Shown: one piece after another, positions 1 through 56,588 of the stretch
Layout: every line of letters starts with the position of its first letter
Numbering within the stretch: position 1 is the first letter of the stretch
Made by a program: the position numbers and the translations under genes
IMG/VR virus record: IMGVR_UViG_3300043409_001689
Span: 1-56,588 of that record
Length of the DNA stretch: 56,588 nucleotides
Source: a virus
Strand: one strand, 5' to 3'
Notes under the pieces: model-generated
Database searches by the model: none
Seen by the model: only the letters and a program-made list of their open reading frames with translations
Told to the model about the DNA's origin: nothing

Positions 1-2
1 TG

Positions 3-320
3 AATGAAAAAGCTTTTGTAATAGATTGCTTTTTCATAAGGGTAGCGGTGAAGTGTGAAAATTTGCACTTTTGTAGGCTTATAAAGTCTAAAGTTAGCTT
101 CCATGACAATATCACGGTTTATCGGTGTGAATTTGTAGGATGCAAGATAAAGCTATTAGAAACGACTAAGGGGCTGAATGAATACAAGGACTGTGTGTTT
201 GTGGATTGCGAGTTTAAGGACTTTGCAAAGGCTACTACAAAGTTTGTTAATTGTAAGTTTGTGGAGTGCTTAGGTATGACTGGAAGAGACTTGGAAGGGA
301 ATTGGGTGGAAACCCAATAA
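3..320 (+). CDS. Partial Cys/Phe-rich repeat protein (pentapeptide-like), 5' end missing
   Basis: The frame is open from the first bases of the window, so the start lies upstream. A GTG at 48 is only an alternative start. The visible part shows a recurring pattern of F or Y, two residues, C, then E/K-F (YRCEF, FVDCEF, FVNCKF), as in right-handed beta-helix or pentapeptide-like repeats. It is the only rightward gene at this end and is closed by the hairpin at 442-479. It may be the other half of the rightward ORF broken at the right end of the window (56423-56588). No function is recognised. Confidence 0.5.
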   Translation, partial: NEKAFVIDCFFIRVAVKCENLHFCRLIKSKVSFHDNITVYRCEFVGCKIKLLETTKGLNEYKDCVFVDCEFKDFAKATTKFVNCKFVECLGMTGRDLEGNWVETQ

Positions 321-441
321 TATTTGGCTCTTACAAGCCATTAGGAGACTTTTGGAAGTTTAGGGGTGTACTACACGGGTGACGAAAGCACACCTTTGGG
401 GGAATCTTGGAAGACTGACAAAATAATATTTGGAAAAACAA

Positions 442-479
442 AAAAGCCGTTGCGTCTCTTGGTGAGTGCAACGGCTTTT
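442..479. terminator. Bidirectional intrinsic terminator
   Basis: A perfect 12-bp stem (AAAAGCCGTTGC at 442-453 with GCAACGGCTTTT at 468-479) has A-runs and T-runs on its outer sides. It ends both the rightward partial gene and the leftward operon that stops at 502. Confidence 0.85.
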
Positions 480-501
480 AACTAAATTAACAATCTAAAA
501 T

Positions 502-1248
502 TTAACTTAAAAATATGAGTTCTTTGATAGCTACCATGCGGTCTTCGGAAGTCCCCATGTTTAGGGTGCTGCCTATTGCAAAGTAGTCTTCAACTATTTT
601 CTTTGTTCCGTAGATAGGCGTTTCGTAGCTGTCGCCATCTTCCAAGACTACTTTGACGGTTCTCTTGCGATACTCTAAGTCCCCCTCAGTAGCTTCGTAC
701 ATATCTGTTTCTTCATTGAATCGGGAATGGCTATCGCAGAGCAAAGCGGGGCTGTAATAGTCCGTGTACACTTCATCGTCTTCTCCTAAGACTTTCCCGC
801 ACACTCCGCACTTACATTCTTCGTAGCTGTAGATGCTACAATTCATTTCAAACATCTTTTGGTCTGATTCGTTATCGAATCTCCCCAAGACTACTTGCGA
901 ATAATCGGGAAGCGTAGCAGCTACCACGAAAGGCTTTAGGGGTTCTTGGGGTGCAAGTGGGGTTTCTTGGTTATCTAAGTAGTTTCCAATTCTCCTATCT
1001 ATCATTAGAAGTTGGTCGTAGCTGTAAGCGTTTAGCTTTTGAATGTGAATCGTTGTGTAGCAGCCTACGCCTATTGACAGATAGTCTCCTATGACTTCGG
1101 GGTCTTCTACCGTTGGTAGTTCTTCCAAGCCTGTTAATCGGCTCTCTTGAAAGAAGTTTTCAATCAGCTTAAAGACTTCTTTCGGAGTGCTGCAAAGGTT
1201 TGAATCTACGTTGTTGCTATCGGACTGAATGAAAGTGACTATATACAT
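502..1248 (-). CDS. Hypothetical protein with a Cys-rich zinc-ribbon-like centre
   Basis: 248 aa, last gene of the leftward left-end operon. I do not recognise the family. Around residues 145-175 it carries CKCGVCGK followed by a CDSH, which could bind one zinc. The flanks are acidic and rich in D/E/Y. The ATG lies 32 bp after the end of the gene at 1281-1604 in the same direction, so co-transcription is likely. No TTAACGAAAATT motif precedes it. It is probably an early, host-interacting accessory protein, but that is inference from its place among small early genes. Confidence 0.7.
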   Translation of the reverse strand: MYIVTFIQSDSNNVDSNLCSTPKEVFKLIENFFQESRLTGLEELPTVEDPEVIGDYLSIGVGCYTTIHIQKLNAYSYDQLLMIDRRIGNYLDNQETPLAPQEPLKPFVVAATLPDYSQVVLGRFDNESDQKMFEMNCSIYSYEECKCGVCGKVLGEDDEVYTDYYSPALLCDSHSRFNEETDMYEATEGDLEYRKRTVKVVLEDGDSYETPIYGTKKIVEDYFAIGSTLNMGTSEDRMVAIKELIFLS

Positions 1249-1280
1249 TTTGATTAATTTAAGAGTTGATGAATTATTGA

Positions 1281-1604
1281 TTAGTTTTCTGTACGGTCAT
1301 GCAAAGGGATTGCGCCATACATTCCTCCGATAGCTTCGCCAAAGCGGCTGTCAGAAGATGCCACGAAAGCCCCTCCGTTCATAGTCCATTTGCCAGCATC
1401 ATACAAGTCCTTTGGAACGGCATGATAAACTACTCTGCCAAAAAGGTTACGCTTGACTAAGACAGCTTCGGGGTAGTCTTCGGACGGTGTGAAGACTTCG
1501 GGAAGACCGTTACCCGTAAGAGTGTAGCCTTTGATGCTTGAGCGGTCAGAACCGCAATTTTCCGTAAGGGGCGTTGAATATATCCAAACGATAAGACCTT
1601 TCAT
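1281..1604 (-). CDS. Hypothetical early protein
   Basis: 107 aa. There is no clear catalytic motif. The C-terminal third (GGAFVASSDSRFGEAIGG, then PLHDRTE) recalls a small protein family I associate with Bacteroidota mobile elements and phages, but I cannot name a function. Its leader is unusual: a copy of the AACGAAAATT motif (1653-1664, minus strand) is separated from the ATG by a strong hairpin at 1620-1643. Confidence 0.65.
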   Translation of the reverse strand: MKGLIVWIYSTPLTENCGSDRSSIKGYTLTGNGLPEVFTPSEDYPEAVLVKRNLFGRVVYHAVPKDLYDAGKWTMNGGAFVASSDSRFGEAIGGMYGAIPLHDRTEN

Positions 1605-1619
1605 TTTATGGAAGATTGT

Positions 1620-1643
1620 AAGCAGCCCCCGAGAAGGCTGCTT
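1620..1643 (-). promoter_or_regulatory. Hairpin in the leader of the 1281-1604 gene
   Basis: An 8-bp stem (AAGCAGCC / GGCTGCTT) lies between the leader motif at 1653-1664 and the start codon at 1604. No U-tract follows it on the minus strand, so it may act on translation or mRNA stability rather than as a terminator. Confidence 0.5.
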
Positions 1644-1679
1644 GGATTATAGAATTTTCGTTAATGGTTGCGAGTGCTT

Positions 1680-2213
1680 TTAAGCGGCTTTGACCTCTGC
1701 CATAAGTTCTTCTGTGGACCGCACGAAAGGCGCAGCAAGCTTTAGGCAAAGTTCTTGAAGCTGCTTGGTCTTTGAATAAGGAACGTCTGAAAGTTTGTGG
1801 ATAGGCTCAAAAGCCTTTTCCAAAGCCCAGCGGCTTTTAACCTCTTCGTGTTCCGCTATAAGCAAAGGGCAATACCCAACGCCTTTCTCACGGACTACTT
1901 CAAAGCCTTCTGACAAATGACGTTCATGCAAGGCTTCCCAATATGGTGCAAGCGTCTTTGAGTCGTTTCCGTCAGTCATTGCAAGGTAGTTGTCCTTTTC
2001 ATGGAGAATTGCGCCATTAGGCTTTAAATCGGGCATCATGCGCTCTGATGTTTTCTCCGCAGGGAAGAAGTCAAACTTTGCAAAGACCTCAGCTTTGTAG
2101 GCTTCTACGGTGGGTCTGATAGCTTGAACATAAGCCATTGAGACAAAGACCCCTTCCGCAGCCTTTACCATCTCTTCTGTAAGCCCAGCAGGGCGTTGGA
2201 TTGATTTTTTCAT
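1680..2213 (-). CDS. Hypothetical protein
   Basis: 177 aa, soluble, no membrane segment. It is Lys/Glu-rich with a predicted helical N-terminal part and no recognisable motif. The ATG is directly preceded by TTTTAACGAAG, a variant of the leader motif that abuts the start codon. It sits in the leftward set of small genes behind the promoter at 2963-2994. Function unknown. Confidence 0.65.
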   Translation of the reverse strand: MKKSIQRPAGLTEEMVKAAEGVFVSMAYVQAIRPTVEAYKAEVFAKFDFFPAEKTSERMMPDLKPNGAILHEKDNYLAMTDGNDSKTLAPYWEALHERHLSEGFEVVREKGVGYCPLLIAEHEEVKSRWALEKAFEPIHKLSDVPYSKTKQLQELCLKLAAPFVRSTEELMAEVKAA

Positions 2214-2239
2214 CTTCGTTAAAATTTATTAGATTGTTA

Positions 2240-2554
2240 TTACACGAATTTTATGAAATTATAATCTTTACCAAGTGCTTGCAAAGACTTATTTACATCG
2301 TCTTTGAGCATATATGACATTTTCCATCGTTTTGCCAAAACGATAAAAGTTTGTTCTCCGTTATCGTTGTGATAACCAAAGGCGTTTTTTGTGTTTAGCA
2401 GCCATTCTACTTGAATCCCATGACTTATGAGATTCTTTGCCCAGTCTTGCAAGTGCTTTTGTTTAAATTTTAAGAAGTTTTCAGAATTACCAATTTCTTT
2501 TTCTTTTACTACTCCCCATCTCGTTTCAGTGATTGTAAATATAGCGTATTCCAT
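2240..2554 (-). CDS. Hypothetical protein
   Basis: 104 aa, no recognised family. It begins with a beta-rich stretch (EYAIFTITETRWG) and ends with hydrophobic and charged segments. It lies 26 bp upstream of the 1680-2213 gene in the same operon and is preceded by AATCTAATAAATTTAAC, a leader that closely resembles that of the next gene downstream. Function unknown. Confidence 0.6.
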   Translation of the reverse strand: MEYAIFTITETRWGVVKEKEIGNSENFLKFKQKHLQDWAKNLISHGIQVEWLLNTKNAFGYHNDNGEQTFIVLAKRWKMSYMLKDDVNKSLQALGKDYNFIKFV

Positions 2555-2566
2555 AAGTTAAATTTA

Positions 2567-2926
2567 TTAGATTGTTACTAAAATATTGATAGGCTTGACA
2601 GCCTTAATGCTTTTCAAATTACTTCTAAGGAACGAACGAAGTTTCCCAGCTTCCACATCAAAGTAGCAAAAGACTTTGTCAGACGCCTTGCGCTCGGTCA
2701 GCTTTACGTAGTCCTTTGCAAGCGTTCCCGAAGCTTTGCGGAGCGTGACTCCGTCTTTTTTCAAGTACTCAAAGTCCACCAAGAAGTCTTCCATGAGTTC
2801 CGCAAGCTTGTTGCACTTCCAAGCAGCCCATGAAAGCTTTTGGGCTTCTCCGAAAGAAACACCGTGCTTTTTAGCCCAAAGGTGGGCAAAGGAGACTATC
2901 AAGGAGCGAGGATAGGAGATTTTCAT
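2567..2926 (-). CDS. SH3-barrel-like (WYL_2/DUF2693-type) small phage protein
   Basis: 119 aa. The first ~45 residues (SFGEAQKLSWAAWKCNKLAEL) are followed by a core reading VDFEYLKKDGVTLRKASGTL and then YFDVEAGKLRSF. That order matches small proteins of Bacteroidota phages and plasmids described as SH3 beta-barrel fold-containing. This is by memory of the family pattern. It is the first gene after the promoter at 2963-2994. Its ATG is formed by the end of the leader motif (TTTAACGAAAATG). Role unknown, probably early. Confidence 0.6.
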   Translation of the reverse strand: MKISYPRSLIVSFAHLWAKKHGVSFGEAQKLSWAAWKCNKLAELMEDFLVDFEYLKKDGVTLRKASGTLAKDYVKLTERKASDKVFCYFDVEAGKLRSFLRSNLKSIKAVKPINILVTI

Positions 2927-2962
2927 TTTCGTTAAATTCTTATGATTGCTTTAATAATGATA

Positions 2963-2994
2963 CAAATGTATTAATGTTATTTCATACTTCCAAA
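2963..2994 (-). promoter_or_regulatory. Bacteroidota-type promoter for the 502-2926 operon
   Basis: On the minus strand, TTTG (2991-2994), a 20-bp spacer, then TACATTTG (2963-2970) exactly fit the TTTG / TAnnTTTG consensus. It lies 37 bp from the start at 2926. Confidence 0.8.
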
Positions 2995-3430
2995 TTTATT
3001 TTATATATTCTTAAAAATAAATTCTTAGTAGATGCAAATGGTTTTTAGTGGTTAGCGGTGCAAATGGTTTTGAACGGTTGCAAGTGCCTTTTAATGGTAT
3101 CGGGTGCAACCTATAAAGAACGGTTTAAATCGTCCTAAAGCCTTTTAAAGTCTATTCAATACCCTATCAATACCCATGCCTTTACCCATCACTTTCAAAA
3201 GCCTAAACACGCTTTAAGGCGTTCTTTTGAAAGTCCTATATAAGTACATAGGAAGTACAAAAGGTAGGCTTAAAACGCTTTAAAAAGGCTTGTTCCTTTC
3301 TTTATAGTTCCTTATTCTTTCAATGGTACGGTATAGGTACACAAGTGAATCAATAAGGCATTTTAAAGCGATATAAGGAACTATTTTAGAAAGTCTATCA
3401 ATAGGCTTTATGAAAATCTTTTTGGCTTAT
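2995..3430. other. Gene-poor region with short repeats and hairpins
   Basis: No convincing gene. TGCAAATGGTTTT occurs twice, 26 bp apart (3033 and 3059), with weaker TGCAA-containing copies further on to about 3110. Short hairpins follow, for example ACGC-TTTAAG-GCGT near 3199. The direct repeats beside a leftward promoter could be a control region or a replication or packaging site; I cannot tell which. Confidence 0.4.
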
Positions 3431-3500
3431 ATCAAAGGTTGATTTTTAGTCTTCCATAGGATTAAAAGGCTGTTATTGTTGATGGATACCACAAAATAAA

Positions 3501-3613
3501 AAAGTACCCATGTTTTACACATGGGTACTTTAAGCAAAAACAGCACTAAAAACGATTCTTTAATCGTCTTTCTATAAATAGAGAAAGCGGTGCATCTATA
3601 AAAGATACACCGC
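3501..3613 (-). terminator. Run of four consecutive hairpins, terminator array
   Basis: In minus-strand order the hairpins are 3613-3587 (GCGGTG/CACCGC plus ATCT/AGAT), 3587-3568 (CTTTCT/AGAAAG), 3567-3552 (ACGATT/AATCGT followed by U5) and 3531-3501 (13-bp stem AAAGTACCCATGT, followed by T-rich sequence). They lie directly after the stop codon of the leftward gene at 3637-4368. The short ORF in the opposite reading of this stretch looks spurious. Confidence 0.65.
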
Positions 3614-3636
3614 TCATATATAACCATTTACAAACA

Positions 3637-4368
3637 CTACACAGTTGCACTCATACCCAACATTCTTAACATCATTTCACGCATCTCGGGCGTTAATTCT
3701 ACTTTAGACGTGTCAATGCTTTCTAAAGTCTTAAGAACTTCTCCCGCTTTCTTAACGCTTTGGGCAGCGATTTTTGCTTCCATTTCAGCCTTCCGCTCCG
3801 CATTGCTTTTTGCAAGTTCTACAAAGTTGTTTGCACGTGTGAACGTGTCACTAATCAGCTTTTCCGCTTTTGCGGTGGCTTCGCTTATGATGCGCTCCGC
3901 ATCAATGGCAGCTTTTTCGTTCATCTCATTAGCTTTTTCCGTGGCTTGTTCAACCGTTAAAGTAGTACGTGAAACAATCGTTTCAGAATTGTATGTAGGT
4001 CTTTCTGCACCGTTGAAATAACGGAACTCCTTTGAAATACGGTCTTTCAAGAACTCTGGAAAGTCTTTTGTAGCTTTTCTCACCCATTCCTCTTTTGGAA
4101 TTTCTCTCGTTTGGTAGTCTTCAAAAATAGCCTTTAGGCGAGACTTTTGAGTGACTTTTTCAGCACGCTCCGTTGCGCTTTCAATAGGTTGCAAAGGTGT
4201 TTCAGCCGTTGGTAAGTCTTCTGAATAGTCAACCGTCAAATCTTGGTTAGCTTCGATAATTGTCTCAATGTCCTCACCCATTAAAAGGCGGTCAGCGAAT
4301 GACACCTTTGAAGTTTTAGAGGCGTTGTTTGTTGTTGTTGTTGCTGGAGATACGATAGAATTTTTCAT
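3637..4368 (-). CDS. Coiled-coil hypothetical protein
   Basis: 243 aa. The first ~110 residues are acidic, low-complexity and Thr-rich. Residues ~135-220 are an Ala/Glu/Lys-rich heptad region (ATEKANEMNEKAAIDAERII and similar), so a long coiled coil is likely. The order and composition resemble scaffold or structural helper proteins, but the gene is monocistronic, leftward and far from the head genes. It has its own promoter at 4435-4466, the leader motif fused to its ATG (TTTTAACGAAAATG), and the hairpin array behind it. Probably strongly expressed. Function unknown. Confidence 0.7.
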   Translation of the reverse strand: MKNSIVSPATTTTNNASKTSKVSFADRLLMGEDIETIIEANQDLTVDYSEDLPTAETPLQPIESATERAEKVTQKSRLKAIFEDYQTREIPKEEWVRKATKDFPEFLKDRISKEFRYFNGAERPTYNSETIVSRTTLTVEQATEKANEMNEKAAIDAERIISEATAKAEKLISDTFTRANNFVELAKSNAERKAEMEAKIAAQSVKKAGEVLKTLESIDTSKVELTPEMREMMLRMLGMSATV

Positions 4369-4434
4369 TTTCGTTAAAATTTAATTGATTGTTAAAAGAT
4401 TTTTTAAATGTAGCGTTAACCGCTTTTGATGATA

Positions 4435-4466
4435 CAAAGATATGCTATTTAAATGACACTACCAAA
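4435..4466 (-). promoter_or_regulatory. Bacteroidota-type promoter for the 3637-4368 gene
   Basis: Minus strand: TTTG (4463-4466), 20-bp spacer, TATCTTTG (4435-4442). A second TACATTTG at about 4477-4484 has no TTTG at the right distance. Confidence 0.8.
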
Positions 4467-4507
4467 TTTATTAATACAAATGTATAATTATTTTTAATCT
4501 TTTTTTT

Positions 4508-4535
4508 AATGGGTTATTTCTTTCAATAACCCATT
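4508..4535 (-). terminator. Hairpin behind the 4581-4970 gene
   Basis: An 11-bp perfect stem (AATGGGTTATT at 4508-4518 with AATAACCCATT at 4525-4535). It follows the stop codon of the leftward gene. The U-tract is poor on the minus strand, so termination strength is uncertain. Confidence 0.55.
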
Positions 4536-4580
4536 ATCTATATAGTGCAATAACTATGCCAAAAAGATATAATTGTATTA

Positions 4581-4970
4581 TTATTTGTAAGTAATAAATA
4601 TATCCTTTGCCGTGAACATAGTAATACTTTTAATGCCACCTTTAGAATCCTTTAGTATTTCTACCTTATAAAATCCTTCCTCATTACTATCTAAGTATGC
4701 CACAAATTTGCACGGGCTAACTTCGTACATGGTAGCATCAAGAAACCAATAAGCGGTAACACCTACATAGATACATGAAGTCTCTTTTAATTCCAAGTCA
4801 TAAGACTTTATAAAAGTCTTTCCCCTTAGTTCCTTGAAAGTGCTAATACTTTCCTTTGCTTTAAAGTGTTGGGAACGTACTGGGGTAGTTTGTGCATAGC
4901 TTAAGGCAACAATGCAAGATGAAAGAATGAAAGTAATTAAAAGGCTTTTGATAGATGATAGATTAATCAT
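4581..4970 (-). CDS. Small exported protein with signal peptide
   Basis: 129 aa from the ATG at 4970. A longer reading from 5021 would place the start upstream of the leader motif (4976-4987) and of the GTTCCAA palindrome, so I prefer 4970. Residues 1-27 form a signal peptide (SLLITFILSSCIVALSYAQ). The mature part is ~100 aa, mixed beta, with two Cys that could form a disulphide. It is monocistronic and flanked by near-identical ~26-bp direct repeats (4537-4562 and 5007-5033), like a self-contained cargo cassette. A role at the host envelope, such as superinfection exclusion, is only a guess. Confidence 0.65.
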   Translation of the reverse strand: MINLSSIKSLLITFILSSCIVALSYAQTTPVRSQHFKAKESISTFKELRGKTFIKSYDLELKETSCIYVGVTAYWFLDATMYEVSPCKFVAYLDSNEEGFYKVEILKDSKGGIKSITMFTAKDIFITYK

Positions 4971-4989
4971 AGTAGAATTTTCGTTAAGC

Positions 4990-5005
4990 GTTCCAACATT
5001 GGAAC
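4990..5005. promoter_or_regulatory. Perfect palindrome, candidate operator
   Basis: GTTCCAA-CA-TTGGAAC lies immediately 5' of the leader motif of the 4581-4970 gene. A 7-bp dyad with a 2-bp centre suits a dimeric repressor or a small RNA hairpin. Confidence 0.45.
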
Positions 5006-5033
5006 ATCTATATACTTGCATAAACTATGCCAA

Positions 5034-5497
5034 TTAATAATATAAGTGTATAAGAATTAAATAAAGTTTATGGCATCAATACACACCCCTTGAAAGTCTT
5101 TCAAAAGTCTATCAAAGATTTATAACAGCCTACCAAAGACTCATAAAGACTACCAAAGAACCGTGATAGCTGACTTGTAAGGACTAAAGTCTTTAGGTGT
5201 GTTTAAGAGGTTGGACGGGCTGCGAAGCCCCCCCTAATCGACTTTTGAGGGTGGGGGGAGGGCTGCCACCTTTCATGTACTCCGCCAATTCTTTCAAGAA
5301 TCATTATATTAAGAAAGTCTTTATGTGTCTTTCAGCTTGCTTGCAACCTCCCCGCCTTTTTTTCAGACTTCTTTCAGCCTTCCGACATCTCTTGCAAGGC
5401 TTCGGGAACACTCTCAATGCGCTCTCAATAAGACCCCTACCCCCTATGACTATTTGAAGCTTTTGAAAAATTATTATATATTTTTTAGGGGATTTTG
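5034..5497. other. Divergent intergenic region with repeats and a GC-rich structured island
   Basis: It separates leftward from rightward transcription. At 5085-5160 the element AGNCTANCAAAG recurs about four times with variations. At 5205-5265 a GC-rich island stands out in AT-rich DNA: GGCT-GCGA-AGCC (5218-5229) forms a tetraloop hairpin, and the C-run at 5228-5234 can pair with the G-run at 5252-5257. The overlapping short ORFs here look spurious. Confidence 0.45.
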
Positions 5498-5505
5498 TAT
5501 ATTTG
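5498..5505 (+). promoter_or_regulatory. Possible rightward promoter (-7 element only)
   Basis: TATATTTG fits TAnnTTTG, but no TTTG lies 19-20 bp upstream. The leader motif TTTAACGAAAATC follows at 5514-5526 and the ATG at 5536, the same order as at the well-formed promoters. Confidence 0.4.
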
Positions 5506-5535
5506 TGGAATCATTTAACGAAAATCAAAAGTCCT

Positions 5536-5760
5536 ATGGAAGTCTTTTTATTAGTCTTTGCGACTATCCTTGTAGCTTATGTATTTTTCTTGACGGCTCG
5601 CTTGAAATCTGTTATGAACATCTCCAGGTCTCGGCAAGAAGTCATAGACGACTTATTGGCTACCCAAAAGTATCACGATGAACTCCGTGACGAAGTCTTG
5701 AATATGATAGCTGCGGATTGCACCTTTGAAGAAATTGAAGAATATTTGGTAGGGCTATAA
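5536..5760 (+). CDS. Small membrane-anchored protein
   Basis: 74 aa from the ATG at 5536. The in-frame ATG at 5503 lies upstream of the leader motif and is less likely. Residues 3-20 (VFLLVFATILVAYVFFL) form one membrane span, followed by a charged helical cytoplasmic tail rich in E/D/R. It is the first gene of the rightward region. Function unknown. A membrane-associated takeover or exclusion factor would fit its place. Confidence 0.6.
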   Translation: MEVFLLVFATILVAYVFFLTARLKSVMNISRSRQEVIDDLLATQKYHDELRDEVLNMIAADCTFEEIEEYLVGL

Positions 5761-5766
5761 AAGAAA

Positions 5767-5937
5767 GTGTTTCCAAAGCCTATCAACGATGCTCAAATGG
5801 TGCTTGAATTGACAAGCGGTCTTTTAGGACGCTTTAAGACTGGAATCCTTTTTAAATTTTTGAATTACCTAAAATGCTATAACAATGATAATTCGGAAAG
5901 GATTATTGAAAGGCTTTCTAAACTCATTGCTTTATAG
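5767..5937 (+). CDS. Small hypothetical ORF
   Basis: 56 aa if read from GTG at 5767, or 46 aa from ATG at 5797. It is in the same frame as the preceding gene and starts just after its stop codon, so it could also be the remnant of a longer protein split by a stop. The product is helical and basic, ending in an amphipathic helix (IIERLSKLIAL). No recognised motif. Confidence 0.4.
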   Translation: MFPKPINDAQMVLELTSGLLGRFKTGILFKFLNYLKCYNNDNSERIIERLSKLIAL

Positions 5938-5976
5938 TTTACCGATTTGGTTTATTTTGTATTTAATTTTCAAAAG

Positions 5977-6366
5977 ATGAGCAATAGAAAACAATGGTTT
6001 ATAGACCGCATCGGACAACGCGTATATCGCAACCACGTAGGCTGTGATTGCACCATTTGCAAAGGCGGATATACCCACGGCATAATCATTTCCGACCCCC
6101 TCAGTGCGGACTACATTTGGGAATCAGAATCAATTAGCAATAGCGAGGGCGACCCCCTTATGTATTTTGATACCATTGAACAAAGAGACGCTTTTGAGAC
6201 GTTTCTCAAAGAAAACTCAATAACCTATGACGGGTCTATTGAAAAGTGCGTCGAGGTGCTTGTGGCACGAATAGGAATAGAAGACGCTCCGTCTATTGTT
6301 CTATTTCAAAAGATTGCTAAGAATTATTTAAACATTCAAAATATCGCCAATGAGAAATCCAAGTAA
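5977..6366 (+). CDS. Hypothetical protein with a CxCxxC metal-binding-like motif
   Basis: 129 aa from the ATG at 5977 (MSNRKQWF), preceded by an A-rich stretch. The ATG at 5947 adds only ten residues. It carries GCDCTICKGG near the N-terminus, then ISDPLSADYIWESES and a YFDT block. I recall this order in hypothetical proteins of Bacteroidota phages but know no function. The 3' end overlaps the next gene by 17 bp, which suggests translational coupling. Confidence 0.65.
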   Translation: MSNRKQWFIDRIGQRVYRNHVGCDCTICKGGYTHGIIISDPLSADYIWESESISNSEGDPLMYFDTIEQRDAFETFLKENSITYDGSIEKCVEVLVARIGIEDAPSIVLFQKIAKNYLNIQNIANEKSK

Positions 6367-6784
6367 AAATACCATTAAACGGCTTGTAAAACAACGGACA
6401 ATCGAAAAAGAATCCTCAATGAATACTGAGTGGAGTCCTAAAAGGCTAAAGCTATCGCTTGGATTTATTCAACACCACAACGTCTATACCCGAATTGCTC
6501 TTGTAAGTAAAGGGAAGATTATTATAAATAGCTTAAAAGGTTGTGAAAGGTACGGCTTCAAGCCGCCTTTTGCAAAGGACAGCAAGCCTTCCGAGATATT
6601 TGAAAGGCTTATAATGCTCTACGGGATGGAAGTTAGGAAAAAGTCTAACGAAGTCTATGGTAGTCCAATTTGGGCTACCGAAGAAACTAAATTTGACTTG
6701 CCCGGCACAACGGCTTTTTGGGCTGAAAGCTTTACCCGAACTTCCCTTGACACACTAAGGGAACATGGATTTAAAATCGTTTGA
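6350..6784 (+). CDS. Hypothetical protein, position of a small terminase subunit
   Basis: 144 aa, basic (pI looks high), starting inside the preceding gene. The N-terminal 25 residues are strongly Lys/Arg-rich. The gene lies shortly upstream of the large terminase, where the small terminase or a packaging accessory gene is often found. No HTH signature is evident, so this is placement only. A small hairpin (AAGAG-TGG-CTCTT, 6793-6805) follows before the convergent DinD-type gene. Confidence 0.55.
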   Translation: MRNPSKNTIKRLVKQRTIEKESSMNTEWSPKRLKLSLGFIQHHNVYTRIALVSKGKIIINSLKGCERYGFKPPFAKDSKPSEIFERLIMLYGMEVRKKSNEVYGSPIWATEETKFDLPGTTAFWAESFTRTSLDTLREHGFKIV

Positions 6785-6818
6785 AGAAATTGTAAGAGTG
6801 GCTCTTGGGTAGGCTTTT

Positions 6819-7616
6819 TTATTCTTTCAATAACCGCTTGAAGTTCTCATTGGAAACCACCTTCGTTCCCTTCGCTTCTACCCTTTCTATTAACTCCTTT
6901 GTAAGGCTTCCCCCTTCTATGGCTGCTTCGTGGTTTTCTTGAAAGCCTATGGCGTTTTGTTCAATAGACTTGTTGCGGGTAAGTTCCTCGGAAAGCATGG
7001 AAAAGACCAATTCAAGATTAGTCATGTGGTCACGTAGGTTTTCTTTTTCAATCCCCTTAAAAGCCTTGTGTTCGCTTGGGGTCATGCCAAAAGTGTACTT
7101 GGCTACGGTGGCAGTTAATATGGAATATTCTTTATCCTCCTTAATTCCCCTTCTTTGCCATTCGTCGGTAAGTTCTTTACGGATGCCAATTGCTTTTAGG
7201 CGGCTCTCTATCCACTCTTGGGGATAGCCTTTGACTTCATAGATTCTACGTAAGCGGTCAATAGCTATTTCGGGTTCGCTGGCTTCGTCAAGGCGTTCTT
7301 TTCCTACTTCGGCAAGCCACAGCTTGAAGGGTTCTGCTTTAGGCGAAGGGATAGACATAATGATTCTTAGGATGCCTTCGCTGGGGGCGCAATCCGTGGG
7401 GCGCATTTTACCGTCTTGGGCTAAGAATTTCAACTTTACCCAATTAGGGGAAAGTTCACTATCGCGGCTCTTTAGGTTGTTCCAATACCTTGAAGGATTC
7501 GGGCTATCGGTCAAGACTTCAATAACATCTACTACCGAAAAGAACCATTCTCCTTCATGCCATACCTTGCGAATAGACGCTTCTTGAAAATTAATTATGC
7601 TGTTTGATTTATCCAT
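6819..7616 (-). CDS. DinD-like / Bro-N domain protein
   Basis: 265 aa, close to the usual length of the family. The N-terminal Bro-N-type domain starts at IRKVWHEGEWFFSVVDVIEV, followed by the conserved RIIMSIPSPKAEPFKLWL and ERLDEASEPEIAIDRL. The middle shows RKELTDEWQRRGI and the C-terminal part GMTPSEHKAF and ENLRDHMTNLEL. This is the classic block order of the DNA-damage-inducible protein D family, common in phages and host chromosomes. The biochemical role is uncertain; Bro-N domains often bind DNA. It runs against its neighbours, divergent from the terminase. A lone TACTTTTG (minus strand, 7635-7642) may be its promoter. Confidence 0.85.
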   Translation of the reverse strand: MDKSNSIINFQEASIRKVWHEGEWFFSVVDVIEVLTDSPNPSRYWNNLKSRDSELSPNWVKLKFLAQDGKMRPTDCAPSEGILRIIMSIPSPKAEPFKLWLAEVGKERLDEASEPEIAIDRLRRIYEVKGYPQEWIESRLKAIGIRKELTDEWQRRGIKEDKEYSILTATVAKYTFGMTPSEHKAFKGIEKENLRDHMTNLELVFSMLSEELTRNKSIEQNAIGFQENHEAAIEGGSLTKELIERVEAKGTKVVSNENFKRLLKE

Positions 7617-7659
7617 TTATAAGCTAATTTATACCAAAAGTAATAAATTATTTAGATAA

Positions 7660-9294
7660 ATGGAAGAAGAAGAATTAGAAGCGGAATTGGTACTTAGGGA
7701 AGCCTTTAGGAGAAAGCAATATCTTGTATATCAAAAGAACCCGCTTGCTTGGGCGCAAGATGTCTTAGGGGAAGACCCTAAATTCTACAAATGGTCTTTA
7801 CATGAAGGTTATGAAAATCATAAATGGGATGGCTCTAAAGACCCTATTTGGGGGGCTTGGAATTGCCTTGCCAAAAAGCAATGGGCTTCCTTACAAGCTG
7901 CTACGGGAACTTCTAAGACTTTCTCGGCTGCTCGGGTAGCCTTTTGGTTCTTAGACTGCTTTGAAGATGCTTTAGTGGTGACAAGCGCACCGAAGGAATC
8001 TCAATTGACTTTGAACCTTTGGGGGGAAATATCAAAGATTAAGGACAAGATGAAAGAAGTCCGTCCTTATATGTACCAAACGAAGCTTTCTATCAAGATG
8101 GAAGGATTGAATGAAGATTCACCCTTTCGGGAGACGCATCAAATGATAGGCTTCGTGGCGGGTGTAGGTGCTGACGAGGAATCCGCTACAAAAGCGCAGG
8201 GTTTTCATAGAAAGAATATGTTATTCATCTGTGAAGAAATGGCGGGTATGAATAGCGCAGTTGTGACGGCTTTCAAGAACACTTGTACGGGCGAAAATAA
8301 TCTCATATTCGCTTTGGGGAATCCCGATAGCGAAACGGACGAACTTCATAAGTTTTCCTTACTTCCAAACGTCCATGATTTCCGTATCTCTGCTTATGAC
8401 TACCCAAACGTGGTATTAGGAAAAGAGTTGTACGCTGGGGCGGTCACTCGGGGTTCTATTGAAAGACGAAGGGTAGAATATGGCGAAGATTCGGCTTTAT
8501 TTCAATCTCGTGTCCGTGGAATGACCCCAAAGGACGACGAAAACTCATTGATAAGGGCTTCTTGGGTGGACTATGCGGACATTCATAGTGATTCATTTGG
8601 GAATGTTCCAAAGGACGGTGAAGGCTATAATGGTTGTGGGGTGGACGTGGCACAAAGTGAAAATAGAGATAAGGCTGCGGTGACGTTCTTTGAATCCAAC
8701 GAACTTGTAAGGCTTGATGAGTTTGAATGTAATAATGCTACGCATTTAGCTTATAATCTCTTTATGGCAGATGCGGACCTAATGGAAAAAGGCTATATCA
8801 AGATGCCTACGGGCAAGATAGACGACTATATGATAATGGACGATTGCATAGGGGTAGATACGGTAGGTATTGGGGTAGCTACTTTAAACGCTTTTGTGGA
8901 TTGGGGGCATAACGTGGTGTCTTTAAGCGGCGGTGCATGGACTGACGAAGGGATTATTCCTTTGGAATATGACGACAAAGGGAAGGAAAAGCCTTTGTAT
9001 AAGTTTGCGAACTTGCGTTCTCAAATGTATTGGGAAGCACGGGAAGACCTACGAGCGGGGAAGCTAAGAATCGCCTTGAAAGATAGGGCATTGTTTGAAA
9101 GGCTTAAAAAGGAACTTTCAGTCATTCGCTTTGCGCTTTCAGATAATGCCGTGGCGGTGGAAAAGAAAGAAGCGATTAAGAAAAGACTTGGGGGAAAGTC
9201 TCCGAACCTTGCGGATGCTTTTGTCTATGGTAATTGGGTAAGAAAAGCATATAGGCTGCAAAGTTTTGGTCTTCCTATGGCTTTTGGTGGATAA
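7660..9294 (+). CDS. Terminase large subunit
   Basis: 544 aa. DNA-packaging motor ATPase and headful or cos nuclease. A Walker A-like loop (ATGTSKT) is at residues 81-87 and Walker B (LFICEE) at 188-193. A coupling block (IFALGNPDSE) is near 216-225. The C-terminal RNase H-type nuclease domain begins around GCGVDVAQSENRDKA (~330), supplying the first acidic residue, with further D residues in the segment ending DDCIGVDTVGIG. ATG 7660 is preceded by TTTAGATAAATGG, one of the TTTAAGTAAATG-like leaders seen at several late genes. Good length and domain order. It is separated from the portal gene by a small RNA locus and a leftward block, which is unusual. Confidence 0.92.
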   Translation: MEEEELEAELVLREAFRRKQYLVYQKNPLAWAQDVLGEDPKFYKWSLHEGYENHKWDGSKDPIWGAWNCLAKKQWASLQAATGTSKTFSAARVAFWFLDCFEDALVVTSAPKESQLTLNLWGEISKIKDKMKEVRPYMYQTKLSIKMEGLNEDSPFRETHQMIGFVAGVGADEESATKAQGFHRKNMLFICEEMAGMNSAVVTAFKNTCTGENNLIFALGNPDSETDELHKFSLLPNVHDFRISAYDYPNVVLGKELYAGAVTRGSIERRRVEYGEDSALFQSRVRGMTPKDDENSLIRASWVDYADIHSDSFGNVPKDGEGYNGCGVDVAQSENRDKAAVTFFESNELVRLDEFECNNATHLAYNLFMADADLMEKGYIKMPTGKIDDYMIMDDCIGVDTVGIGVATLNAFVDWGHNVVSLSGGAWTDEGIIPLEYDDKGKEKPLYKFANLRSQMYWEAREDLRAGKLRIALKDRALFERLKKELSVIRFALSDNAVAVEKKEAIKKRLGGKSPNLADAFVYGNWVRKAYRLQSFGLPMAFGG

Positions 9295-9296
9295 TA

Positions 9297-9327
9297 TTTG
9301 GAATATTGAAAATAAGATATATCTTTG
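9297..9327 (+). promoter_or_regulatory. Strong Bacteroidota-type promoter of a candidate small RNA
   Basis: TTTG (9297-9300), a 19-bp spacer and TATCTTTG (9320-9327) are an exact consensus match. The -33 element starts just after the terminase stop codon and no gene follows before a terminator. Confidence 0.8.
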
Positions 9328-9331
9328 TGTT

Positions 9332-9478
9332 AGAATTGCTTTTCGCTGGATTGTAACAGAATTTTTTAAAAGTCCTATCTAAAGACTTTTAACCTAAACT
9401 CCGAAGCCTTCGGGCGGATGTCTTGCGGAAAGCATTAATTCAAAAGCCTAACTACTCATAATAGTTAGGCTTTTTTAC
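9332..9478 (+). ncRNA. Candidate ~145-nt small noncoding RNA
   Basis: The segment between the promoter at 9297-9327 and the terminator at 9442-9474 has no ORF longer than six codons from ATG. It can fold into three stems: TTAAAAGTC/GACTTTTAA (9366-9374 with 9384-9392), CCGAA-GCC-TTCGG (9401-9413) and the 13-bp terminator stem. Promoter, compact structured body and intrinsic terminator together are the layout of a stand-alone sRNA gene. The target or function is unknown. Confidence 0.65.
9442..9474. terminator. Strong bidirectional terminator
   Basis: A 13-bp perfect stem (AAAAGCCTAACTA / TAGTTAGGCTTTT) with a 7-nt loop and a T-run on the plus side. It ends the small RNA and, on the other strand, the leftward block that stops at 9481. 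Confidence 0.9.
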
Positions 9479-9480
9479 TT

Positions 9481-9549
9481 TTATTCATTAACTAATCCTA
9501 TGTAATAATTTCCATCAATTTCTTTATACTCTACCGACAAGTCTTTCAT
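9481..9549 (-). CDS. Possible 22-aa micropeptide
   Basis: MKDLSVEYKEIDGNYYIGLV then NE, stop. Its ATG overlaps the stop of the upstream small ORF as ATGA, a typical coupling signal. It ends next to the terminator. Too short to assign; reported because of the overlap. Confidence 0.35.
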   Translation of the reverse strand: MKDLSVEYKEIDGNYYIGLVNE

Positions 9550-9722
9550 AGTTCATCTATATCCACACTACAAATGCAACAGTCTTTCATGCTTCTTTCT
9601 TGTGGGGTATATTCGTCAAGATGCTTTTCAACTTGTTCAGAAGATAAGCTAAAATGTTCGATTAAGTCATTAGGACACGCTAATTCTTTTTCTCCTCTAT
9701 TAATTACTACTATTTGGCACAT
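9546..9722 (-). CDS. Small hypothetical protein with C-terminal Cys cluster
   Basis: 58 aa. It starts one base after the stop codon of the 9724-9918 gene and overlaps the next ORF by 4 bp, so it fits the leftward operon exactly. It ends with KDCCICSVDIDEL, which together with C2 and C16 could bind a metal. An RBS-like AGAGGAGAAAAAG occurs within it rather than before it. No family recognised. Confidence 0.5.
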   Translation of the reverse strand: MCQIVVINRGEKELACPNDLIEHFSLSSEQVEKHLDEYTPQERSMKDCCICSVDIDEL

Positions 9723-9723
9723 T

Positions 9724-9918
9724 CTATAAAAGGTTTTTGTCTATCCAATAATTTCCGTTTGTTTTAGGGTCAACCACATGATAAGCCGTTGAACTTTCCC
9801 CAATAATTTCTAAGGAATCACCTTTATTAAAGGTAAGATTCATTATTGTAGTGTAAGGAGAAGTTTTGTAGCTTCCGTATCTTTGGTAGCGAATGAACTG
9901 AATTATTCTTTTATTCAT
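9724..9918 (-). CDS. Small SH3-like hypothetical protein
   Basis: 64 aa with alternating hydrophobic/beta pattern. FNKGDSLEIIGESSTAYHVV followed by NYWIDKNLL recalls a bacterial SH3-type or PemK-like small barrel. It lies between the Cys-containing 162-aa protein upstream and the 58-aa ORF downstream, with almost no spacing. Function unknown. Confidence 0.55.
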   Translation of the reverse strand: MNKRIIQFIRYQRYGSYKTSPYTTIMNLTFNKGDSLEIIGESSTAYHVVDPKTNGNYWIDKNLL

Positions 9919-9919
9919 T

Positions 9920-10408
9920 TTAATAGATTAAAGTCTTCATAAATTCATACATACCATTGTCTTTTTTGGTTTGCAATTGCTCATCAAGCATCGTTGTTAG
10001 CTTATCCCAATTATCTGAAAGGTTTGACCACTCTTTGCCTACTTCTTTAAGAAAATGAAAGCGTTGCTTTATTTCGGGAACAAACTTGACAAGTTTGTAG
10101 CATCTATTAAAATCGTCGGGGTCGTAAGGGTGTGACGTGTCGGACTTTCCTATTCCGTAGCAAATCCAAATCATAGCCTTAGAAGACGCTCCCTTTTCGC
10201 CATTCTCAAACCACCACTTAATGCGGTCAACTTCACTTTGCGACATATCGGCTTGTGGCTCTACCCAAGTTTTTAGGCAGTCCTTATGCAAGGTTTCAAA
10301 AGACCTATTTTTTTTAGACATCTCTTTGATGCCTATTGGATAGACTAATTTGTGACTTTCGCCACAATTAAGGCAAAATAAGGCTTCGTCTCTTATTATT
10401 GTACTCAT
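9920..10408 (-). CDS. Conserved phage-type hypothetical protein with N-terminal zinc site
   Basis: 162 aa. FCLNCGESH near residue 12 plus HKDC near 42 suggest a zinc-binding N-terminus. The middle carries NGEKGASSKAMIWICYGI and HPYDPDDFNRCYKLV, a block I recall from many phage hypothetical proteins, followed by a helical C-terminus with WSNLSDNWDKL. No enzyme activity is evident. The ATG overlaps the stop of the exonuclease gene by 4 bp, so the two are coupled. Confidence 0.7.
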   Translation of the reverse strand: MSTIIRDEALFCLNCGESHKLVYPIGIKEMSKKNRSFETLHKDCLKTWVEPQADMSQSEVDRIKWWFENGEKGASSKAMIWICYGIGKSDTSHPYDPDDFNRCYKLVKFVPEIKQRFHFLKEVGKEWSNLSDNWDKLTTMLDEQLQTKKDNGMYEFMKTLIY

Positions 10409-10989
10409 ATTAAATTTCTTTTTTTAAGTTCAAAATAGCATTTAACAGTAGCTTTCACGTCATTCAAAGCATTATGCGCCCCTTCAAAGTCTTCCCCGAA
10501 AAGCCACAGGTGAAGTTCTGTAAGTTTTGGGAATTTGAATTTGCCTTGATAGTAAGGTGAAGGAATCTTCAAGACGCTTGTAGTAGCTTCCATAGTACAC
10601 AAGTGACCACGGTAAGGCAATAGGTTTTCTAACCCAAGTCTTAGGCACTCGGCTTCAATAAGCATGGAATCAAACCAGTAATTATGACAAATCAATACAT
10701 CTATTCCTTTAACTATTTCAAAAAAGTCATGCAAGGCTTCCGCAGGGTGTACCCCGTCTTTCAAAATACTTTCCTTGGAAATGCCGTGAGCATTGAAAGC
10801 ACTTGGGCTTATTTCAAAGTCTTCATTAGGCTTTACTAAGAAGCCCGATTCACCCAAAAGCCTTTCATCTTCATATAATTGATACCCCAATTGGACAAGG
10901 TGAGGGTATAGGTGAACCGTGTCTTTATTTAGCTTGTAGCCTTTTGGGGGTAAGCCAGTAGTTTCGGTATCAAAGAATAGGATTTTCAT
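10405..10989 (-). CDS. DnaQ-like 3'-5' exonuclease (DEDDh)
   Basis: 194 aa, a full-length exonuclease domain. The catalytic acidic pair is at D7 and E9 in FFDTETTGL; the second motif has D107 in CHNYWFDS; the third has H172 and D177 in GAHNALNDVKA, which makes it the DEDDh type. Such enzymes trim DNA or RNA 3' ends and serve as proofreaders or nucleotide scavengers. No DNA polymerase gene is seen in this window, so a stand-alone role is likely. First gene of the leftward block, driven by the promoter at 11018-11048. Confidence 0.9.
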   Translation of the reverse strand: MKILFFDTETTGLPPKGYKLNKDTVHLYPHLVQLGYQLYEDERLLGESGFLVKPNEDFEISPSAFNAHGISKESILKDGVHPAEALHDFFEIVKGIDVLICHNYWFDSMLIEAECLRLGLENLLPYRGHLCTMEATTSVLKIPSPYYQGKFKFPKLTELHLWLFGEDFEGAHNALNDVKATVKCYFELKKRNLI

Positions 10990-11017
10990 TTCTTTTTTGT
11001 TTAATTATTTAATAATA

Positions 11018-11048
11018 CAAATGTATAATTTTTTATTGAAAAAACAAA
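11018..11048 (-). promoter_or_regulatory. Bacteroidota-type promoter of the exonuclease operon
   Basis: Minus strand: TTTG (11045-11048), 19-bp spacer, TACATTTG (11018-11025). Start codon at 10989. Confidence 0.82.
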
Positions 11049-11082
11049 ATATTTTGTAAAATAAATTTAATGGCTATATTGG

Positions 11083-11104
11083 ATAAATACCTTAAAGTAT
11101 TTAT
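11083..11104. promoter_or_regulatory. Palindrome just upstream of the portal gene
   Basis: ATAAATAC-CTTAAA-GTATTTAT, perfect 8-bp arms, ends 6 bp before the portal ATG at 11111. It could be an operator of the head operon or a leader hairpin. A plus-strand promoter nearby is weak (TATATTGG at about 11075). Confidence 0.45.
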
Positions 11105-11110
11105 GTAAAT

Positions 11111-12478
11111 ATGAAGATTCCTTTCACGAATATAGAACTATCAAATCCCTTTTCACTTAAAAGACCGCCTACGGTTTACGTGAACGAGCAGCCTGTTTCT
11201 TCGGGCAGAAGTTCCGTGTCGGAAGTCTCGGACTTCTTGCAAGGAAAGACTGCTTGGCACGAGATAAAGCCCAAGTATAGAAAGGAAATACTTGAAACGC
11301 TTGAAACTATGGCAATATGGAACGGTGACGTTTCAAACGCTACTGAAAACGTGGTGAAGCTTGCCAATAGACCTCACCTTTTGCACTTCGCAGAAGGCAC
11401 GTCTGAAGAGGTTATAAAGAAAGCCCAAGAGTATATGAGCGATGCGGAAAAGACTTGGTATAGGGGCGGTATGTGGGCTTTAAAGAATGACCTATTGACT
11501 CAATTAGCTTTGTTTGGTGCTATAAGTGCAGAAGCGGGGATAAGAAGGGATATGAAGGGTGTCAAGAGAGTTTACTTAGTTCCGCATAAGCACATAGTCT
11601 TTAGAAGGAACATCAAGGAAGACGATTATGAACCTTTCCAAAATATTGCACAATTAGGCTCGGTAGAACCTATAAAGCTAAACCAATTCACTTATAAGTA
11701 CCTTAGCTTAGGCAGAATCAATGAAAATCCTTACGGCATACCGCCTTTCTTGGCGGCTCTTAGGGATATTGACATAGACGACTACCTTGTAGATAACCTT
11801 CGCTATGTGGCGAAAAAGCACGGTGTCATGGGTTTCCTTTCGGTGCTTGTTAATGCTCCAGCAAAGAAGCAAGGAGAATCTGACCAACTATATTATGATA
11901 GATGCGAAAGATACTTGGATAAGATTAAGCCACAAATTGAAGAAGGCTATCGGAATGGAATCGCTTTAGGCTTCAAGAACGCTCACCAATTTGATGTGCA
12001 AAACTCCACAAGTGACGGAACTGCTGCAAGGTCTTTGGTAGAACTCATTGACCAAAAGAAGATGTCGGGTCTAAAGCAAGACCCTATTTTCTTTGGGCGT
12101 CCGTTCAATACCTCGGAAGCTATTGGAAGGGTAATCTTTGAGAAGTGGACTGGTCAACTTGAAGCTTACCAGCAATGTCTTGTAGTTTTCTTGGAAGACT
12201 TATACTTGAAGGAACTTGTATTGGCTGGATTCCCTATTAAATCTTTGTTCGTGGAGTTTGAAAAACCAAACACGAAGGATAAGCTAAGAGATGCACAAGC
12301 CCGTCAACTGCATATTCAAAATACTATCTTGCTTCGTGACGAAGGAATTATAAGTCAAGCGCAAGCTGCGAAAGAAATGAATTATGATAGGGCGTTTAAG
12401 GAAGCACCTGTTAAAATAGACCCTTCTAAGCCCGACAACGGGGGCGGGGGGAATAATAAACCTAAACCTGTAAATTAA
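11111..12478 (+). CDS. Portal protein
   Basis: 455 aa. Forms the dodecameric ring through which DNA enters and leaves the capsid. Recognised from the order of blocks: an N-terminal PFSLKRPPTVYVNEQPV, the conserved NPYGIPPFLAAL then DIDDYLVDNLRY, a long helical stem region (YYDRCERYLDKIKPQIEEGY), and a C-terminal helix with the LRDAQARQLHIQNTILLRDE pattern. The length is typical. The Gly/Asn/Lys/Pro tail after residue 440 is low complexity. The stop and the next start overlap (TAATG). Gene order portal, protease, decoration, capsid supports the call. Confidence 0.85.
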   Translation: MKIPFTNIELSNPFSLKRPPTVYVNEQPVSSGRSSVSEVSDFLQGKTAWHEIKPKYRKEILETLETMAIWNGDVSNATENVVKLANRPHLLHFAEGTSEEVIKKAQEYMSDAEKTWYRGGMWALKNDLLTQLALFGAISAEAGIRRDMKGVKRVYLVPHKHIVFRRNIKEDDYEPFQNIAQLGSVEPIKLNQFTYKYLSLGRINENPYGIPPFLAALRDIDIDDYLVDNLRYVAKKHGVMGFLSVLVNAPAKKQGESDQLYYDRCERYLDKIKPQIEEGYRNGIALGFKNAHQFDVQNSTSDGTAARSLVELIDQKKMSGLKQDPIFFGRPFNTSEAIGRVIFEKWTGQLEAYQQCLVVFLEDLYLKELVLAGFPIKSLFVEFEKPNTKDKLRDAQARQLHIQNTILLRDEGIISQAQAAKEMNYDRAFKEAPVKIDPSKPDNGGGGNNKPKPVN

Positions 12479-13956
12479 TGAAAAAGAGAAATAGGGAAAC
12501 CCTAAACTTCAATATGGTGATTGGAAAGGATAAGTCTTCAATAGGCGGCTTTCAGCTTTCCCAATTCGCTAAAGCTACTGCTATCCCGATGCGCTCGGAC
12601 GCTCCCCCCTCAGTAGCCCTAAAACCCGAAGACTTCTACGAAGCGGACTTCCGTATGCTTTCTTCAACAATCGTTGGAACGGACTCTTGGAAGTGTTGTG
12701 ATTTTTCCGAAGGAAGTGTATTGAAAGACGCTTTAAGTCTTTTTGAAAAGAAGCCCGTCTATACTGACCATGATACTTGGGAAGTTAAGAACGCTGTGGG
12801 TATGGTTAAGAAAGTTTGGTGGGATAACGTGTATATGCTTGAAGGGAACGTGAAAGTCCCTTCGGGTGTGAATGGAACTCTTGCAATAGACATTACTAAT
12901 GATATGGGATTGAAGTTGGCAAGGTCTATTGAAATGGGTGCTATCTTCTCGGTGAGTGTAGGGATAGAATTTGATTGGGAAGCATCACACACCTTTGAAG
13001 ACCGTTGGGGCTTTTATGACAATATCGGAACTATCCAAAAGGATGGGGCAATGTGTCGCAGGGTAGTAAAGACTATCTACAATATCAATGAGTGTTCTTT
13101 GGTACATCTTGGGGCAGATGGCTATGCAAAACTCCTTGATGAAGACGGAAAGATAGTAAACCCAGATTTTGGTCAAATAAGCATACATAAGGCTTTGGGG
13201 TTGTCTAAGGACGACTTCAATGAAAAATCTCCCGAAACGGCAAATAACTACAAAATTATTTGCGGATTTGATAAAGGTTTATTAGGTTTATCAAAAGCGT
13301 ATCAAGATTTAAATAAAGAGTTCAATAAAGAAAATTCTAATAAAATGGATAGAAATTTTAAATACTTCTTAGGAAAGTTCGGCTTATCAGAAGCTGATTT
13401 TGCAAATGAAGAAGTTTTCATTGAAAAAATGAAGGACGTTTTAGAAGGCAATAAAAGCCTTGTGGGTCTTCAAAAGGTATCGGATAAGGCTAAAGAAATC
13501 TTTGGTCAAGACTTCGATTCTTATTCAAAAGAAAATGTGGTCTTTGGTCAAGACTTGGTAACGCTTCGCAAAGAGCATGAAGACTTCAAGAAAGAACTTG
13601 ATGCTTTGAAAGGCAAGCAAGAAGATAAGTTGACAAAACTTCGTACTGATGCGGAAGCCAAGTATCGCGCTTTGCAATTGGCAAAGAAGGCTGACGTTGA
13701 CGAAACGATTATCGAACTCTTCAAGGAATCTGATGAAACTAAGATTGTGTCTTTGGCAAAGTCTTTCGGTATTCAGTTCGGGGAGGAACTTCATGGAAAG
13801 TGTGTCAAGTGTGGTTCTAAGGAAATCAACTTCCGTTCTACGGTGTCTGAGAAAGACCCCGAAGACGATGAAGTAGTAGAAATCTATAAGGGAGGGTTTG
13901 ATAACTTGGCTCGTAAGAAGCAAGGGGAAAATAACACTTTCTTAGGTGGTAAGTAA
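12478..13956 (+). CDS. Prohead protease fused to a scaffold-like region
   Basis: 492 aa. Residues ~45-250 look like a prohead serine protease of the U35/S78 type: a His in KPVYTDHDTWEVKNAVG and a Ser in AIFSVSVGIEFDW are candidate catalytic residues. From ~265 the protein is Lys/Glu-rich and helical (DLVTLRKEHEDFKKELDALK), as expected of an internal scaffold that the protease later removes. Near the C-terminus CVKCGSKE is half of a zinc ribbon. Fusion of protease and scaffold is known in other phages. It sits between portal and decoration/capsid genes. The catalytic assignment is inference. Confidence 0.72.
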   Translation: MKKRNRETLNFNMVIGKDKSSIGGFQLSQFAKATAIPMRSDAPPSVALKPEDFYEADFRMLSSTIVGTDSWKCCDFSEGSVLKDALSLFEKKPVYTDHDTWEVKNAVGMVKKVWWDNVYMLEGNVKVPSGVNGTLAIDITNDMGLKLARSIEMGAIFSVSVGIEFDWEASHTFEDRWGFYDNIGTIQKDGAMCRRVVKTIYNINECSLVHLGADGYAKLLDEDGKIVNPDFGQISIHKALGLSKDDFNEKSPETANNYKIICGFDKGLLGLSKAYQDLNKEFNKENSNKMDRNFKYFLGKFGLSEADFANEEVFIEKMKDVLEGNKSLVGLQKVSDKAKEIFGQDFDSYSKENVVFGQDLVTLRKEHEDFKKELDALKGKQEDKLTKLRTDAEAKYRALQLAKKADVDETIIELFKESDETKIVSLAKSFGIQFGEELHGKCVKCGSKEINFRSTVSEKDPEDDEVVEIYKGGFDNLARKKQGENNTFLGGK

Positions 13957-14015
13957 TTAACCCTTGTGGGGGCTTTTAATATTATTGTTTAACGAAAATT
14001 CTAAAATTTATAAAG

Positions 14016-14456
14016 ATGAATTTAAGACTAAATTCAAATACGCCACGCACGAGGGTTGAGCAAATGCACGTCATTGCATCACTGCACATTACTTTCGATT
14101 GCGATGCAGCTTTTGATGCACCCGTAGGTACTCCTGTAAAACTTGATGCGACTTCAAAAGTAGTTGTTGCTACTAAAGCAGATAAGCCTATTGGCATCGT
14201 TCACGTTCCCAAAAACAATGACCATATCGGTAAGCCATGTGTAGGTGTTTTGACAGAGTTCAAGGCGGAACTTGTGGCGGTGGCTCAAGCTGCTGTAAGT
14301 GCTGGTCAAGCGGTGGCAATTCATTCGGTAGCGGGTTTTGCAGTACGTGTAGCGGTGGCTGCTTCGGGTGAATACGCTATTGGCGTGGCTCTTTCAAGTG
14401 CTGCGGCTGGTGCCGACATTCAAGTAGGTATTCTTTCGACTTCTCACAAAGTCTAA
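14016..14456 (+). CDS. Head decoration protein (DUF2190-like)
   Basis: 146 aa, beta-rich, Ala/Val/Gly-rich. The order (APVGTPVKLDATSKVVVATK, then KPIGIVHVP and GQAVAIHSVAGFAVR) resembles small capsid-stabilising proteins that sit next to the major capsid gene. It lies between protease and capsid genes, which is the standard place. The leader has an exact motif copy (TTTAACGAAAATTCTA, from 13989) 25 bp upstream of ATG. Confidence 0.7.
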   Translation: MNLRLNSNTPRTRVEQMHVIASLHITFDCDAAFDAPVGTPVKLDATSKVVVATKADKPIGIVHVPKNNDHIGKPCVGVLTEFKAELVAVAQAAVSAGQAVAIHSVAGFAVRVAVAASGEYAIGVALSSAAAGADIQVGILSTSHKV

Positions 14457-14524
14457 GTCATTGATAATCGGACAAAGTAACAAAGTAAATTAAAATTATC
14501 ATTGAACTTTCTTAATAAAAGAAT

Positions 14525-15808
14525 ATGAGCAGAGAAGTATTGCCTTTGGATTCAAGGGCTGAAAAGATTGCCGTTGCCGTTGCCGAATTTACGAAAAACG
14601 GTAAAGAAAAGTTGTCAATTTTTGACAAGTCTAAAGTAATGAACTTGGAAATTAAGGGTGAGCAAGACTCTCATTCAAAACTTTCAAGTGCTGTCATGTA
14701 TGACATGGAAAGCCTTTGTCGTCGCTTAAACTCTATGCGTAATGGTACGCATGAAGAATTTGGTGTGACTGACATTAGCTTTGCGGAAGCCGTAAAGTCT
14801 ATGTATGGCTTTGAAAGCGTTAATGACTTCCTAAGAATCGGTTTGGGAATTGAACCCTCCCGTATCACTTCTGAAAAGCTTTGGAGCAAGCCCGAATACA
14901 ATCAAGGCTATCGCTGGTTGATTCAAGAAATCATCTTGGAAGCTATGAAATTGGGTATTCGTAAGCCTTCGATGCACGAGGGGCTTGTAGCGAACACCGT
15001 TTCTTTATCGCAGCCCGAAGCAAAGATGCCTACTATTGACATGGCTGATGCTATGCCTTCGGTAATCGGTGAAGGAGACACTTTGAAAATGGGTTCTCTT
15101 AGCTTTGACCAAAAGACGGTTAACACCTTCAAATTGGGTATTGGATTAAAGACTACTGACGAAGTTATCAAGTATGTGTCTTTGGATATGGTGTCAATGT
15201 TCCTTGCGGATATGCCTGTACGCATGAATAACGCTCTTGATGCTTTATTTATCGCTATTGCTATCAATGGCAACCAAACTGGCGAAGAAGCACCTATTAT
15301 TGGTGTTAAGACTACGGGTGCATGGGCTTACCGTGACCTTACAAGAATGTGGGCGCGCGGTGCAAGAATGGGTCGTGACTTCACTTGTCTTATGACGGAC
15401 GAAGAAACGGCTTTAGACCTTTTGGACTTAGAAGAGTTCCGTGGATACGATGGTCCTACTACTCGTGGCGAGTTGATGCTAAAGACCAACATTCCTACAA
15501 AGGGTGATTTGATGATTCATGGCGCAATTGCAGAAAATACAATCTTAGCTTTGGATAAGAACGCTGCTATGGTCAAGTTGATGGTAGAAGCAATGTCTTT
15601 GGAAAGTGAAAGAATTGTTCAAAATGGTATCTCGGCTACTTACTTGAAGACTCGTATAGGCTTCGCTAAGATGTTCCAAGATGCGGTGGTGCTTATTAAT
15701 AATTCTATTACTTACAACAAAACTGCTGGTCAAGTGGGTGGTTTCCCTGTGTACATGGACCCTAAGCCTATTGAGACTTCGGTTTTACGTGGTCGTAGTG
15801 CAATGTAA
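14525..15808 (+). CDS. Major capsid protein
   Basis: 427 aa. Forms the icosahedral shell, presumably with an HK97 fold. Evidence is mainly position and architecture: directly after protease and decoration genes, an N-terminal helical part (about residues 1-110), then a core with SVIGEGDTLKMGSLSFDQKT, a long helix including SLDMVSMFLADMPVRMNNAL and a C-terminal part ending VYMDPKPIETSV. A strong terminator follows at 15839-15865, which may give capsid mRNA a separate high level. No TTAACGAAAATT copy stands before it; the leader instead has TAATAAAAGAATATG. Confidence 0.82.
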   Translation: MSREVLPLDSRAEKIAVAVAEFTKNGKEKLSIFDKSKVMNLEIKGEQDSHSKLSSAVMYDMESLCRRLNSMRNGTHEEFGVTDISFAEAVKSMYGFESVNDFLRIGLGIEPSRITSEKLWSKPEYNQGYRWLIQEIILEAMKLGIRKPSMHEGLVANTVSLSQPEAKMPTIDMADAMPSVIGEGDTLKMGSLSFDQKTVNTFKLGIGLKTTDEVIKYVSLDMVSMFLADMPVRMNNALDALFIAIAINGNQTGEEAPIIGVKTTGAWAYRDLTRMWARGARMGRDFTCLMTDEETALDLLDLEEFRGYDGPTTRGELMLKTNIPTKGDLMIHGAIAENTILALDKNAAMVKLMVEAMSLESERIVQNGISATYLKTRIGFAKMFQDAVVLINNSITYNKTAGQVGGFPVYMDPKPIETSVLRGRSAM

Positions 15809-15838
15809 AAATTTGAAGGTGAATAAATAAAGGTTTGA

Positions 15839-15865
15839 GGGGTTTTGGAATTATTCTAAAACCCC
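15839..15865 (+). terminator. Intrinsic terminator after the capsid gene
   Basis: GGGGTTTT (15839-15846) pairs with AAAACCCC (15858-15865), followed by T6. It splits the head operon directly behind the capsid gene. Confidence 0.82.
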
Positions 15866-15897
15866 TTTTTTGAATTAATCATATTAATTTTAAAATT

Positions 15898-16191
15898 ATG
15901 GCAAAAATATTTGTAAAGCTAAAAGACGCAGGGGCTTCTTATATTGATTCTACCCAAGAAAGACCTATGCTCATTCATGGCGCAGAACCCTTTGAAGTAG
16001 AAGAAACGGAAATGATAAAGCAGGGTATTCGTCGGGGGGCTTTGGTTGTTACCGAAGGAACGCCTACGGAATCTACGGGAAAAGCTAAAGAAGTCAAGGA
16101 GACTAAGCCAAAGGCTGATGCTAAAGGAAAAACTAAAGAAGAAGTCCAAGAGCCTACTGGAGAAAAACAAGAAGGCGTGGCAGAAAAATAA
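15898..16191 (+). CDS. Small virion-region protein with charged C-terminal tail
   Basis: 97 aa. Residues 1-55 form a compact domain (KIFVKLKDAGASYIDSTQER). From ~60 the sequence is almost only K, E, T, P, A, a disordered charged tail. It stands alone between two intrinsic terminators (15839-15865 and 16212-16251), so it is probably its own small transcription unit or depends on read-through. The position suggests a head-tail junction or minor capsid role. No family recognised. Confidence 0.6.
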   Translation: MAKIFVKLKDAGASYIDSTQERPMLIHGAEPFEVEETEMIKQGIRRGALVVTEGTPTESTGKAKEVKETKPKADAKGKTKEEVQEPTGEKQEGVAEK

Positions 16192-16211
16192 TAGTAAAAA
16201 ATAAAGACTTT

Positions 16212-16251
16212 AAAAGCCTTTTTATTTGATTTATTCAATAAAAAGGCTTTT
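16212..16251. terminator. Strong bidirectional terminator
   Basis: A 15-bp stem (AAAAGCCTTTTTATT / AATAAAAAGGCTTTT) followed by a T-run. Confidence 0.88.
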
Positions 16252-16282
16252 CTTTTTTGAAAGAATAAAAGATTTTAAGTAA

Positions 16283-16846
16283 ATGAGCGCAGTTGACTTG
16301 ACTATACTTTCGGTGATTCAATCCAAGCTTCCTACAAGCATTTTTGATGCTGACCCAGCGATGGATGGTATCGTTCAAGATGTCTTTGTAGAGATGGAAA
16401 CTTGCTTTAGAAAGCGGTTTTACTATGACGCTGACAATATTTGTCAAGAGGACTGGGCAAGGGTAGGTGACGTTCAATACTATAACCCTATCGAAAGGTC
16501 TATTATAGGCGACTTTGCGTCTTGGCGGTATCTTCTAAGAAAGCTTATTGATGAAGCTTCAAAAGTAGGACTTTCATTAGAAACAGCAAGCGGTCAAAGG
16601 TTCATCAAGAAGGCAAAGGCGGGAAGTGCGGAAGCGGAATTTGAGCAAAGAGACTTGCGGAATAACCCCATGATTGTAAAGATTGGGGAACTTCTAAGGA
16701 TGCTTAAAGAAGACGTTAGGAGAAAGGCAAGGAATATCGGGTGTGTGATTGACATAAACGACGATAACGCCTACACAATAGAAGTGGAAGGTGGCATGAT
16801 GGAGTTTCCCTTATTAATGATTCGTGAAAACTGCGGTTGTAGATAA
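16283..16846 (+). CDS. Head-tail connector (adaptor) protein
   Basis: 187 aa, mostly helical. It comes right after the capsid region and before a series of small overlapping genes, the usual place of the adaptor that docks on the portal. Features: AVDLTILSVIQSKLPTSIF at the start, a Cys/Arg-rich helix (ETCFRKRFYYDADN), and a C-terminus ending NCGCR. The family cannot be read with certainty. Its leader is TTTTAAGTAAATGAG, the second leader motif of this phage. Its stop overlaps the next start (TAATG). Confidence 0.62.
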   Translation: MSAVDLTILSVIQSKLPTSIFDADPAMDGIVQDVFVEMETCFRKRFYYDADNICQEDWARVGDVQYYNPIERSIIGDFASWRYLLRKLIDEASKVGLSLETASGQRFIKKAKAGSAEAEFEQRDLRNNPMIVKIGELLRMLKEDVRRKARNIGCVIDINDDNAYTIEVEGGMMEFPLLMIRENCGCR

Positions 16847-17289
16847 TGGACTTATTGACACAAGAAGACAGAGACGAGATACGGGCTGTACTTTCGGAAG
16901 TGACCACGGACACTTTTTGCAAGACTCCCGTACTCTTCAAAAGTAAGAAGATTGCTAAAGACCGTTGGGGAAAAGGGGAAGCTACGGAATACAACGAAAG
17001 GACTATTCTTTGCTATGTAGAATACCCGAACCTTGAAATTAACGATGGTGTTCCGCAAAGTTCGGGAATGTCCGAGCCTTTTGATGTTAAGGTAATGATG
17101 AATGTAGAAGTGGCAGAAATCCATGGACTTTTCACACTTCCCAACACGGTCAACTTGAAAAGTAGTTCGGATTTGTTCGTAGTGGACGGGGAGACTTATA
17201 GGGTAGAAGACTGGCGCACTGATGGGAATTTTGAACACCGCTCAATACTTCTTTATGTAAGTGGAACTAAGATAGCTAAAAACGCATAA
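16846..17289 (+). CDS. Head closure / neck protein
   Basis: 147 aa, beta-rich in the second half (FDVKVMMNVEVAEIHG, VDGETYRVEDWRTDGNF). Length, overlap with the connector gene and position before the HK97 gp10-like gene fit a head-closure or stopper protein. VDGETYRVEDW resembles the typical ending of such proteins, where a strand pair is followed by a Trp. Assigned by synteny more than by signature. Confidence 0.58.
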   Translation: MDLLTQEDRDEIRAVLSEVTTDTFCKTPVLFKSKKIAKDRWGKGEATEYNERTILCYVEYPNLEINDGVPQSSGMSEPFDVKVMMNVEVAEIHGLFTLPNTVNLKSSSDLFVVDGETYRVEDWRTDGNFEHRSILLYVSGTKIAKNA

Positions 17290-17300
17290 AGGGTTTTAAG

Positions 17301-17765
17301 ATGTTCAAAAGACGGGGGAACTGGAATAAGGCTATGAAGATTACTCATAACCTTGAAAAATATGGAACTCAAACGAGAATCCATATTCTAAAAAAGTTAG
17401 CGGAAAAAGGTCAAAGAACCGTGATGAATCACATCATCTACCAAGACCTCAACTGGCAAGCCTTATCGGATAGACGGATAAAAGAAAAGGGGCATGATAG
17501 AATTTTAGAAGATTCTAAAACGCTCTTGAATAACATCAAAGGTGTGTCGAATGAAGATTCGGCTATGGTAGGCGTTCCAAGTAGCGTAACCTATCCCGAT
17601 GGAACACCATTAGCCCAAGTAGCCTACAATAATGAGTTTGGAGACGGCACAAATACCCCTTCAAGACCATTGTGGAAGCCTTCGGTGGATGAACTAAGAA
17701 TTTGGCAACAAACAGGCGTAAATAGTCCTTCAAAGATTCTTTACTACCTTCTAAAAAGCGTATAA
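17301..17765 (+). CDS. Tail completion / virion morphogenesis protein (HK97 gp10-like)
   Basis: 154 aa. An N-terminal basic helical part, then GVPSSVTYPDGTPLAQVAYN and NEFGDGTNTPSRPLWKPSVD: the pattern NEFG..(x)..PSRPF is the hallmark of gp10-like or phage-virion-morphogenesis proteins. The usual F in PSRPF is L here. It acts at the neck or tail end during assembly. It overlaps the next gene by one base. Confidence 0.75.
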   Translation: MFKRRGNWNKAMKITHNLEKYGTQTRIHILKKLAEKGQRTVMNHIIYQDLNWQALSDRRIKEKGHDRILEDSKTLLNNIKGVSNEDSAMVGVPSSVTYPDGTPLAQVAYNNEFGDGTNTPSRPLWKPSVDELRIWQQTGVNSPSKILYYLLKSV

Positions 17766-18430
17766 TGACTTTCTTGACAATAGACGATATAGATAAAAGC
17801 ATCTATGAACACCTACGTAAAGAAGTTGTAAGGTTGGGCTATTTGCCCGACATTCTTGGTGCAGACTATGAAGCGCAAAGGGAAGCCATAAGGGCTTCTA
17901 AAGGTCAATTGATAGACGTCTTTGCACCCGCTCCGTGGCAGTCAAGGGATATGAAAGAACTTTCAAGGTTCGTCATAGACCGTGTAGATACTCTAAAAGG
18001 AAAGTTGTTTGGGGGTGGAACGGTAGAAGAAAGAGTTATAGAAAATGGCGTGGAACGCATAAAAGTCTATAAGATGCCCGAAAACTCTCGGACGCTTGTT
18101 TACGAAGTTCGATTCGCTACCGATAACGCTGACTACGAACTACTGGCACATGATATAGTTGCAAAAGTCTTTGGCATGATTAAAAGGCTCCCTTGTCTTT
18201 CGGAAAGGCTGGGTACTGAGGGATTGGACTTTCGGGTGGTTTGGAAAGGCGAATACAATGCTTCAAGGTACGACTTCTATGAAAGGGTGTTTACCTTTCA
18301 CGTGGAAGACTTATTCTTGGATATGCACATTAAGGAAGATGAAAGAATATTTAGCCCTATTATAGAGATAAGGGTAGATATAGAAGAAAGTAATCAAACA
18401 CAAACAATCGTAACGGAAATTTTCAATTGA
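17765..18430 (+). CDS. Tail terminator-like protein
   Basis: 221 aa, mixed alpha/beta. The order of neck genes ends here, where the protein that caps the tail tube and sheath usually lies. It contains APWQSRDMKELSRFVIDRVD and a C-terminal strand series (FTFHVEDLFLDMHIKEDERI, EIRVDIEESNQTQ). No strong family signature, so the call rests on synteny. Confidence 0.5.
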   Translation: MTFLTIDDIDKSIYEHLRKEVVRLGYLPDILGADYEAQREAIRASKGQLIDVFAPAPWQSRDMKELSRFVIDRVDTLKGKLFGGGTVEERVIENGVERIKVYKMPENSRTLVYEVRFATDNADYELLAHDIVAKVFGMIKRLPCLSERLGTEGLDFRVVWKGEYNASRYDFYERVFTFHVEDLFLDMHIKEDERIFSPIIEIRVDIEESNQTQTIVTEIFN

Positions 18431-18459
18431 TTATTTAATTTCTAAAATTCTAAATTCCT

Positions 18460-19797
18460 ATGGGTGTTTTGAAAACGAAAAGTATCGTTACGAATAACGG
18501 TGCTACATTCTCACAGGCTTCGGTTGCTACGTTCCTTCAAGGTGCTGGCATTTTTATCGAACCTTTGATGACTTATTTAGTGGATAACGACGAGTGGTTT
18601 GCAAAGCCCGATGTTGCTGGTCCTTACACCGCTCGTAATGGTAACAAGTACACTTTAGTAGCTTCGGGTGCTAAGTTTGCTACCATGAAAGTAGGTGGTA
18701 CTACTCACGCTTTGACGTTGGCTAACAACGTTATCGAAGCGGAAGGAAGTGGTATTGCTACGGTAAGCCTTTCTAACGGTAAGTTCGTCTTTGGTGCTAC
18801 TTCGGGTAGTGCTACGTTAGGACAACGTTTGTCGGCTGATGGCGCGGGTGGATTTGTGTTTGTTGACGATGTTGCTTACACAGCTACTAACGGTCAAGCA
18901 GTTTCTACAAGCGTAACCAATGGCGTTATTTCAAGCGAGTTGATTATCAAGTCAACTGCGGACAACGTGTTGGCAAAAGACGCAAGCGGTGCTTATGTGT
19001 TGGTGAAGGGTGAAGCGGGTAACGTTGTTTCTACTTCTTACAATGCTGTTACTGGTGCGATTAGTGCTACTTTCAACGTGTCAAGCGATGCGGGTAATAC
19101 TATCGAAGCGCGCGCAAACGGTGCTTACGCTAAAGCCTTAACGGTTTCGGCTGGTTCTGCTCCTTACGCTACAATCACAAATGGAGAATTAAATATTACT
19201 CCGTTAACAATTGGAACGGTAACGGTAGTACCTACGGGTGACATTAGCGCGTGGTTGCCTACAAGCTATACAGGAACAAACTTTCAAGAAGGTGATATGG
19301 TATTATTCCCAGCGTCTTCTATGGCTTTTGTTCACAATGGCGGGGCGACTGGTACTCAATCGGACTTCACGCAAATTCAAGTTCCTAACTTGACGCAAGC
19401 TACGGTTCGCTCTTGGTTGTCTGCACAAAACGGTGTGACTTACAATCCTTCTACGGGAGTGTTTGAAGGCGTGGTTGCTGCGGGTAATAGCGGTTTGACG
19501 GTTGGTGCTACTGGCTTCAACTTCGCTTACCAAAACCAAACGGTGTATGACGAAAGCGGTATCATGGATGCGGGTATCTTTGCACCTACTACTTTGCATA
19601 ACCTCTTGAAAGAGACGGGCAACTATGCTAAAAAGATGTGGGATACAACTTGTACTTACTTCTACATGAGCGGTGTATTGGCTGACAATACGCCTGTAAC
19701 TAAGAAGTTCTACCTTGATGGTGACGGACACTTAGTCTATGATGTATTTACAGGCGGTTCTGACTTCGCTACAAACGTATTGACGAACCCTTTTTAG
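18460..19797 (+). CDS. Large beta-rich virion protein with repeated GV/TNG motifs
   Basis: 445 aa. The N-terminus (~1-60) is a distinct domain. From ~60 to ~330 the protein is built of short strands with recurring A/G/S/T/N patterns (GIATVSLSNGKF, NAVTGAISATFNV, GNTIEARANGAYAKAL), like Ig-like or trimeric fibre repeats. The C-terminal part resumes a globular domain ending NVLTNPF. It could be a tail-fibre, spike or capsid-decorating protein. The stop codon directly follows a -1 slippery heptamer (C CCT TTT at 19788-19794), so a minority of product may be longer. Confidence 0.65.
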   Translation: MGVLKTKSIVTNNGATFSQASVATFLQGAGIFIEPLMTYLVDNDEWFAKPDVAGPYTARNGNKYTLVASGAKFATMKVGGTTHALTLANNVIEAEGSGIATVSLSNGKFVFGATSGSATLGQRLSADGAGGFVFVDDVAYTATNGQAVSTSVTNGVISSELIIKSTADNVLAKDASGAYVLVKGEAGNVVSTSYNAVTGAISATFNVSSDAGNTIEARANGAYAKALTVSAGSAPYATITNGELNITPLTIGTVTVVPTGDISAWLPTSYTGTNFQEGDMVLFPASSMAFVHNGGATGTQSDFTQIQVPNLTQATVRSWLSAQNGVTYNPSTGVFEGVVAAGNSGLTVGATGFNFAYQNQTVYDESGIMDAGIFAPTTLHNLLKETGNYAKKMWDTTCTYFYMSGVLADNTPVTKKFYLDGDGHLVYDVFTGGSDFATNVLTNPF

Positions 19798-19865
19798 TCT
19801 CCCCTATGACGGTTAATGAAGATGGGGGCGTTATCGTAAATGATGATGGAGAAACCGTTTTGTAG
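19788..19865 (+). other. Candidate -1 frameshift and 23-aa C-terminal extension
   Basis: C-CCT-TTT at 19788-19794 fits X-XXY-YYZ and sits directly before the UAG stop. In the -1 frame translation continues for 23 residues (LVSPMTVNEDGGVIVNDDGE then TVL) to a stop at 19863-19865. The tail is acidic and contains an internal repeat (VNEDGG / VNDDGE). Alternatively, ATG 19806 could start a 19-aa peptide. Confidence 0.4.
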
Positions 19866-19897
19866 TTAAAATCTTATCTAAAATTTGATTTTTATAG

Positions 19898-19928
19898 AAT
19901 AAGTGGGTAGTTTAACTACTCACTTATT
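19898..19928. terminator. Terminator hairpin
   Basis: A 15-bp stem with one mismatch (AATAAGTG-GGTAGTT / AACTACT-CACTTATT) followed by TTCTATTTT. Confidence 0.75.
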
Positions 19929-19973
19929 TCTATTTTAAGTAAATATCTTTTAATAACGAAAATTTCAAAATCC

Positions 19974-21794
19974 ATGATTAAGAAGTTATTTTTCTTTCTT
20001 CTTTTGAGCATTGTAAGCGTTTCATGCTTCTCTCAACAAGACACCGTTACTTTGCCTAACGGTCAAAAATTAATCCCTAAGAATCCTAATAACTACCCTG
20101 CGGCAGTCTATAACGATTCTTTGAAAGTTATTACCCATAATGCCGTTGTAAACGGCAAGCGGGTGAATCTTCAATTGTCTATGGGAGACATCAAGAACGC
20201 TTCCGTGAATGCTGCTACAAGTGCTACGGCTGCTTCAATAGCTTCTAAAGCAAGCACCACCGACCTCGGCAACCTCAACCTACAACTCCGCAGCGACTTA
20301 GCGACTAAGAGTGCCTTAATAGACTCTATCAAGAGTTTTGTAGTAGGTTTTCACTATGCAGGGTTCACTCCTAATAGCCCTATTTCAATAGACTATTCGG
20401 GCATGAAAAACGGATGGCACGCTATCCACTTTTCAAACACCGCCTACGGTGTCACTTACGATGCTAACAGTCAAGCGACATTACCCGTGGTGTCAACGTT
20501 TTACGATGCAGCGACGAATAGTTACAGCGAAGCGGGTTTCTCTACAACTACCATTAGAGACAATAATATTTTTATGGCGAAGGTAGAAAATGGCAGTCTG
20601 ACAGCTTGGTACAAGATTTCGCCTAATTCCCGCCTTGCGGTGGAAGTGGCAGCTTTAAAGACTTTGATGGGTCAAAAGGCTGATGTGAGTGCGCTTAGTG
20701 CGGAGAGTGCGGCGAGAGTGGCGGGGGATGCGGCAATAAACGCCTCTTTATTGGCTAAAGCAGATACGGGCTCGTTTTTAAAAATAGGTGGTAATTTTAA
20801 TACGCAACTCATTACAGCAGGAAGACAAACGGGTGTTACTCAAATAGGTGGCGGCTCTACTAATAATATTGGGAATGCAACTTGGCGTTATCATCAAGTC
20901 GCCATTGGGATAGCAGTTGACTCTCTTTATTCGGGTAGTGGTAGGTTTTTGAAAATATCAAACAACACTTTTGCGCCTTCTTATTGGAATCCTTTAACTA
21001 AAAGTCGACAACACGAGTCTCAACTTGATGGCAGTGGATTCTCTGCACGACAATCTGGTTATCAGTCATTTGCTACAAAGACAGTCATAGAAGCTGGCAG
21101 TACAAACGGTGTACTTAATCCTTTCTCTATTTTCAACTACAATAACTATAATCGTCTTTGGGCGGCAAACTTGCCTTTCGACGGCTTTGGAAGTTTATAT
21201 CCAACCGATGGTACGAATTGGGCTGTATTAACAAACACAGCCCAATTTGACACACTTAGAAATGGGCGTATGCAAGGATTTCAGGTTGGTTACAGGGATT
21301 CGTTGAATGATATACGCAACGGAATTTTCTTTTTGAAAAATTATAATCCTACTCACGACACGTTATATTTGAACCGACTCGGCTTAGGTTCGATAATAAG
21401 CATACGTGATTCAAATGCAACGTATGTCAAGAAAAATTATGCTAGTGGAATGTTAGCATTTGTGAAAATAGCAGACGATTCAAGGGTTAAGAGCAAAACC
21501 CTCACCCTCACCACCTCCTCAACACCCGCCTTGGACTTCGACCAAGGCATACAAGTTACCTACGTACTCACCACAGTACAAAACGGTGACTTCTTTGCAA
21601 GTTCCACGGTGACTAATGTAAGAGACGGAGGCATTTACAGGATAAGGTTTGTAGCACCTAACACGGGGGTAGTTTACACGTTCCCAAGCAATGTTTACAA
21701 AAAAGATGGAACAGCAATGGGAGCGTATGCGGTCACTTCCGAAACGCTCATATTCCATGCGGAAGGTACGAATTTGTATTGCGAGAATAAGTAA
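19974..21794 (+). CDS. Fibre-like protein with an N-terminal signal peptide
   Basis: 606 aa. Residues 1-20 (KKLFFFLLLSIVSVSCFSQ) are a clear export signal, with a possible but non-ideal lipobox. Residues ~60-110 (Ala-rich, ATSATAASIASKAS, then NLNLQLRSDLATKSAL) form a coiled coil. The middle and C-terminal part is beta-rich with fibre-like Gly/Asn/Ser repeats. Virion proteins normally lack signal peptides, so this may be displayed on the infected cell rather than assembled in the virion. Leader: AACGAAAATTTC at 19955, ATG 19974. Its neighbour is the T9SS-type gene. A typical fibre with a chance hydrophobic N-terminus is the alternative. Confidence 0.62.
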   Translation: MIKKLFFFLLLSIVSVSCFSQQDTVTLPNGQKLIPKNPNNYPAAVYNDSLKVITHNAVVNGKRVNLQLSMGDIKNASVNAATSATAASIASKASTTDLGNLNLQLRSDLATKSALIDSIKSFVVGFHYAGFTPNSPISIDYSGMKNGWHAIHFSNTAYGVTYDANSQATLPVVSTFYDAATNSYSEAGFSTTTIRDNNIFMAKVENGSLTAWYKISPNSRLAVEVAALKTLMGQKADVSALSAESAARVAGDAAINASLLAKADTGSFLKIGGNFNTQLITAGRQTGVTQIGGGSTNNIGNATWRYHQVAIGIAVDSLYSGSGRFLKISNNTFAPSYWNPLTKSRQHESQLDGSGFSARQSGYQSFATKTVIEAGSTNGVLNPFSIFNYNNYNRLWAANLPFDGFGSLYPTDGTNWAVLTNTAQFDTLRNGRMQGFQVGYRDSLNDIRNGIFFLKNYNPTHDTLYLNRLGLGSIISIRDSNATYVKKNYASGMLAFVKIADDSRVKSKTLTLTTSSTPALDFDQGIQVTYVLTTVQNGDFFASSTVTNVRDGGIYRIRFVAPNTGVVYTFPSNVYKKDGTAMGAYAVTSETLIFHAEGTNLYCENK

Positions 21795-21811
21795 AATTTA
21801 GTATAAAATAT

Positions 21812-21846
21812 TTGTGTAAGTTGCTGATATTCAGTAACTTACACAA
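21812..21846. terminator. Terminator hairpin between the two secreted-type genes
   Basis: A 11-bp stem (TTGTGTAAGTT / AACTTACACAA) enclosing a second small stem, followed by a T-rich stretch. Confidence 0.75.
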
Positions 21847-21883
21847 TATTTAAACCTATTTTTTTATTTAAAATTTGCATCAA

Positions 21884-22750
21884 ATGTCAAAGACAATTAC
21901 TAAAAAGACGTGGTCAAAACCCACTATCACCGAAACCCCAATAAAGCCTAAAGGATGCCTTACAACCCTTTTGTGTCTCCTATCAGTTGCCTTGCTATCG
22001 CAAACGGTGACGATTAGCGAGGGGTGCAGTAGTGGCACAAACACCACCTACGTACTCCCGAAAACTACCCTAAACGATAGTGGCTACAACGTCTATCAAT
22101 CGGGCAACCGCCTATTTGAGTTCAATGTAGTCAGTAAGCGGTGGGAATATTCAGTCAATGGCACTATTCTATTTTTCAATAATGTGAAAAGTAAGAAACC
22201 ATTACCTCCGTGCAGCTACAAATTTGATTACAGTCACGTAGCAGCCTGTCAAGACACCACATTCGATGTATTGACCGATTGCACGACATTGCCCGTCGAA
22301 CTTCTCTACTTCACCGCTACATCTACTGAGAAGGGTATCATATTGAAATGGAAAACAGCAAGCGAGGTGAATAACAGTCACTTTGAAGTGGAATTGTCCA
22401 ATGACGGAAAGTCTTTTAAAACTATTGCAACCGTCAAGGCAAAAGGCTCAAATAGCCTATATGACTACTTGCACGATTCCAAGTCTTTTGAAGTCTCTTA
22501 TTACAGACTTAGGCAATACGACATAGACGGAAAGGCTACAACATTCAAGGTAGTGAACGTGTCAAACGACACAAAGTCTATCACAAGCCTTTTGGACGGT
22601 GTGGTGTATGCCGATGGTCGCATAGAAGCCTACAACACCCTCGGTCAACTCTTAGGAACGTCCGAGGGTGCTTTTAACCTCTACACCCTTGCAAAAGGGG
22701 TTATTGTGGTGAAGACTCGGGAGGGGGTGTTTAAGTATTTGAGGGATTAA
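21884..22750 (+). CDS. Secreted-type protein with a type IX secretion (T9SS) cargo-like C-terminus
   Basis: 288 aa from the ATG at 21884; a TTG at 21875 would add three residues. A hydrophobic segment (CLTTLLCLLSVALLSQ, ~residues 26-41) follows a basic N-terminal tail and can act as a signal sequence. A Cys-containing domain spans ~45-135. From ~138 there is LPVELLYFTAT, KWKTASEVNNSHFEVE and SYYRLRQYDIDG, the signature block that precedes sorting tails in Bacteroidota T9SS proteins. The last ~40 residues (IEAYNTLGQLLG, LYTLAKGVIVVKT) match the Por-type sorting domain. In a phage tail operon this is very unusual. Likely exported to the infected cell's surface. Confidence 0.72.
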   Translation: MSKTITKKTWSKPTITETPIKPKGCLTTLLCLLSVALLSQTVTISEGCSSGTNTTYVLPKTTLNDSGYNVYQSGNRLFEFNVVSKRWEYSVNGTILFFNNVKSKKPLPPCSYKFDYSHVAACQDTTFDVLTDCTTLPVELLYFTATSTEKGIILKWKTASEVNNSHFEVELSNDGKSFKTIATVKAKGSNSLYDYLHDSKSFEVSYYRLRQYDIDGKATTFKVVNVSNDTKSITSLLDGVVYADGRIEAYNTLGQLLGTSEGAFNLYTLAKGVIVVKTREGVFKYLRD

Positions 22751-22787
22751 GGAACTATTATTAATTAACGAAAATTCAAAAGTAACA

Positions 22788-23258
22788 ATGAAAGTATCAA
22801 GCAAAGCTAACAAGCTAATCAAAGGCTCTAAAAAGCCTATCACCACTATTCAAGGCTCGGAAGAACCGATAGAACTTCCAAAGGAACTTGTTGAAAATAC
22901 CGCCAAGCGCGTAGAACTCGCAAGACCCGCTTCGGAAAGCGCAAAGAAGCCTTTTGTCGCCCCCGAAAAGATTAAGCCGTTAGTTCAGTCTTCTATCATC
23001 ATTGAACTTTCCCCTATCGCTACTAAACGCCTTGAAAGCGTTGATAAGGAAGCGGAAATAGAAAAGGTGAACTTGACAATTGATATTGAAAAGCTAAAGG
23101 TAAGATTTGCGGAAATTGACAAGAAGTCTGACGCAAGGAAGTTGGAAATCTGTCAAGGCGAAATGGAAGCAAGCGGAATTTCTTACGTGACCCCTATTCT
23201 TAGAATTACGGGAGACTACAAGGAAATTGAAGTAGCAGACTTATCGGCTAAGAAATAA
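22788..23258 (+). CDS. Lys/Glu-rich hypothetical virion-region protein
   Basis: 156 aa. The first ~60 residues are basic and Pro/Lys-rich. Residues ~85-125 (EAEIEKVNLTIDIEKLKVRF) are helical and likely coiled coil. The end is a short beta region (ILRITGDYKEIEVADL). No family is recognised. An exact leader motif copy (TTAACGAAAATTCAAAAG at 22765) precedes the ATG by ~20 bp. It is placed directly before the sheath gene, separated by a terminator, so it may be a minor tail or connector protein. Confidence 0.55.
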   Translation: MKVSSKANKLIKGSKKPITTIQGSEEPIELPKELVENTAKRVELARPASESAKKPFVAPEKIKPLVQSSIIIELSPIATKRLESVDKEAEIEKVNLTIDIEKLKVRFAEIDKKSDARKLEICQGEMEASGISYVTPILRITGDYKEIEVADLSAKK

Positions 23259-23281
23259 GGCTTAAAGCCTAAAAAATAAAT

Positions 23282-23346
23282 AAAAAGTCACTTGTTTATG
23301 CGATATTTTATATCCATATTTCACAGGTGACTTTTTTGTTTTATCT
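23282..23346. terminator. Long-looped terminator before the sheath gene
   Basis: AAAAAGTCACTTGT (23282-23295) pairs with ACAGGTGACTTTTT (23333-23346) with one wobble, followed by T. A smaller hairpin (AGGCT-TAA-AGCCT) lies just before it. Confidence 0.72.
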
Positions 23347-23362
23347 AAATGAATATTTAACA

Positions 23363-24847
23363 ATGGGTAGATATAATGGAACGCCAAGAGTAGATGTGGC
23401 TGTGATAAATCGGACTGATTTAGGCACTTCAAACTCTCTTGATGATATTTTTGCTTGGGTAGGTCCTACACAAATGGGGGAGCCTAACAAGCCTACTTTA
23501 GTGCAAAGTGAACTTGAATTTACGCAAAAGTTCGGGGGTGACTTGGCTTCAAGCAACTTTCCAAAACTCTGTAAAAGGGCTTTGAAAGGAGGTGCAAAAC
23601 TTCTTATAAGCCGTGTTGTTCATGTGGACGCAAACGGAGACTACACAGGCACAAAGGCAGAATCGGGCAACTTTGAAGCAAAGTCTTTGGGGTCTTGGGG
23701 TAACTCTTTAGTGGTCAAGACTTCTTTAGATGCTCGTGGTAATGTGGTTCTAAGTGTGGTTTTGGGTGGCTCTACGGTAGAGACTTACACCATTTCGGGA
23801 ACGCCTACGGCAAGTGAGGTAGAATTGGCTAACGCCTTTTTACGGTACGTGTCTATAAAGCCTTCGGGAGTAGGTCAGACTATTGCAAGCGGTCAAACAC
23901 TTGTTTTAGCTTCGGGAACTGATACGGGAACTATTACGGCTTCGGACTACGTTGGAAGTCAAGATGAAAAGACGGGTATCTATGCTTTTGATAATGAGCA
24001 AGGAATTAAGTTCCTTAGTTGCCCCGATGTAGCTTTAAACGAAGTAGATAGGGCTATTGTGGACTACTCCGAGATGCGTAACATCATTGCACTTTTACGG
24101 ACTCCTCTTGGGATTACGGGAGACTTAGCGGTGAAGTATCGCAACTGCGAAGCCCCTTATAGCGGACTTCCAATTGACTCTTACCAAGCCTTCATGTTGA
24201 CGGGCGGGGTAAAGACGGTAGATTTGATGGGAATTATCGTGGAATTATCGGAGTTGGCTGACGTAGCAATAGCTATTGGAAAGAAAAATAAGTTTGGAAA
24301 AGTTTGGAACGCCTTTTCCATGCAGCCTTATAACCTTGTAGAAGAAGCCGTGGGCGTGGTTTATAATCTTGATATTCCTTCAAGACAATCTGAATCTGAT
24401 GCAGTCTATAACGCTGGCTTAAACGCTATCATTCAAGACGACACGAAAGCTATCATGCTTTGGGGAGACTTCACGCTTCAACAAGACTTTTCGGCTCTTA
24501 GCTTTACGGGCAACGTGGAGTTGTTGCAAGACATCTTTGCGAACACTAAGCCGATTTATCGGAAGTATATTGGAAAGCTGAATGACATTCCTACTTGGAG
24601 AAACCTTCACCAAGCTATCCGTGTGATAATGGATAGGTATAAGACTGAGGGAGGAATCTATGATTACAAGTATTTTGGCGACCAAGATGTTGACAAGATA
24701 GAATTTATCAAAATCAACAATATTGCTGATGTAAATATAGGAATTTACAAAGTGGTTCTTGAAATTCAATTCAAGGCTACTTTACGCTATATAAGAGTAG
24801 AAATGATTGCGTCAATGCAAGGAATCCGTTTCACAATTTTAAACTAA
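23363..24847 (+). CDS. Tail sheath protein
   Basis: 494 aa from the ATG at 23363 (MGRYNGTPRVDVAVINRTDL), preferred because the upstream extension overlaps the terminator. The N-terminus carries the typical sheath start P-x-V-x-V-x-x-x-x followed by FAWVGPTQMGEPNKPTLVQS and a KLCKRALKGGAKLLISRV strand. The C-terminal domain has TWRNLHQAIRVIMDRYK, characteristic of the part that meshes adjacent subunits. It contracts around the tube to drive infection, which identifies the phage as a myovirus. Confidence 0.88.
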   Translation: MGRYNGTPRVDVAVINRTDLGTSNSLDDIFAWVGPTQMGEPNKPTLVQSELEFTQKFGGDLASSNFPKLCKRALKGGAKLLISRVVHVDANGDYTGTKAESGNFEAKSLGSWGNSLVVKTSLDARGNVVLSVVLGGSTVETYTISGTPTASEVELANAFLRYVSIKPSGVGQTIASGQTLVLASGTDTGTITASDYVGSQDEKTGIYAFDNEQGIKFLSCPDVALNEVDRAIVDYSEMRNIIALLRTPLGITGDLAVKYRNCEAPYSGLPIDSYQAFMLTGGVKTVDLMGIIVELSELADVAIAIGKKNKFGKVWNAFSMQPYNLVEEAVGVVYNLDIPSRQSESDAVYNAGLNAIIQDDTKAIMLWGDFTLQQDFSALSFTGNVELLQDIFANTKPIYRKYIGKLNDIPTWRNLHQAIRVIMDRYKTEGGIYDYKYFGDQDVDKIEFIKINNIADVNIGIYKVVLEIQFKATLRYIRVEMIASMQGIRFTILN

Positions 24848-24851
24848 TCTA

Positions 24852-25259
24852 ATGAGACAGAACAATTTATTTCAAGTAGAAATAGACGGTATTGACGTAC
24901 TTCTTATCCAAGAGATTGATATGCCCGAAATAGAGCGTCCAGCGTTGACCTATGGTAATTACGCAGGACTTCCCGATGTAAAAATTCCTTCGGCTAAAAA
25001 GAAGATTGGGGATGCTACTATCAAGAAAGTCAAACCTATGGTAGGCTTTGAGAACTTCTTATTCAATTGGCTTTCTAACCCGATTCCTCGGAACATTGTT
25101 GTAAGGGAAGTCAATGAATTAGGCATCACCATTGGGCTTAATATATGGCTCAATTGCTTTCCTACTAAAATCTCGCAGACTTCCATGAAGCGCGGAGAAG
25201 ACCCCGAACTAATCATTGAAGAAGCTACAATAGCTATCTATGATGTAGAGAAGGCTTAA
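24852..25259 (+). CDS. Tail tube protein
   Basis: 135 aa, four bases after the sheath stop, the classic sheath-tube pair. The beta-rich pattern (LFQVEIDGIDVLLIQEID, DATIKKVKPMVGFENFLFNW, IEEATIAIYDVEKA) fits the small tube subunits of T4 gp19 / Mu-like phages, though shorter than some. It polymerises as hexameric rings inside the sheath. Identified by position plus fold-like strand pattern. Confidence 0.8.
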   Translation: MRQNNLFQVEIDGIDVLLIQEIDMPEIERPALTYGNYAGLPDVKIPSAKKKIGDATIKKVKPMVGFENFLFNWLSNPIPRNIVVREVNELGITIGLNIWLNCFPTKISQTSMKRGEDPELIIEEATIAIYDVEKA

Positions 25260-25289
25260 AAGCGGTTACTTTTGTTTGATTTGATAGAG

Positions 25290-25319
25290 AAGGGCGGGGC
25301 TGTAATGGCTTCGCCTTTT
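25290..25319 (+). terminator. Terminator after the tube gene
   Basis: A GC-rich stem with wobble pairs (GGCGGGGC / GCTTCGCC), ending in TTTTCTTGTTT. Sheath and tube may thus be a high-level unit. Confidence 0.6.
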
Positions 25320-25402
25320 CTTGTTTAGGTACTTGTTTAGTTCAAATATTCTTTCTTTCTTAGAAAGAATCAAAAATTTATTTAATTAAATAAAAAGGAA
25401 CA

Positions 25403-25705
25403 ATGGGTAACAAGTATTCTCACATTCAACCAATTGGAAACAAGGTAATTTTCTTACAAGACCCCGCAGTTGAGCGCACAAAAGGGGGCTTAATAATTCC
25501 CGAAGACGCAAAAGAAAAACAAGCCTTCGGAACTATTATCGCAGTAGGTCCTTCGTGCCAACAAGCGGAAGTAGGAAAGCGTATTTGCTTTTCGGAGTAT
25601 TCGGGGCAAAAGGCAAAGGTTGTCCTTACGGATGGAACCATTGAAGAAGCTACTTCTATTTTTGAAGAGCAAGCTTTATACTTGTTTGACCCTATCGAAG
25701 CCTAA
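25403..25705 (+). CDS. GroES/Cpn10-like co-chaperonin
   Basis: 100 aa, the normal length of Cpn10. It shows NKVIFLQDPAVERTKGGLII, where the segment up to GGLIIPEDAKEKQAFG covers the first strand, the mobile loop and the conserved G-x-I-x-A-x-G strand (GTIIAVGPS). VGKRICFSEYSGQKAK and EEQALYLFD follow. In phages such proteins replace host GroES in folding the major capsid protein (T4 gp31 is the known case). Here it lies between tail tube and tail assembly chaperone genes, away from the capsid gene, so it might serve tail proteins. A host-derived copy is the alternative origin. Confidence 0.9.
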   Translation: MGNKYSHIQPIGNKVIFLQDPAVERTKGGLIIPEDAKEKQAFGTIIAVGPSCQQAEVGKRICFSEYSGQKAKVVLTDGTIEEATSIFEEQALYLFDPIEA

Positions 25706-25758
25706 GACTTAACGAAAATTCTAATCATTATTCAAAAATCATTTCAAAAGTAACAAAG

Positions 25759-26502
25759 ATGAATTTAACTCATGTATTCACGCTCCCTTCGGGTGTCGAG
25801 TGTGAAGTGAAAGAATTTCAAGGGAAGCATCAAAAGCTATTGACCAAGCAAGAAGGAAGTGTGACGGATTCTATGAATGTCATTCTTGCCGACATCATTG
25901 TAAGAGTAGGAAGCGTCAAGGCGATTGACCAAGACTTTGTGGAAGGTATGCTTACGGCTGATAGGAATTGGGCTATGTTTCAAGCCCGTCAGTTCTCTTT
26001 GGAGTTTCCCGAAGTCTTCAAAGTACCCGTAAAGTACAAGCAAGACGGAAGGACTATTGAAGATGATGTAGTTATACAGATGTCGGATGTCTCATTTAAG
26101 CCTTATGGCTTCCAAGTAGTAGAATATGACCAAATTCAAAGAAAGCATGAAGTGACCATAAAGCGGTACGAAGGAAAAGTCTCCTTTAGCTTATTGGATG
26201 GACGCTCGGAAAAGATGCTGGCTTTGACCAAGAAAAAGGACGTTTCAAGCCACTTGGATTTAATTGGCAGAAACCCTACATACTTGACAAAGAACACCCC
26301 TATCAAATTAAATCTTGACGATTTAGGGTTAATGTCAATCGAAGATTTAAGAAGACAAGTCTATGAAATAGAAGGAAAGGTTAAGGCAGACTTTCAAGTA
26401 GAACACCCGAACGCTGATAGTCTTTTTGGGGATGAAAAGATGATTCGGGTAAACTTATTGGCTGACCCAAATTTTTTCTTCCCTTCGGGAGTGTACTCAT
26501 AG
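25759..26502 (+). CDS. Tail assembly chaperone, zero-frame product
   Basis: 247 aa. It lies directly before the tape measure gene, where such proteins are encoded in most long-tailed phages. The N-terminal ~150 residues (VFTLPSGVECEVKEFQGKH) are a compact domain, followed by LDLIGRNPTYLTKN. Near the 3' end AAATTTTTTC at 26469-26478 contains two overlapping -1 slippery heptamers, and the -1 frame stays open to the start of the tape measure gene. The leader includes the AACGAAAATT motif, but 48 bp before ATG. Confidence 0.78.
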   Translation: MNLTHVFTLPSGVECEVKEFQGKHQKLLTKQEGSVTDSMNVILADIIVRVGSVKAIDQDFVEGMLTADRNWAMFQARQFSLEFPEVFKVPVKYKQDGRTIEDDVVIQMSDVSFKPYGFQVVEYDQIQRKHEVTIKRYEGKVSFSLLDGRSEKMLALTKKKDVSSHLDLIGRNPTYLTKNTPIKLNLDDLGLMSIEDLRRQVYEIEGKVKADFQVEHPNADSLFGDEKMIRVNLLADPNFFFPSGVYS

Positions 26503-26642
26503 GCGAGTATTACTTTTTGAATTACGGTGGACTTACCGTGACACTCCCCGAGTTCTACGAATGGACTTATAGCGAAAGAAGGGAAATTTTGAAGCTACAT
26601 AAAGAGCAAAAGAAGTTTGAAAAAGATTCAATGAAAAAATAA
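26469..26642 (+). other. Programmed -1 frameshift site and extension of the tail chaperone
   Basis: A-AAT-TTT (26469-26475) and T-TTT-TTC (26472-26478) both fit X-XXY-YYZ in the zero frame. After a -1 shift the frame reads on for 55 residues (containing GEYYFLNYGGLTVTLPEFYE, then RREILKLHKEQKKFEKDS) to a TAA at 26640-26642 that overlaps the tape measure ATG at 26642. The fusion would be ~294 aa. This is the lambda G/GT arrangement. The extension has no start codon of its own. Confidence 0.78.
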
Positions 26643-28891
26643 TGGCATTAAATGCAAGTGCAAGTTCGGGAAGCGATTTAGGCTTTGGTATGGAGTTCTA
26701 CCTCATTGATAGTTTCACTAAGGTGGCGAACCGTATTAAGGCTTCAATGGCTTCCTTGAACCAAGCTGCAAACAATAATGTCAAGAATCAAATCAATGCC
26801 AATAAAATTGGCATAAGTAATCAGCGTTTAGCCGCAGTTTCGGCGCGGACACAAAGTGCGCAATCTTCCGCTTCTTTGGCGGCTTTTAGGCTTTCCGAAG
26901 CGCAAAGAATATCCCAAGAAAGACAACAGCAAGCCCAAGCAAGAGCGCAAGCGCAAGCCGCTCGGCAAACTTCAACTATACAAAGGCAAACCGCAGCGAT
27001 GCAAAACTTCCAAGTAGGCTATAACCGCATGATGTCGGGATTTAGTGCTATTGGGGGGGCTGCTATATTTGCGGCACCAGTCATGTACGCTATCCAAATG
27101 GCGGGAACTTTTGAGCAAGCTACGGTAAGGCTTGAAACGCTTTTGAAGTCTAAGGATAAGGCTATGGCTTTCTTTAATGACTTGAAGGGGGATGCTTTGA
27201 AGTTGCCTAACGTGGAAGTCTTAGACTTATTGAAAGGTGTTGGTGACTTAATTGCGGGGGGAGAAAATGCACAGACAGCGCGGGGGGTTATGCGAGACTT
27301 GGCAAACGTGGTCATGGCTACGGGTGGCGGTCAACCGCAATTTCAAAGGGCTGCTTTTAACTTAGCCCAAATTCGCAATAATGGTTTTGCTTCTATGCGA
27401 GACATAAGGGAATTTTCAACGGCTAACATTCCGCTAATTTCTCTTTTGAAGAAAAAAGGAATAGACGTAAGTAAGACTAAGGCTACCTACGAACAAATTA
27501 TAGCGGTACTTGCAGACTATGCAAAAGAGAATAATGTAGCGGAAAAGATGCTTAATTCAATAAGCGGTCAAACGGCTATGTTCAAGGAAAATATAAAGTA
27601 TCTATTTTCGGACATGGGAGAATCCTTGAAGCCTTTTTATGTAGGCTTGATGAAGTATTTGAATGGCACTATCAATAGTCTTCGGGAGTTCACAGGCAGC
27701 GCATTTGGTAAGTTTATACTGAGGGGGGCAATGTTGGTCTTGATATTTGCATCACTCACCACGCTTGCCTATGGACTTTTTAAAGTCTTTGGTGGCATTA
27801 AAATGATGTTTATGAGTATGGGTGGCGTACTTGCAAGATACGCGACACAATTCGGAGGACTTATACCAATGATAAGAACTTTTGCAATAACTCTTGTAGG
27901 ATTATATGCCGTTGGAAAACTATTAACTTCGGGTAATAGCTTCTTGGTAACGTTGGGGCTTTTGTTGGCTTATGTATTAGGACCTATTAGTTGGGTTACG
28001 GCTGCAATAGTCATGCTTTCCGCAGGATTCAAGGAATGGCAAAACTTTATGAATGGTGGAACTTCAATTGGTTCTTTCGGAAAGATTGCGGGGGTGCTGC
28101 AAGGGATTTGGGAGATTATGCAAAACCTTACAAATGACGGTTGGACGATGAATGCTGCTATGGTGAAGAAGTTGCAAGATGCAGGGGTCTTTGGAATAGT
28201 TCAAGGGATAGGCACGATGATTAGTTTTGTTTACAGGGCAAGAACCGCTTTAAAGGTTCTTTTTGGAACGCTTGCTGCTTTTTGGGCTTATGGTCAAGTA
28301 GTGGCAGGGGGTATGTTTATGTGGGTAAGGATAGTTGCAATTTTCACGGCACTATCAAAAGGAATAGCTTTCGCCACTGCTGCTTTAAAAGTTTTTTCTT
28401 GGGCTTTGGGTATTTCTTCGATGGCTCTTGGATGGATAGCGGGTTTAATAGGGGCTTTGTTTGCTTTACTCGCTTGGCACTTCTTGCCCGACGAATGGAA
28501 AGAATGGGGAAGAAATGCTATGTATGGACTTTGGGAAGGCATGAAAGAGGTAGGTTCGGGGATATGGGAGTGGCTTAAAGGCTTTGGCGCAAGCTTGTTG
28601 CCCGATAATATAAGCGTTGGAGAAGGCGGATGGATTCAAGGGGCAGGGTTCAAAAAAGAAGAAAATACTTCTACGTCTTACACCCCTTCCGACTACATGA
28701 AAGACAACGGGGGGGATATGCGTGAAACGCAAGCCGTACAGCTTCAAGGGGCTATGAGTGCTATCAATATTCAACAGGCTTCGCAACCTACTGAACAGCA
28801 ACCGATAAACCTAATCTTAGACGGTGAAGTGATTTGGTCAAACTTTAAAGGAAGAAATGACTTTGATAACGCAAGGTATGGGATAGGCTAA
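26642..28891 (+). CDS. Tape measure protein
   Basis: 749 aa. Sets tail length and is ejected ahead of the DNA. The N-terminal ~50-115 region is Gln/Ala-rich coiled coil (SQERQQQAQARAQAQAARQ). The tape-measure domain is at ~150-290: QMAGTFEQATVRLETLLKS, MRDLANVVMATGGG, then ALRDIREFS-like SMRDIREFSTANIPLISLLK. Several hydrophobic segments lie at ~355-470 and ~540-610. By the rule of about 1.5 angstrom per residue, a tail of roughly 110 nm is expected. The start overlaps the stop of the frameshift product. Confidence 0.9.
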   Translation: MALNASASSGSDLGFGMEFYLIDSFTKVANRIKASMASLNQAANNNVKNQINANKIGISNQRLAAVSARTQSAQSSASLAAFRLSEAQRISQERQQQAQARAQAQAARQTSTIQRQTAAMQNFQVGYNRMMSGFSAIGGAAIFAAPVMYAIQMAGTFEQATVRLETLLKSKDKAMAFFNDLKGDALKLPNVEVLDLLKGVGDLIAGGENAQTARGVMRDLANVVMATGGGQPQFQRAAFNLAQIRNNGFASMRDIREFSTANIPLISLLKKKGIDVSKTKATYEQIIAVLADYAKENNVAEKMLNSISGQTAMFKENIKYLFSDMGESLKPFYVGLMKYLNGTINSLREFTGSAFGKFILRGAMLVLIFASLTTLAYGLFKVFGGIKMMFMSMGGVLARYATQFGGLIPMIRTFAITLVGLYAVGKLLTSGNSFLVTLGLLLAYVLGPISWVTAAIVMLSAGFKEWQNFMNGGTSIGSFGKIAGVLQGIWEIMQNLTNDGWTMNAAMVKKLQDAGVFGIVQGIGTMISFVYRARTALKVLFGTLAAFWAYGQVVAGGMFMWVRIVAIFTALSKGIAFATAALKVFSWALGISSMALGWIAGLIGALFALLAWHFLPDEWKEWGRNAMYGLWEGMKEVGSGIWEWLKGFGASLLPDNISVGEGGWIQGAGFKKEENTSTSYTPSDYMKDNGGDMRETQAVQLQGAMSAINIQQASQPTEQQPINLILDGEVIWSNFKGRNDFDNARYGIG

Positions 28892-29304
28892 TTAAGCCAA
28901 CTTATAATAGCTTGGTAAGTCTTTAAACAAGTATGGCTTTTTTCAAAGACCATTGAATGTTCCTTTCCTTGATGCTTAATTTTAAGAATCAATGAATAGT
29001 CATTTGACGAACTGGCACCAGCCACACCGCCAAGAACCGCACCAAGACCGCCTAAAAGAAGGCTTCCTACGATTGCACCGCCTACGATTCCGCTTGCGCT
29101 ACTGCCTTGACTGCTTACAAGTTGAACATCTACTATGTCGTTTCTTTGAAGTCTTAGAGATTCCGATAAGTCATTAAAGCGGTCAAAGAAAGATTTAGGG
29201 GTTTTGGCATTTAAAATATTCACAGTCAAGTCATTCTTAATGATGATTTGACAAAAGGAACTATTGAAGTTCGGGATTCCGACGAGGTATTTCTCTACTA
29301 ACAT
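28888..29304 (-). CDS. Glycine-zipper hypothetical protein, antisense cargo gene
   Basis: 138 aa, encoded against the tail operon and overlapping the last bases of the tape measure gene. A Gly-rich stretch (GIVGGAIVGSLLLGGLGAVL, residues ~68-95) resembles glycine-zipper membrane segments; the rest is soluble with beta-strand pattern. No TTAACGAAAATT motif precedes it. A lone TATTTTTG-like -7 element stands upstream on the minus strand. It is probably an accessory gene expressed from its own promoter. Function unknown. Confidence 0.6.
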   Translation of the reverse strand: MLVEKYLVGIPNFNSSFCQIIIKNDLTVNILNAKTPKSFFDRFNDLSESLRLQRNDIVDVQLVSSQGSSASGIVGGAIVGSLLLGGLGAVLGGVAGASSSNDYSLILKIKHQGKEHSMVFEKSHTCLKTYQAIISWLN

Positions 29305-29335
29305 TATGCTATTTTATGCAAAAATAGAATAAAAA

Positions 29336-29827
29336 ATGAATTTTATAACTTCTACTACTGGAAATCTAATAAGACTTATCAATAAGTCTGACCCTTCGGA
29401 TAGGGATTTAATAGTTCAATTCGTTCCCGAATCGCTGGGCTTTAGTAGGGGTATGCGGATTGAAGACATTAATATTATAGGGCGTAATTTGCCTTTCTAT
29501 CAGTACACAAGCGGAGATAGGGAGTTCTCCGTGGAACTTGACTTTCACACCCAAGAAGAAGACGGACAAGACGTTTTGAATAATGTTCGATGGCTTGAAG
29601 CTAAGACCATGAACGAGACTTTCCAAAAGGGGGCTTGTAGTATCTTGGTGCAAATGGGAGCAGTCTTTTCGGACAAGTCTTGGATTATCAAAAGCCTTTC
29701 TTATGACCTTATGGACTTTGACCATTTAAAAAATCTTGCACCACGAAGAGCAAAGGTAAAACTTAGCTTTTGCCAAGAGGAAACCGAGCAAGGTGTAAAG
29801 CGTTCAAACTTTTTAAATAGCTTCTAA
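29336..29827 (+). CDS. Baseplate tube-adaptor protein (CIS tube-like)
   Basis: 163 aa. LIVQFVPESLGFSRGM, FSVELDFHTQEEDGQ and PRRAKVKLSFCQEE reproduce the pattern (V-F-P-E-S-L, strand with E/D-F-x-x-x-x-E, final strand) of the N-terminal domain of tube or LysM adaptor proteins in contractile injection systems. It probably forms the interface between the tube and the baseplate hub. The next gene, two bases downstream, continues the cluster. Confidence 0.7.
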   Translation: MNFITSTTGNLIRLINKSDPSDRDLIVQFVPESLGFSRGMRIEDINIIGRNLPFYQYTSGDREFSVELDFHTQEEDGQDVLNNVRWLEAKTMNETFQKGACSILVQMGAVFSDKSWIIKSLSYDLMDFDHLKNLAPRRAKVKLSFCQEETEQGVKRSNFLNSF

Positions 29828-29828
29828 G

Positions 29829-30572
29829 ATGCCACAAATTAGCAACGATAATCTTTTCAATACTGGCTACGGTCTTATAATAGACACGCCTTATTTAGTT
29901 CGTGAAAAGCTATCGGTCAAACCGCATAGGCTTGATAGGTGGCACATGGTAGTAGAGGGCGATAGGCTTGAACTGCTTTCTTGGAAATACTATTCTCAAT
30001 ACACGGTTGACGCTCAAAATTGGTGGTGGTTATTGGCAGATGCCAACAATATCTCAAACCCCTTTGCGCTTTCTAACTACGTTGGTAGATACTTTTTGAT
30101 ACCCGACTTCTTCCGCGCGCAGCTTCTTGTCAATGAATTATCGAATGACTTAGGTACTAAGAAGTTTGGAGAATTTATTAAAGCTTATGACCAAGAAGCA
30201 GATTATTCTATCAACGAAATTTATCCATTGTCTTTTGGGAGTAGCGGGGGAGATATATTGCCCGACTACGGAACGCCTACCCCTACCATACCGACTGACC
30301 CTCATGGCAATTGCACCCCTAAAAGAGTTCACTTATTCTTTGAAATGCAAAACGGAGGGGGCTACAAGATAGCACACTTGGACGCTGACGGACATATTGA
30401 ATACTATGAAGCTGACCCGAATGACTATTGCAATTCTTTGATAGTTGAACTACCAAGCGCAATAAGACCTCCTACGGATATTCAACTTGATACCCTCACG
30501 CCAATACTGGCGAATGATGAAAATAGCTTTAGTCTTCAAGGAAATGAAATCCTTGCAAATGATGAAATATGA
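29829..30572 (+). CDS. Baseplate wedge gp53-like / LysM-type protein
   Basis: 247 aa. RLELLSWKYYSQYTVDAQNW followed by WWLLADANNISNPFAL and GRYFLIP is the pattern of T4 gp53 and related LysM-like baseplate proteins (W-W-L-L-A/D..N..N P.. L.. G..L.IP). The C-terminal ~110 residues are unrelated, rich in Pro, Asp and Asn, possibly flexible. It overlaps the next gene by four bases. Confidence 0.72.
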   Translation: MPQISNDNLFNTGYGLIIDTPYLVREKLSVKPHRLDRWHMVVEGDRLELLSWKYYSQYTVDAQNWWWLLADANNISNPFALSNYVGRYFLIPDFFRAQLLVNELSNDLGTKKFGEFIKAYDQEADYSINEIYPLSFGSSGGDILPDYGTPTPTIPTDPHGNCTPKRVHLFFEMQNGGGYKIAHLDADGHIEYYEADPNDYCNSLIVELPSAIRPPTDIQLDTLTPILANDENSFSLQGNEILANDEI

Positions 30573-32047
30573 AAACAGCCTTTGTAAAAGTGTGGCTCGG
30601 GTCCTGGGATTTATCGACTTATGTAGAATCATTGCGCTATGATAGAAGCAACGAAAAAGACGACTATGTGAATATTCGCATCAAGGATAACCCTTTGTTT
30701 GACTTAGCTAACGATTCAAGGATAGTCAACGGGGCTTTATTGAACTTCCAATACGGCTTCTTGCAAGGCATACCTTCTCCTATTCACGTCACCAAGATTA
30801 CAGACATTAAGGTAAGCTATCGTGGGGCTATAAGCATTGAATTAAAGTGCCTTGACAAAGGCAATACCATAAAGCAAGATAACTCCAACGTCTCCCGAAG
30901 TGGTCTTGCAAGTAGCATAGCCCAAGAGATTGCAGACAAGTACGGAATGACTTTAGAAACACAACCTAATCACACCTACAAGTCTTATAAAAGCCTACCC
31001 CAAGCCTTCAAGAGCGACTTTGAACTTCTTGAATATATGGCGCAAAAGGAAGGAGGGTTTGAAGTATTTGTAAATTCAAATACGTTAGTTTTTAGGGCTG
31101 CGGACTTAGGAAAGAAAGCCAAACGCCTTTTTACCTTTGGCAAAGACTTGATAAGCCTTTCGATTGAACTGAGGGGGGCGCACCGTAAGAAGGCATTGAG
31201 TTCAATCGCTTCCTTCACCATTGATAGAGACAAGAAGTCTTTGAAAGCCGCTTTTCAGTCTTCTACGTACACTTACGAAAAATCAATGAGTTTTAAAGAA
31301 GCGCAAGGAATATCAAACACCATGACGCTTGATGGATATAGAAGACAATTTGACGATATAAGGTCAAGTCCTAAGAAGTTGAACGATAGGATTACTAAAG
31401 AAAGACTTGCCGCGGACGAAAGATTCAAAGGAAGACTATATGTAGCTTCACAGCAAGTTGCTGCCAATATCTTAAATGAGAATTTAGGAAAGGATAATGA
31501 TAGGGCTTGGAAAGAAACTAAGGAATACTTGAAGCAAAACTTTGGCACGGACGACTTGTCAAGCTTTACTACGGAATCAGATAGAAAAGGGAACATCATC
31601 AAAATAATTCCAATAGAACGAAGCTACAGTCAAAACCCTAATCCTTTTGGAAGCTTCGGGGCTTCGGGGGGAGAAGACATGGAAAGCGAGAACAAGAAGG
31701 CACGAAAGAAAATCTTGACGGCTACCCTTGAAATCGAATTGGACACTTCTTTTAATGTAGGAGATATTGTAACTTTATCGGGCGTGGCAAAGGCTCATTC
31801 GGGCAATTGGTACGTCTCTGACATAGACGATTCAATAGGTCAAGGGGCGGCAACCACAAGACTTTCTTTGACGCGTGATAGTTCTAATGGGAAAATGACC
31901 GTTGAAAGCGGAAAGACCAATGGGAGCATTAATAATTCTAAGGGAAAAGAAGAAGGTGGTGAAAAGAATAAGAGCGAACTAAGGTTCAAGTTTGATTCAA
32001 AGGGCAATTACGAAAACCGTTACGCAAAATACGATGAAGGAAATTAA
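30569..32047 (+). CDS. Baseplate hub protein (gpD / gp27-like)
   Basis: 492 aa. Forms the trimeric hub under the tube that carries the spike. FVKVWLGSWDLSTYVESLRY starts the first beta domain; AQEIADKYGMTLETQPN and SDFELLEYMAQKEGGFEVFV are typical for late-control-D and VgrG-type hubs. The order hub then OB-fold spike then gp25 is standard for contractile tails. Residues ~355-420 are low complexity and rich in Gly, Ser and Lys; the last ~40 are charged. Confidence 0.8.
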   Translation: MKTAFVKVWLGSWDLSTYVESLRYDRSNEKDDYVNIRIKDNPLFDLANDSRIVNGALLNFQYGFLQGIPSPIHVTKITDIKVSYRGAISIELKCLDKGNTIKQDNSNVSRSGLASSIAQEIADKYGMTLETQPNHTYKSYKSLPQAFKSDFELLEYMAQKEGGFEVFVNSNTLVFRAADLGKKAKRLFTFGKDLISLSIELRGAHRKKALSSIASFTIDRDKKSLKAAFQSSTYTYEKSMSFKEAQGISNTMTLDGYRRQFDDIRSSPKKLNDRITKERLAADERFKGRLYVASQQVAANILNENLGKDNDRAWKETKEYLKQNFGTDDLSSFTTESDRKGNIIKIIPIERSYSQNPNPFGSFGASGGEDMESENKKARKKILTATLEIELDTSFNVGDIVTLSGVAKAHSGNWYVSDIDDSIGQGAATTRLSLTRDSSNGKMTVESGKTNGSINNSKGKEEGGEKNKSELRFKFDSKGNYENRYAKYDEGN

Positions 32048-32699
32048 GGATAGTATCAAAGAAAAAGGGGTAGAAAGCTTTGGGCGGTTCTACTCAATAT
32101 ATCGGGCTTATTGCATAGACAATAAAGACCCCGAGAACATGGGTAGAATTAAAGTGCTTTGCCCGGTTATCTTTGGTGAAGTTCCCTTCGGGGAGTGGGT
32201 GCATAGCTTTGGCATGGTAGCTGGGGCAAATCATGGGATAGTCTCTATTCCTTCTATTGGTGACGCTATCAATCTCTTTTTTGAATCGGGCGACATTTAT
32301 AGCCCTGTGTGGACTTATGGGTGGTTTGGTGCTGACGAGATGCCCGAAGAAGCAAAAGGAAGATATGATGAAGTATTGCTTTTAAAGACCAAAGGCGGTC
32401 AAATGGTCTTAATAGATGATGTAGAAGGCTCTGTAAAGATTGCTAATACTAACGGTGATAGTATTTTAATGGAAAAGGATAAAGTGACCGTGGACGCTAA
32501 AAAAGTGGTGCTTTCGGGGGATGCGGAAAAGGCGGTACTTGGGGATAAACTTGATAGCTTTTTTGGAAAACTGATTGATACTATCTCAAAAGCTAAGAAT
32601 GCACAAGGGATTCCTTTTTCACCCGACGATATTTCAGCTATTCAAAAACTAAAGTTAGAAACAAAGACTTTTTTATCTGAAAATGTAAGTTTGAAATGA
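32034..32699 (+). CDS. Baseplate spike with OB-fold (gp5/gpV-like)
   Basis: 221 aa from the ATG at 32034, which overlaps the hub stop at 32047; an upstream in-frame start at 31992 lies deep in the hub gene. NMGRIKVLCPVIFGEVPFG, IVSIPSIGDAINLFFESGD and PVWTYGWFG are the hallmark OB-fold blocks (P-x-x-G-x-V, P-x-v-G-d-x-V-x-V-x-F..GD). The C-terminal part (SVKIANTNGDSILMEKDKV) resembles the short-repeat needle. It pierces the outer membrane. Confidence 0.85.
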   Translation: MKEIKDSIKEKGVESFGRFYSIYRAYCIDNKDPENMGRIKVLCPVIFGEVPFGEWVHSFGMVAGANHGIVSIPSIGDAINLFFESGDIYSPVWTYGWFGADEMPEEAKGRYDEVLLLKTKGGQMVLIDDVEGSVKIANTNGDSILMEKDKVTVDAKKVVLSGDAEKAVLGDKLDSFFGKLIDTISKAKNAQGIPFSPDDISAIQKLKLETKTFLSENVSLK

Positions 32700-33085
32700 T
32701 AGATTCCATAGGATATAGCTACTTAGGTACTACCATAGAACACCCAATAAAACTTTTGGTAGGAGGAAGACCCGTCTTAGGACAAGGACGGATAAGCGTT
32801 GAGCAAAGTATTAGGCATATACTTGATACGCCTAAAGGAAGCCTTTTCTTTAAGCCCGAATACGGAAGTGACTTAAAGAAATTGATTTTTAGAAGCAATG
32901 ATGAAAGTCTTTGGAATCTCCTAAAGACTTTCATCAAAGAAGCCTTACTTCAAGAAGGACGCATAGAAGTCTTGGGGGTGACGGTGCAAGCTGATGGTGA
33001 TACTTGCCCATGCTTTATATCTTACCGATATAAGGGCATGAATGAAATTAATTCAATGGTTTATCCTTTTTATCGAAATCTTTAA
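32696..33085 (+). CDS. Baseplate wedge protein gp25-like (GpW/gp25 family)
   Basis: 129 aa. SVEQSIRHILDTPKGSLFFK followed by PEYGSDLKKLIF is the diagnostic block (I-x-x-I-L-x-T-x-x-G-x-x-x-x-x-P-x-Y-G). The lysozyme-like fold of this protein lines the baseplate wedge and nucleates sheath assembly. It overlaps the spike gene by four bases (ATGA) and completes the hub-spike-wedge set. Confidence 0.9.
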   Translation: MIDSIGYSYLGTTIEHPIKLLVGGRPVLGQGRISVEQSIRHILDTPKGSLFFKPEYGSDLKKLIFRSNDESLWNLLKTFIKEALLQEGRIEVLGVTVQADGDTCPCFISYRYKGMNEINSMVYPFYRNL

Positions 33086-33125
33086 GAATTGAATTTTGAA
33101 AACGATTTTTTCAATGTAATGATTT

Positions 33126-33452
33126 TTAACGTCCTTCCCATGCTTTCTCATAAGCTTGCATCATAGCCAAAGAACTATCATAGACTAATTCATAAGACGG
33201 TATGAAGTCTTGTGGGTGCTTCCCATTTTCACACGCTTGAAGAGTCATAAATCCAGCACATTCCTTAGATTCACTTGTAACGCAAGTGCCGTCTCGGTCT
33301 TCATCATATCCAAGAGTCTTATGGCAAGAAAAAGAATTATAGGGGTTTTGTGCAGAATAAGCTATTTCAGTAGCCCTATTAGGGTGCAAGAAAGGTTTTT
33401 TATCTATCCTAAAAGGGCAGTCCTTGCAAGGGGTTTTCATAAAGTCTGACAT
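33126..33452 (-). CDS. Cys-rich DUF6283-like protein
   Basis: 108 aa from the ATG at 33452; the TTG at 33470 is less likely. The N-terminal TPCKDCPFRIDKKPFLH and later SCHKTL, CVTSESKECAGF plus QACENGKH give seven Cys and several His. This is the pattern of a small family of phage and bacterial proteins starting CxxCPFR. It probably binds Fe-S or zinc. Antisense within the baseplate genes, downstream of the 33481-34155 gene and its promoter, so the two form a leftward cargo operon. Role unknown. Confidence 0.75.
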   Translation of the reverse strand: MSDFMKTPCKDCPFRIDKKPFLHPNRATEIAYSAQNPYNSFSCHKTLGYDEDRDGTCVTSESKECAGFMTLQACENGKHPQDFIPSYELVYDSSLAMMQAYEKAWEGR

Positions 33453-33480
33453 TTGTTGATTATTTTTCAAGTTTTCTTAA

Positions 33481-34155
33481 CTAATCTTTAATGACTTCTA
33501 AAATAGCCAAATAATAATCCTGTAACTGCTTTAGTTGATTGGGTTTTAAAGTTCTAAAATCCAATCTGTTAAAACGCTCCGCAATTGGATTAACAGGCTT
33601 GTACTCTTTGATGCCACTATCGGGTAACTTGAATATCTTTTCATCAATAATATCTTTAAGATACTGAGGGGTATTATCAATATCCTTTTGCATATTAGCC
33701 ATATCACTATCGTTAAAGTGCTTAAAAACGGTGTATATCAAACCCCGTTTAATTTCAAAAGGCGCGCGGCTAAATTTGTCAATAAGGCGGTGCATGGCAT
33801 CTTGAACCAATGCCGACTCAGCTGTATCTTCTTTCACGAAAGGCTTGTAAGAATCAATAAGTTCTTTGAAAGTCACTTGCTTCTTGTGCCAATACTTATC
33901 CATTAAAACCTTGACATCTTCGTCGGATGCTCCAAAAAACTCTTTACAATCGTCAAGAACATAATCCAATGATGTGCCTGATACATTGGCAATAGATTCA
34001 CCAATAGCATATTGACGTGCAACGTCTTCAAGCGTAAAGGCAATAGGTTCTTTACTTGTGCCAATTATATGCTTAAAAATTTTTTTACCTTTCAGTTTAC
34101 CGTCAATCTCAAAGGAAAACTTTAAAGAAAGGTAGTCTTTTTTTTCTTTTGCCAT
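33481..34155 (-). CDS. Hypothetical early-type protein, cargo in the late operon
   Basis: 224 aa from the ATG at 34155 (MAKEKKDYLSLKFSFEIDG). A longer reading from 34203 would start upstream of the promoter, so it is rejected. Acidic, helical after residue 60; no recognised domain. Its own promoter (34182-34212) and orientation against the surrounding baseplate genes mark it as an independently expressed accessory gene. A small DUF6283-like gene follows in the same direction. Confidence 0.65.
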   Translation of the reverse strand: MAKEKKDYLSLKFSFEIDGKLKGKKIFKHIIGTSKEPIAFTLEDVARQYAIGESIANVSGTSLDYVLDDCKEFFGASDEDVKVLMDKYWHKKQVTFKELIDSYKPFVKEDTAESALVQDAMHRLIDKFSRAPFEIKRGLIYTVFKHFNDSDMANMQKDIDNTPQYLKDIIDEKIFKLPDSGIKEYKPVNPIAERFNRLDFRTLKPNQLKQLQDYYLAILEVIKD

Positions 34156-34181
34156 AATTATTGTTGATTTTAATTTCAATA

Positions 34182-34212
34182 CAAATATATAACAATTTTT
34201 CAAGACCGCAAA
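34182..34212 (-). promoter_or_regulatory. Bacteroidota-type promoter of the antisense cargo operon
   Basis: Minus strand: TTTG (34209-34212), 19-bp spacer, TATATTTG (34182-34189). Start codon at 34155. Confidence 0.8.
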
Positions 34213-34277
34213 CTTTTTTTGAAAGAATTATAATTATTTTTGGCATATTGTAGAAATCAAAATTAACATTTAATTAA

Positions 34278-35918
34278 ATGGCGAACAGGCTTCTATCATA
34301 CATAACAAGAACCTACGAACAAGGGATTGATACTATTTTAGGTTATATGACGGTCAATTTACCCGAAATGACTGACCATACTTTGGGAAATCCTTTCGTG
34401 AGAATGGTTCATGTATGGCTTGCCATGTTCGAGCAGCACCAATATTATATTGATGATGCAGCCAATGAAAATTTCTTGCACCTCGCAAGACGCTATAAAT
34501 CCTTAGTGGCTCATGCAAGGGCTAATGACTACCGCATAAGACTTTCTTCACCCGCTACGGTTGACCTTACGTTTGAACTCAATCAAGCAGCAACAAGCGA
34601 AATAACAATTCCTATCAATACCCAAGTGTTGTCTGAAAGTGGTAATGTCTCTTTTTGGACTACGGAAGTAGGCACTATTGCAATAGGTCAAAGAAGCGTC
34701 TTGGTGAAAGCGAAGCAAGAAAACCCTTTGACTATTTCAAAGACTATTAATTGTATTGGGGGTAAATGGCAGCAGTACGCCTTAGAGTCCAATGTAAGCG
34801 AAGGAACAGTACAAGTGATTGACCAAACCAATGAATACTACCTTGTAAAAGATACTTTGCTTTATTCAAAGGCTGAAAAAGTCTTTGTTCCCAATGTTCA
34901 TTATGACGGAACACCTATTGTTCAGTTTGGTGATGGGGTTACTGGTGCCAGCCCGAACGCTTCGGAAGTCCTAACGGTGCAATGGAAAGAAACTTTAGGC
35001 TTTAATGGAAACTTGAAAGCCTACACGTTAACTCGCCTTGCGACTTCTTTAAGCCTTCCAAATGGACTCACTATAAAGGTCTATAATGTGAATCAAGCAA
35101 GCGGGGGCAAAGGAATTGACAATGTGGCAGACATTCGCAAAGGCATTGAGAGCCAAAAGCGGACTTTAGGAACTGCTATAATGAAACAAGACTTTCAGAT
35201 GCTTGCCGAAGGAGTAGCGGGAGTGTTGAAAGCGGGGGTGAAAAGCGTATGCGGAAAACCTTTAGAAGTTTATATAATTCCTGTTGGTGGGGGGATAGCT
35301 TCAAACACTTTGAAGGATTCGGTTTATAGTCTCTTGGAAGCTAAAAGGGTTTTTGGTAGGAAGTTGGAAGTTAAGCCTACGGGTGTATTAAGACTTCTCT
35401 TAAGCATCAATGTAAGATTAAATGGTTCTTATGTAGAAACGGCTAAGAGGGAAGAGATTACGGCAGCTTTGATAGATTTCCTAAGCTATCAAAAGCAAGA
35501 AATAGGGGGAACTTTGGCTATGTCCGACATCTATCAAATCGTAGAAGGAATACAAGGGGTAGGAAACTCTGATATTATAGATATGCGGGTAAAGCCTTAT
35601 GCAAGACCAATATTGGGTAATGAAACACCTTTGGCTTGGACGGTGGACTTGAAGAAAGGCTCGGAGACTACCCATGAGTGGCTTATAGGCTTTGTGACTT
35701 CTACAAAGTTTAATGTATTCAAGAACAATGAACTTGTAAAGACTGCCTTAATAGGCGAACTTATAGACACTCCCGAAGTTTCCTTTACGCTTTTGGGGGC
35801 TTACACCGCAGGGCAAAAGTGGTCTTTCGTGACTTACAAGGGGTTTGGCTCGGTGAATACCAATGAAATGTCAATCATCATATCGGACTCCTCCGATATT
35901 AATATCAAATTCATTTGA
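34278..35918 (+). CDS. Baseplate J-like wedge protein
   Basis: 546 aa. Forms the baseplate periphery with the gpI-like protein. FLHLARRYKSLVAHARANDY and RLSSPATVDLTFELNQAATS then ITIPINTQVLSESGNVSFWT are typical Baseplate_J elements. Further conserved parts are QASGGKGIDNVADIRKGIES (the usual G-G-x-D-x-E-x-x-x-x-R pattern) and LEVYIIPVGGG-like strands. The leader is TTTAATTAAATGG, a late-type leader. Overlaps the next gene. Confidence 0.85.
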   Translation: MANRLLSYITRTYEQGIDTILGYMTVNLPEMTDHTLGNPFVRMVHVWLAMFEQHQYYIDDAANENFLHLARRYKSLVAHARANDYRIRLSSPATVDLTFELNQAATSEITIPINTQVLSESGNVSFWTTEVGTIAIGQRSVLVKAKQENPLTISKTINCIGGKWQQYALESNVSEGTVQVIDQTNEYYLVKDTLLYSKAEKVFVPNVHYDGTPIVQFGDGVTGASPNASEVLTVQWKETLGFNGNLKAYTLTRLATSLSLPNGLTIKVYNVNQASGGKGIDNVADIRKGIESQKRTLGTAIMKQDFQMLAEGVAGVLKAGVKSVCGKPLEVYIIPVGGGIASNTLKDSVYSLLEAKRVFGRKLEVKPTGVLRLLLSINVRLNGSYVETAKREEITAALIDFLSYQKQEIGGTLAMSDIYQIVEGIQGVGNSDIIDMRVKPYARPILGNETPLAWTVDLKKGSETTHEWLIGFVTSTKFNVFKNNELVKTALIGELIDTPEVSFTLLGAYTAGQKWSFVTYKGFGSVNTNEMSIIISDSSDINIKFI

Positions 35919-36514
35919 TGCCTATTCAAGATACCATATTCTCATTGTTCGGCTCGGGGGAAAAGCGGACGGACACTTACAGAGATTCCAACGGCAAAGG
36001 TGTCTTGGAACGCTTCAATGAGTGTATTGGAAAAGATATGGACTTTTTGACCGTGGAACTTGAAGGTATGGCGGTCAAGTTGAATGACATTTATCAAGCC
36101 GACTTTCACACGCTTTCAGTCATTTGCGAAGGCTTAGGGCTTCCTTACCAAGAACTCTACAAAGGTTCGGACATAGACGTTCTAAGACGTATTGCAAAGT
36201 ATTCTAAAGGCATCATTGAGAATAGGTCAAATAAGGACGGGGTGAAACTAATCACCTACTTAATACTGCCAATGGTGACGGTAGAAGTAATTGAAGACTT
36301 CCCTATTTCGGGCTTTGATTCTTCTATTACTTTAGATGATTCCAAGAGGGTTTTTGATACTTCGGGAGGGCTTGCTTGCGTTGGGCTATCCTTTGAATTT
36401 AATAGTCCAATAGTTCTTAGTGAAGATGAAAAAGAAACGATGCGCCTTATTGCTTCTTTCAATACCCCCATTGACTGCCTTTCGGTGGTCAAATTAAACG
36501 GTACGATAATTTAA
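35918..36514 (+). CDS. Baseplate gpI-like tail protein
   Basis: 198 aa from the ATG at 35918, which overlaps the J-gene stop; the upstream TTG at 35915 is unlikely. It lies directly after Baseplate_J, the usual place of gpI. ITYLILPMVTVEVIEDFP and VGLSFEFNSPIVLSEDEKET fit its second half, in which a beta domain ends the wedge. Assigned mainly by synteny. Confidence 0.7.
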   Translation: MPIQDTIFSLFGSGEKRTDTYRDSNGKGVLERFNECIGKDMDFLTVELEGMAVKLNDIYQADFHTLSVICEGLGLPYQELYKGSDIDVLRRIAKYSKGIIENRSNKDGVKLITYLILPMVTVEVIEDFPISGFDSSITLDDSKRVFDTSGGLACVGLSFEFNSPIVLSEDEKETMRLIASFNTPIDCLSVVKLNGTII

Positions 36515-36530
36515 CGAAAATTTTAAGATA

Positions 36531-38153
36531 ATGCAAAGGAGAACTTTTGAGTTTCAAGCCGACGACTTGACAAATGATTTGAACGCTTCCATAACTGGCT
36601 TGGTAGATGCGGGGGTCTATCGTGGCTTTGATAGTATTGATTACTTACAAGGAAGTCTTTGGATAGACTTTAACCATGATGTTACCGCCTTTCCTTTCTT
36701 TGATAATGGCACTACTCACGGGGCTTGCGGTTTAGTGGTTACTCCAAAGGGTTGCCGAATTGTAGAAACTACAAGAGTCCGTGTCAGCTTTTCATTATCT
36801 AATCCAAGTATTACGAGGGTTCACGCTTTAGTTTGTGAACATCTTAGGGTAGATACCGTAGGGGGCAATATTGCCAACTACTACTTCCAAGACCCTACTG
36901 ACCCTATCAATGGTGATATGGTGCATATTGGGAACTTGTACGAGTTTTCGGACGGCTCTTTAATTTGGGAAAGAAATATGTCAAGACTTCTTGGAGGGCG
37001 CAGCATAGAAACTGAAAACTTGCAAAAAGCCATGTGGCGGGAAAAGTCTTTGGTAGCTTTGATAGACGCGCGGGGGAGATTAGGGATTACTGAGGGAGCA
37101 AGCATCTTTGATGTGCAAGGCGAAGACAAGACGATTTATAGCCTTCCAAACTTTTCCAATAGTCTTGGTACAAAAACTGGTGCCAGTATTATCTTGAAGG
37201 CTCTTTCAAGTTTCAAGATAAGCGACAAAAATCCTATCCCTGTGCTTCCTTTTAATAGCGTTGAAAAGCCGATTAATCTTGGCGGGGAAGATGAAATAGA
37301 AATCACTATTGGAGGATTCGTGGAACTTTTAGAAGGTGAAAGCTTTTGGCACGTCAAGAATATTTGGACTGCTCAAATATCTTCGGCTTCCTTGTATCAC
37401 CGTTTGTCTAACATGGACGAGTGGGGCTTTCTTGAAGATTTTAGGACTTCTGTACACTACACTTTAAGAAAGAAGGAAAGTACGGGAGTGGCAAATGGTC
37501 TTATCGTAACGTCTAACAAGCACCGCTTCATAGAAGTTACGGTGGAAGAAGGTGAGGAGGTTTTAGGTTTTTCCCAACCTTTTGAAGTAGGTTCGGAAGT
37601 GACTATAAATTTTGTAGTGCCTACTGGAATAGCCTATTTAAAAAACTTTGTTGGTAATAGTATTGCTAAGTTCAAGACTTTTAATAGTTTTGACGGAATT
37701 TTGAAAAGTTCAAGTATTGTTAAAGGGATTCAGCTTCCGGACAGGTTCTTAGTGACGGAATTTGAAGCACTTGAAATTTGGCAAGTTCCTATAAGTTCTT
37801 CTTTGCCCATTCAAAATTCAGTCTATGGAAGTCCGTTTGGATTTCGCAAGAGAATTGATGGATTTGTAGAATTTAGGGGGAGCATCATTACGCCTTTGGA
37901 AGACTTTTCTTTTACTATTTCAAGAGACTTGTTTCCTAATCTTGAGGAAAGTGTTTATGAAAAAGAGATTACTATTCCACCATTAAGAAACATAAACGAT
38001 ACGAAGGATTCGGTAAGATACAAGGTAGATTCTACAATAGTCAACGGAGTTCCTGTTTTTGGAAACACGATAACATTTACTATTGTAAATCCTACTGATA
38101 ATACAGAATCAATAGAATATAACTTTGATTACGTCTTAATGTCTTACAAATAA
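36531..38153 (+). CDS. Tail fibre / receptor-binding candidate
   Basis: 540 aa, beta-rich with no membrane segments. It follows gpJ and gpI, the position of tail fibres in contractile-tail phages. The N-terminal ~110 residues may attach to the baseplate; the remainder contains several strand-rich modules (TRVRVSFSLSNPSITRVHAL, EIEITIGGFVELLEGESF, ITIPPLRNINDTKDSVRYK). It is preceded by an exact TTTAACGAAAATTTTA leader motif (36511) 18 bp from ATG. A role in host binding is inferred from position. Confidence 0.62.
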   Translation: MQRRTFEFQADDLTNDLNASITGLVDAGVYRGFDSIDYLQGSLWIDFNHDVTAFPFFDNGTTHGACGLVVTPKGCRIVETTRVRVSFSLSNPSITRVHALVCEHLRVDTVGGNIANYYFQDPTDPINGDMVHIGNLYEFSDGSLIWERNMSRLLGGRSIETENLQKAMWREKSLVALIDARGRLGITEGASIFDVQGEDKTIYSLPNFSNSLGTKTGASIILKALSSFKISDKNPIPVLPFNSVEKPINLGGEDEIEITIGGFVELLEGESFWHVKNIWTAQISSASLYHRLSNMDEWGFLEDFRTSVHYTLRKKESTGVANGLIVTSNKHRFIEVTVEEGEEVLGFSQPFEVGSEVTINFVVPTGIAYLKNFVGNSIAKFKTFNSFDGILKSSSIVKGIQLPDRFLVTEFEALEIWQVPISSSLPIQNSVYGSPFGFRKRIDGFVEFRGSIITPLEDFSFTISRDLFPNLEESVYEKEITIPPLRNINDTKDSVRYKVDSTIVNGVPVFGNTITFTIVNPTDNTESIEYNFDYVLMSYK

Positions 38154-38235
38154 TTCAAAAAGACTTATAGATATTTTTTTATTAAATCAAATTTACAGTA
38201 TATTGCACCGTTATTACGATTCATTAAGAGAAACA

Positions 38236-38316
38236 ATGATTTTACTCATTGGCATTTTGATAGGAATGTTAATAATAGGCTTATACTTTTCGTATAAGAT
38301 AAGACGAAAGCGTTAA
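38236..38316 (+). CDS. Possible 26-aa membrane micropeptide
   Basis: ILLIGILIGMLIIGLYFSY with a basic end (KIRRKR). One perfect membrane span plus a positively charged tail in the lysis region is the profile of pinholin or other small lysis-helper peptides. It is preceded by AAGAGAAACA, a weak RBS-like stretch. It lies between the fibre gene and the HU-like gene in a 219-bp gap. Confidence 0.45.
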   Translation: MILLIGILIGMLIIGLYFSYKIRRKR

Positions 38317-38372
38317 GCAGCAGCACACTACAAGTAAAAATATTTTAACGAAAATTTGAAGTTAGTAATCAC

Positions 38373-38780
38373 ATGGAACGTAATGTGCCTAATAAAAGCG
38401 TTGAAAGCCATAAGGCTCGAAAGCACTTCCCAAAAGCATCAACTTCTTTTTTAGAAGTAGTTATGAATACCCAAAAAATTACAGGCGGTGGCGAAGCCTA
38501 CACAGCAAGAATCATTAAAACCTTCTTAGATGAAGTAACTAAAGGCGTCACTAAGTATGGAAGGTTGACGATTCCCGATACTTTTGAAATCTATGTTTCC
38601 GTGCAAGCGGAGAAGCAAAATAATATTAAAAAAGCGGAACGCTTCGGCTCGATAACCGAAATAGTCCCCGAACATTTTATTATAAAAGTCAAACCTCATG
38701 TTCAAATGCGTAAAGTAATACGAAACAAAAGTACAAAGAGTCAATTCATGCCAAAACCAACAAAGGCAGAATTAGGATAG
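38373..38780 (+). CDS. HU/IHF-like DNA-binding protein (divergent)
   Basis: 135 aa. The central part (AYTARIIKTFLDEVTKGVTKYGR then LTIPDTFEIYVSVQAEKQN) and the end (FIIKVKPHVQMRKVIRN) follow the HU pattern: helices, a G-R-(L/V)-x-(L/I)-P-x-F-x-x-(F/I) strand, a long arm and a final (F)-K-x-G-x-x-(L/M)-(R/K) segment. The usual P at the arm tip is absent, so it is a diverged form. The ~30-residue N-terminal extension is Lys/Ser-rich. It may bend phage DNA or pack it. Exact leader motif at 38345. Confidence 0.62.
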   Translation: MERNVPNKSVESHKARKHFPKASTSFLEVVMNTQKITGGGEAYTARIIKTFLDEVTKGVTKYGRLTIPDTFEIYVSVQAEKQNNIKKAERFGSITEIVPEHFIIKVKPHVQMRKVIRNKSTKSQFMPKPTKAELG

Positions 38781-38795
38781 CTTCGGCAAAGTTTT

Positions 38796-38850
38796 AACGA
38801 AAATTATTGTTTTTATCAAAGGACTTGTGCAAATTTAGCATAAGTCCTTT
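38796..38850 (+). promoter_or_regulatory. Orphan leader motif followed by a terminator hairpin
   Basis: AACGAAAATT (38796-38805) is not followed by a start codon but by a hairpin (AAAGGACTT 38818-38826 with AAGTCCTTT 38842-38850, T-rich end). The motif and terminator are next to each other, as at 1620-1664 and 42127-42172. Confidence 0.5.
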
Positions 38851-38912
38851 TCTTATTTAGGCAAATGGCTTAGCAAATTATAATCACTGATTTTCCATAA
38901 AAGCATAGTTAT

Positions 38913-39260
38913 ATGAAAGATTTAATAAAGGCTATCACGGATTTGGTAGCTATTGCACGGAGCGACTTCAAGACTTTTGCTTTTATAGTATCGGTGGTTT
39001 TGAATGGGTTTTCACTTTGGTTTTGCTGGACGCTTGTAACTGATTTAAATACTGAACGCGACAAGAATGACACTACGTGCGAAACTAAAGTAGAAAAGAA
39101 GCAGTTGGCTTTTGATATAGAATTGAAATTAGTAAAAGACGAAAGAGATACTTTGAAAAAACTAATAGTTCAAGAAAGGGAAGACTGTAATTCTACTATT
39201 ATAAAGATGAAGGACGAACAAAAGTCCATATATGAACGAATATTAAAATGGGAAAAATGA
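38913..39260 (+). CDS. Inner-membrane spanin-like protein
   Basis: 115 aa. One N-terminal membrane span (TFAFIVSVVLNGFSLWFCW, ~residues 20-40) followed by a long charged coiled coil (ELKLVKDERDTLKKLIVQER) is the profile of an i-spanin (Rz). It overlaps by ATGA with the next small gene, which has a signal sequence, an arrangement typical of Rz/Rz1. Sequence similarity cannot be judged. A chaperone or holin-associated role is possible. Confidence 0.55.
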   Translation: MKDLIKAITDLVAIARSDFKTFAFIVSVVLNGFSLWFCWTLVTDLNTERDKNDTTCETKVEKKQLAFDIELKLVKDERDTLKKLIVQEREDCNSTIIKMKDEQKSIYERILKWEK

Positions 39261-39463
39261 AAGCAATAACCCTCGTATTAGTAGTTTTTTTTTCTACTTC
39301 ATTCTATTCGGACGCTCCTCGCGGGGAAGTTCCCAAAAAGCCTATATCAGAATTTAAAGATGAAATTCAAAGGCTTCAAGGCAAGGGTCACGAAGCCCAA
39401 AAAGAATTTCAATTAATTAATATTAAAATTGATTCATTATGCAAAAATTACGAAAACTTGTAA
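39257..39463 (+). CDS. Small exported protein, possible o-spanin partner
   Basis: 68 aa from the ATG at 39257, which overlaps the previous stop as ATGA; ATG 39248 would add three residues. An N-terminal hydrophobic signal (ITLVLVVFFSTSFYSDA) has no Cys for a lipobox, so it would not be a classical Rz1 lipoprotein. The mature part is Lys/Glu-rich and helical. Its location right after the spanin-like gene suggests a partner. Confidence 0.5.
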   Translation: MKAITLVLVVFFSTSFYSDAPRGEVPKKPISEFKDEIQRLQGKGHEAQKEFQLINIKIDSLCKNYENL

Positions 39464-40149
39464 ATGTAGGAGTGCCGCTTCTCTTGCTACTCTTAGGTAT
39501 CTTCTTTTTCTTCACTAAAGACTTTCCGACGACTTCCATAGGTGGATTAAATAGCGTAGGGGGGTTTTTATCGGACGTGGACAGCTTAAAGAATGCTGCG
39601 GACTATTGGCAAGCGGAAGCTTCTAAAAGCGACACGGTAATTATCAAAGTGCCTACATACGTCTATGTTGACCGTCCTATCTCAATTCCTATCCAAAAGA
39701 ATAAAGTCTTTCCAAAAGAAATAGACTTGAATGACTTTGACTTAGAAGACGTTTCAAAAGGCGATGAAGTGGTGGCAAGCGTTCCAGTAAAGACTACTGA
39801 AAAAGATTATGGAAGCTTCTTAGAACTTCCCTATGACTTTACCTTGAAGAATGAAGGAGTGTCTTTCGATGGACTTATTACGGCTGATTCTTTTACTATT
39901 AAGAATCTTCTTATCGCTTCGCCTTATGAAGTAATGCCTATTGTAAGTATTAAAGGAGACTATGAAAAAAGAAGCGTAGTGTTTAGGTATTCAAGCCCAT
40001 ATTTGAAAAACCTCAACATCTCCTACACGGAAAAAGATAGGCTAAGTGACAAGGGCTTAAAGAAAGTTAAAAGAAAAGCAGCTTTAAAAGGCACATTGAT
40101 AGGTGCTGGATTAGGGGCTTTGACTTATTTCATCATTCAAAGAAAGTAA
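39439..40149 (+). CDS. Membrane protein with spans at both ends
   Basis: 236 aa. A strong N-terminal span (VGVPLLLLLLGIFFFFTKDF) and a weaker C-terminal one (GTLIGAGLGALTYFIIQ) flank a ~170-residue, acidic, beta-rich middle. The start overlaps the previous gene by 25 bp and the stop touches the endolysin gene. In this lysis neighbourhood it may be a spanin-like or lysis-regulating protein, or anchor something across the periplasm. No family recognised. Confidence 0.6.
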   Translation: MQKLRKLVNVGVPLLLLLLGIFFFFTKDFPTTSIGGLNSVGGFLSDVDSLKNAADYWQAEASKSDTVIIKVPTYVYVDRPISIPIQKNKVFPKEIDLNDFDLEDVSKGDEVVASVPVKTTEKDYGSFLELPYDFTLKNEGVSFDGLITADSFTIKNLLIASPYEVMPIVSIKGDYEKRSVVFRYSSPYLKNLNISYTEKDRLSDKGLKKVKRKAALKGTLIGAGLGALTYFIIQRK

Positions 40150-40872
40150 ATGAATCTAAGGCAAATTAAAGAGTTCCAATTTTTCCTAATAGGCTTAGGC
40201 TTATACAAAGGAAAGGCTGACGGCGAGATAGGACCAATGACTAAGGAAGCTATAAAAGCCTTCCAAAAGTCTAATGGGCTTCTTTCGGACGGTATCATCG
40301 GGTCTAAGACTATTGAAAAAGCTGTTGGGCTGGGATTTATGCGCGCGGAGTTTCCTTTGAAGCCTACAAATATTTGGTCATTAGATGCGAAACAAAGGGA
40401 AGCAAAGTTCGGAAAATTCAAATTTGAAGCGGGTCATTCTTTGACCGATAGAGATGCGGTCAATATAAAAGGTGATTGGGAAAACAAAAATATCGTTACC
40501 GTTCAAATTCCACAGCTTGAAGCAATCAAAGGAAGTGCTGCGGTGCGCTGCCATAAACTTGTAGCAAATCAACTTATAGGTTTATTTCAAGCCTTTGAAG
40601 ACAAAGGGCTTATGAAGTATATCTTAACATGGGATGGTATGTTTTACCCGAGGTTCATGCGAGGATATTATGGCAAATTGTCAAATCACTCATGGGGAAC
40701 TGCTTTTGATATTAATGTCGAATGGAACGGAATGGGAACTACCCCCGCTTTAGTAGGCGAAAAAGGAAGTGTAAGGCTTTTGGTAGAGACTGCCTTAGAG
40801 TTCGGCTTTTACTGGGGTGGTTGGTTTGACCGAAAAGACGGGATGCACTTTGAGGTGTATAAGATAATTTAA
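40150..40872 (+). CDS. Endolysin: peptidoglycan-binding domain plus M15 peptidase
   Basis: 240 aa. Residues 1-60 are a PG_binding_1 type domain (LGLYKGKADGEIGPMTKEAI, then FQKSNGL and DGIIGSKT). Residues ~90-240 form an M15-type (VanY/Ply500-like) D,D- or L,D-carboxypeptidase. Zinc ligands fit H180 and D187 in SNHSWGTAFDIN and H233 in GMHFEV. It cleaves peptide cross-links of peptidoglycan. No signal peptide is present, so export depends on a holin, fitting the membrane genes around it. Confidence 0.9.
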   Translation: MNLRQIKEFQFFLIGLGLYKGKADGEIGPMTKEAIKAFQKSNGLLSDGIIGSKTIEKAVGLGFMRAEFPLKPTNIWSLDAKQREAKFGKFKFEAGHSLTDRDAVNIKGDWENKNIVTVQIPQLEAIKGSAAVRCHKLVANQLIGLFQAFEDKGLMKYILTWDGMFYPRFMRGYYGKLSNHSWGTAFDINVEWNGMGTTPALVGEKGSVRLLVETALEFGFYWGGWFDRKDGMHFEVYKII

Positions 40873-40904
40873 ATTATTTTTTTTAACGAAAATTCTAAAA
40901 ATCT

Positions 40905-41366
40905 ATGAAAAATTTAATTGTTGGCTGTTTGATTTTTACAGCAACTATGCTTGGCGTAGGCTCTTTAAGCACCATACAGGCGCAAGCTTCTAATGAAGAT
41001 CTAAAGGCTGCCGTGGTTCAAGAACAAGTTCAAGACGGGGCTTTTGATATGGCTTATTTGGACTTTAGTACTCCCGAGACTTCTAAAAAGTCAATCGCTT
41101 TTTTGTTGTCTATCATCTTGACTATTGCAGTGGGCTATATCCCTGCGGTGAAGACTTGGGCTTCTAAGGGGCAAAACCGAAAAGCTATTAGAATAGCTTT
41201 AGCAGCTTTACCTATAGTGGCTACAAGTCTATTCTTTGGGGGCGGTTTTAATCTCAATGAGTTATTGCAAGCAATCTTCGGGGCGATTGGTTCGGCTATT
41301 TTCTTACACAATATTGCTATTAAGCCTTTTACTCCTACAAAAAAAGCCGCAAAGAGTGATGTATAG
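40905..41366 (+). CDS. Holin-like membrane protein with signal peptide
   Basis: 153 aa. Residues 1-28 are a signal peptide with an AxA-type site (TIQAQA). After a ~40-residue acidic periplasmic stretch come three hydrophobic segments (IAFLLSIILTIAVGYIPAV, IALAALPIVATSLFF and a third near LLQAIFGAIGSAIFL) and a basic tail ending KKAAKSDV. Position after the endolysin and multiple spans make a holin likely, but a signal peptide is unusual for one. Exact leader motif (TTTTAACGAAAATTCTAAAAA) at 40881. Confidence 0.6.
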   Translation: MKNLIVGCLIFTATMLGVGSLSTIQAQASNEDLKAAVVQEQVQDGAFDMAYLDFSTPETSKKSIAFLLSIILTIAVGYIPAVKTWASKGQNRKAIRIALAALPIVATSLFFGGGFNLNELLQAIFGAIGSAIFLHNIAIKPFTPTKKAAKSDV

Positions 41367-41394
41367 TTTTTTAATTTTTGAATGATGTTTGTTG

Positions 41395-41420
41395 TGGCTG
41401 ACAGGAGCAATCTTGTCAGC
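41395..41420. terminator. Terminator after the holin-like gene
   Basis: GGCTGACA (41395-41402) pairs with TGTCAGCC (41413-41420), followed by TTTTTATTG. Confidence 0.82.
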
Positions 41421-41519
41421 CTTTTTATTGTAAAATTCATTTAAGTAAATAAAAAATATTTGTTTGACTGGATTCATTTACTTATGTTTGCAGTCAATTA
41501 ACGAAAATTCAATAATCCA

Positions 41520-42014
41520 ATGAAGGGAATGAGAATCCAAGACTTGCCGATGCGCGCGCAAGTCCAAATACAACAGCAATTACATAATGAGAAAAATATA
41601 CAATCTTCCAAAACAAAGTCATTAACGAAAGTTCTACAAGATGAAAAGGAAAACGATAGAAGTTTCTTTTTCCTTAGAGCCTGTCAAGCAGAAGGCTTAT
41701 TTCCCATAAAAGAATTTAAGTTTGCAAAAGAAGCCACTAAAAGATTGTGGCGTTCTGATTATTATTTTGAACAAGAGGGGATTCGGGTAGCGGTGGAACA
41801 AGAAGGTGGAACAATGACGAATGGTCGCCACAATAGAGGAAAAGGCTATGAAGAAGACATGAAGAAATACAACTTCTATCAAAGTCACGGAATAATCCTT
41901 CTGAGATTTACGACAAAACAAATATCGTTTTTTCCTGTTCAGATAGCGAAAATTGTTAAATCTGCGTTACTAAGTGAAGATTTTACGTCTTTACTATTGG
42001 AATTATACAAATAG
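41520..42014 (+). CDS. PD-(D/E)XK-type endonuclease-like protein (VRR-NUC or Vsr-like)
   Basis: 164 aa. After an N-terminal basic/helical ~50 residues, the core reads YYFEQEGIRVAVEQEGG, then GRHNRGKGYEEDMKKYNFYQ and HGIILLRFTTKQI. V-A-V-E-x-(E/Q)-G-G, R-H-x-R-G-x-(G)-(F/Y)-E-x-D-x-x-K-(Y/N), then L-R-F is a known phage nuclease pattern resembling VRR-NUC and short-patch-repair enzymes. It may help packaging, repair or cleave host DNA. Leader motif at 41498; a second near-copy (AACGAAAGTTC, 41623) lies inside the gene, followed by an out-of-frame ATG that opens only 22 codons. Confidence 0.7.
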   Translation: MKGMRIQDLPMRAQVQIQQQLHNEKNIQSSKTKSLTKVLQDEKENDRSFFFLRACQAEGLFPIKEFKFAKEATKRLWRSDYYFEQEGIRVAVEQEGGTMTNGRHNRGKGYEEDMKKYNFYQSHGIILLRFTTKQISFFPVQIAKIVKSALLSEDFTSLLLELYK

Positions 42015-42126
42015 TTTTTATATTTGCATAATATTGATATATGTCAATTATAATAGCTTTCCTAAGATTAAGCTATTTCTAAGATAAAAACTTCTCTTTC
42101 TCTCTCCTTTACTGGATAGGATTTAG

Positions 42127-42138
42127 AATTTTCGTTAA
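42127..42138 (-). promoter_or_regulatory. Orphan leader motif on the minus strand
   Basis: TTAACGAAAATT reads leftward here, but no ORF of more than a few codons follows. A terminator hairpin (42149-42172) lies just upstream of it. Confidence 0.45.
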
Positions 42139-42148
42139 AATTTTGCTG

Positions 42149-42172
42149 AAGCCTATCTAACAAGATAGGCTT
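42149..42172 (+). terminator. Terminator before the ParB-like gene
   Basis: AAGCCTATCT / AGATAGGCTT, 4-nt loop, followed by T5. Confidence 0.85.
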
Positions 42173-42215
42173 TTTTTATGTAGGTTATGGATGAACAAAA
42201 TAACATTTAAGTAAA

Positions 42216-42827
42216 ATGCAAATTATCATTCATAATCCAAACTCCCTGCCTACGGCTGACTATCGTTCCCTTATTCCCATTCAAGGAAACCTAAAAGACC
42301 TAAAAGAAAAGAATTACAAGAAACTAAAGAAGTCTTTTGAAAGGTACGGCTTCAAGATTCCTTTTTTCGTATGGATTCCTACGGAGTCTGAAAGCGTCAT
42401 GGTGGACGGGGAAGACTTTGAAATAGAAGCGGGTAAGATGTACTTGCTTGACGGGCATCAAAGGCATCGTCTTTTGAATACTGAGGGGTGTACGCCTTAC
42501 GAACTTCCGTATGTGCTTATAGAAGCGGAAAACTTCTTGAAAGCAAAAGAAATGATACTTGTCATAAGTTCTCAATACGGAACTATGACAAGGGAAGGCT
42601 TGGATAGCTTCGGAATTGAGCAAGACTTCTTTGAAGATTTCGTGAACTTTGATGCTATTGTGGATTTTGGGATAGGAGAAGAAGAAGAAGGGGAAGATAA
42701 GGAATCAAGCATGAGTCTTGACACTTTTTATAAAATAGAAGTGTCTTTAGAAAGTGAAAGCGAACAAGAAAAATTATTTAATGAACTTCAAAATCAAGGT
42801 TATCAATGCAAAGTTTTAACATTATAA
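42216..42827 (+). CDS. ParB/Srx-fold nuclease-like protein
   Basis: 203 aa. SLIPIQGNLKDLKEKNYKKL followed by KSFERYGFKIPFFVW and KMYLLDGHQRHRLL is the ParB N-terminal signature (L-x-x-x-N-x-(R/K)-x-x..., G-(F/I)-x-x-P, (V/L)-(I/L)-D-G-(H/N)-x-R). An acidic tail (~155-180) and a short C-terminal domain follow. In phages this fold often precedes DNA-modification genes. The leader is TTTAAGTAAAATG. The 3' end overlaps the ABC-type ATPase gene by 22 bp. Confidence 0.78.
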   Translation: MQIIIHNPNSLPTADYRSLIPIQGNLKDLKEKNYKKLKKSFERYGFKIPFFVWIPTESESVMVDGEDFEIEAGKMYLLDGHQRHRLLNTEGCTPYELPYVLIEAENFLKAKEMILVISSQYGTMTREGLDSFGIEQDFFEDFVNFDAIVDFGIGEEEEGEDKESSMSLDTFYKIEVSLESESEQEKLFNELQNQGYQCKVLTL

Positions 42828-43492
42828 GAAAAACTAAGCCAAGCAATTCTTTTAGAGTTGCATCAGTAATGGGAAGTTTTGACCTTCAAGACATCAACAT
42901 AGAAGAAAGATTTGAAGGGGCTTTTGATTTTCCTAATAATTGGCAAATAGGGGCTGTTATTGGCAATAGCGGAACTGGAAAGACTACAATAGCTAAAGAG
43001 TTATTTCAAGATGCTTTTGTCACTAATTTTGAATACACAAAAGACAATATATTGGATGATATGCCTATGAAAGCATCAGTAGCAGAAATAACACAAATGT
43101 TTAATAGCGTAGGGTTTAGTTCTCCACCGTCTTGGCTAAAGCCTTACCAAGTCCTTTCAAATGGTCAAAAGATGCGCGTGGACCTTGCAAATGCTTTACT
43201 ACAAGATAAGGAATTGATTGTATTTGATGAATTTACGAGTGTAGTAGATAGGACTATTGCTCAAGTAGGAAGTTTTGCAGTGCAAAAATCAATAAGAAAA
43301 ACAAATAAAAAATTCATAGCGGTTTCTTGTCATTTTGATATTGTAGATTGGCTCATGCCCGATTGGGTTTTTAATACTAACGATATGACTTTTCAAGTTA
43401 TGTCAAAAAAAAAAGACCAAATTTACGAATCGAGATTTTCAAAACAAAAGATTCAAGAATTTGGAACTTGTTTGCTAAACACCACTATCTAA
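42806..43492 (+). CDS. ABC-type ATPase domain, first half of an ABC-GNAT protein
   Basis: 228 aa in the plain reading. Walker A GNSGTGKTT at 53-61, signature LSNGQ at 117-121, Walker B LIVFDE at 137-142, switch His in CHFD at 175-178. There is no membrane domain, so it is a soluble ABC ATPase. The zero frame ends soon after a run of ten A. In the -1 frame translation continues without interruption through the GNAT domain, giving RPNLRIEIF and RIWNLFAKHHYL at the join. The final 25 residues of the plain reading are therefore probably not the natural C-terminus. Confidence 0.8.
   Translation: MQSFNIIRKTKPSNSFRVASVMGSFDLQDINIEERFEGAFDFPNNWQIGAVIGNSGTGKTTIAKELFQDAFVTNFEYTKDNILDDMPMKASVAEITQMFNSVGFSSPPSWLKPYQVLSNGQKMRVDLANALLQDKELIVFDEFTSVVDRTIAQVGSFAVQKSIRKTNKKFIAVSCHFDIVDWLMPDWVFNTNDMTFQVMSKKKDQIYESRFSKQKIQEFGTCLLNTTI
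43405..43414 (+). other. Run of ten A that joins the ABC and GNAT frames
   Basis: A10 read as AAA-AAA-AAA in the ATPase frame. A -1 slip here (ribosomal or polymerase), or one extra A from sequencing, would fuse the two domains into one ~358-aa protein. Confidence 0.7.
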
Positions 43493-43881
43493 ATCACAAG
43501 CTTAATCCTTCGTCTCAAATTTATGTGATGTTTTGCAATGATTTTCTTTGCGGATTTACAAGTGTTTTGCATTTCCCTCACCCTTCAAGCGATAAAATAA
43601 AAAGAGGGCATAGAACTGTAATTTTACCCGATTTCCAAGGAATAGGACTTGGCGTGTACCTTAGAGACTTTGTAGCTAATTTATACACTTCACAAGGCTT
43701 TCAATTTATAACTACTACATCTAACCCAGCATTAATTCATTCAATGAATAAGTCTAAAAAATGGAAATTAACTGCAAAAGGACGAACTCATTTTAAACCT
43801 AACAAGAATAATATGGAAGGCTTTAAAAAGACCGCTGCGGGAGCAAATAGAATAACAACTTCTTGGAAGTTTATTTGGTAG
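43468..43881 (+). CDS. GNAT-type acetyltransferase domain, second half of an ABC-GNAT protein
   Basis: 137 aa if started at the TTG at 43468; there is no ATG near. The frame is open further upstream to the A10 run, and the ~18 residues there complete the domain border. GNAT motif A is visible as VILPDFQGIGLGVYLRDFV (Q-x-x-G-x-G/L-x-x-x-L). The block TSNPALIHSMNKSKKWKLTA and SWKFIW at the end are typical of acyltransferases I recall fused to ABC ATPases. Substrate unknown. Confidence 0.78.
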   Translation: MFAKHHYLNHKLNPSSQIYVMFCNDFLCGFTSVLHFPHPSSDKIKRGHRTVILPDFQGIGLGVYLRDFVANLYTSQGFQFITTTSNPALIHSMNKSKKWKLTAKGRTHFKPNKNNMEGFKKTAAGANRITTSWKFIW

Positions 43882-43923
43882 TAAAGCGGAACGGACTTGT
43901 GGAGACTGACAAATGGATATAAG

Positions 43924-43954
43924 AAAAGCCCTTGAATCACTTCAAGGGCTTTTT
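43924..43954. terminator. Bidirectional terminator between convergent operons
   Basis: AAAAGCCCTTGA (43924-43935) pairs with TCAAGGGCTTTTT (43942-43954). It ends the rightward region and the leftward replication region. Confidence 0.88.
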
Positions 43955-43960
43955 GCTTTT

Positions 43961-44173
43961 TTAGAACTCGCTAATAAAGCTTTCTAACTTCTCTTTTTCT
44001 TCACTTTCTTTTTTTATTCTCGCCCACATATTTCTTGTATTCATTTCGTTTGTGTGAAACGATTTATACTGAGCAAATGTAGGATAAGTCATAGGCGAAT
44101 TTAGAACGTCATTGGCATTATCTATTGACGTTTGATAATGTATAACTTTTTTTTCATATTCTTTAATATCCAT
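43961..44173 (-). CDS. Small helical hypothetical protein
   Basis: 70 aa, Lys/Glu/Asn-rich, predicted helical, no recognised motif. It overlaps the preceding nuclease gene by 11 bp and is the last gene before the terminator. It may be a nuclease partner by position. Confidence 0.55.
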   Translation of the reverse strand: MDIKEYEKKVIHYQTSIDNANDVLNSPMTYPTFAQYKSFHTNEMNTRNMWARIKKESEEKEKLESFISEF

Positions 44174-45026
44174 TTGTTGATGCTTTTAATTGTTTGAAAT
44201 AATCAGCTATAAACCTTGCGGAATAGCCTTTAAACAACTCCATGCCATCTACTGGCAACGGGTAAAGGGTAAACTTCTTTTCGTTCATATCCCAATGAAT
44301 AATCCCCCCACCTTTGAACGTGTATTTTGAAAGGTCTATCCAAGTATCATTATACTTGAAGCCACCTGTTTTTAGAAAGCATAACCAAGAACATACTACT
44401 TGGAAAAAGTATTGGTTTTGATTACAATCATCGTAATTACGCATTTGACCAAGCAACTTCTTTCCATTAAACCCTTGCTTATCTATTTTCTTATCCGCTT
44501 TCACGTCAAAGAAATATAGTTCCTTCTTGACTTCATCAATAACTGCCAAGTCTCCTTTTGTAGCAAACCCAAAACCCGAAGGCTTCCCGTCAATATTTAC
44601 GGTACAACTGCATAAGTATTGGGTAAAACACCTGGTTCCGATTCTGTCAATGAACTTAGAAAACTTTAAGAACTCGCTTGCAATATTTATACAGTCATTT
44701 TCCGTAAAGCTATTATACTTCGTGTATTTTTCAATAAGCTTTGTAGGCTCTAATTGAATACCGCTAAGCATTTTATCCGTGATTTCATCTACAAGTTCCC
44801 CGCGCTCTCTTCCGCCAGCCCATTCGTCTTCAATAACTTGCAAGGGAACTCCTCGACGCTCTGCAAGAGTTTTCTTGATAGCATCAAAGTCAGCATCACT
44901 TAAAGTTTTCTTGATAGCTGACACGGACTTGTACTTAGTCTTTGAACCGTCCGTAAAGAATTGATACTTGCCAGTATCTTTTAATTCTATTCGGAGGTGT
45001 GCTGGAACTGTTTGGGTTTCTTGCAT
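44163..45026 (-). CDS. PD-(D/E)XK nuclease (RecB / lambda-exonuclease-like)
   Basis: 287 aa. KGDLAVID with D159 and YFFDVKADKK with D174 and K176 make the PD-(D/E)XK core; QNQYFFQVVCSWL downstream matches the Q-x-x-x-Y motif of RecB-type nucleases. The N-terminal ~100 residues resemble the helical part found before the core in lambda-exo-like enzymes. It sits next to an SSB-like gene, so recombination or DNA processing is likely. Leader motif (with GTTAGAA variant) at 45037-45047. Confidence 0.8.
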   Translation of the reverse strand: MQETQTVPAHLRIELKDTGKYQFFTDGSKTKYKSVSAIKKTLSDADFDAIKKTLAERRGVPLQVIEDEWAGGRERGELVDEITDKMLSGIQLEPTKLIEKYTKYNSFTENDCINIASEFLKFSKFIDRIGTRCFTQYLCSCTVNIDGKPSGFGFATKGDLAVIDEVKKELYFFDVKADKKIDKQGFNGKKLLGQMRNYDDCNQNQYFFQVVCSWLCFLKTGGFKYNDTWIDLSKYTFKGGGIIHWDMNEKKFTLYPLPVDGMELFKGYSARFIADYFKQLKASTNGY

Positions 45027-45123
45027 GGATTTTTAGAATTTTCGTTAGAACTAAAACAAACATACACCCAAGAATTTTTAGGCTCAAGGGTGCTGTCATT
45101 ATTTAACGCTTTTTAACACCAAA

Positions 45124-46068
45124 TTAAAACGGCAAATCTTGGTCAGTCTCATCTAACGTATTGTTAAAGTCGTCTCCTTCGGGAATCAAGTACCAATACT
45201 TCGGAAGAATTTTCAAAGAAAATTCAGAATGAGTAATTCCATAAGGCTTGCCAAGAAGCGTGAAAGATACATGGGTAGCTGTAACACTTGTAATAGATAA
45301 AAGCACATTATCTTGCTTCCGCAAGAACTCGTCACCACCTACCAAAGTAGAAATTTCATGCGCTTGCATATCTCTTGCCTTTCTTTCAACTTCTCTACCT
45401 TGAGGTTGTGTAGGGGCTTGCGGAATGGCTGATTGAACAGAAGGTTGAGTAGCTACGCTTGGCGTAGGAACTGGAACACCCATAGCTTTTTGCCATTCGG
45501 GGCTTTGCTGGATTTTATCTCTAATACCTTGCGGTAGGCTTTCAAAAGCAGCCATAGCCTTATCGTGATTAGCAGTCTTTAGGTCGTCTATCGTAAATTC
45601 TACCAAAGGGTGAAAGACCGAAGGCTTTTGCATACCTTTTGCAAGGGGCATGACAGACTTTATTTTATCATAAGTCTTTCCCGAAGACTTTGACAGCTCG
45701 TGAATAACAGAGACTTGAATAGAATGACCGAGGACTTTTGTAATGTCAACCGAATCTACCTCTTGTTCGGTATAAACTTTGCCGCGGGCTTCTTCCAAGA
45801 AAGTGCGAAGATTAGACTTGGTTTTTCCTCCCATAGTCATGTTGAAGTCCTTCCAAATAGTTTGGGGAACTTGCTTTCCCTCAAACTCCATCATTTCATA
45901 AGGAAGTTCAAAGCAAAATTTTACGATTCTTTGGGGCTTGGATATTCCTTGCCATTCATTAGGTTGAGTTCCAATGTCAACCATTTTGATAAATGTAGCC
46001 ACGTGCGAACCCGCAGGGGCAGGGGTGCGGTCATAACCGCCTTGTGATTTTCCGACAACTATTGCCAT
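45124..46068 (-). CDS. Single-stranded DNA-binding-type protein with SSB-like tip
   Basis: 314 aa. The N-terminal ~160 residues (PAPAGSHVATFIKMVDIGTQ, then IVKFCFELPYEM and KSNLRTFLEEARG) match a phage OB-fold family (DUF669-like). A Pro/Gln/Thr-rich linker spans ~195-230. The C-terminus ends DETDQDLPF, strongly like the acidic DDDIPF tip with which bacterial SSBs recruit partners. It probably coats ssDNA in replication and recombination. No exact leader motif directly before ATG; a variant (AACGAAATTTC) lies ~55 bp upstream. Confidence 0.75.
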   Translation of the reverse strand: MAIVVGKSQGGYDRTPAPAGSHVATFIKMVDIGTQPNEWQGISKPQRIVKFCFELPYEMMEFEGKQVPQTIWKDFNMTMGGKTKSNLRTFLEEARGKVYTEQEVDSVDITKVLGHSIQVSVIHELSKSSGKTYDKIKSVMPLAKGMQKPSVFHPLVEFTIDDLKTANHDKAMAAFESLPQGIRDKIQQSPEWQKAMGVPVPTPSVATQPSVQSAIPQAPTQPQGREVERKARDMQAHEISTLVGGDEFLRKQDNVLLSITSVTATHVSFTLLGKPYGITHSEFSLKILPKYWYLIPEGDDFNNTLDETDQDLPF

Positions 46069-46142
46069 TTTGATAACTTTTTACGCTCTTTTGATACCTT
46101 CTTAGGCTTTTTTGAGCAATTTAGAAATTTCGTTAATATCGT

Positions 46143-46215
46143 TGGCGTGATTGGAGTCGAACCAATACTTTCCCCATTGTAAAAATTGAGTGTGTTATCC
46201 ATTACACTACACGCC
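46143..46215 (-). tRNA. tRNA-like gene with an unusual anticodon arm
   Basis: Minus strand: acceptor GGCGTG/CACGCC (6 bp), D arm GTGT-AATGGATA-ACAC, T arm ATTGG-TTCGACT-CCAAT and discriminator A are all good. The anticodon arm CTCAA/TGGGG has one A-G mismatch and one wobble and would enclose nine bases (TTTTTACAA) instead of seven, so no anticodon can be given safely. CCA is not encoded. It lies between a 53-codon gene and the SSB-like gene. A decayed tRNA or sequencing error is possible. Confidence 0.6.
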
Positions 46216-46243
46216 TTCCAAAAAAAACAAATTTACAGTACGC

Positions 46244-46405
46244 TTACGCAGCCTTTTCCAAAGCTACTTTAACTCTTTTAGAAGACTTCAAGGCTTTCTT
46301 CTTTGATTCTTTAGGCTTATTGAAGCCACGAGTGTAATTTACAACATCTTCGTAAGAAGGGGCTTGGTAGCCTTCTGATTCATAAGGATTTTCAAAATTC
46401 GGCAT
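46244..46405 (-). CDS. 53-aa basic hypothetical protein
   Basis: It begins MPNFENPYESEGYQAPSYED and ends with a Lys-rich helix (KKKALKSSKRVKVALEKA). It is first in its transcript: promoter at 46451-46482, exact leader motif at 46425-46436, then ATG at 46405. The tRNA-like gene follows. The basic tail suggests nucleic acid binding. Clear signals make it a real gene despite its size. Confidence 0.75.
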   Translation of the reverse strand: MPNFENPYESEGYQAPSYEDVVNYTRGFNKPKESKKKALKSSKRVKVALEKAA

Positions 46406-46450
46406 GATTCAAGGATTTTTGATGAATTTTCGTTAACCAATTAAGTGATA

Positions 46451-46482
46451 CAAATGTATAAAAAAATATCTAAAATTCCAAA
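46451..46482 (-). promoter_or_regulatory. Bacteroidota-type promoter for the 53-aa gene, tRNA and SSB region
   Basis: Minus strand: TTTG (46479-46482), 20-bp spacer, TACATTTG (46451-46458). The -33 box lies inside the 3' end of the upstream gene. Confidence 0.83.
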
Positions 46483-46919
46483 CTTTTGTTATATTTTTTT
46501 TCACTATCTACAAAGATTTTTTCAATATCCTTAAATAACCTTGAAACGCCTTCATTTATGACCTTTAGCACGTCTTTAGGCACGTCTTTTTCTTCGATGT
46601 ACTTACTATTCTTAGAAGCAAAAAGCACCGTAGAAGTTTTTTGATAAAGCTTTGCTTCGACGATTAATACAGACTTTACGGAAAAGAACGTAGAATCTTT
46701 GTCGGTAAGAAAACCATAAGCGGTGTAGCTGGTTCCGTAATTCTTACGAATTGCATCAATGATGCAATAGATAAGCTGTATTTCGCTATCCGTGTACTTT
46801 TGTCGTCCTCCAACGACGTTGAAGTGTCGGGAAGGTCTTTCAGTAGGGAAGCGGCTTCTGATAAATCTTGGGTCAGCCAATAGGCTTTCAACGGCTTGGC
46901 GTTGGGCTTGGATATTCAT
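46470..46919 (-). CDS. Hypothetical protein
   Basis: 149 aa, soluble. Start RQAVESLLADPRFIRSRFPT, a central beta part and a Lys-rich helical C-terminus (DIEKIFVDSEKKYNKS). No recognised motif. Exact leader motif at 46926-46937, ATG 46919. Its 3' end carries the -33 box of the next promoter. Confidence 0.65.
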   Translation of the reverse strand: MNIQAQRQAVESLLADPRFIRSRFPTERPSRHFNVVGGRQKYTDSEIQLIYCIIDAIRKNYGTSYTAYGFLTDKDSTFFSVKSVLIVEAKLYQKTSTVLFASKNSKYIEEKDVPKDVLKVINEGVSRLFKDIEKIFVDSEKKYNKSLEF

Positions 46920-46958
46920 AATTAGAATTTTCGTTAAAGTAGTTGAAACAAATAATTT

Positions 46959-47594
46959 TTAGATAGACTTTAAAGTCTTTTCGTCAAACTTCAAAAGGTG
47001 AGCGGGGCAATGGACTTCGCCATGCTCGTTTGCGCTACTGACATCTACTTTTGTTCCTTTGTGAGGGCAAAAATATTCACCATTGGATTCTATCAAAGAC
47101 TTTCCGCAATAAGCGGAACGCAGTTTCATAAGCGGCTCCTTAGTTTCAAATGAAACTACCTTGCTTTCTTGATTACATTCAAAATGCTCCCAATTTGTAT
47201 GGGTGTTTTCAGCGCGGCACTTGGTCTTCTTATAGACCACTTCACCGTTAGAACGTCTTGGTTCATTTTTTTTGTAGAAGTCGGGGAATGTTGGGTCTTG
47301 CAATTCCCAAACAACATTTCCTATTTTGTGAATAGCTGTAAAGCACTCGCTTTTTTGCCTTAGTATAAGTAAAGGCATCATGAGGTCTTGCTGCTTTTTA
47401 CTCGTAAATCTATGGTCAACGTGCCAGTGCTTTGGGGCTTCGGGAAAAAACTCACGGTCTTCGTGAGTGTCACCAAGAATTGGCATGGCATCACCATTCA
47501 CCAAGACTACATGAGGAACTTGGTAGAACTTTCCAACGATGCATCGAGCGGGGGGATAGATTATTTTTGAATCTTTCATAGGCTTAGTTAACAT
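46959..47594 (-). CDS. Protein with a Rieske-type [2Fe-2S] motif
   Basis: 211 aa from the ATG at 47594; ATG 47579 is also possible. A first domain (~1-120) contains GDTHEDREFFPEAPKHWHVD and is not recognised. In the C-terminal part, YFCPHKGTKVD, 17 residues from that CxH to HCPAHLLKFD, gives C-x-H-(17)-C-x-x-H, the Rieske ligand pattern with the expected spacing, followed by the typical L-x-F-D. A cluster-binding ferredoxin-like domain is thus plausible. The upstream YCGKSL might add to metal binding. No oxygenase domain is seen. A zinc-ribbon with the same residues is the alternative. Confidence 0.6.
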   Translation of the reverse strand: MLTKPMKDSKIIYPPARCIVGKFYQVPHVVLVNGDAMPILGDTHEDREFFPEAPKHWHVDHRFTSKKQQDLMMPLLILRQKSECFTAIHKIGNVVWELQDPTFPDFYKKNEPRRSNGEVVYKKTKCRAENTHTNWEHFECNQESKVVSFETKEPLMKLRSAYCGKSLIESNGEYFCPHKGTKVDVSSANEHGEVHCPAHLLKFDEKTLKSI

Positions 47595-47614
47595 AGTAAA
47601 TACTATTGAGTTTT

Positions 47615-48325
47615 TTATTTAGACATTAATTCTTGTATATACTTAGGATAAACCCCTCTTCTTATACAAGAAATTGAATTTTTTGAACAATTGTACATTG
47701 ACGCTAATTGTGAAATAGTAAACTTGTAACTACAAATAGTCTCTATGTCTGAAATTGACAACTTTTTGTTTTTTGTTGTAAACTTTTCATCATTAGGATT
47801 ATCTGTTTTAAGAACAGAAGCCCATTGCTTGCCATTTCTAATATAGAAATACGTTTGATATGCTCCACCGAACATTTTTGAAAACTCTTGGTCCGTATAG
47901 TTTTCAAGATTATTTTTTATCCAAATTATATCACTTACACTAAGAAAAGAACTTGCTCGTTGATATCCCTTTAAAATATTTTCTCTTCCTTTTTCTTTTT
48001 TGTCAAGCATATTGTCTTTATGCGTACCTAATGACAAATGATTTACATTTATACAGCTTGCGTTATCGCAAGAATGCATGACACATAAACCTTTTTCTAT
48101 CTTTCCGATAAACTCTTGATAAACCTTCCTATGTGCAAAATGATGCTGTAATTTATTGTTTTCGGAAGTTGAAAACATAATATACCCATCGCTTCTTGGC
48201 TTGTTTGATATTACTAAATGACAGTTTGAAATTGGGTCTATATTACAAATAACAGGTTTTTTTTTGTTTATTATGTAATAATAGGCTTTATCTTCTTTTT
48301 CTACGTAGCTACTTTTAGCTGACAT
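47615..48325 (-). CDS. HNH homing-type endonuclease
   Basis: 236 aa. The HNH core is KGLCVMHSCDNASCINVNHL followed by SLGTHKDNMLDKKEKGRE, with H at the start, N and H in the middle. C-terminal repeats of helix-turn-helix type (ISDIETICSYKFTISQLASM then YNCSKNSISCIRRG) fit the NUMOD/DNA-binding tail of homing enzymes. Free-standing, between the Rieske-like and ASCH genes, with an exact leader motif at 48336-48347. Probably a selfish element rather than a phage function. Confidence 0.85.
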   Translation of the reverse strand: MSAKSSYVEKEDKAYYYIINKKKPVICNIDPISNCHLVISNKPRSDGYIMFSTSENNKLQHHFAHRKVYQEFIGKIEKGLCVMHSCDNASCINVNHLSLGTHKDNMLDKKEKGRENILKGYQRASSFLSVSDIIWIKNNLENYTDQEFSKMFGGAYQTYFYIRNGKQWASVLKTDNPNDEKFTTKNKKLSISDIETICSYKFTISQLASMYNCSKNSISCIRRGVYPKYIQELMSK

Positions 48326-48386
48326 TTTAAATTAGAATTTTCGTTAATAAATTAAGTTAATTAGTGTAGTTCATTTAGTATGTTTT

Positions 48387-49055
48387 TTATTTTTTAGTCA
48401 CGTTTTTGAATTTCACTACCCACACCCACGGGTTTAATTCCCAAGAGCCTTTTCCGTTAATGAGTTCAAAGAGAGTTTGGTATGAATTAATTGGGCTAAA
48501 GAACTTATATGTAGTGAATTTACAAGAATAGTCTCTGTAATCAGTTCCCTCGCGAAATGAGCCTTTCGGGGAAGTTGCAGATTCCACCCCTTCAGCTATC
48601 GCACCCTCCTCGGTAATATCTTGTAACCGCTCACAAGTAATGTTGACAATTTCAAGGTCAAACCTCGAAGCTGCACGGGGCATAAATAAAGACGGTTGCC
48701 ATTTCCAAGACTCATGCAAGTTCTCCCAAAGTCTTCCGTTTTCAGAAGCCTTATAGATATACCCGTATTCGTCGTCTTCGACGCTTAAAAAGTCAGTTAA
48801 TCTAAAAGTCTCACGCACCCACAACTGGTCTTCTACAAAACCATAAGGACATTTAATAGACTTATGCGGAAGACCTTTTGTGCTTTCAAAACGAGCATAA
48901 AGACCATCTTCGTGAACGTCTATCCAATTATAAACCCAGTCATTAGGGCTTTCATTTACTTTTTTAAGACCTCTATCTCTGCGGGTTTCTGTCTTTGTCT
49001 TTTTTAATAAGGCTTCCACCATTACGGTAGTCATTAATATACCTCTTGACTTCAT
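48387..49055 (-). CDS. ASCH-domain-like phage protein
   Basis: 222 aa. KSRGILMTTVMVEALLKKTK then TETRRDRGL, YGFVEDQLWVRETFRL and SLFMPRAASRFDLEIVNITC, ERLQDITEEGAIAEGVES and NPWVWVVKF give the full conserved order of a common phage family with an ASCH (PUA-like) fold. These bind RNA or modified nucleotides; the exact role is unknown. The ATG overlaps the stop of the 32-aa ORF upstream as ATGA. Confidence 0.8.
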   Translation of the reverse strand: MKSRGILMTTVMVEALLKKTKTETRRDRGLKKVNESPNDWVYNWIDVHEDGLYARFESTKGLPHKSIKCPYGFVEDQLWVRETFRLTDFLSVEDDEYGYIYKASENGRLWENLHESWKWQPSLFMPRAASRFDLEIVNITCERLQDITEEGAIAEGVESATSPKGSFREGTDYRDYSCKFTTYKFFSPINSYQTLFELINGKGSWELNPWVWVVKFKNVTKK

Positions 49056-49150
49056 GGCAAATATTTGTCTTTGTAGTCTTGGGAAGTATCTTTCTTTTCA
49101 AGAAAACCTCCCAAGACGATGATGATTAGAAAGGCTATTAGTAGTTTCAT
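49052..49150 (-). CDS. 32-aa membrane micropeptide coupled on both sides
   Basis: MKLLIAFLIIIVLGGF, then a charged tail (LEKKDTSQDYKDKYLP). Its ATG overlaps the stop of the 49147-49776 gene by ATGA, and its stop overlaps the ATG of the ASCH gene by ATGA. The double overlap argues that it is translated. One membrane span, function unknown. Confidence 0.6.
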   Translation of the reverse strand: MKLLIAFLIIIVLGGFLEKKDTSQDYKDKYLP

Positions 49151-49776
49151 TTGCACATTCTTTTTTGACGCTCTTTTAGCATGGCTTCCGCATAATCGTA
49201 AGCTGTTTTTGCGTCTCCTTGAATAGGTTGATTATCGTTAATAACAAAAGGCAAGGCTACCCCAGCAAAGTAATCAAGAAGGGTCATACCCTCTTGGTGA
49301 GGACTTGCAAAAGCTAAAGGATTTTCGGAAATACTAAGAGGATTTACTGTTGAATTATTGGCTCTGCCATAAGAAGGAGGAACTCTTTGGATTCTTTCAA
49401 GAATACCGTTAAGGCGTATCGCCATGCCACCATCATTTCTTAATGACATATTGCAGCTTCCTTTAAAGTCATACCATATTGCTCCATTTGCTCTTTTGAC
49501 AGAACAAGTACATTCATGGGTAGGCATCTTAAATACAAGATGTGGAAGCGTTCCGTCTTCACCTACAAAATCACAGCACATAGAAACTTCAATGTCAAGG
49601 CTTTTAAGATATTTTTGAAATTCATTGAAAGAAAAGCCGAAGTCTTTTTCAAAAAGACTAAAAAGTTCATTTTTTGCTGCTAATTGCAAGGCTTTAAGTT
49701 CTTTTGCAACGGCTTTCAGATGCTTGGCTTCGGTGAGCGCATTAGTCTTTAGGATTCTTTCTATTTTCTTTGACAT
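49147..49776 (-). CDS. Conserved phage-type hypothetical protein
   Basis: 209 aa. The end GMTLLDYFAGVALPFVIND followed by AYDYAEAMLKERQKR matches the frequent C-terminus of small phage proteins (M-(T/S)-L-R/L-D-(Y/W)-F-A-(A/G).. Y..A..M(L)..R). The N-terminal part is helical, with a Cys pair (MCCDFVG) and CTCSVKRANG in the middle. It has its own promoter (49823-49853) and leader motif (49796-49807). Confidence 0.72.
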   Translation of the reverse strand: MSKKIERILKTNALTEAKHLKAVAKELKALQLAAKNELFSLFEKDFGFSFNEFQKYLKSLDIEVSMCCDFVGEDGTLPHLVFKMPTHECTCSVKRANGAIWYDFKGSCNMSLRNDGGMAIRLNGILERIQRVPPSYGRANNSTVNPLSISENPLAFASPHQEGMTLLDYFAGVALPFVINDNQPIQGDAKTAYDYAEAMLKERQKRMCK

Positions 49777-49822
49777 AGTTAAAGGATTTTTGATTAATTT
49801 TCGTTAATTTTTAATAATAATA

Positions 49823-49853
49823 CAAATGTATATATTTAATTCGATACTTCAAA
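49823..49853 (-). promoter_or_regulatory. Bacteroidota-type promoter
   Basis: Minus strand: TTTG (49850-49853), 19-bp spacer, TACATTTG (49823-49830). The leader motif lies downstream of the predicted start site, at 49796-49807. Confidence 0.83.
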
Positions 49854-49859
49854 ATATAT

Positions 49860-50072
49860 TTATATTATTTTTTGTAAAAGATTAAAATTAATTAATCTTT
49901 CAATATCAATTAACGACATTTGAAAGACTACCCCTTGTTTTGTCTTAGCCTTGACAAATTCTAAGGTATAGCCTTCTACCTTGTTTTTTGCCGTTTGGGG
50001 GTTGAATTTATTAATTTCAACTATTGACCCGTCCGAAACAAATAAAAATCGCTTGCCTAATAAAACCGCCAT
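49860..50072 (-). CDS. Small beta-rich hypothetical protein
   Basis: 70 aa. LLGKRFLFVSDGSIVEINKF and YTLEFVKAKTKQGVVFQMSL look like a small barrel; ends in an Ile/Leu helix. It lies behind a terminator (50098-50123), so it either depends on read-through or has an unseen start signal. No family recognised. Confidence 0.5.
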   Translation of the reverse strand: MAVLLGKRFLFVSDGSIVEINKFNPQTAKNKVEGYTLEFVKAKTKQGVVFQMSLIDIERLINFNLLQKII

Positions 50073-50097
50073 TAATCGCTATTTTAAAGAAATAAAA

Positions 50098-50123
50098 AAC
50101 GCCATACTTTTTTGCATGGCGTT
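50098..50123 (-). terminator. Terminator of the replication operon
   Basis: AACGCCAT (50098-50105) pairs with ATGGCGTT (50116-50123); on the minus strand T6 follows. Confidence 0.85.
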
Positions 50124-50155
50124 CCGAAAAAAAATTATAATCCCATGAACACTAA

Positions 50156-50791
50156 TTACATATTTGCTCTTGCTCTCTTTTCAAGAGCCTTATTGAGCTT
50201 ATCAAAGTCCACTTCTTTCCCTCCATTGACTGAAATAGTAGTAAAGCTATGATTTTTCTTAGGCTCTGAAAGTCCTAATGATTCGTCGGTGTAACTTCCT
50301 AAGTCTTCATCGCCTTCTTCAAAAGACATGGCAAGCTGAGACTTTGAAGGGGCTTTGAAAAGGCTTAACCAGCACCCTTCAACTTCTTTTTCCACTTCAA
50401 GAAATTTCATGTAGAAGCGGTTGCGATTCTCGTGCATCTCCAAGACTTTCTCTTGGGCTTCGGATTCGTCGCCAGTGCGCTCAACAGGAGTATTCTTGAA
50501 GTCAAAAGCGTCTTGATGTTTCATAACCATAAACTGATTATTTATGAAAATATTTACTTCAAATGAGCATTTCTTGAAGTTGTCTTTGTCAAGACTTACG
50601 GAGACTGACCGAAGACCTACGTTGAAGCTGGGGAACATATCATAAACCACTTCATTGAGTTCTTGGATTAGTCCGAATAGGTCATTGGGGATTTGCTTAG
50701 TCTTGCAAACTTGGGAGTTTTTATCAACGTCTTCGTTAGTCGTTTCAAACGTCCAAACGCCATTGGCGTTTTGTAGCTTTTTAAGAATCAT
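50156..50791 (-). CDS. Hypothetical replication-operon protein
   Basis: 211 aa. A beta-rich N-terminal ~110 residues (ANGVWTFETTNEDVDKNSQV, SVSVSLDKDNFKKCSFEVNI) and an acidic, likely disordered C-terminal part (DEDLGSYTDESLGLSEPKK). It is the last gene of the operon that includes the loader and initiator. It may be a replication accessory or ssDNA-binding factor. Exact leader motif at 50800-50811. Confidence 0.6.
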   Translation of the reverse strand: MILKKLQNANGVWTFETTNEDVDKNSQVCKTKQIPNDLFGLIQELNEVVYDMFPSFNVGLRSVSVSLDKDNFKKCSFEVNIFINNQFMVMKHQDAFDFKNTPVERTGDESEAQEKVLEMHENRNRFYMKFLEVEKEVEGCWLSLFKAPSKSQLAMSFEEGDEDLGSYTDESLGLSEPKKNHSFTTISVNGGKEVDFDKLNKALEKRARANM

Positions 50792-50852
50792 GAGGATAGA
50801 ATTTTCGTTAATTGAATACTTTTGTTAGATGCTGCAAATTTATATAAATATT

Positions 50853-51617
50853 TTATATTTTTCTAAAAGAATCTCCTTCAAATAAAATTATATTAAACAT
50901 TTCATTGAAGCGGTCTAATACCCTTTCGTCAAAATGAACTTTCAGTCCGTTATTGTCAAGGTTAGAACTTACAATAGTGATTTCTCCAAAGTTCACGAAC
51001 TTATTGTAGCGATTCCTAAAAATCACTTCCATTGGTCTTATCTCGTTTCCGTAAGACTTTACAAAAGGCTCTGAAAAACCTACATCATCAAAAGCCCTAT
51101 TCTTGGTATAGTACGGAGTCAAATTAAAGTCTTTGTTAAATTGTACTTCATCAAAAATTGTCGGGGCTTCATTAAAAAGAAAGTGCTTATTTAATTTCAA
51201 AGTTAAAGCTGTCTTTTGTAAGGCTTTCAAGATAGCCGTCTTACCAGTTCCTTTAGGTCCATAAAGGAATAATCCTTTCCTTAAAGATATAGGCTTTAAA
51301 TCAATCATACCCCAAGGGGTTTCCGCTTCGGAAGAATCTATAAGCCATTGAATTAGTTTTGGTAATACCTCTTTCAAGAAAGAAGTCATAACAACATCGG
51401 GCTTGGTCTTTTGAACTTCCGCTTTGTAGTAGTTCCAAAAGACTTCCCGAGCAGTTGCATAATCCACGGTTATAGCTTCCGCGGGATTTTTTAGACTTTC
51501 AATGTACTTTATCGAACTTTCGGAAGGCTGAAAGTCTGATTCAACTAATTTCCGTTTTCTTTCGTAAGGGTTATTCCCTTGTATTGAGCGTAGATGCTCT
51601 AATGAAACATTATCCAT
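50853..51617 (-). CDS. DnaC/IstB-like AAA+ helicase loader
   Basis: 254 aa. Walker A GPKGTGKT at 120-127; a Walker B-like region AFDDVGFSEP; sensor I in ITIVSSNLDNNGL; arginine region ERVLDRFNEMFNIILFEGDS at the end, as in DnaC-type loaders. The N-terminal ~110 residues may bind helicase. With the initiator gene directly upstream it suggests recruitment of the host DnaB helicase, since no helicase of that kind is encoded here. Exact leader motif at 51627-51638. Confidence 0.82.
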   Translation of the reverse strand: MDNVSLEHLRSIQGNNPYERKRKLVESDFQPSESSIKYIESLKNPAEAITVDYATAREVFWNYYKAEVQKTKPDVVMTSFLKEVLPKLIQWLIDSSEAETPWGMIDLKPISLRKGLFLYGPKGTGKTAILKALQKTALTLKLNKHFLFNEAPTIFDEVQFNKDFNLTPYYTKNRAFDDVGFSEPFVKSYGNEIRPMEVIFRNRYNKFVNFGEITIVSSNLDNNGLKVHFDERVLDRFNEMFNIILFEGDSFRKI

Positions 51618-51642
51618 GATGCTTAGAATTTTCGTTAATGAA

Positions 51643-52794
51643 TTAAGTGAATGATGTAAACGCCACAGTCTTAGCCGTGTAAACAGGCATAGCCGAAGGT
51701 CTTGAACCGTTAGTGTGCTTTTTTACTAAAATAATAATTGCGCTAAACTTTGAAAATAACATACTTGGAGCGAAGTTGTCTTTCATCCATTTGTCTTTCA
51801 AGGCACTCGCCATGAATGTAGAAAAAGTTTCTTTAACCTTTTCGTCTGAAACGGTTTCGTACTTAGTATAAAGTAAATTAGTCAACTCTTCCCGAACTTT
51901 CTTAATCGCAATTAATTCTTTCCCTTGCCACAAAAAGGCATCCCCATCGGAAAGAGTCTTGTAAGTATTTGAAAAGGCGTCAATGAAGTGCTGGTGCAAG
52001 TGCTTTGACCTATCCCCTACTTTTAGGGCTTTTATAGCTTCGTCCGTTTTGGCTTCTTTAGGCTCAATTACTTCAATAGGCTTAGTTTGACTTTCAAACG
52101 AAGGCGCGGGGCGCAATGGCGTGTCTTGCTCGCTTTCAGTTTGTAAGTCAACTAAGTCATTCAAAGGATTTTCTTTTTCATCGGGGGCTTCGACGATAGG
52201 CGAAGCAAGAGACTTATTGTTATTAGACTTAGGTAATTGGTATAAGACTCCTCGGTCAATATTGACCGTGTCAATCACGTTTGACACGGTCAAATTGTTC
52301 CAAGTAACTTGGTCATTCGTGTCCGTGTCATTTTCATCTAACTTGGTCATTCGTGTCCGTGTCCTGCAAGGTGATTGAATTGCTTGACGTTTAATCTTCA
52401 ATGCTTCTTTAGCTTCCTTAGAATCTTTATCAAATTCAATGAGTAAATCCGCTTTACTTGTAAAGCAATAATAAGACTTCTTGAGTGATTGAGAATTTGG
52501 GTGTTTTTCTACAAGTCCTTGCTTTATAAGTTCTTCAATTATTCTTCTTACTTTTTTTGACAGAGCTTCTGTTGTTATGTCTTCTGAAAAAAGAATAGGC
52601 AAGTTTTCAAGAATAAGGCTATGTGAAAACCAAAAATATAGCTTTTCGTTTTCCTTAAATGATTCTTTTTGAAAAGATGTGACTCCGATTTTGGTTTGCA
52701 TCATATTCATTACACACGCAGCTTCTAAGGAAACTTTAATTCCATGCGCTGAATAAGCAGCTTGGTTAATGTATATATTAGCTAAAATAGGCAT
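51643..52794 (-). CDS. Replication initiator-like protein with winged-helix N-terminus and embedded repeats
   Basis: 383 aa. Residues ~55-115 (ENLPILFSEDITTEALSKKV, RRIIEELIKQGLVEKHPNS) form a winged-helix DNA-binding domain. The middle (~140-230) is low complexity. The C-terminal ~120 residues are helical, like a DnaD-type helicase-interacting domain (LHQHFIDAFSNTYKTL). The DNA encoding residues ~145-180 carries a cluster of palindromes and direct repeats (52253-52363). The next gene downstream is the DnaC-like loader. Together this fits a phage O/P-like initiation pair. Confidence 0.7.
   Translation of the reverse strand: MPILANIYINQAAYSAHGIKVSLEAACVMNMMQTKIGVTSFQKESFKENEKLYFWFSHSLILENLPILFSEDITTEALSKKVRRIIEELIKQGLVEKHPNSQSLKKSYYCFTSKADLLIEFDKDSKEAKEALKIKRQAIQSPCRTRTRMTKLDENDTDTNDQVTWNNLTVSNVIDTVNIDRGVLYQLPKSNNNKSLASPIVEAPDEKENPLNDLVDLQTESEQDTPLRPAPSFESQTKPIEVIEPKEAKTDEAIKALKVGDRSKHLHQHFIDAFSNTYKTLSDGDAFLWQGKELIAIKKVREELTNLLYTKYETVSDEKVKETFSTFMASALKDKWMKDNFAPSMLFSKFSAIIILVKKHTNGSRPSAMPVYTAKTVAFTSFT
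52253..52363. repeat. Origin-like palindromes and iterons inside the initiator gene
   Basis: CGGTCAATATTGACCG (52253-52268) is a perfect palindrome. GACCGTGTCA (52264-52273) is inverted as TGACACGGTC (52282-52291). A 25-bp direct repeat beginning TAACTTGGTCATTCGTGTCC occurs at 52305-52329 and 52339-52363, 34 bp apart and thus in different reading frames. Shared core: CGTGTC/GACACG. Confidence 0.68.
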
Positions 52795-52800
52795 TGTTTA

Positions 52801-53436
52801 TTATTTAAAATTTTCGTTAAAATATTTTTTAGTATAATTTAAGTCTTCAATACTTAATTCAAACCACTCACCTCCTACTCTTTTATTGTCAAAAAAGGCG
52901 TGTAGTTCTTTTTCGTCTTTTAATGTTCCATTAAATTGACTAACTAATTGTATTGTTGGATTTGAAGTCAAATGGCTCTTTAATCGTGAATCCATATTAG
53001 TAGTAAAACCAATTTTATGTAAACCATTGGATTTAAGCAAGTAGATTACTCCGCTTGTATATTCAATAGGTTTTATTTTAACTTTCTCGTTTGTTTTAAG
53101 CGTTTTAATGTCATTAAATGAATAACAAGACTTTCCAATTTGTTGAGATTTTGGATAAAAGTTAATAAGACCTACTTTGTTCAACTCAATCATAAGCCTA
53201 CTTATTCTTTTTGCTATACTTTGTTTTGTTATGTCTTTTCTAAAAATAATTGGTATTTTTTTAAATAACATATTGTAATTGATGTGATAGTATGCAACTC
53301 CTTCATGGTCTATTTTTTCAGTAGAAGATAATTTAGATATTTTTAAAGCTGAATCATAGACTATTATAGCTTCAATAGGCAAACCTAAATTTTTGCTACT
53401 CCAAAAGTCTTGGTCAATAGTTACTTTTTTTGACAT
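52801..53436 (-). CDS. Winged-helix protein fused to a T5orf172/GIY-YIG nuclease domain
   Basis: 211 aa from the ATG at 53436; upstream in-frame starts lie before the leader motif (53451-53462) and terminator. Residues ~50-110 (KKIPIIFRKDITKQSIAKRI, LMIELNKVGLINFYPKSQQI) are clearly related to the initiator's winged helix. Residues ~125-205 form the GIY-YIG-type T5orf172 domain: SGVIYLLKSNGLHKIGFTT, then SRLKSHL and EKELHAFF. The last codons (NENFK stop) are written by the leader motif of the initiator gene. Confidence 0.75.
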   Translation of the reverse strand: MSKKVTIDQDFWSSKNLGLPIEAIIVYDSALKISKLSSTEKIDHEGVAYYHINYNMLFKKIPIIFRKDITKQSIAKRISRLMIELNKVGLINFYPKSQQIGKSCYSFNDIKTLKTNEKVKIKPIEYTSGVIYLLKSNGLHKIGFTTNMDSRLKSHLTSNPTIQLVSQFNGTLKDEKELHAFFDNKRVGGEWFELSIEDLNYTKKYFNENFK

Positions 53437-53726
53437 AGGATTGATTTTAAAATTTTCGTTAAATAAATAATTTGTAAAGATATGTGAGTTTTCCATGTGT
53501 TTGCATAGGTGCATAAAAAAACCCTCGAAAAAAGAGAGGGTGGAAAGCACGAATAAGGAAAGCTAATAAAAAGACCTTATGCGTACAAACTCTCTTTTTT
53601 CAAGGGTACTCCTTGTAAAGAAATTGAAATAAAACAAGGACGCTTGAACACTTCCAAATGTCTTTGTTTATTAGCTAATTAAAAAGGCTTAATTACTATT
53701 GTTCCACCATCAATAATTAAGTGACA
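53437..53726 (-). ncRNA. Structured leader with attenuator-like alternative hairpins
   Basis: The transcript from the promoter at 53727-53758 has ~285 nt before the first gene. It contains CAAGG-AGTAC-CCTTG (53615-53601), an 18-bp helix formed by 53607-53590 with 53538-53521 (one G-U pair), and a terminator (53541-53515) that shares its 3' strand with that helix. The helix and terminator cannot form together. No ORF of useful length from ATG. Confidence 0.62.
53515..53541 (-). terminator. Terminator in the leader
   Basis: ACCCTC (minus) pairs with GAGGGT, 9-nt loop, then T7. It lies between promoter and gene, so it must be read through for expression. Confidence 0.8.
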
Positions 53727-53758
53727 CAAAGATAAATCAAGCCTTTTTAAAAACCAAA
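53727..53758 (-). promoter_or_regulatory. Bacteroidota-type promoter of the replication operon leader
   Basis: Minus strand: TTTG (53755-53758), 20-bp spacer, TATCTTTG (53727-53734). It stands directly behind the stop of the 53761-54000 gene. AAAAAGGCTT/AAGCCTTTTT inverted arms surround the -7 region. Confidence 0.8.
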
Positions 53759-53760
53759 TT

Positions 53761-54000
53761 TTATTTACCTAAAAGGTAAAATAATGCAACTATCACCAAA
53801 AGATTGCTTATTGATAGGGCAATAATGGCGAAATTAGCCATCTTCTTGACCTTCTCCAATTCCTTGTCAGCTTCCTTTAAGCAATCTGAAAGATGCCTTT
53901 GCCAAGCTATTAAAGATTCTGCTTTCTGTGACATATGAGACATAGGAAGTCTTGGAGGAGGTGGCGGGATATTCTTAGGTTTAATTTCTGATAGTCTCAT
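53761..54000 (-). CDS. C-tail-anchored membrane protein
   Basis: 79 aa. A Pro-rich N-terminus (KPKNIPPPPPRLPM), a helix (QRHLSDCLKEADKELEKVKK) and one C-terminal membrane span (IALSISNLLVIVALFYLLG). The tail-anchored layout is notable for a replication-operon gene. ATG overlaps the previous stop by one base. Function unknown. Confidence 0.6.
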   Translation of the reverse strand: MRLSEIKPKNIPPPPPRLPMSHMSQKAESLIAWQRHLSDCLKEADKELEKVKKMANFAIIALSISNLLVIVALFYLLGK

Positions 54001-54290
54001 TAGTTATCCGTTGAATGATTGATAAATTTATCAATAATCGCTACATGGGTAGCACTTCTCTTGTCACTTTCCAAAGTCTTTTCTAAGAACACCCGAAGCC
54101 TACGGACATTAGTAACGCGTATAGAAAAATTTTGAGACACTTCAATCGTTGGATTAGCTGCTTCTAAAGCCTTTTCAATAGTCTTTTGAGGGTAGAGCCT
54201 TTTAAGGCTTTCCTTTAAAGCAGCTTCAATGAAGACTTGAATAGACCGTGGAAATTCTAAGAATTTTGCCTTATGCTTTAAATCTGTCAT
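54000..54290 (-). CDS. Small helical hypothetical protein
   Basis: 96 aa, basic, helical (VFIEAALKESLKRLYPQKT, RVTNVRRLRVFLEKTLESD). No family recognised. It lies in a tight leftward string behind the helicase gene and may bind nucleic acid given its charge. Confidence 0.6.
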   Translation of the reverse strand: MTDLKHKAKFLEFPRSIQVFIEAALKESLKRLYPQKTIEKALEAANPTIEVSQNFSIRVTNVRRLRVFLEKTLESDKRSATHVAIIDKFINHSTDN

Positions 54291-54291
54291 G

Positions 54292-54774
54292 TTATTTAAA
54301 CAGGCTAAGCCCGTACTTTAAAAGGTGAACAAATACATCTTCCTTCGAAAAGATAGATGTTGAAGGCTTGTCGGTCTTAGACCGTTGTATATACCCCTGC
54401 GCCCTTGCAAGTGCTTTTAGTTCTTGCTGAAACTTCAAGAAAATATCTGAAACCCAAACTTTTTCCGCTTTGATGTGCGTTTTTTGAACGCTGTGCAAGA
54501 GAATCGGGGTAGCCTTGATAAAGCTATTCAAAACTTCCGTGCGTTCAACCTCGGTAAGGCTATTAATATGCTCAACGGCTATCTTGACGAGTTCATAAGT
54601 AGCACTCCGAAGGGTTACGCCTTGCGCTCCGTCTTTGCGGGAAACGCGTGCAAACTGACTACCAAACTTCATTGTAATCTCTCCTTTTATTTCTTCTGCT
54701 ACCATCGGAAAGATGTTGGCAGTTTCCTCTTTTGATAGTTCATATCTTTTAAGAGTTGGTTTTGCTAATTTCAT
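54292..54774 (-). CDS. Hypothetical protein
   Basis: 160 aa, helical and basic. The end (IFSKEDVFVHLLKYGLSLF) and a central VKIAVEHINSLTEVERTEVL suggest a compact helical domain, but no family is evident. The leader shows the weak motif variant TTAACTAAAATC right after the helicase stop. Operon partner of the helicase. Confidence 0.6.
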   Translation of the reverse strand: MKLAKPTLKRYELSKEETANIFPMVAEEIKGEITMKFGSQFARVSRKDGAQGVTLRSATYELVKIAVEHINSLTEVERTEVLNSFIKATPILLHSVQKTHIKAEKVWVSDIFLKFQQELKALARAQGYIQRSKTDKPSTSIFSKEDVFVHLLKYGLSLFK

Positions 54775-54782
54775 AATTGATT

Positions 54783-56258
54783 TTAGTTAATATTATATTT
54801 TCTAATAATTTCGGAAAAGGTCTTGATTACAAACCCCTGCCCGTACCCTACTGTTTGAGCCATTTTCCCAAGCATGGCATCGCTTGGGAAAGCTACCCTA
54901 TTTTTGTTACAAAATTTTGCTATTTCATAGAAGCACCAAAAAGGCTTTCTCCCCATCAGTTGACATACATTCCAAAGGGTTTCAAACTCTTCAAAGAGTT
55001 CACTTTGGAAGTATTCAGATTCATCAAGTTCTTTTAAGATAACGCCTCTGAAATTTGGGGGCAGCTTTTCAAGGCTGCTTATCATTTCAAGTCCACTATC
55101 AAACTTGATTTTAAACTGCTTTTCAATAGGGTACTTTTTGGCTTTCTTTTCTTTCTTAGACTTGCCAACAAAGTGTTCTTTCCAGTCATGGAATTTATTT
55201 GGTAGACCATGCTCAAAAACATTATTGGCGTGGTCAAGGAGACAGTAAAAGTCTTTTCCTTTAGCAGGTCTTGACCCCCTCCCTACCATTTGTAGGAACA
55301 AAGAAAGGCTTTTAGTAGGACGTGCGAGAATTATTGTCTCCAATCCCTTAATATCGTTACCCTCAGTAGCTATACCTACGTTGCAAAGGACTTGGAACTT
55401 TTTAGCTTCAAAGTCCTTGAAGATTTCTTTTCGATGCTTTGAATCAGCGTCTATATGAACCGCTTTAATACCCCTAAACTTAAACGCTTCCACAATCTTT
55501 TCAGAATGTTCTACCGAAGCAGCGTAAAGCAAGGCTTGTGTACCATTGCACCTTTCAATGTACGAATCAACAATAGACAAGATTCTTTTGTCTTCTATCA
55601 TCAATTCATTTACTTGCTTTTCATTGTAGTCTCCCTTAGAAACTTGAAGCCGTGATATAGTGCCAAAGTCAATCGGATTTACAAAAATTTTTGCTGGCAC
55701 CAAGTGACCCTCAGCTTCTAAGTCTTGCACAGAAGGACCTACTACAATATCTTCAAACAAGTCTGTAAATCCCGCCCCCGAAAGTCTACAAGGAGTAGCC
55801 GTAAAGCCTATTACCTTCGCATTAGGAAAAGCCTTAATGATTTTACTTTGGCTTTCCGAGAGCGTATGGTGGGCTTCGTCAGCTATAATAATATCGGGTA
55901 CGAAGCCGCATTTAGGATTAAATGAAAGCACACTTGCCACTTGGTGAGGAAGCGATAAGTCAGCCCGAAAGCCGCTTTGGATTCTTCCCGTAACTATTCC
56001 AAATTGCTCTAAGAAGCGTTCTTGGGGTTGCGTTACTAATTCTTCCCTATGAGCCATTGTAAGGGTCTTCTTTCCCATATTATTTGCCCTTCTTACAATG
56101 TCTCCAAAACATACCGTCTTCCCAGCACCTGTTGGCAATTGAGCCATCACCCTATTGTTAACCTTTAGACTATCAAAAAGTCTTACTTGAAACTCTTTTT
56201 GATAGTCTCGAAGTTCCGTTTTGGGATTGTTTGATAAGAAAGAAAGTTGAGCAGTCAT
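54783..56258 (-). CDS. SF2 DNA/RNA helicase (UvsW / type III restriction subunit-like)
   Basis: 491 aa. Q-like start RDYQKEFQVRLFDSL, Walker A PTGAGKT at 42-48, DEAH at 127-130 (IIADEAHHTL), motif III TAT at 153-155 (GFTATPCRLS), motifs V and VI in VGIATEGNDIKGLETII and LFLQMVGRGSRPAKGKD. All core motifs are intact. The ~120-residue C-terminal extension is not recognised. Such helicases resolve R-loops and recombination intermediates (T4 UvsW as example). First gene of the leftward early operon behind the operator-promoter at 56270-56314. Confidence 0.9.
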   Translation of the reverse strand: MTAQLSFLSNNPKTELRDYQKEFQVRLFDSLKVNNRVMAQLPTGAGKTVCFGDIVRRANNMGKKTLTMAHREELVTQPQERFLEQFGIVTGRIQSGFRADLSLPHQVASVLSFNPKCGFVPDIIIADEAHHTLSESQSKIIKAFPNAKVIGFTATPCRLSGAGFTDLFEDIVVGPSVQDLEAEGHLVPAKIFVNPIDFGTISRLQVSKGDYNEKQVNELMIEDKRILSIVDSYIERCNGTQALLYAASVEHSEKIVEAFKFRGIKAVHIDADSKHRKEIFKDFEAKKFQVLCNVGIATEGNDIKGLETIILARPTKSLSLFLQMVGRGSRPAKGKDFYCLLDHANNVFEHGLPNKFHDWKEHFVGKSKKEKKAKKYPIEKQFKIKFDSGLEMISSLEKLPPNFRGVILKELDESEYFQSELFEEFETLWNVCQLMGRKPFWCFYEIAKFCNKNRVAFPSDAMLGKMAQTVGYGQGFVIKTFSEIIRKYNIN

Positions 56259-56269
56259 TTTATGCTTTT

Positions 56270-56301
56270 ATTAAAAGATATACAAAAGTATATCTTTTAA
56301 T
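56270..56301. promoter_or_regulatory. 32-bp perfect palindrome, candidate operator
   Basis: ATTAAAAGATATAC-AAAA-GTATATCTTTTAAT, two perfect 14-bp arms around the -7 box of the helicase promoter. A dimeric repressor bound here would block the promoter. Confidence 0.7.
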
Positions 56302-56314
56302 TGGTAATTCCAAA
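56283..56314 (-). promoter_or_regulatory. Leftward early promoter for the helicase operon
   Basis: Minus strand: TTTG (56311-56314), 20-bp spacer, TACTTTTG (56283-56290). Confidence 0.82.
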
Positions 56315-56358
56315 TGTTTTAATAAATAATTTATTTTTATAAAAAAAAGTCTAAAAGG

Positions 56359-56390
56359 TTTGTTTTATTTAAATTATTGTTATACATTTG
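56359..56390 (+). promoter_or_regulatory. Divergent rightward promoter
   Basis: TTTG (56359-56362), 20-bp spacer, TACATTTG (56383-56390). It faces the truncated ORF at the window end. Confidence 0.8.
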
Positions 56391-56422
56391 TATTTATATT
56401 TAAATGGGTGTCTCAGTATAAA

Positions 56423-56588
56423 ATGGTGTATTTGCAACTTTTGGAAGTTGCAAATATTTGCGGTGAAAACTGCTGTACTCGCTGCAAGTGTGGTTTATCA
56501 TTAATTGAAGCTAACGTTTGCCCCCCCCCCCCCCCCCCCCCCCGTTTTGGGGGGGGTGTGGGGGGGGGGGGGTTTTGGGTGGCAAAAA
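56423..56588 (+). CDS. Broken Cys-rich ORF at the window end
   Basis: Starts MVYLQLLEVANICGENCCTR then CKCGLSLIEANVC before the poly-C tract, after which the frame is meaningless. A perfect hairpin (TTTGCAACTT-TTGG-AAGTTGCAAA, 56431-56454) lies in its first codons. It may continue as the partial gene at 3-320 if the genome is circular. Low confidence because the end is unreliable. Confidence 0.3.
   Translation, partial: MVYLQLLEVANICGENCCTRCKCGLSLIEANVCPPPPPPPRFGGGVGGGGFWVAK
56521..56588. other. Poly-C/poly-G tract, probable assembly artefact
   Basis: 23 C followed by long G-runs broken by TTTT. This is unlike the rest of the AT-rich sequence and typical of low-quality read ends. Confidence 0.7.

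Follow-up and report, generated by a model that had tools for sequence, protein, structure and literature searches.

A type IX secretion cargo-like protein encoded in the tail region of a contractile-tail phage

Why would the tail operon of a phage contain a gene whose product is built like the proteins that Bacteroidota route through the type IX secretion system (T9SS)? The gene in question (21884..22750, + strand; ATG at 21884, TAA stop at 22748-22750) encodes a protein of 288 aa and lies in the IMG/VR record IMGVR_UViG_3300043409_001689, which was analysed complete and is called here the window (56,588 nt). The record belongs to an uncultured virus, comes with no host genome attached, and its virus probably infects Bacteroidota bacteria. 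The answer that we consider probable is that the gene encodes a secreted protein, held at the cell surface or released, which uses the T9SS of the infected cell.

The genomic setting is that of a contractile-tail phage, as defined by PHROGs matches to portal, head protease, major head protein, sheath, tape measure and baseplate. The same record carries portal, capsid, sheath, tape measure and baseplate genes, so the gene is part of a bona fide phage genome, and its position in a tail operon, as proposed in the preliminary description, was confirmed by these matches, including that of the sheath (phrog_23, E 1e-24). Single-sequence searches for close viral relatives returned none for the 288-aa protein and none for the sheath of the window, and alignments were needed in both cases.

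Elsewhere in the record, a GroES-like co-chaperonin gene (25403-25705; Pfam Cpn10 E 1e-12, phrog_3188) lies inside the tail operon, between the tube-like and tape-measure genes. A ParB-like protein, an ABC-type ATPase and a GNAT acetyltransferase are encoded by consecutive genes (42216-43881), the last two of which each match part of a single fused family (phrog_11143), so that the gene is split here into overlapping frames; together the three may form a Mom-like DNA-modification set. A tRNA gene on the minus strand (46141-46216; Rfam 43.8 bits) is assigned by ARAGORN the anticodon TTA, corresponding to the stop codon UAA. Since TAA ends 41 of the 54 genes checked, stop-codon reassignment in this phage is unlikely, and by eye the tRNA can be read equally well as Lys (TTT), at the cost of one stem mismatch. 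A Bro-N antirepressor-like gene occupies 6819-7616 (-) and a T5orf172/MUG113 (GIY-YIG-like) gene 52801-53550 (-). A further signal peptide (MINLSSIKSLLITFILSSCIVALSYA-Q) belongs to a small protein encoded at 4581-5021 (-), distant from the tail operon.

Turning to the protein itself, the three sequence blocks quoted in the preliminary description are all present, LPVELLYFTAT at residues 136-146, TASEVNNSHFEVE at 158-170 and YYRLRQYDIDG at 206-216, and all belong to one fibronectin-III (FN3) domain (residues 135-231; 22286..22576, +), recognisable by its LPVEL, TASEVNN and YYRLRQYDIDG blocks. Against a profile of 34 cellular relatives constructed without the window, this domain scores 114 bits, far above chance; the only Pfam match to the region was of F5/8 type and sub-threshold. 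An AlphaFold2 model computed with 34 relatives reaches a pLDDT of around 90 or more for both the FN3 and the C-terminal domain (CTD), and the model of residues 135-231 presents a fibronectin III fold (VIA Z up to 12.4). FN3 domains are the usual spacer ahead of a T9SS sorting domain, and here an FN3 domain of the LPVEL..YYRLxQxDxDG type stands immediately ahead of the C-terminal domain, as it does in cellular FN3 + CTD cargo.

The comparison with cellular proteins was performed with the FN3+CTD region (residues 134-288) as query against 84,980 bacterial and archaeal genomes, and produced 41 confirmed relatives, nearly all of them from Bacteroidota, the one record from outside that group belonging to Ignavibacteria. 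Every one of the 41 carries, by eye and by profile, a T9SS-type CTD directly after the FN3 domain and at the extreme end of the protein. Furthermore, the last half of a profile of the aligned relatives (A5) matches the solved T9SS CTDs of NucA (8glk), FspA (8glj), RgpB (5hfs) and RemZ (8gl8), and a profile restricted to the CTD of the relatives gives stronger matches to solved T9SS CTDs than A5. The FN3 + type A CTD cargo of cellular Bacteroidota (e.g., loci L061, L067 and L085) shares the domain order of the phage protein, with 27-37% identity over the FN3+CTD alignment. It differs, however, in two respects: 86-134 residues follow the FN3 motif in the 39 cellular relatives measured, against 72 in the window protein, and most of these cellular proteins hold the full motif A (YPNP), which the window protein lacks. 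In a tree built to address the origin of the gene, the FN3 domain grouped weakly with cellular FN3 domains, with a support (0.46) that is too low and with a cellular set that had been picked using the window's own peptides.

At the C-terminus, residues 232-288 (22577..22747, +) form what we describe as a condensed, divergent T9SS type A-like CTD. In the motif nomenclature of a previous study (PMC10202324), motif B (RIEAYNTLGQLL) is present, motifs D (AKGVIVVK) and E (FKYLRD) are degenerate, and motif A, the YPNP start, is absent; the usual GxY reads GVI, and the last conserved lysine has become an arginine. Neither TIGR04183 nor PF18962 matched the 288-aa protein at E-values up to 10. The CTD taken alone scores 4.7 bits against the CTD profile, a value attained by about 1 in 100 shuffles; when it is joined to the FN3 domain, the score rises by 9 bits, and the real score was matched by 8 of 2000 shuffled tails. 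Modelled alone, it reaches a mean pLDDT of 86, and its best structural matches are to the RgpB CTD, at Z 7.2 (rmsd 3.4, 61 residues) and 7.0, with the CTDs of PorZ, FspA, RemA, NucA and HBP35 also among the best. These values must be read with care, as Z stays under 8, the model contains five strands and not seven, and alignments of true CTDs underlie the CTD models, so that a T9SS CTD fold is favoured from the outset. A Foldseek search of the solo model against 350,542 chains gave T9SS CTDs as six of the first 14 matches, every E-value being poor.

Altogether, the Por-type C-terminus proposed in the preliminary description survives as a predicted fold resembling T9SS CTDs, although its sequence signal is weak, motif A is absent and the two curated profiles are silent. 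The lack of a profile match, which the preliminary description had named as a refutation, literally applies to the curated CTD profiles, but the profile of the relatives covers the region and matches solved T9SS CTDs. The T9SS-cargo make-up as a whole is backed by the CTD of all 41 cellular relatives, by the alignment of the window C-terminus with them and by its similar predicted fold, though not by curated profiles. Because it fails both these profiles and motif A, we do not file the protein under TIGR04183 or PF18962, and prefer to say that it works like such cargo. Shortening in itself is not disqualifying: the final 22 residues of the HBP35 CTD, comprising motifs D and E, are enough to secrete GFP (PMC10202324), which indicates that a shortened CTD can work.

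At the other end of the protein, residues 1-40 (21884..22003, +) are signal-peptide-like in sequence, in an atypical manner. They include a hydrophobic core of 14 residues (26-39; hydropathy 2.71 over 11 residues) that ends in LLS-Q, an ending typical of Bacteroidota signal peptides. This much agrees with the signal-like segment that had been claimed; the leader that precedes the hydrophobic core, however, is lysine-rich and unusually long (23 residues), and our own signal-peptide heuristic does not flag the protein, since the core lies too far from the start. Between this N-terminus and the FN3 domain, residues 41-134 (22004..22285, +) are presumed to constitute the functional head; they were modelled with low confidence, and profile searches found no known family for them.

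The protein has relatives in other viruses. A tblastn search of 50,697 phage records found them in four metagenomic huge-phage genomes only. The genes in LR756500, LR756502 and LR756504 encode a signal peptide, an FN3 domain and a CTD-like end, and the ORF in LR745206 is a fragment without a signal peptide of its own. One of these four proteins has a CTD above the TIGR04183 cut-off and the others fall below it; unlike the window gene, none is found in a tail operon of the window type. With the alignment as query, relatives were found to be encoded on at least 122 IMG/VR contigs. These are real phages, as the viral copies adjoin genes for gp23 capsid, endolysin, ribonucleotide reductase, T4-type RNA ligase and tail fibres. 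Among 57 non-redundant viral relatives, 50 have a signal peptide by the heuristic; after the FN3 motif, 46 continue for 32-63 residues and the other 11 for 75-98; the contrast in short stretches between viral (46/57) and cellular (0/39) proteins is inflated by the selection of both sets. The curated profiles reach few of the viral relatives (PF18962 7 of 49, TIGR04183 8 of 49).

The condensed CTD has the consensus KxxNLxGQEVxxxYxGxxIxxYxDGTxxK and was observed in viral loci (L102-L181) as well as in cellular ones such as L182 and L183, mostly missed by TIGR04183 and PF18962. The notion that it is a phage-only feature was discarded, given that 79 of 150 Flavobacteriales genomes carry it; two of these matches are on cellular proteins recognised by eye as CotH-like. 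A general tie of the viral FN3+CTD class to tail operons was likewise rejected, the neighbours of the other viral copies being mixed: most adjoin other kinds of phage gene, and the tail-operon position in the window is not typical. The phage collection searched contained no cultured phage with virion proteomics that carries this class.

In the window, four genes, for proteins of 445, 606, 288 and 156 aa, separate a presumed tail terminator (17765..18430, +; assigned by gene order, with no profile match) from the tail sheath (23363..24847, +). The first (18460..19797, +) encodes a protein without signal peptide, the second (19974..21794, +) a fibre-like protein that begins with a canonical signal peptide (MIKKLFFFLLLSIVSVSCFS-Q) and has no CTD, and the last is the 156-aa gene (22788..23258, +). 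Strong hairpins stand upstream of the 606-aa gene (19897..19929, +; folding z -5.5) and just upstream of the 288-aa gene (21812..21846, +; folding z -8.6), the latter terminator-like without an immediate T run; a sigma-70 promoter scan gave nothing above chance. The GC skew of the 606-aa and 288-aa genes differs from that of the structural genes. In phage relatives, reached via terminase, sheath and portal, the terminator directly adjoins the sheath in 13 of the 16 loci inspected, and the 288-aa protein was not found in the two nearest phages with a tail operon. The hairpins, the GC skew and the variable gene content fit a swappable accessory cassette.

A comparable gap in G002 (L014, 4905-11820) encodes signal-peptide proteins of 297, 321, 195 and 1149 aa, of which the 195-aa protein contains a 3-coathanger stack (GCX_COOH) domain above its cut-off and the 1149-aa protein contains collagen repeats slightly below the Pfam cut-off. 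In L030 (4086-9285), the gap encodes proteins of 845, 619 and 278 aa, all with signal peptides, and the first two contain Pfam phage-tail repeats (PTR). Contractile phages here encode, between terminator and sheath, large proteins with clear Sec signals, several of them fibre-like (L014, L030; 19974-21794 in the window). Virion fibres should need no signal peptide. In a survey of phage diversity-generating-retroelement proteins, no signal peptides were reported (PMC6199706).

The first of the rival explanations in probability, itself unlikely, makes the product a virion protein, a neck or tail decoration or an adhesin, in which FN3 would be an exposed spacer, the hydrophobic segment no working signal and the C-terminus a small beta domain. 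Phage tails commonly carry FN3 domains, the gene lies among fibre-like genes between tail terminator and sheath, and the best Foldseek matches of the whole model include the tail tips of T5, DT57C and T1. Yet the FN3 sequence groups with T9SS cargo proteins and not with tail FN3 domains, a virion protein would need neither the hydrophobic N-terminus nor the CTD-like end, signal peptides are clear in most viral relatives, and the protein is absent from the relatives checked.

Next in order, and likewise improbable, is that a captured host gene is decaying, having lost from its T9SS signal motif A and key residues, with a product that would stay periplasmic or not be made at all. A shortened CTD without motif A or profile match is what this would leave, and the weak grouping with cellular FN3 domains agrees with capture, as do the GC skew (GC3 skew -0.18) and the codon use (codon z 3.8), which set the gene apart from the structural genes. 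However, the ORF is intact, the codon use of other window genes is just as deviant, and shortened CTDs occur in 46 of the 57 viral relatives and in 79 of the 150 Flavobacteriales genomes, which argues that shortening alone is not decay.

A wider idea, which we regard as quite doubtful, is that the stretch from terminator to sheath is a dedicated phage cassette for exported proteins, which would form a phage-built coat or adhesin layer on the infected cell, or fibres that attach to particles outside the cytoplasm. At the same low probability, it would bring together Sec-signal fibre-like proteins and proteins with host surface-sorting domains, the latter being, still speculatively, FN3 + condensed T9SS CTD in the window and the 3-coathanger stack in G002. 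Finally, export by Sec only, with an action in the periplasm or outer membrane such as lysis or exclusion, would suit the signal-like N-terminus and the adjoining 606-aa protein, with its canonical signal peptide and no CTD, but is very improbable, since an FN3+CTD tail marks all 41 cellular relatives as T9SS cargo.

The reading as a T9SS cargo has to bear the silent curated profiles, the weak CTD sequence signal, the lack of motif A, the atypical signal peptide and the lack of conservation of the gene in the nearest phages checked. From what was computed here, namely the domain order, the relatives, the predicted fold and the genomic position, we infer the following course. The 288-aa protein would be produced late, alongside the tail genes, and Sec would carry it over the inner membrane by means of its N-terminal signal. 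Once folded in the periplasm, it may be recognised through its condensed CTD by the SprA/PorV translocon of the host, the step in which dependence on T9SS would lie; it would then pass the outer membrane, after which the CTD would be cleaved. Residues 41-134 would be the working part and FN3 the spacer. The likeliest use, a role at the surface, would be to change the infected cell's surface or its surroundings, for instance by receptor masking, superinfection exclusion or adhesion.

Sorting domains of this kind have been met in phages before. In Cryophage, phage genes with T9SS sorting domains were described as "a unique occurrence", and the use of the host T9SS was proposed (Bellas et al., 2020; PMC7468147). 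Cryophage and the window share a phage gene, varying between phage variants, with a sorting domain that in the window is T9SS-like. The type A sorting domains of Cryophage, however, are attached to an endoglucanase, a GH39 and a PA14 protein, whereas the window protein has no recognised enzyme domain, its CTD is condensed and missed by profiles, and its gene lies between tail terminator and sheath (PMC7468147). In crAss-like cluster 2, T9SS sorting domains adjoin BACON ORFs (de Jonge et al., 2019; PMC6949934); there too, sorting-domain genes are next to structural phage genes, but they are tied to BACON repeats and to the head section, in a phage group other than that of the window. Moreover, fold comparison matched our model to two proteins of uncultured Caudovirales phages in UniProt, A0A6J5M2J1 ("Secretion system C-terminal sorting domain") and A0A6J5L8Z9 ("Gliding motility-associated, C-terminal domain"), both weakly and at 11-12% identity. 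The best reading of the window gene is hence that of a phage-encoded T9SS-cargo-like protein of a kind already reported in 2019-2020, with a divergent CTD. To those earlier reports the present analysis adds how abundant the class is, its condensed CTD, and a tail-region cassette of signal-peptide proteins.

Most of these sorting domains, in phages as in Flavobacteriales, are condensed and escape current profiles, from which it follows that the T9SS secretome is probably under-annotated. The presence of the class on at least 122 viral contigs, in several unrelated lineages that include huge phages, suggests that it is common rather than the unique occurrence described in 2020 (PMC7468147). If the proposed reading is true, Bacteroidota phages would routinely use the outer-membrane secretion machine of their host to bring proteins to the surface of cells that they kill or inhabit.

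Follow-up and report, generated by a model that had tools for sequence, protein, structure and literature searches.

A structured, terminator-bearing leader RNA predicted ahead of the replication genes of a phage record

Introduction

Terminators in the leaders of initiator genes are known from the plasmids pT181 and pIP501, whose rep genes are under antisense-controlled attenuation. The HMP-PP (thiS motif) riboswitch has its aptamer embedded in a terminator: its predominant predicted fold is a single long terminator stem against a U-run, and the other fold, which may include a pseudoknot, can form only while the final bases are still inside the polymerase (PMC6478431). In Flavobacterium, structured 5' regions and leader-peptide attenuators precede host genes such as those for amino-acid biosynthesis (PMC9723704). 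Among phages and satellites, PLE, P4, P1, and N15 are known for untranslated leaders or regulatory RNAs; non-coding 5' regions suspected of cis control are plentiful ahead of the gene clusters of satellites, and RNAs of the P4 type can pair with the leaders of genes (PMC7567579).

The locus described here lies ahead of the replication gene block of a Bacteroidota-type phage, and the likeliest of the readings weighed below, with somewhat less than an even chance, is that of a terminator-gated 5' leader of the replication operon. If read-through is regulated, the onset or the dose of the phage's own DNA replication would be governed by RNA structure and not by a repressor, and this in Bacteroidota, a phylum with little-studied phage gene control; if the RNA is free-standing instead, it would be a new, unassigned phage small RNA.

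The record and its replication genes

The window, i.e., the whole stretch of 56,588 nucleotides that was analysed, is the virus record IMGVR_UViG_3300043409_001689, in which the structural genes lie for the most part on the plus strand, while the minus strand carries a DNA-metabolism gene block, including an HNH homing-endonuclease-like gene (47615-48325, minus strand). The record is probably incomplete since a near-identical contig, L025, continues about 1 kb past its left end; at its right end, the C and G runs of 56540-56588 look like a sequencing or assembly artefact. The leader elements and the replication genes are all read on the minus strand, and the genes are as follows:

52801 to 53436, minus strand: first gene, an initiator-like N-terminal domain fused to T5orf172/MUG113 (GIY-YIG-like)
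51643 to 52794, minus strand: presumed replication initiator, with N-terminal domain homologs in L047, L048, and TCUEAP2
50853 to 51617, minus strand: DnaC-like helicase loader (PHROG 50, 1.4e-12)
50096 to 50125, minus strand: terminator closing the replication gene block, a 12-bp stem with a T-rich tail

The C-terminal fusion domain of the first gene matches Pfam MUG113 (2.6e-10) and T5orf172 (4.9e-8), while its N-terminal domain has 28% identity with the N-terminus of the presumed initiator, of which it is a second copy. The homolog in L047 in turn matches "replication initiator A family" proteins of phages C1_85S2P and PDS1. The first-pass annotation had suggested that the leader could time or dose an initiator and a loader; the presumed initiator and the loader are the second and third genes of the order, and the T5orf172/MUG113 fusion stands first.

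The ATG of the first gene is at 53436, and its open frame extends upstream to 53562. The choice of start is indicated by a sequence motif:

53447 to 53462, minus strand: copy of the start-codon motif, TTAACGAAAATTTTAA, indicating the ATG at 53436

The 16-base motif TTAACGAAAATTYTAA has 17 copies in the window against 0.1 expected, most of them 0-9 nt ahead of an ATG and on both strands (sites include 53447-53462, 52805-52820, 51623-51638, 40883-40898, and 13989-14004), and was not found in the other phages compared. It looks like a phage-specific translation start element or another start-site signal. The phylum Bacteroidota relies little on Shine-Dalgarno pairing.

Promoter and start of the leader RNA

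Promoters were scored as matches to TTTG-N-TAnnTTTG with a spacer of about 20 nt, the -7 consensus of the Bacteroidota promoter being taken from a published study (PMC9723704). The best site at this locus is the following:

53727 to 53758, minus strand: Bacteroidota-type promoter, TTTG (53758-53755), N20, and TATCTTTG (53734-53727), with 10/10 consensus bases

The start of the leader RNA is predicted near 53721. Sites with 10/10 bases and a spacer of 19-21 number 12 on both strands of the window, most of them ahead of genes. Comparable intergenic 10/10 promoters (spacer 19-20) stand 19-61 nt before their genes, e.g., those starting at 56277, 49817, 11012, 4429, and 2957, whereas the leader promoter is separated from the ATG by 285 nt without a gene. 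A consensus promoter had already been annotated here in the first pass, within an element drawn from 53437 to 53758. The promoter is indeed a full match, of the Bacteroidota type, which the sigma-70 scan does not list; the lower limit agrees with the first gene start, while 53758 belongs to the -33 box and lies upstream of the RNA.

The -7 box of the leader promoter falls within the terminator of the upstream operon (53683-53746, minus strand; AAAGGCUU...AAGCCUUU, -20 kcal/mol). An RNA started near 53721 lacks the 5' arm of that terminator and is therefore not stopped by it.

On the opposite strand, a promoter-like site at 53471-53503 scores 9/10 and reads TGTGTTTG, without the A of the -7 box. 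Together with the position ahead of initiator genes, this site would suit antisense-RNA copy control from the plus strand, as in plasmid attenuation, and the position would equally suit a hairpin of a replication origin or another element acting at the DNA level. The site lacks the consensus TA, however, and no iteron array was found in the leader, which leaves these possibilities very unlikely.

Predicted fold of the leader RNA

The RNA from the predicted start to the U-run is far more stable than its shuffles (z -5.88, also reported as -5.9), none of 200 being equally stable. Its fold is made up of a 5' hairpin (P1), a second hairpin (H2), one small hairpin, and a big stem, composed of helix L and an inner helix (I), that ends on the U7 run; a further hairpin (E) appears in partial transcripts.

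53515 to 53721, minus strand: predicted structured RNA of about 207 nt, start to U-run, MFE -59.4 kcal/mol
53688 to 53721, minus strand: P1, 5' hairpin with arms 53721-53711 and 53698-53688, pair probability about 0.97
53632 to 53669, minus strand: H2, second hairpin, in both the MFE and the centroid fold
53593 to 53623, minus strand: E, early hairpin, in the lowest-energy fold of partial transcripts ending at 53590-53530
53547 to 53586, minus strand: I, inner helix of the big stem, GUACG-AUAAGG with CCUUAU-CGUGC around a 16-nt loop (53574-53559), in both the MFE and the centroid fold

In hairpin E, CAAGG (53615-53611) pairs with CCUUG (53605-53601), extended by UUUCUUU/AAAGAGA, and the 5' arm of L is thereby masked. 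The same CAAGG has a second possible partner in CCUUG at 53639-53635.

The 18-bp helix and the terminator

The 3' end of the leader is dominated by helix L, which is composed of 17 Watson-Crick pairs and one G-U pair:

53590 to 53607, minus strand: 5' arm of L, the inner 16 pairs at a probability of at least 0.997
53521 to 53538, minus strand: 3' arm of L, ending flush on the U-run
53515 to 53521, minus strand: U7 run, as read in the sequence
53521 to 53541, minus strand: T, short terminator hairpin, 53541-53536 with 53526-53521, 6 bp, 9-nt loop, -7.8 kcal/mol alone

With up to one mismatch allowed, the longest inverted repeat measures 18, while shuffles reach at most 16 (0/500 as long). For each of three assumed start sites, L has a pair probability of about 1 whether folded at 15, 25, or 37 C. 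Since GAGGG and the T7 run (53526-53515) close both L and T, the two are mutually exclusive. T is missing from the equilibrium ensemble; the whole fold has -49.7 kcal/mol with T vs -59.4 with L, which is thus favoured by about 10 kcal/mol. This phage typically has terminators with a short loop and 11-14 bp, at about -14 to -19 kcal/mol, so T is weak in comparison with them, and in a simple terminator scan the short hairpin alone was not above chance (seven found, 4.9 expected). L together with I is the most stable hairpin flush on a U-run in the window among the matches listed.

An antiterminator must leave the U-run without a stem, usually by holding the 5' arm of the terminator. L takes up the entire 3' arm and stops exactly at the U-run; it is therefore itself a terminator-shaped stem (about -36 kcal/mol) and not an antiterminator. 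The first-pass annotation had described three hairpins with mutually exclusive pairing, namely, an early CAAGG/CCTTG hairpin, the 18-bp helix, and a T7 terminator sharing its 3' arm with that helix, and had read them as attenuation or a riboswitch. The helix was found exactly at 53590-53607 with 53521-53538, the sharing of the 3' arm was borne out, and the CAAGG sequence does pair with either of its two CCUUG partners, the one at 53605-53601 masking part of L. What did not survive is the role of the helix as the alternative to the terminator, as it pairs the terminator's 3' arm up to the U-run; the attenuation logic keeps its 285-nt structured leader, its terminator, and its exclusive pairings. 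Classical attenuation, with the short T7 hairpin kept open by the 18-bp helix acting as antiterminator, would agree with the mutual exclusion of L and T, but a helix flush on the U-run is expected to terminate by itself and leaves no free 3' arm, and this account is hardly credible. As for a riboswitch, no curated Rfam 15 covariance model matched at the gathering score in the leader, and the weak matches obtained at relaxed thresholds were far below it.

Loop-loop complementarities and a candidate read-through fold

Two complementarities, PK1 and PK2, are the two best loop-loop pairings of the fold, PK1 being the best:

53702 to 53708, minus strand: partner A of PK1, GGUGGAA in the P1 loop, complementary to 53545-53539
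53539 to 53545, minus strand: partner B of PK1, UUCCACC in the big stem, adjoining L and overlapping the 5' arm of T
53667 to 53676, minus strand: partner A of PK2, AGCUAAUAAA, between P1 and H2, its last bases shared with H2
53561 to 53570, minus strand: partner B of PK2, UUUAUUAGCU, in the loop of I, a perfect 10-nt complement of 53676-53667

In tests that were post hoc, being chosen after inspection of the sequence, the level of PK1 was reached in a fraction of 0.001 of letter shuffles and in 0/500 refolded dinucleotide shuffles, and PK1 and PK2 together in 0/2000 and 0/500, respectively. Counts alone were used from the refolded shuffles, as unpairable loops return a large number that makes the mean summed loop energy meaningless. 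PK2 partly follows from a 19-nt direct repeat that contains a palindrome. The loop-loop complementarities are good but not independent evidence for a compact fold.

Pairing of the P1 loop with 53545-53536 covers the 5' arm of T, and E covers most of the 5' arm of L, so that a fold with both leaves the U-run without any stem. Computed without pseudoknots, no fold has a lower energy than the stem-free one when the transcript ends at 53536-53526, and L overtakes it at 53524. This fold is a plausible read-through state, and the decision of such a switch would possibly fall within the last few bases before the U-run.

Such elements bear on a simpler account, in which the leader is a plain constitutive terminator with a leftover leader, lowering read-through by a fixed factor or insulating the genes from the upstream operon without any switch. 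The terminator shape of L, the only state populated at equilibrium from 15 to 37 C, agrees with this account, as does the long terminator (53746-53683) in which the upstream operon also ends here; however, neither E, nor the P1-loop complement, nor a 100-nt structured 5' part would be needed. It comes third in likelihood and is rather improbable.

Read-through or a separate operon promoter

Whether the replication operon has a separate promoter or is reached by read-through is the main point dividing a gated leader from a free-standing RNA. Between the U-run and the ATG, no promoter scores above 8/10, and the leader promoter is the only strong one seen before the replication genes. The best candidate there, TATG-N21-TATCTTTA, scores 8/10 with a start near 53470, and scores of at least 8/10 arise 0.3 times per 80 nt in the window. 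As this is chance level, the operon probably depends on read-through.

The main rival takes the RNA of about 207 nt for a free-standing phage small RNA that has a promoter and a terminator to itself and acts in trans, while the operon uses the weak promoter near 53470. The compact fold, its two extra loop-loop contacts, and the very strong terminator would all suit such an RNA, and with transcription of the operon beginning near 53470, its leader would be about 34 nt long, a length typical of the phage. The same phage also has another apparent unit of promoter, RNA, and terminator at 9333-9476, which suggests that it can make free-standing RNAs. Opposed to this are the weakness of the operon promoter, whose 8/10 is not unusual by chance, and the lack of extended complementarity to other sites in the window and of an Rfam match; the free-standing RNA is thus a possible reading, albeit a doubtful one.

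The unit at 9333-9476 (plus strand) is an apparent free-standing non-coding RNA right after the terminase gene, with a 10/10 promoter and a start near 9333. It has a rod-like fold with paired ends (z -5.6) and a strong terminator of 12-13 bp, with no coding frame behind it. It had no Rfam match and was not seen beside the terminase of distant relatives.

Search for related leaders

Several searches for relatives of the leader gave no homolog. Blastn in phages and plasmids returned only short, chance-level matches; a search of IMG/VR with the exact 18-mer found no homologous leader; and the spacing pattern of PK1 had 15 matches in IMG/VR, none with a terminator or similar sequence. Searches of IMG/VR and GTDB genomes with the neighbouring proteins (first gene, loader, initiator, terminase, and helicase) gave terminase relatives, and in these neither a loader homolog nor a leader homolog was found. 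Related loci scanned for long leaders behind 10/10 promoters held no similar case.

A similar layout is found in L048 (IMGVR_UViG_3300007790_000812), which has a distant homolog of the initiator N-terminal domain. The 180-nt gap (3797-3976) ahead of its initiator contains, in addition to a 9/10 promoter and a 5' hairpin, a stem on TTTTTTGTTTTT (T6 run) that lies about 14 nt upstream of the initiator ATG. The loop of the 5' hairpin, GCAUCUCAC, is complementary over all 9 nt to GUGAGAUGC, which lies in the loop of the terminator-like stem; among shuffles, 0.06% contain a perfect 9-mer with as many G and C. The fold of this leader is mildly better than that of shuffles (z -2.45).

In L047, TCUEAP2, C1_85S2P, PDS1, AS73P1, P2559S, and TJE1, the initiator directly follows the previous gene. 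BKO1-3 has an annotated 174-nt gap before the initiator, which may be a wrong start call, and in Versailles, whose loader is related, the gap measures about 48 nt. As eight phages with related initiators lack such a leader, the layout is not a general feature of these initiators. That the two leaders represent a new switch type in Bacteroidota phages, in which a 5' hairpin loop kisses the interior of a terminator stem and thereby gates the initiator operon, with L048 as a second member by architecture and without sequence similarity, is an unlikely proposal.

A terminator-gated leader as the preferred reading

The promoter match, the fold, the helices, the loop complementarities, and the order of stabilities are computed features of the locus, and by sequence and predicted fold it has a promoter, a leader, and an intrinsic terminator before the coding region, as a transcription attenuator would. 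That termination occurs, is partial, and is regulated is what we infer, and the terminator probably lets only part of transcription through.

In a terminator-gated leader, RNA polymerase would start near 53721 at a strong host-type promoter, and the nascent RNA would fold P1, H2, and E. The P1 loop could then bind 53545-53539, hiding the 5' arm of T, while E would hide the 5' arm of L. Once 53526-53521 emerge, L would take over and bring a compound stem of 29 bp up to the U7 run; the bulk of the transcripts would end at about 53515, with a minority reading on into the T5orf172-fusion, initiator, and loader genes. A majority might read on if the early fold were maintained by a bound protein, ribosome, or small molecule, or simply by the speed of the polymerase or a phage antitermination factor. 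The outcome would be a low or delayed supply of replication proteins.

The 285-nt untranslated region behind a 10/10 promoter, the stability of the fold and of L, the loop complementarities, the energies of the partial transcripts, and the L048 layout, with its 9/10 promoter, T6-run stem, and 9-bp loop complement, speak for this gated leader. The strong preference for L speaks against it, as the RNA may always terminate, and so do the lack of any homologous leader in the searches and the eight phages with related initiators but no such leader. No ligand, leader peptide, or regulator was found for the leader. A leader peptide was considered and rejected, there being no ATG-started frame longer than four codons and no start motif; P1 contains a four-codon ATG frame, and 53678-53577 is an open frame of 33 codons that has TTG/GTG starts but lacks a start motif.

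Comparison with known systems

The leader resembles the HMP-PP riboswitch in that its predominant predicted fold is an extended terminator stem on a U-run and, if it switches, in a late decision window. Unlike that riboswitch, it is about three times as long and precedes phage replication genes, not thiamin genes; with no Rfam match at the gathering score, it is not assigned to that class. With the structured 5' regions of Flavobacterium, it shares the promoter type and the position of a structured 5' region before a coding unit, whereas, unlike the Flavobacterium attenuators, it has no ATG-started leader peptide longer than four codons. With the satellites, it shares a non-coding 5' region ahead of a group of genes, but no antisense partner was found for it; there was no C4 match at the gathering score and no extended complement elsewhere in the window, so a C4 or P4-type immunity RNA is not indicated. 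Unlike pT181 and pIP501, it has no convincing antisense promoter, the best plus-strand site being the 9/10 match without the A of the -7 box; as in these plasmids, a terminator stands in the leader ahead of initiator genes.
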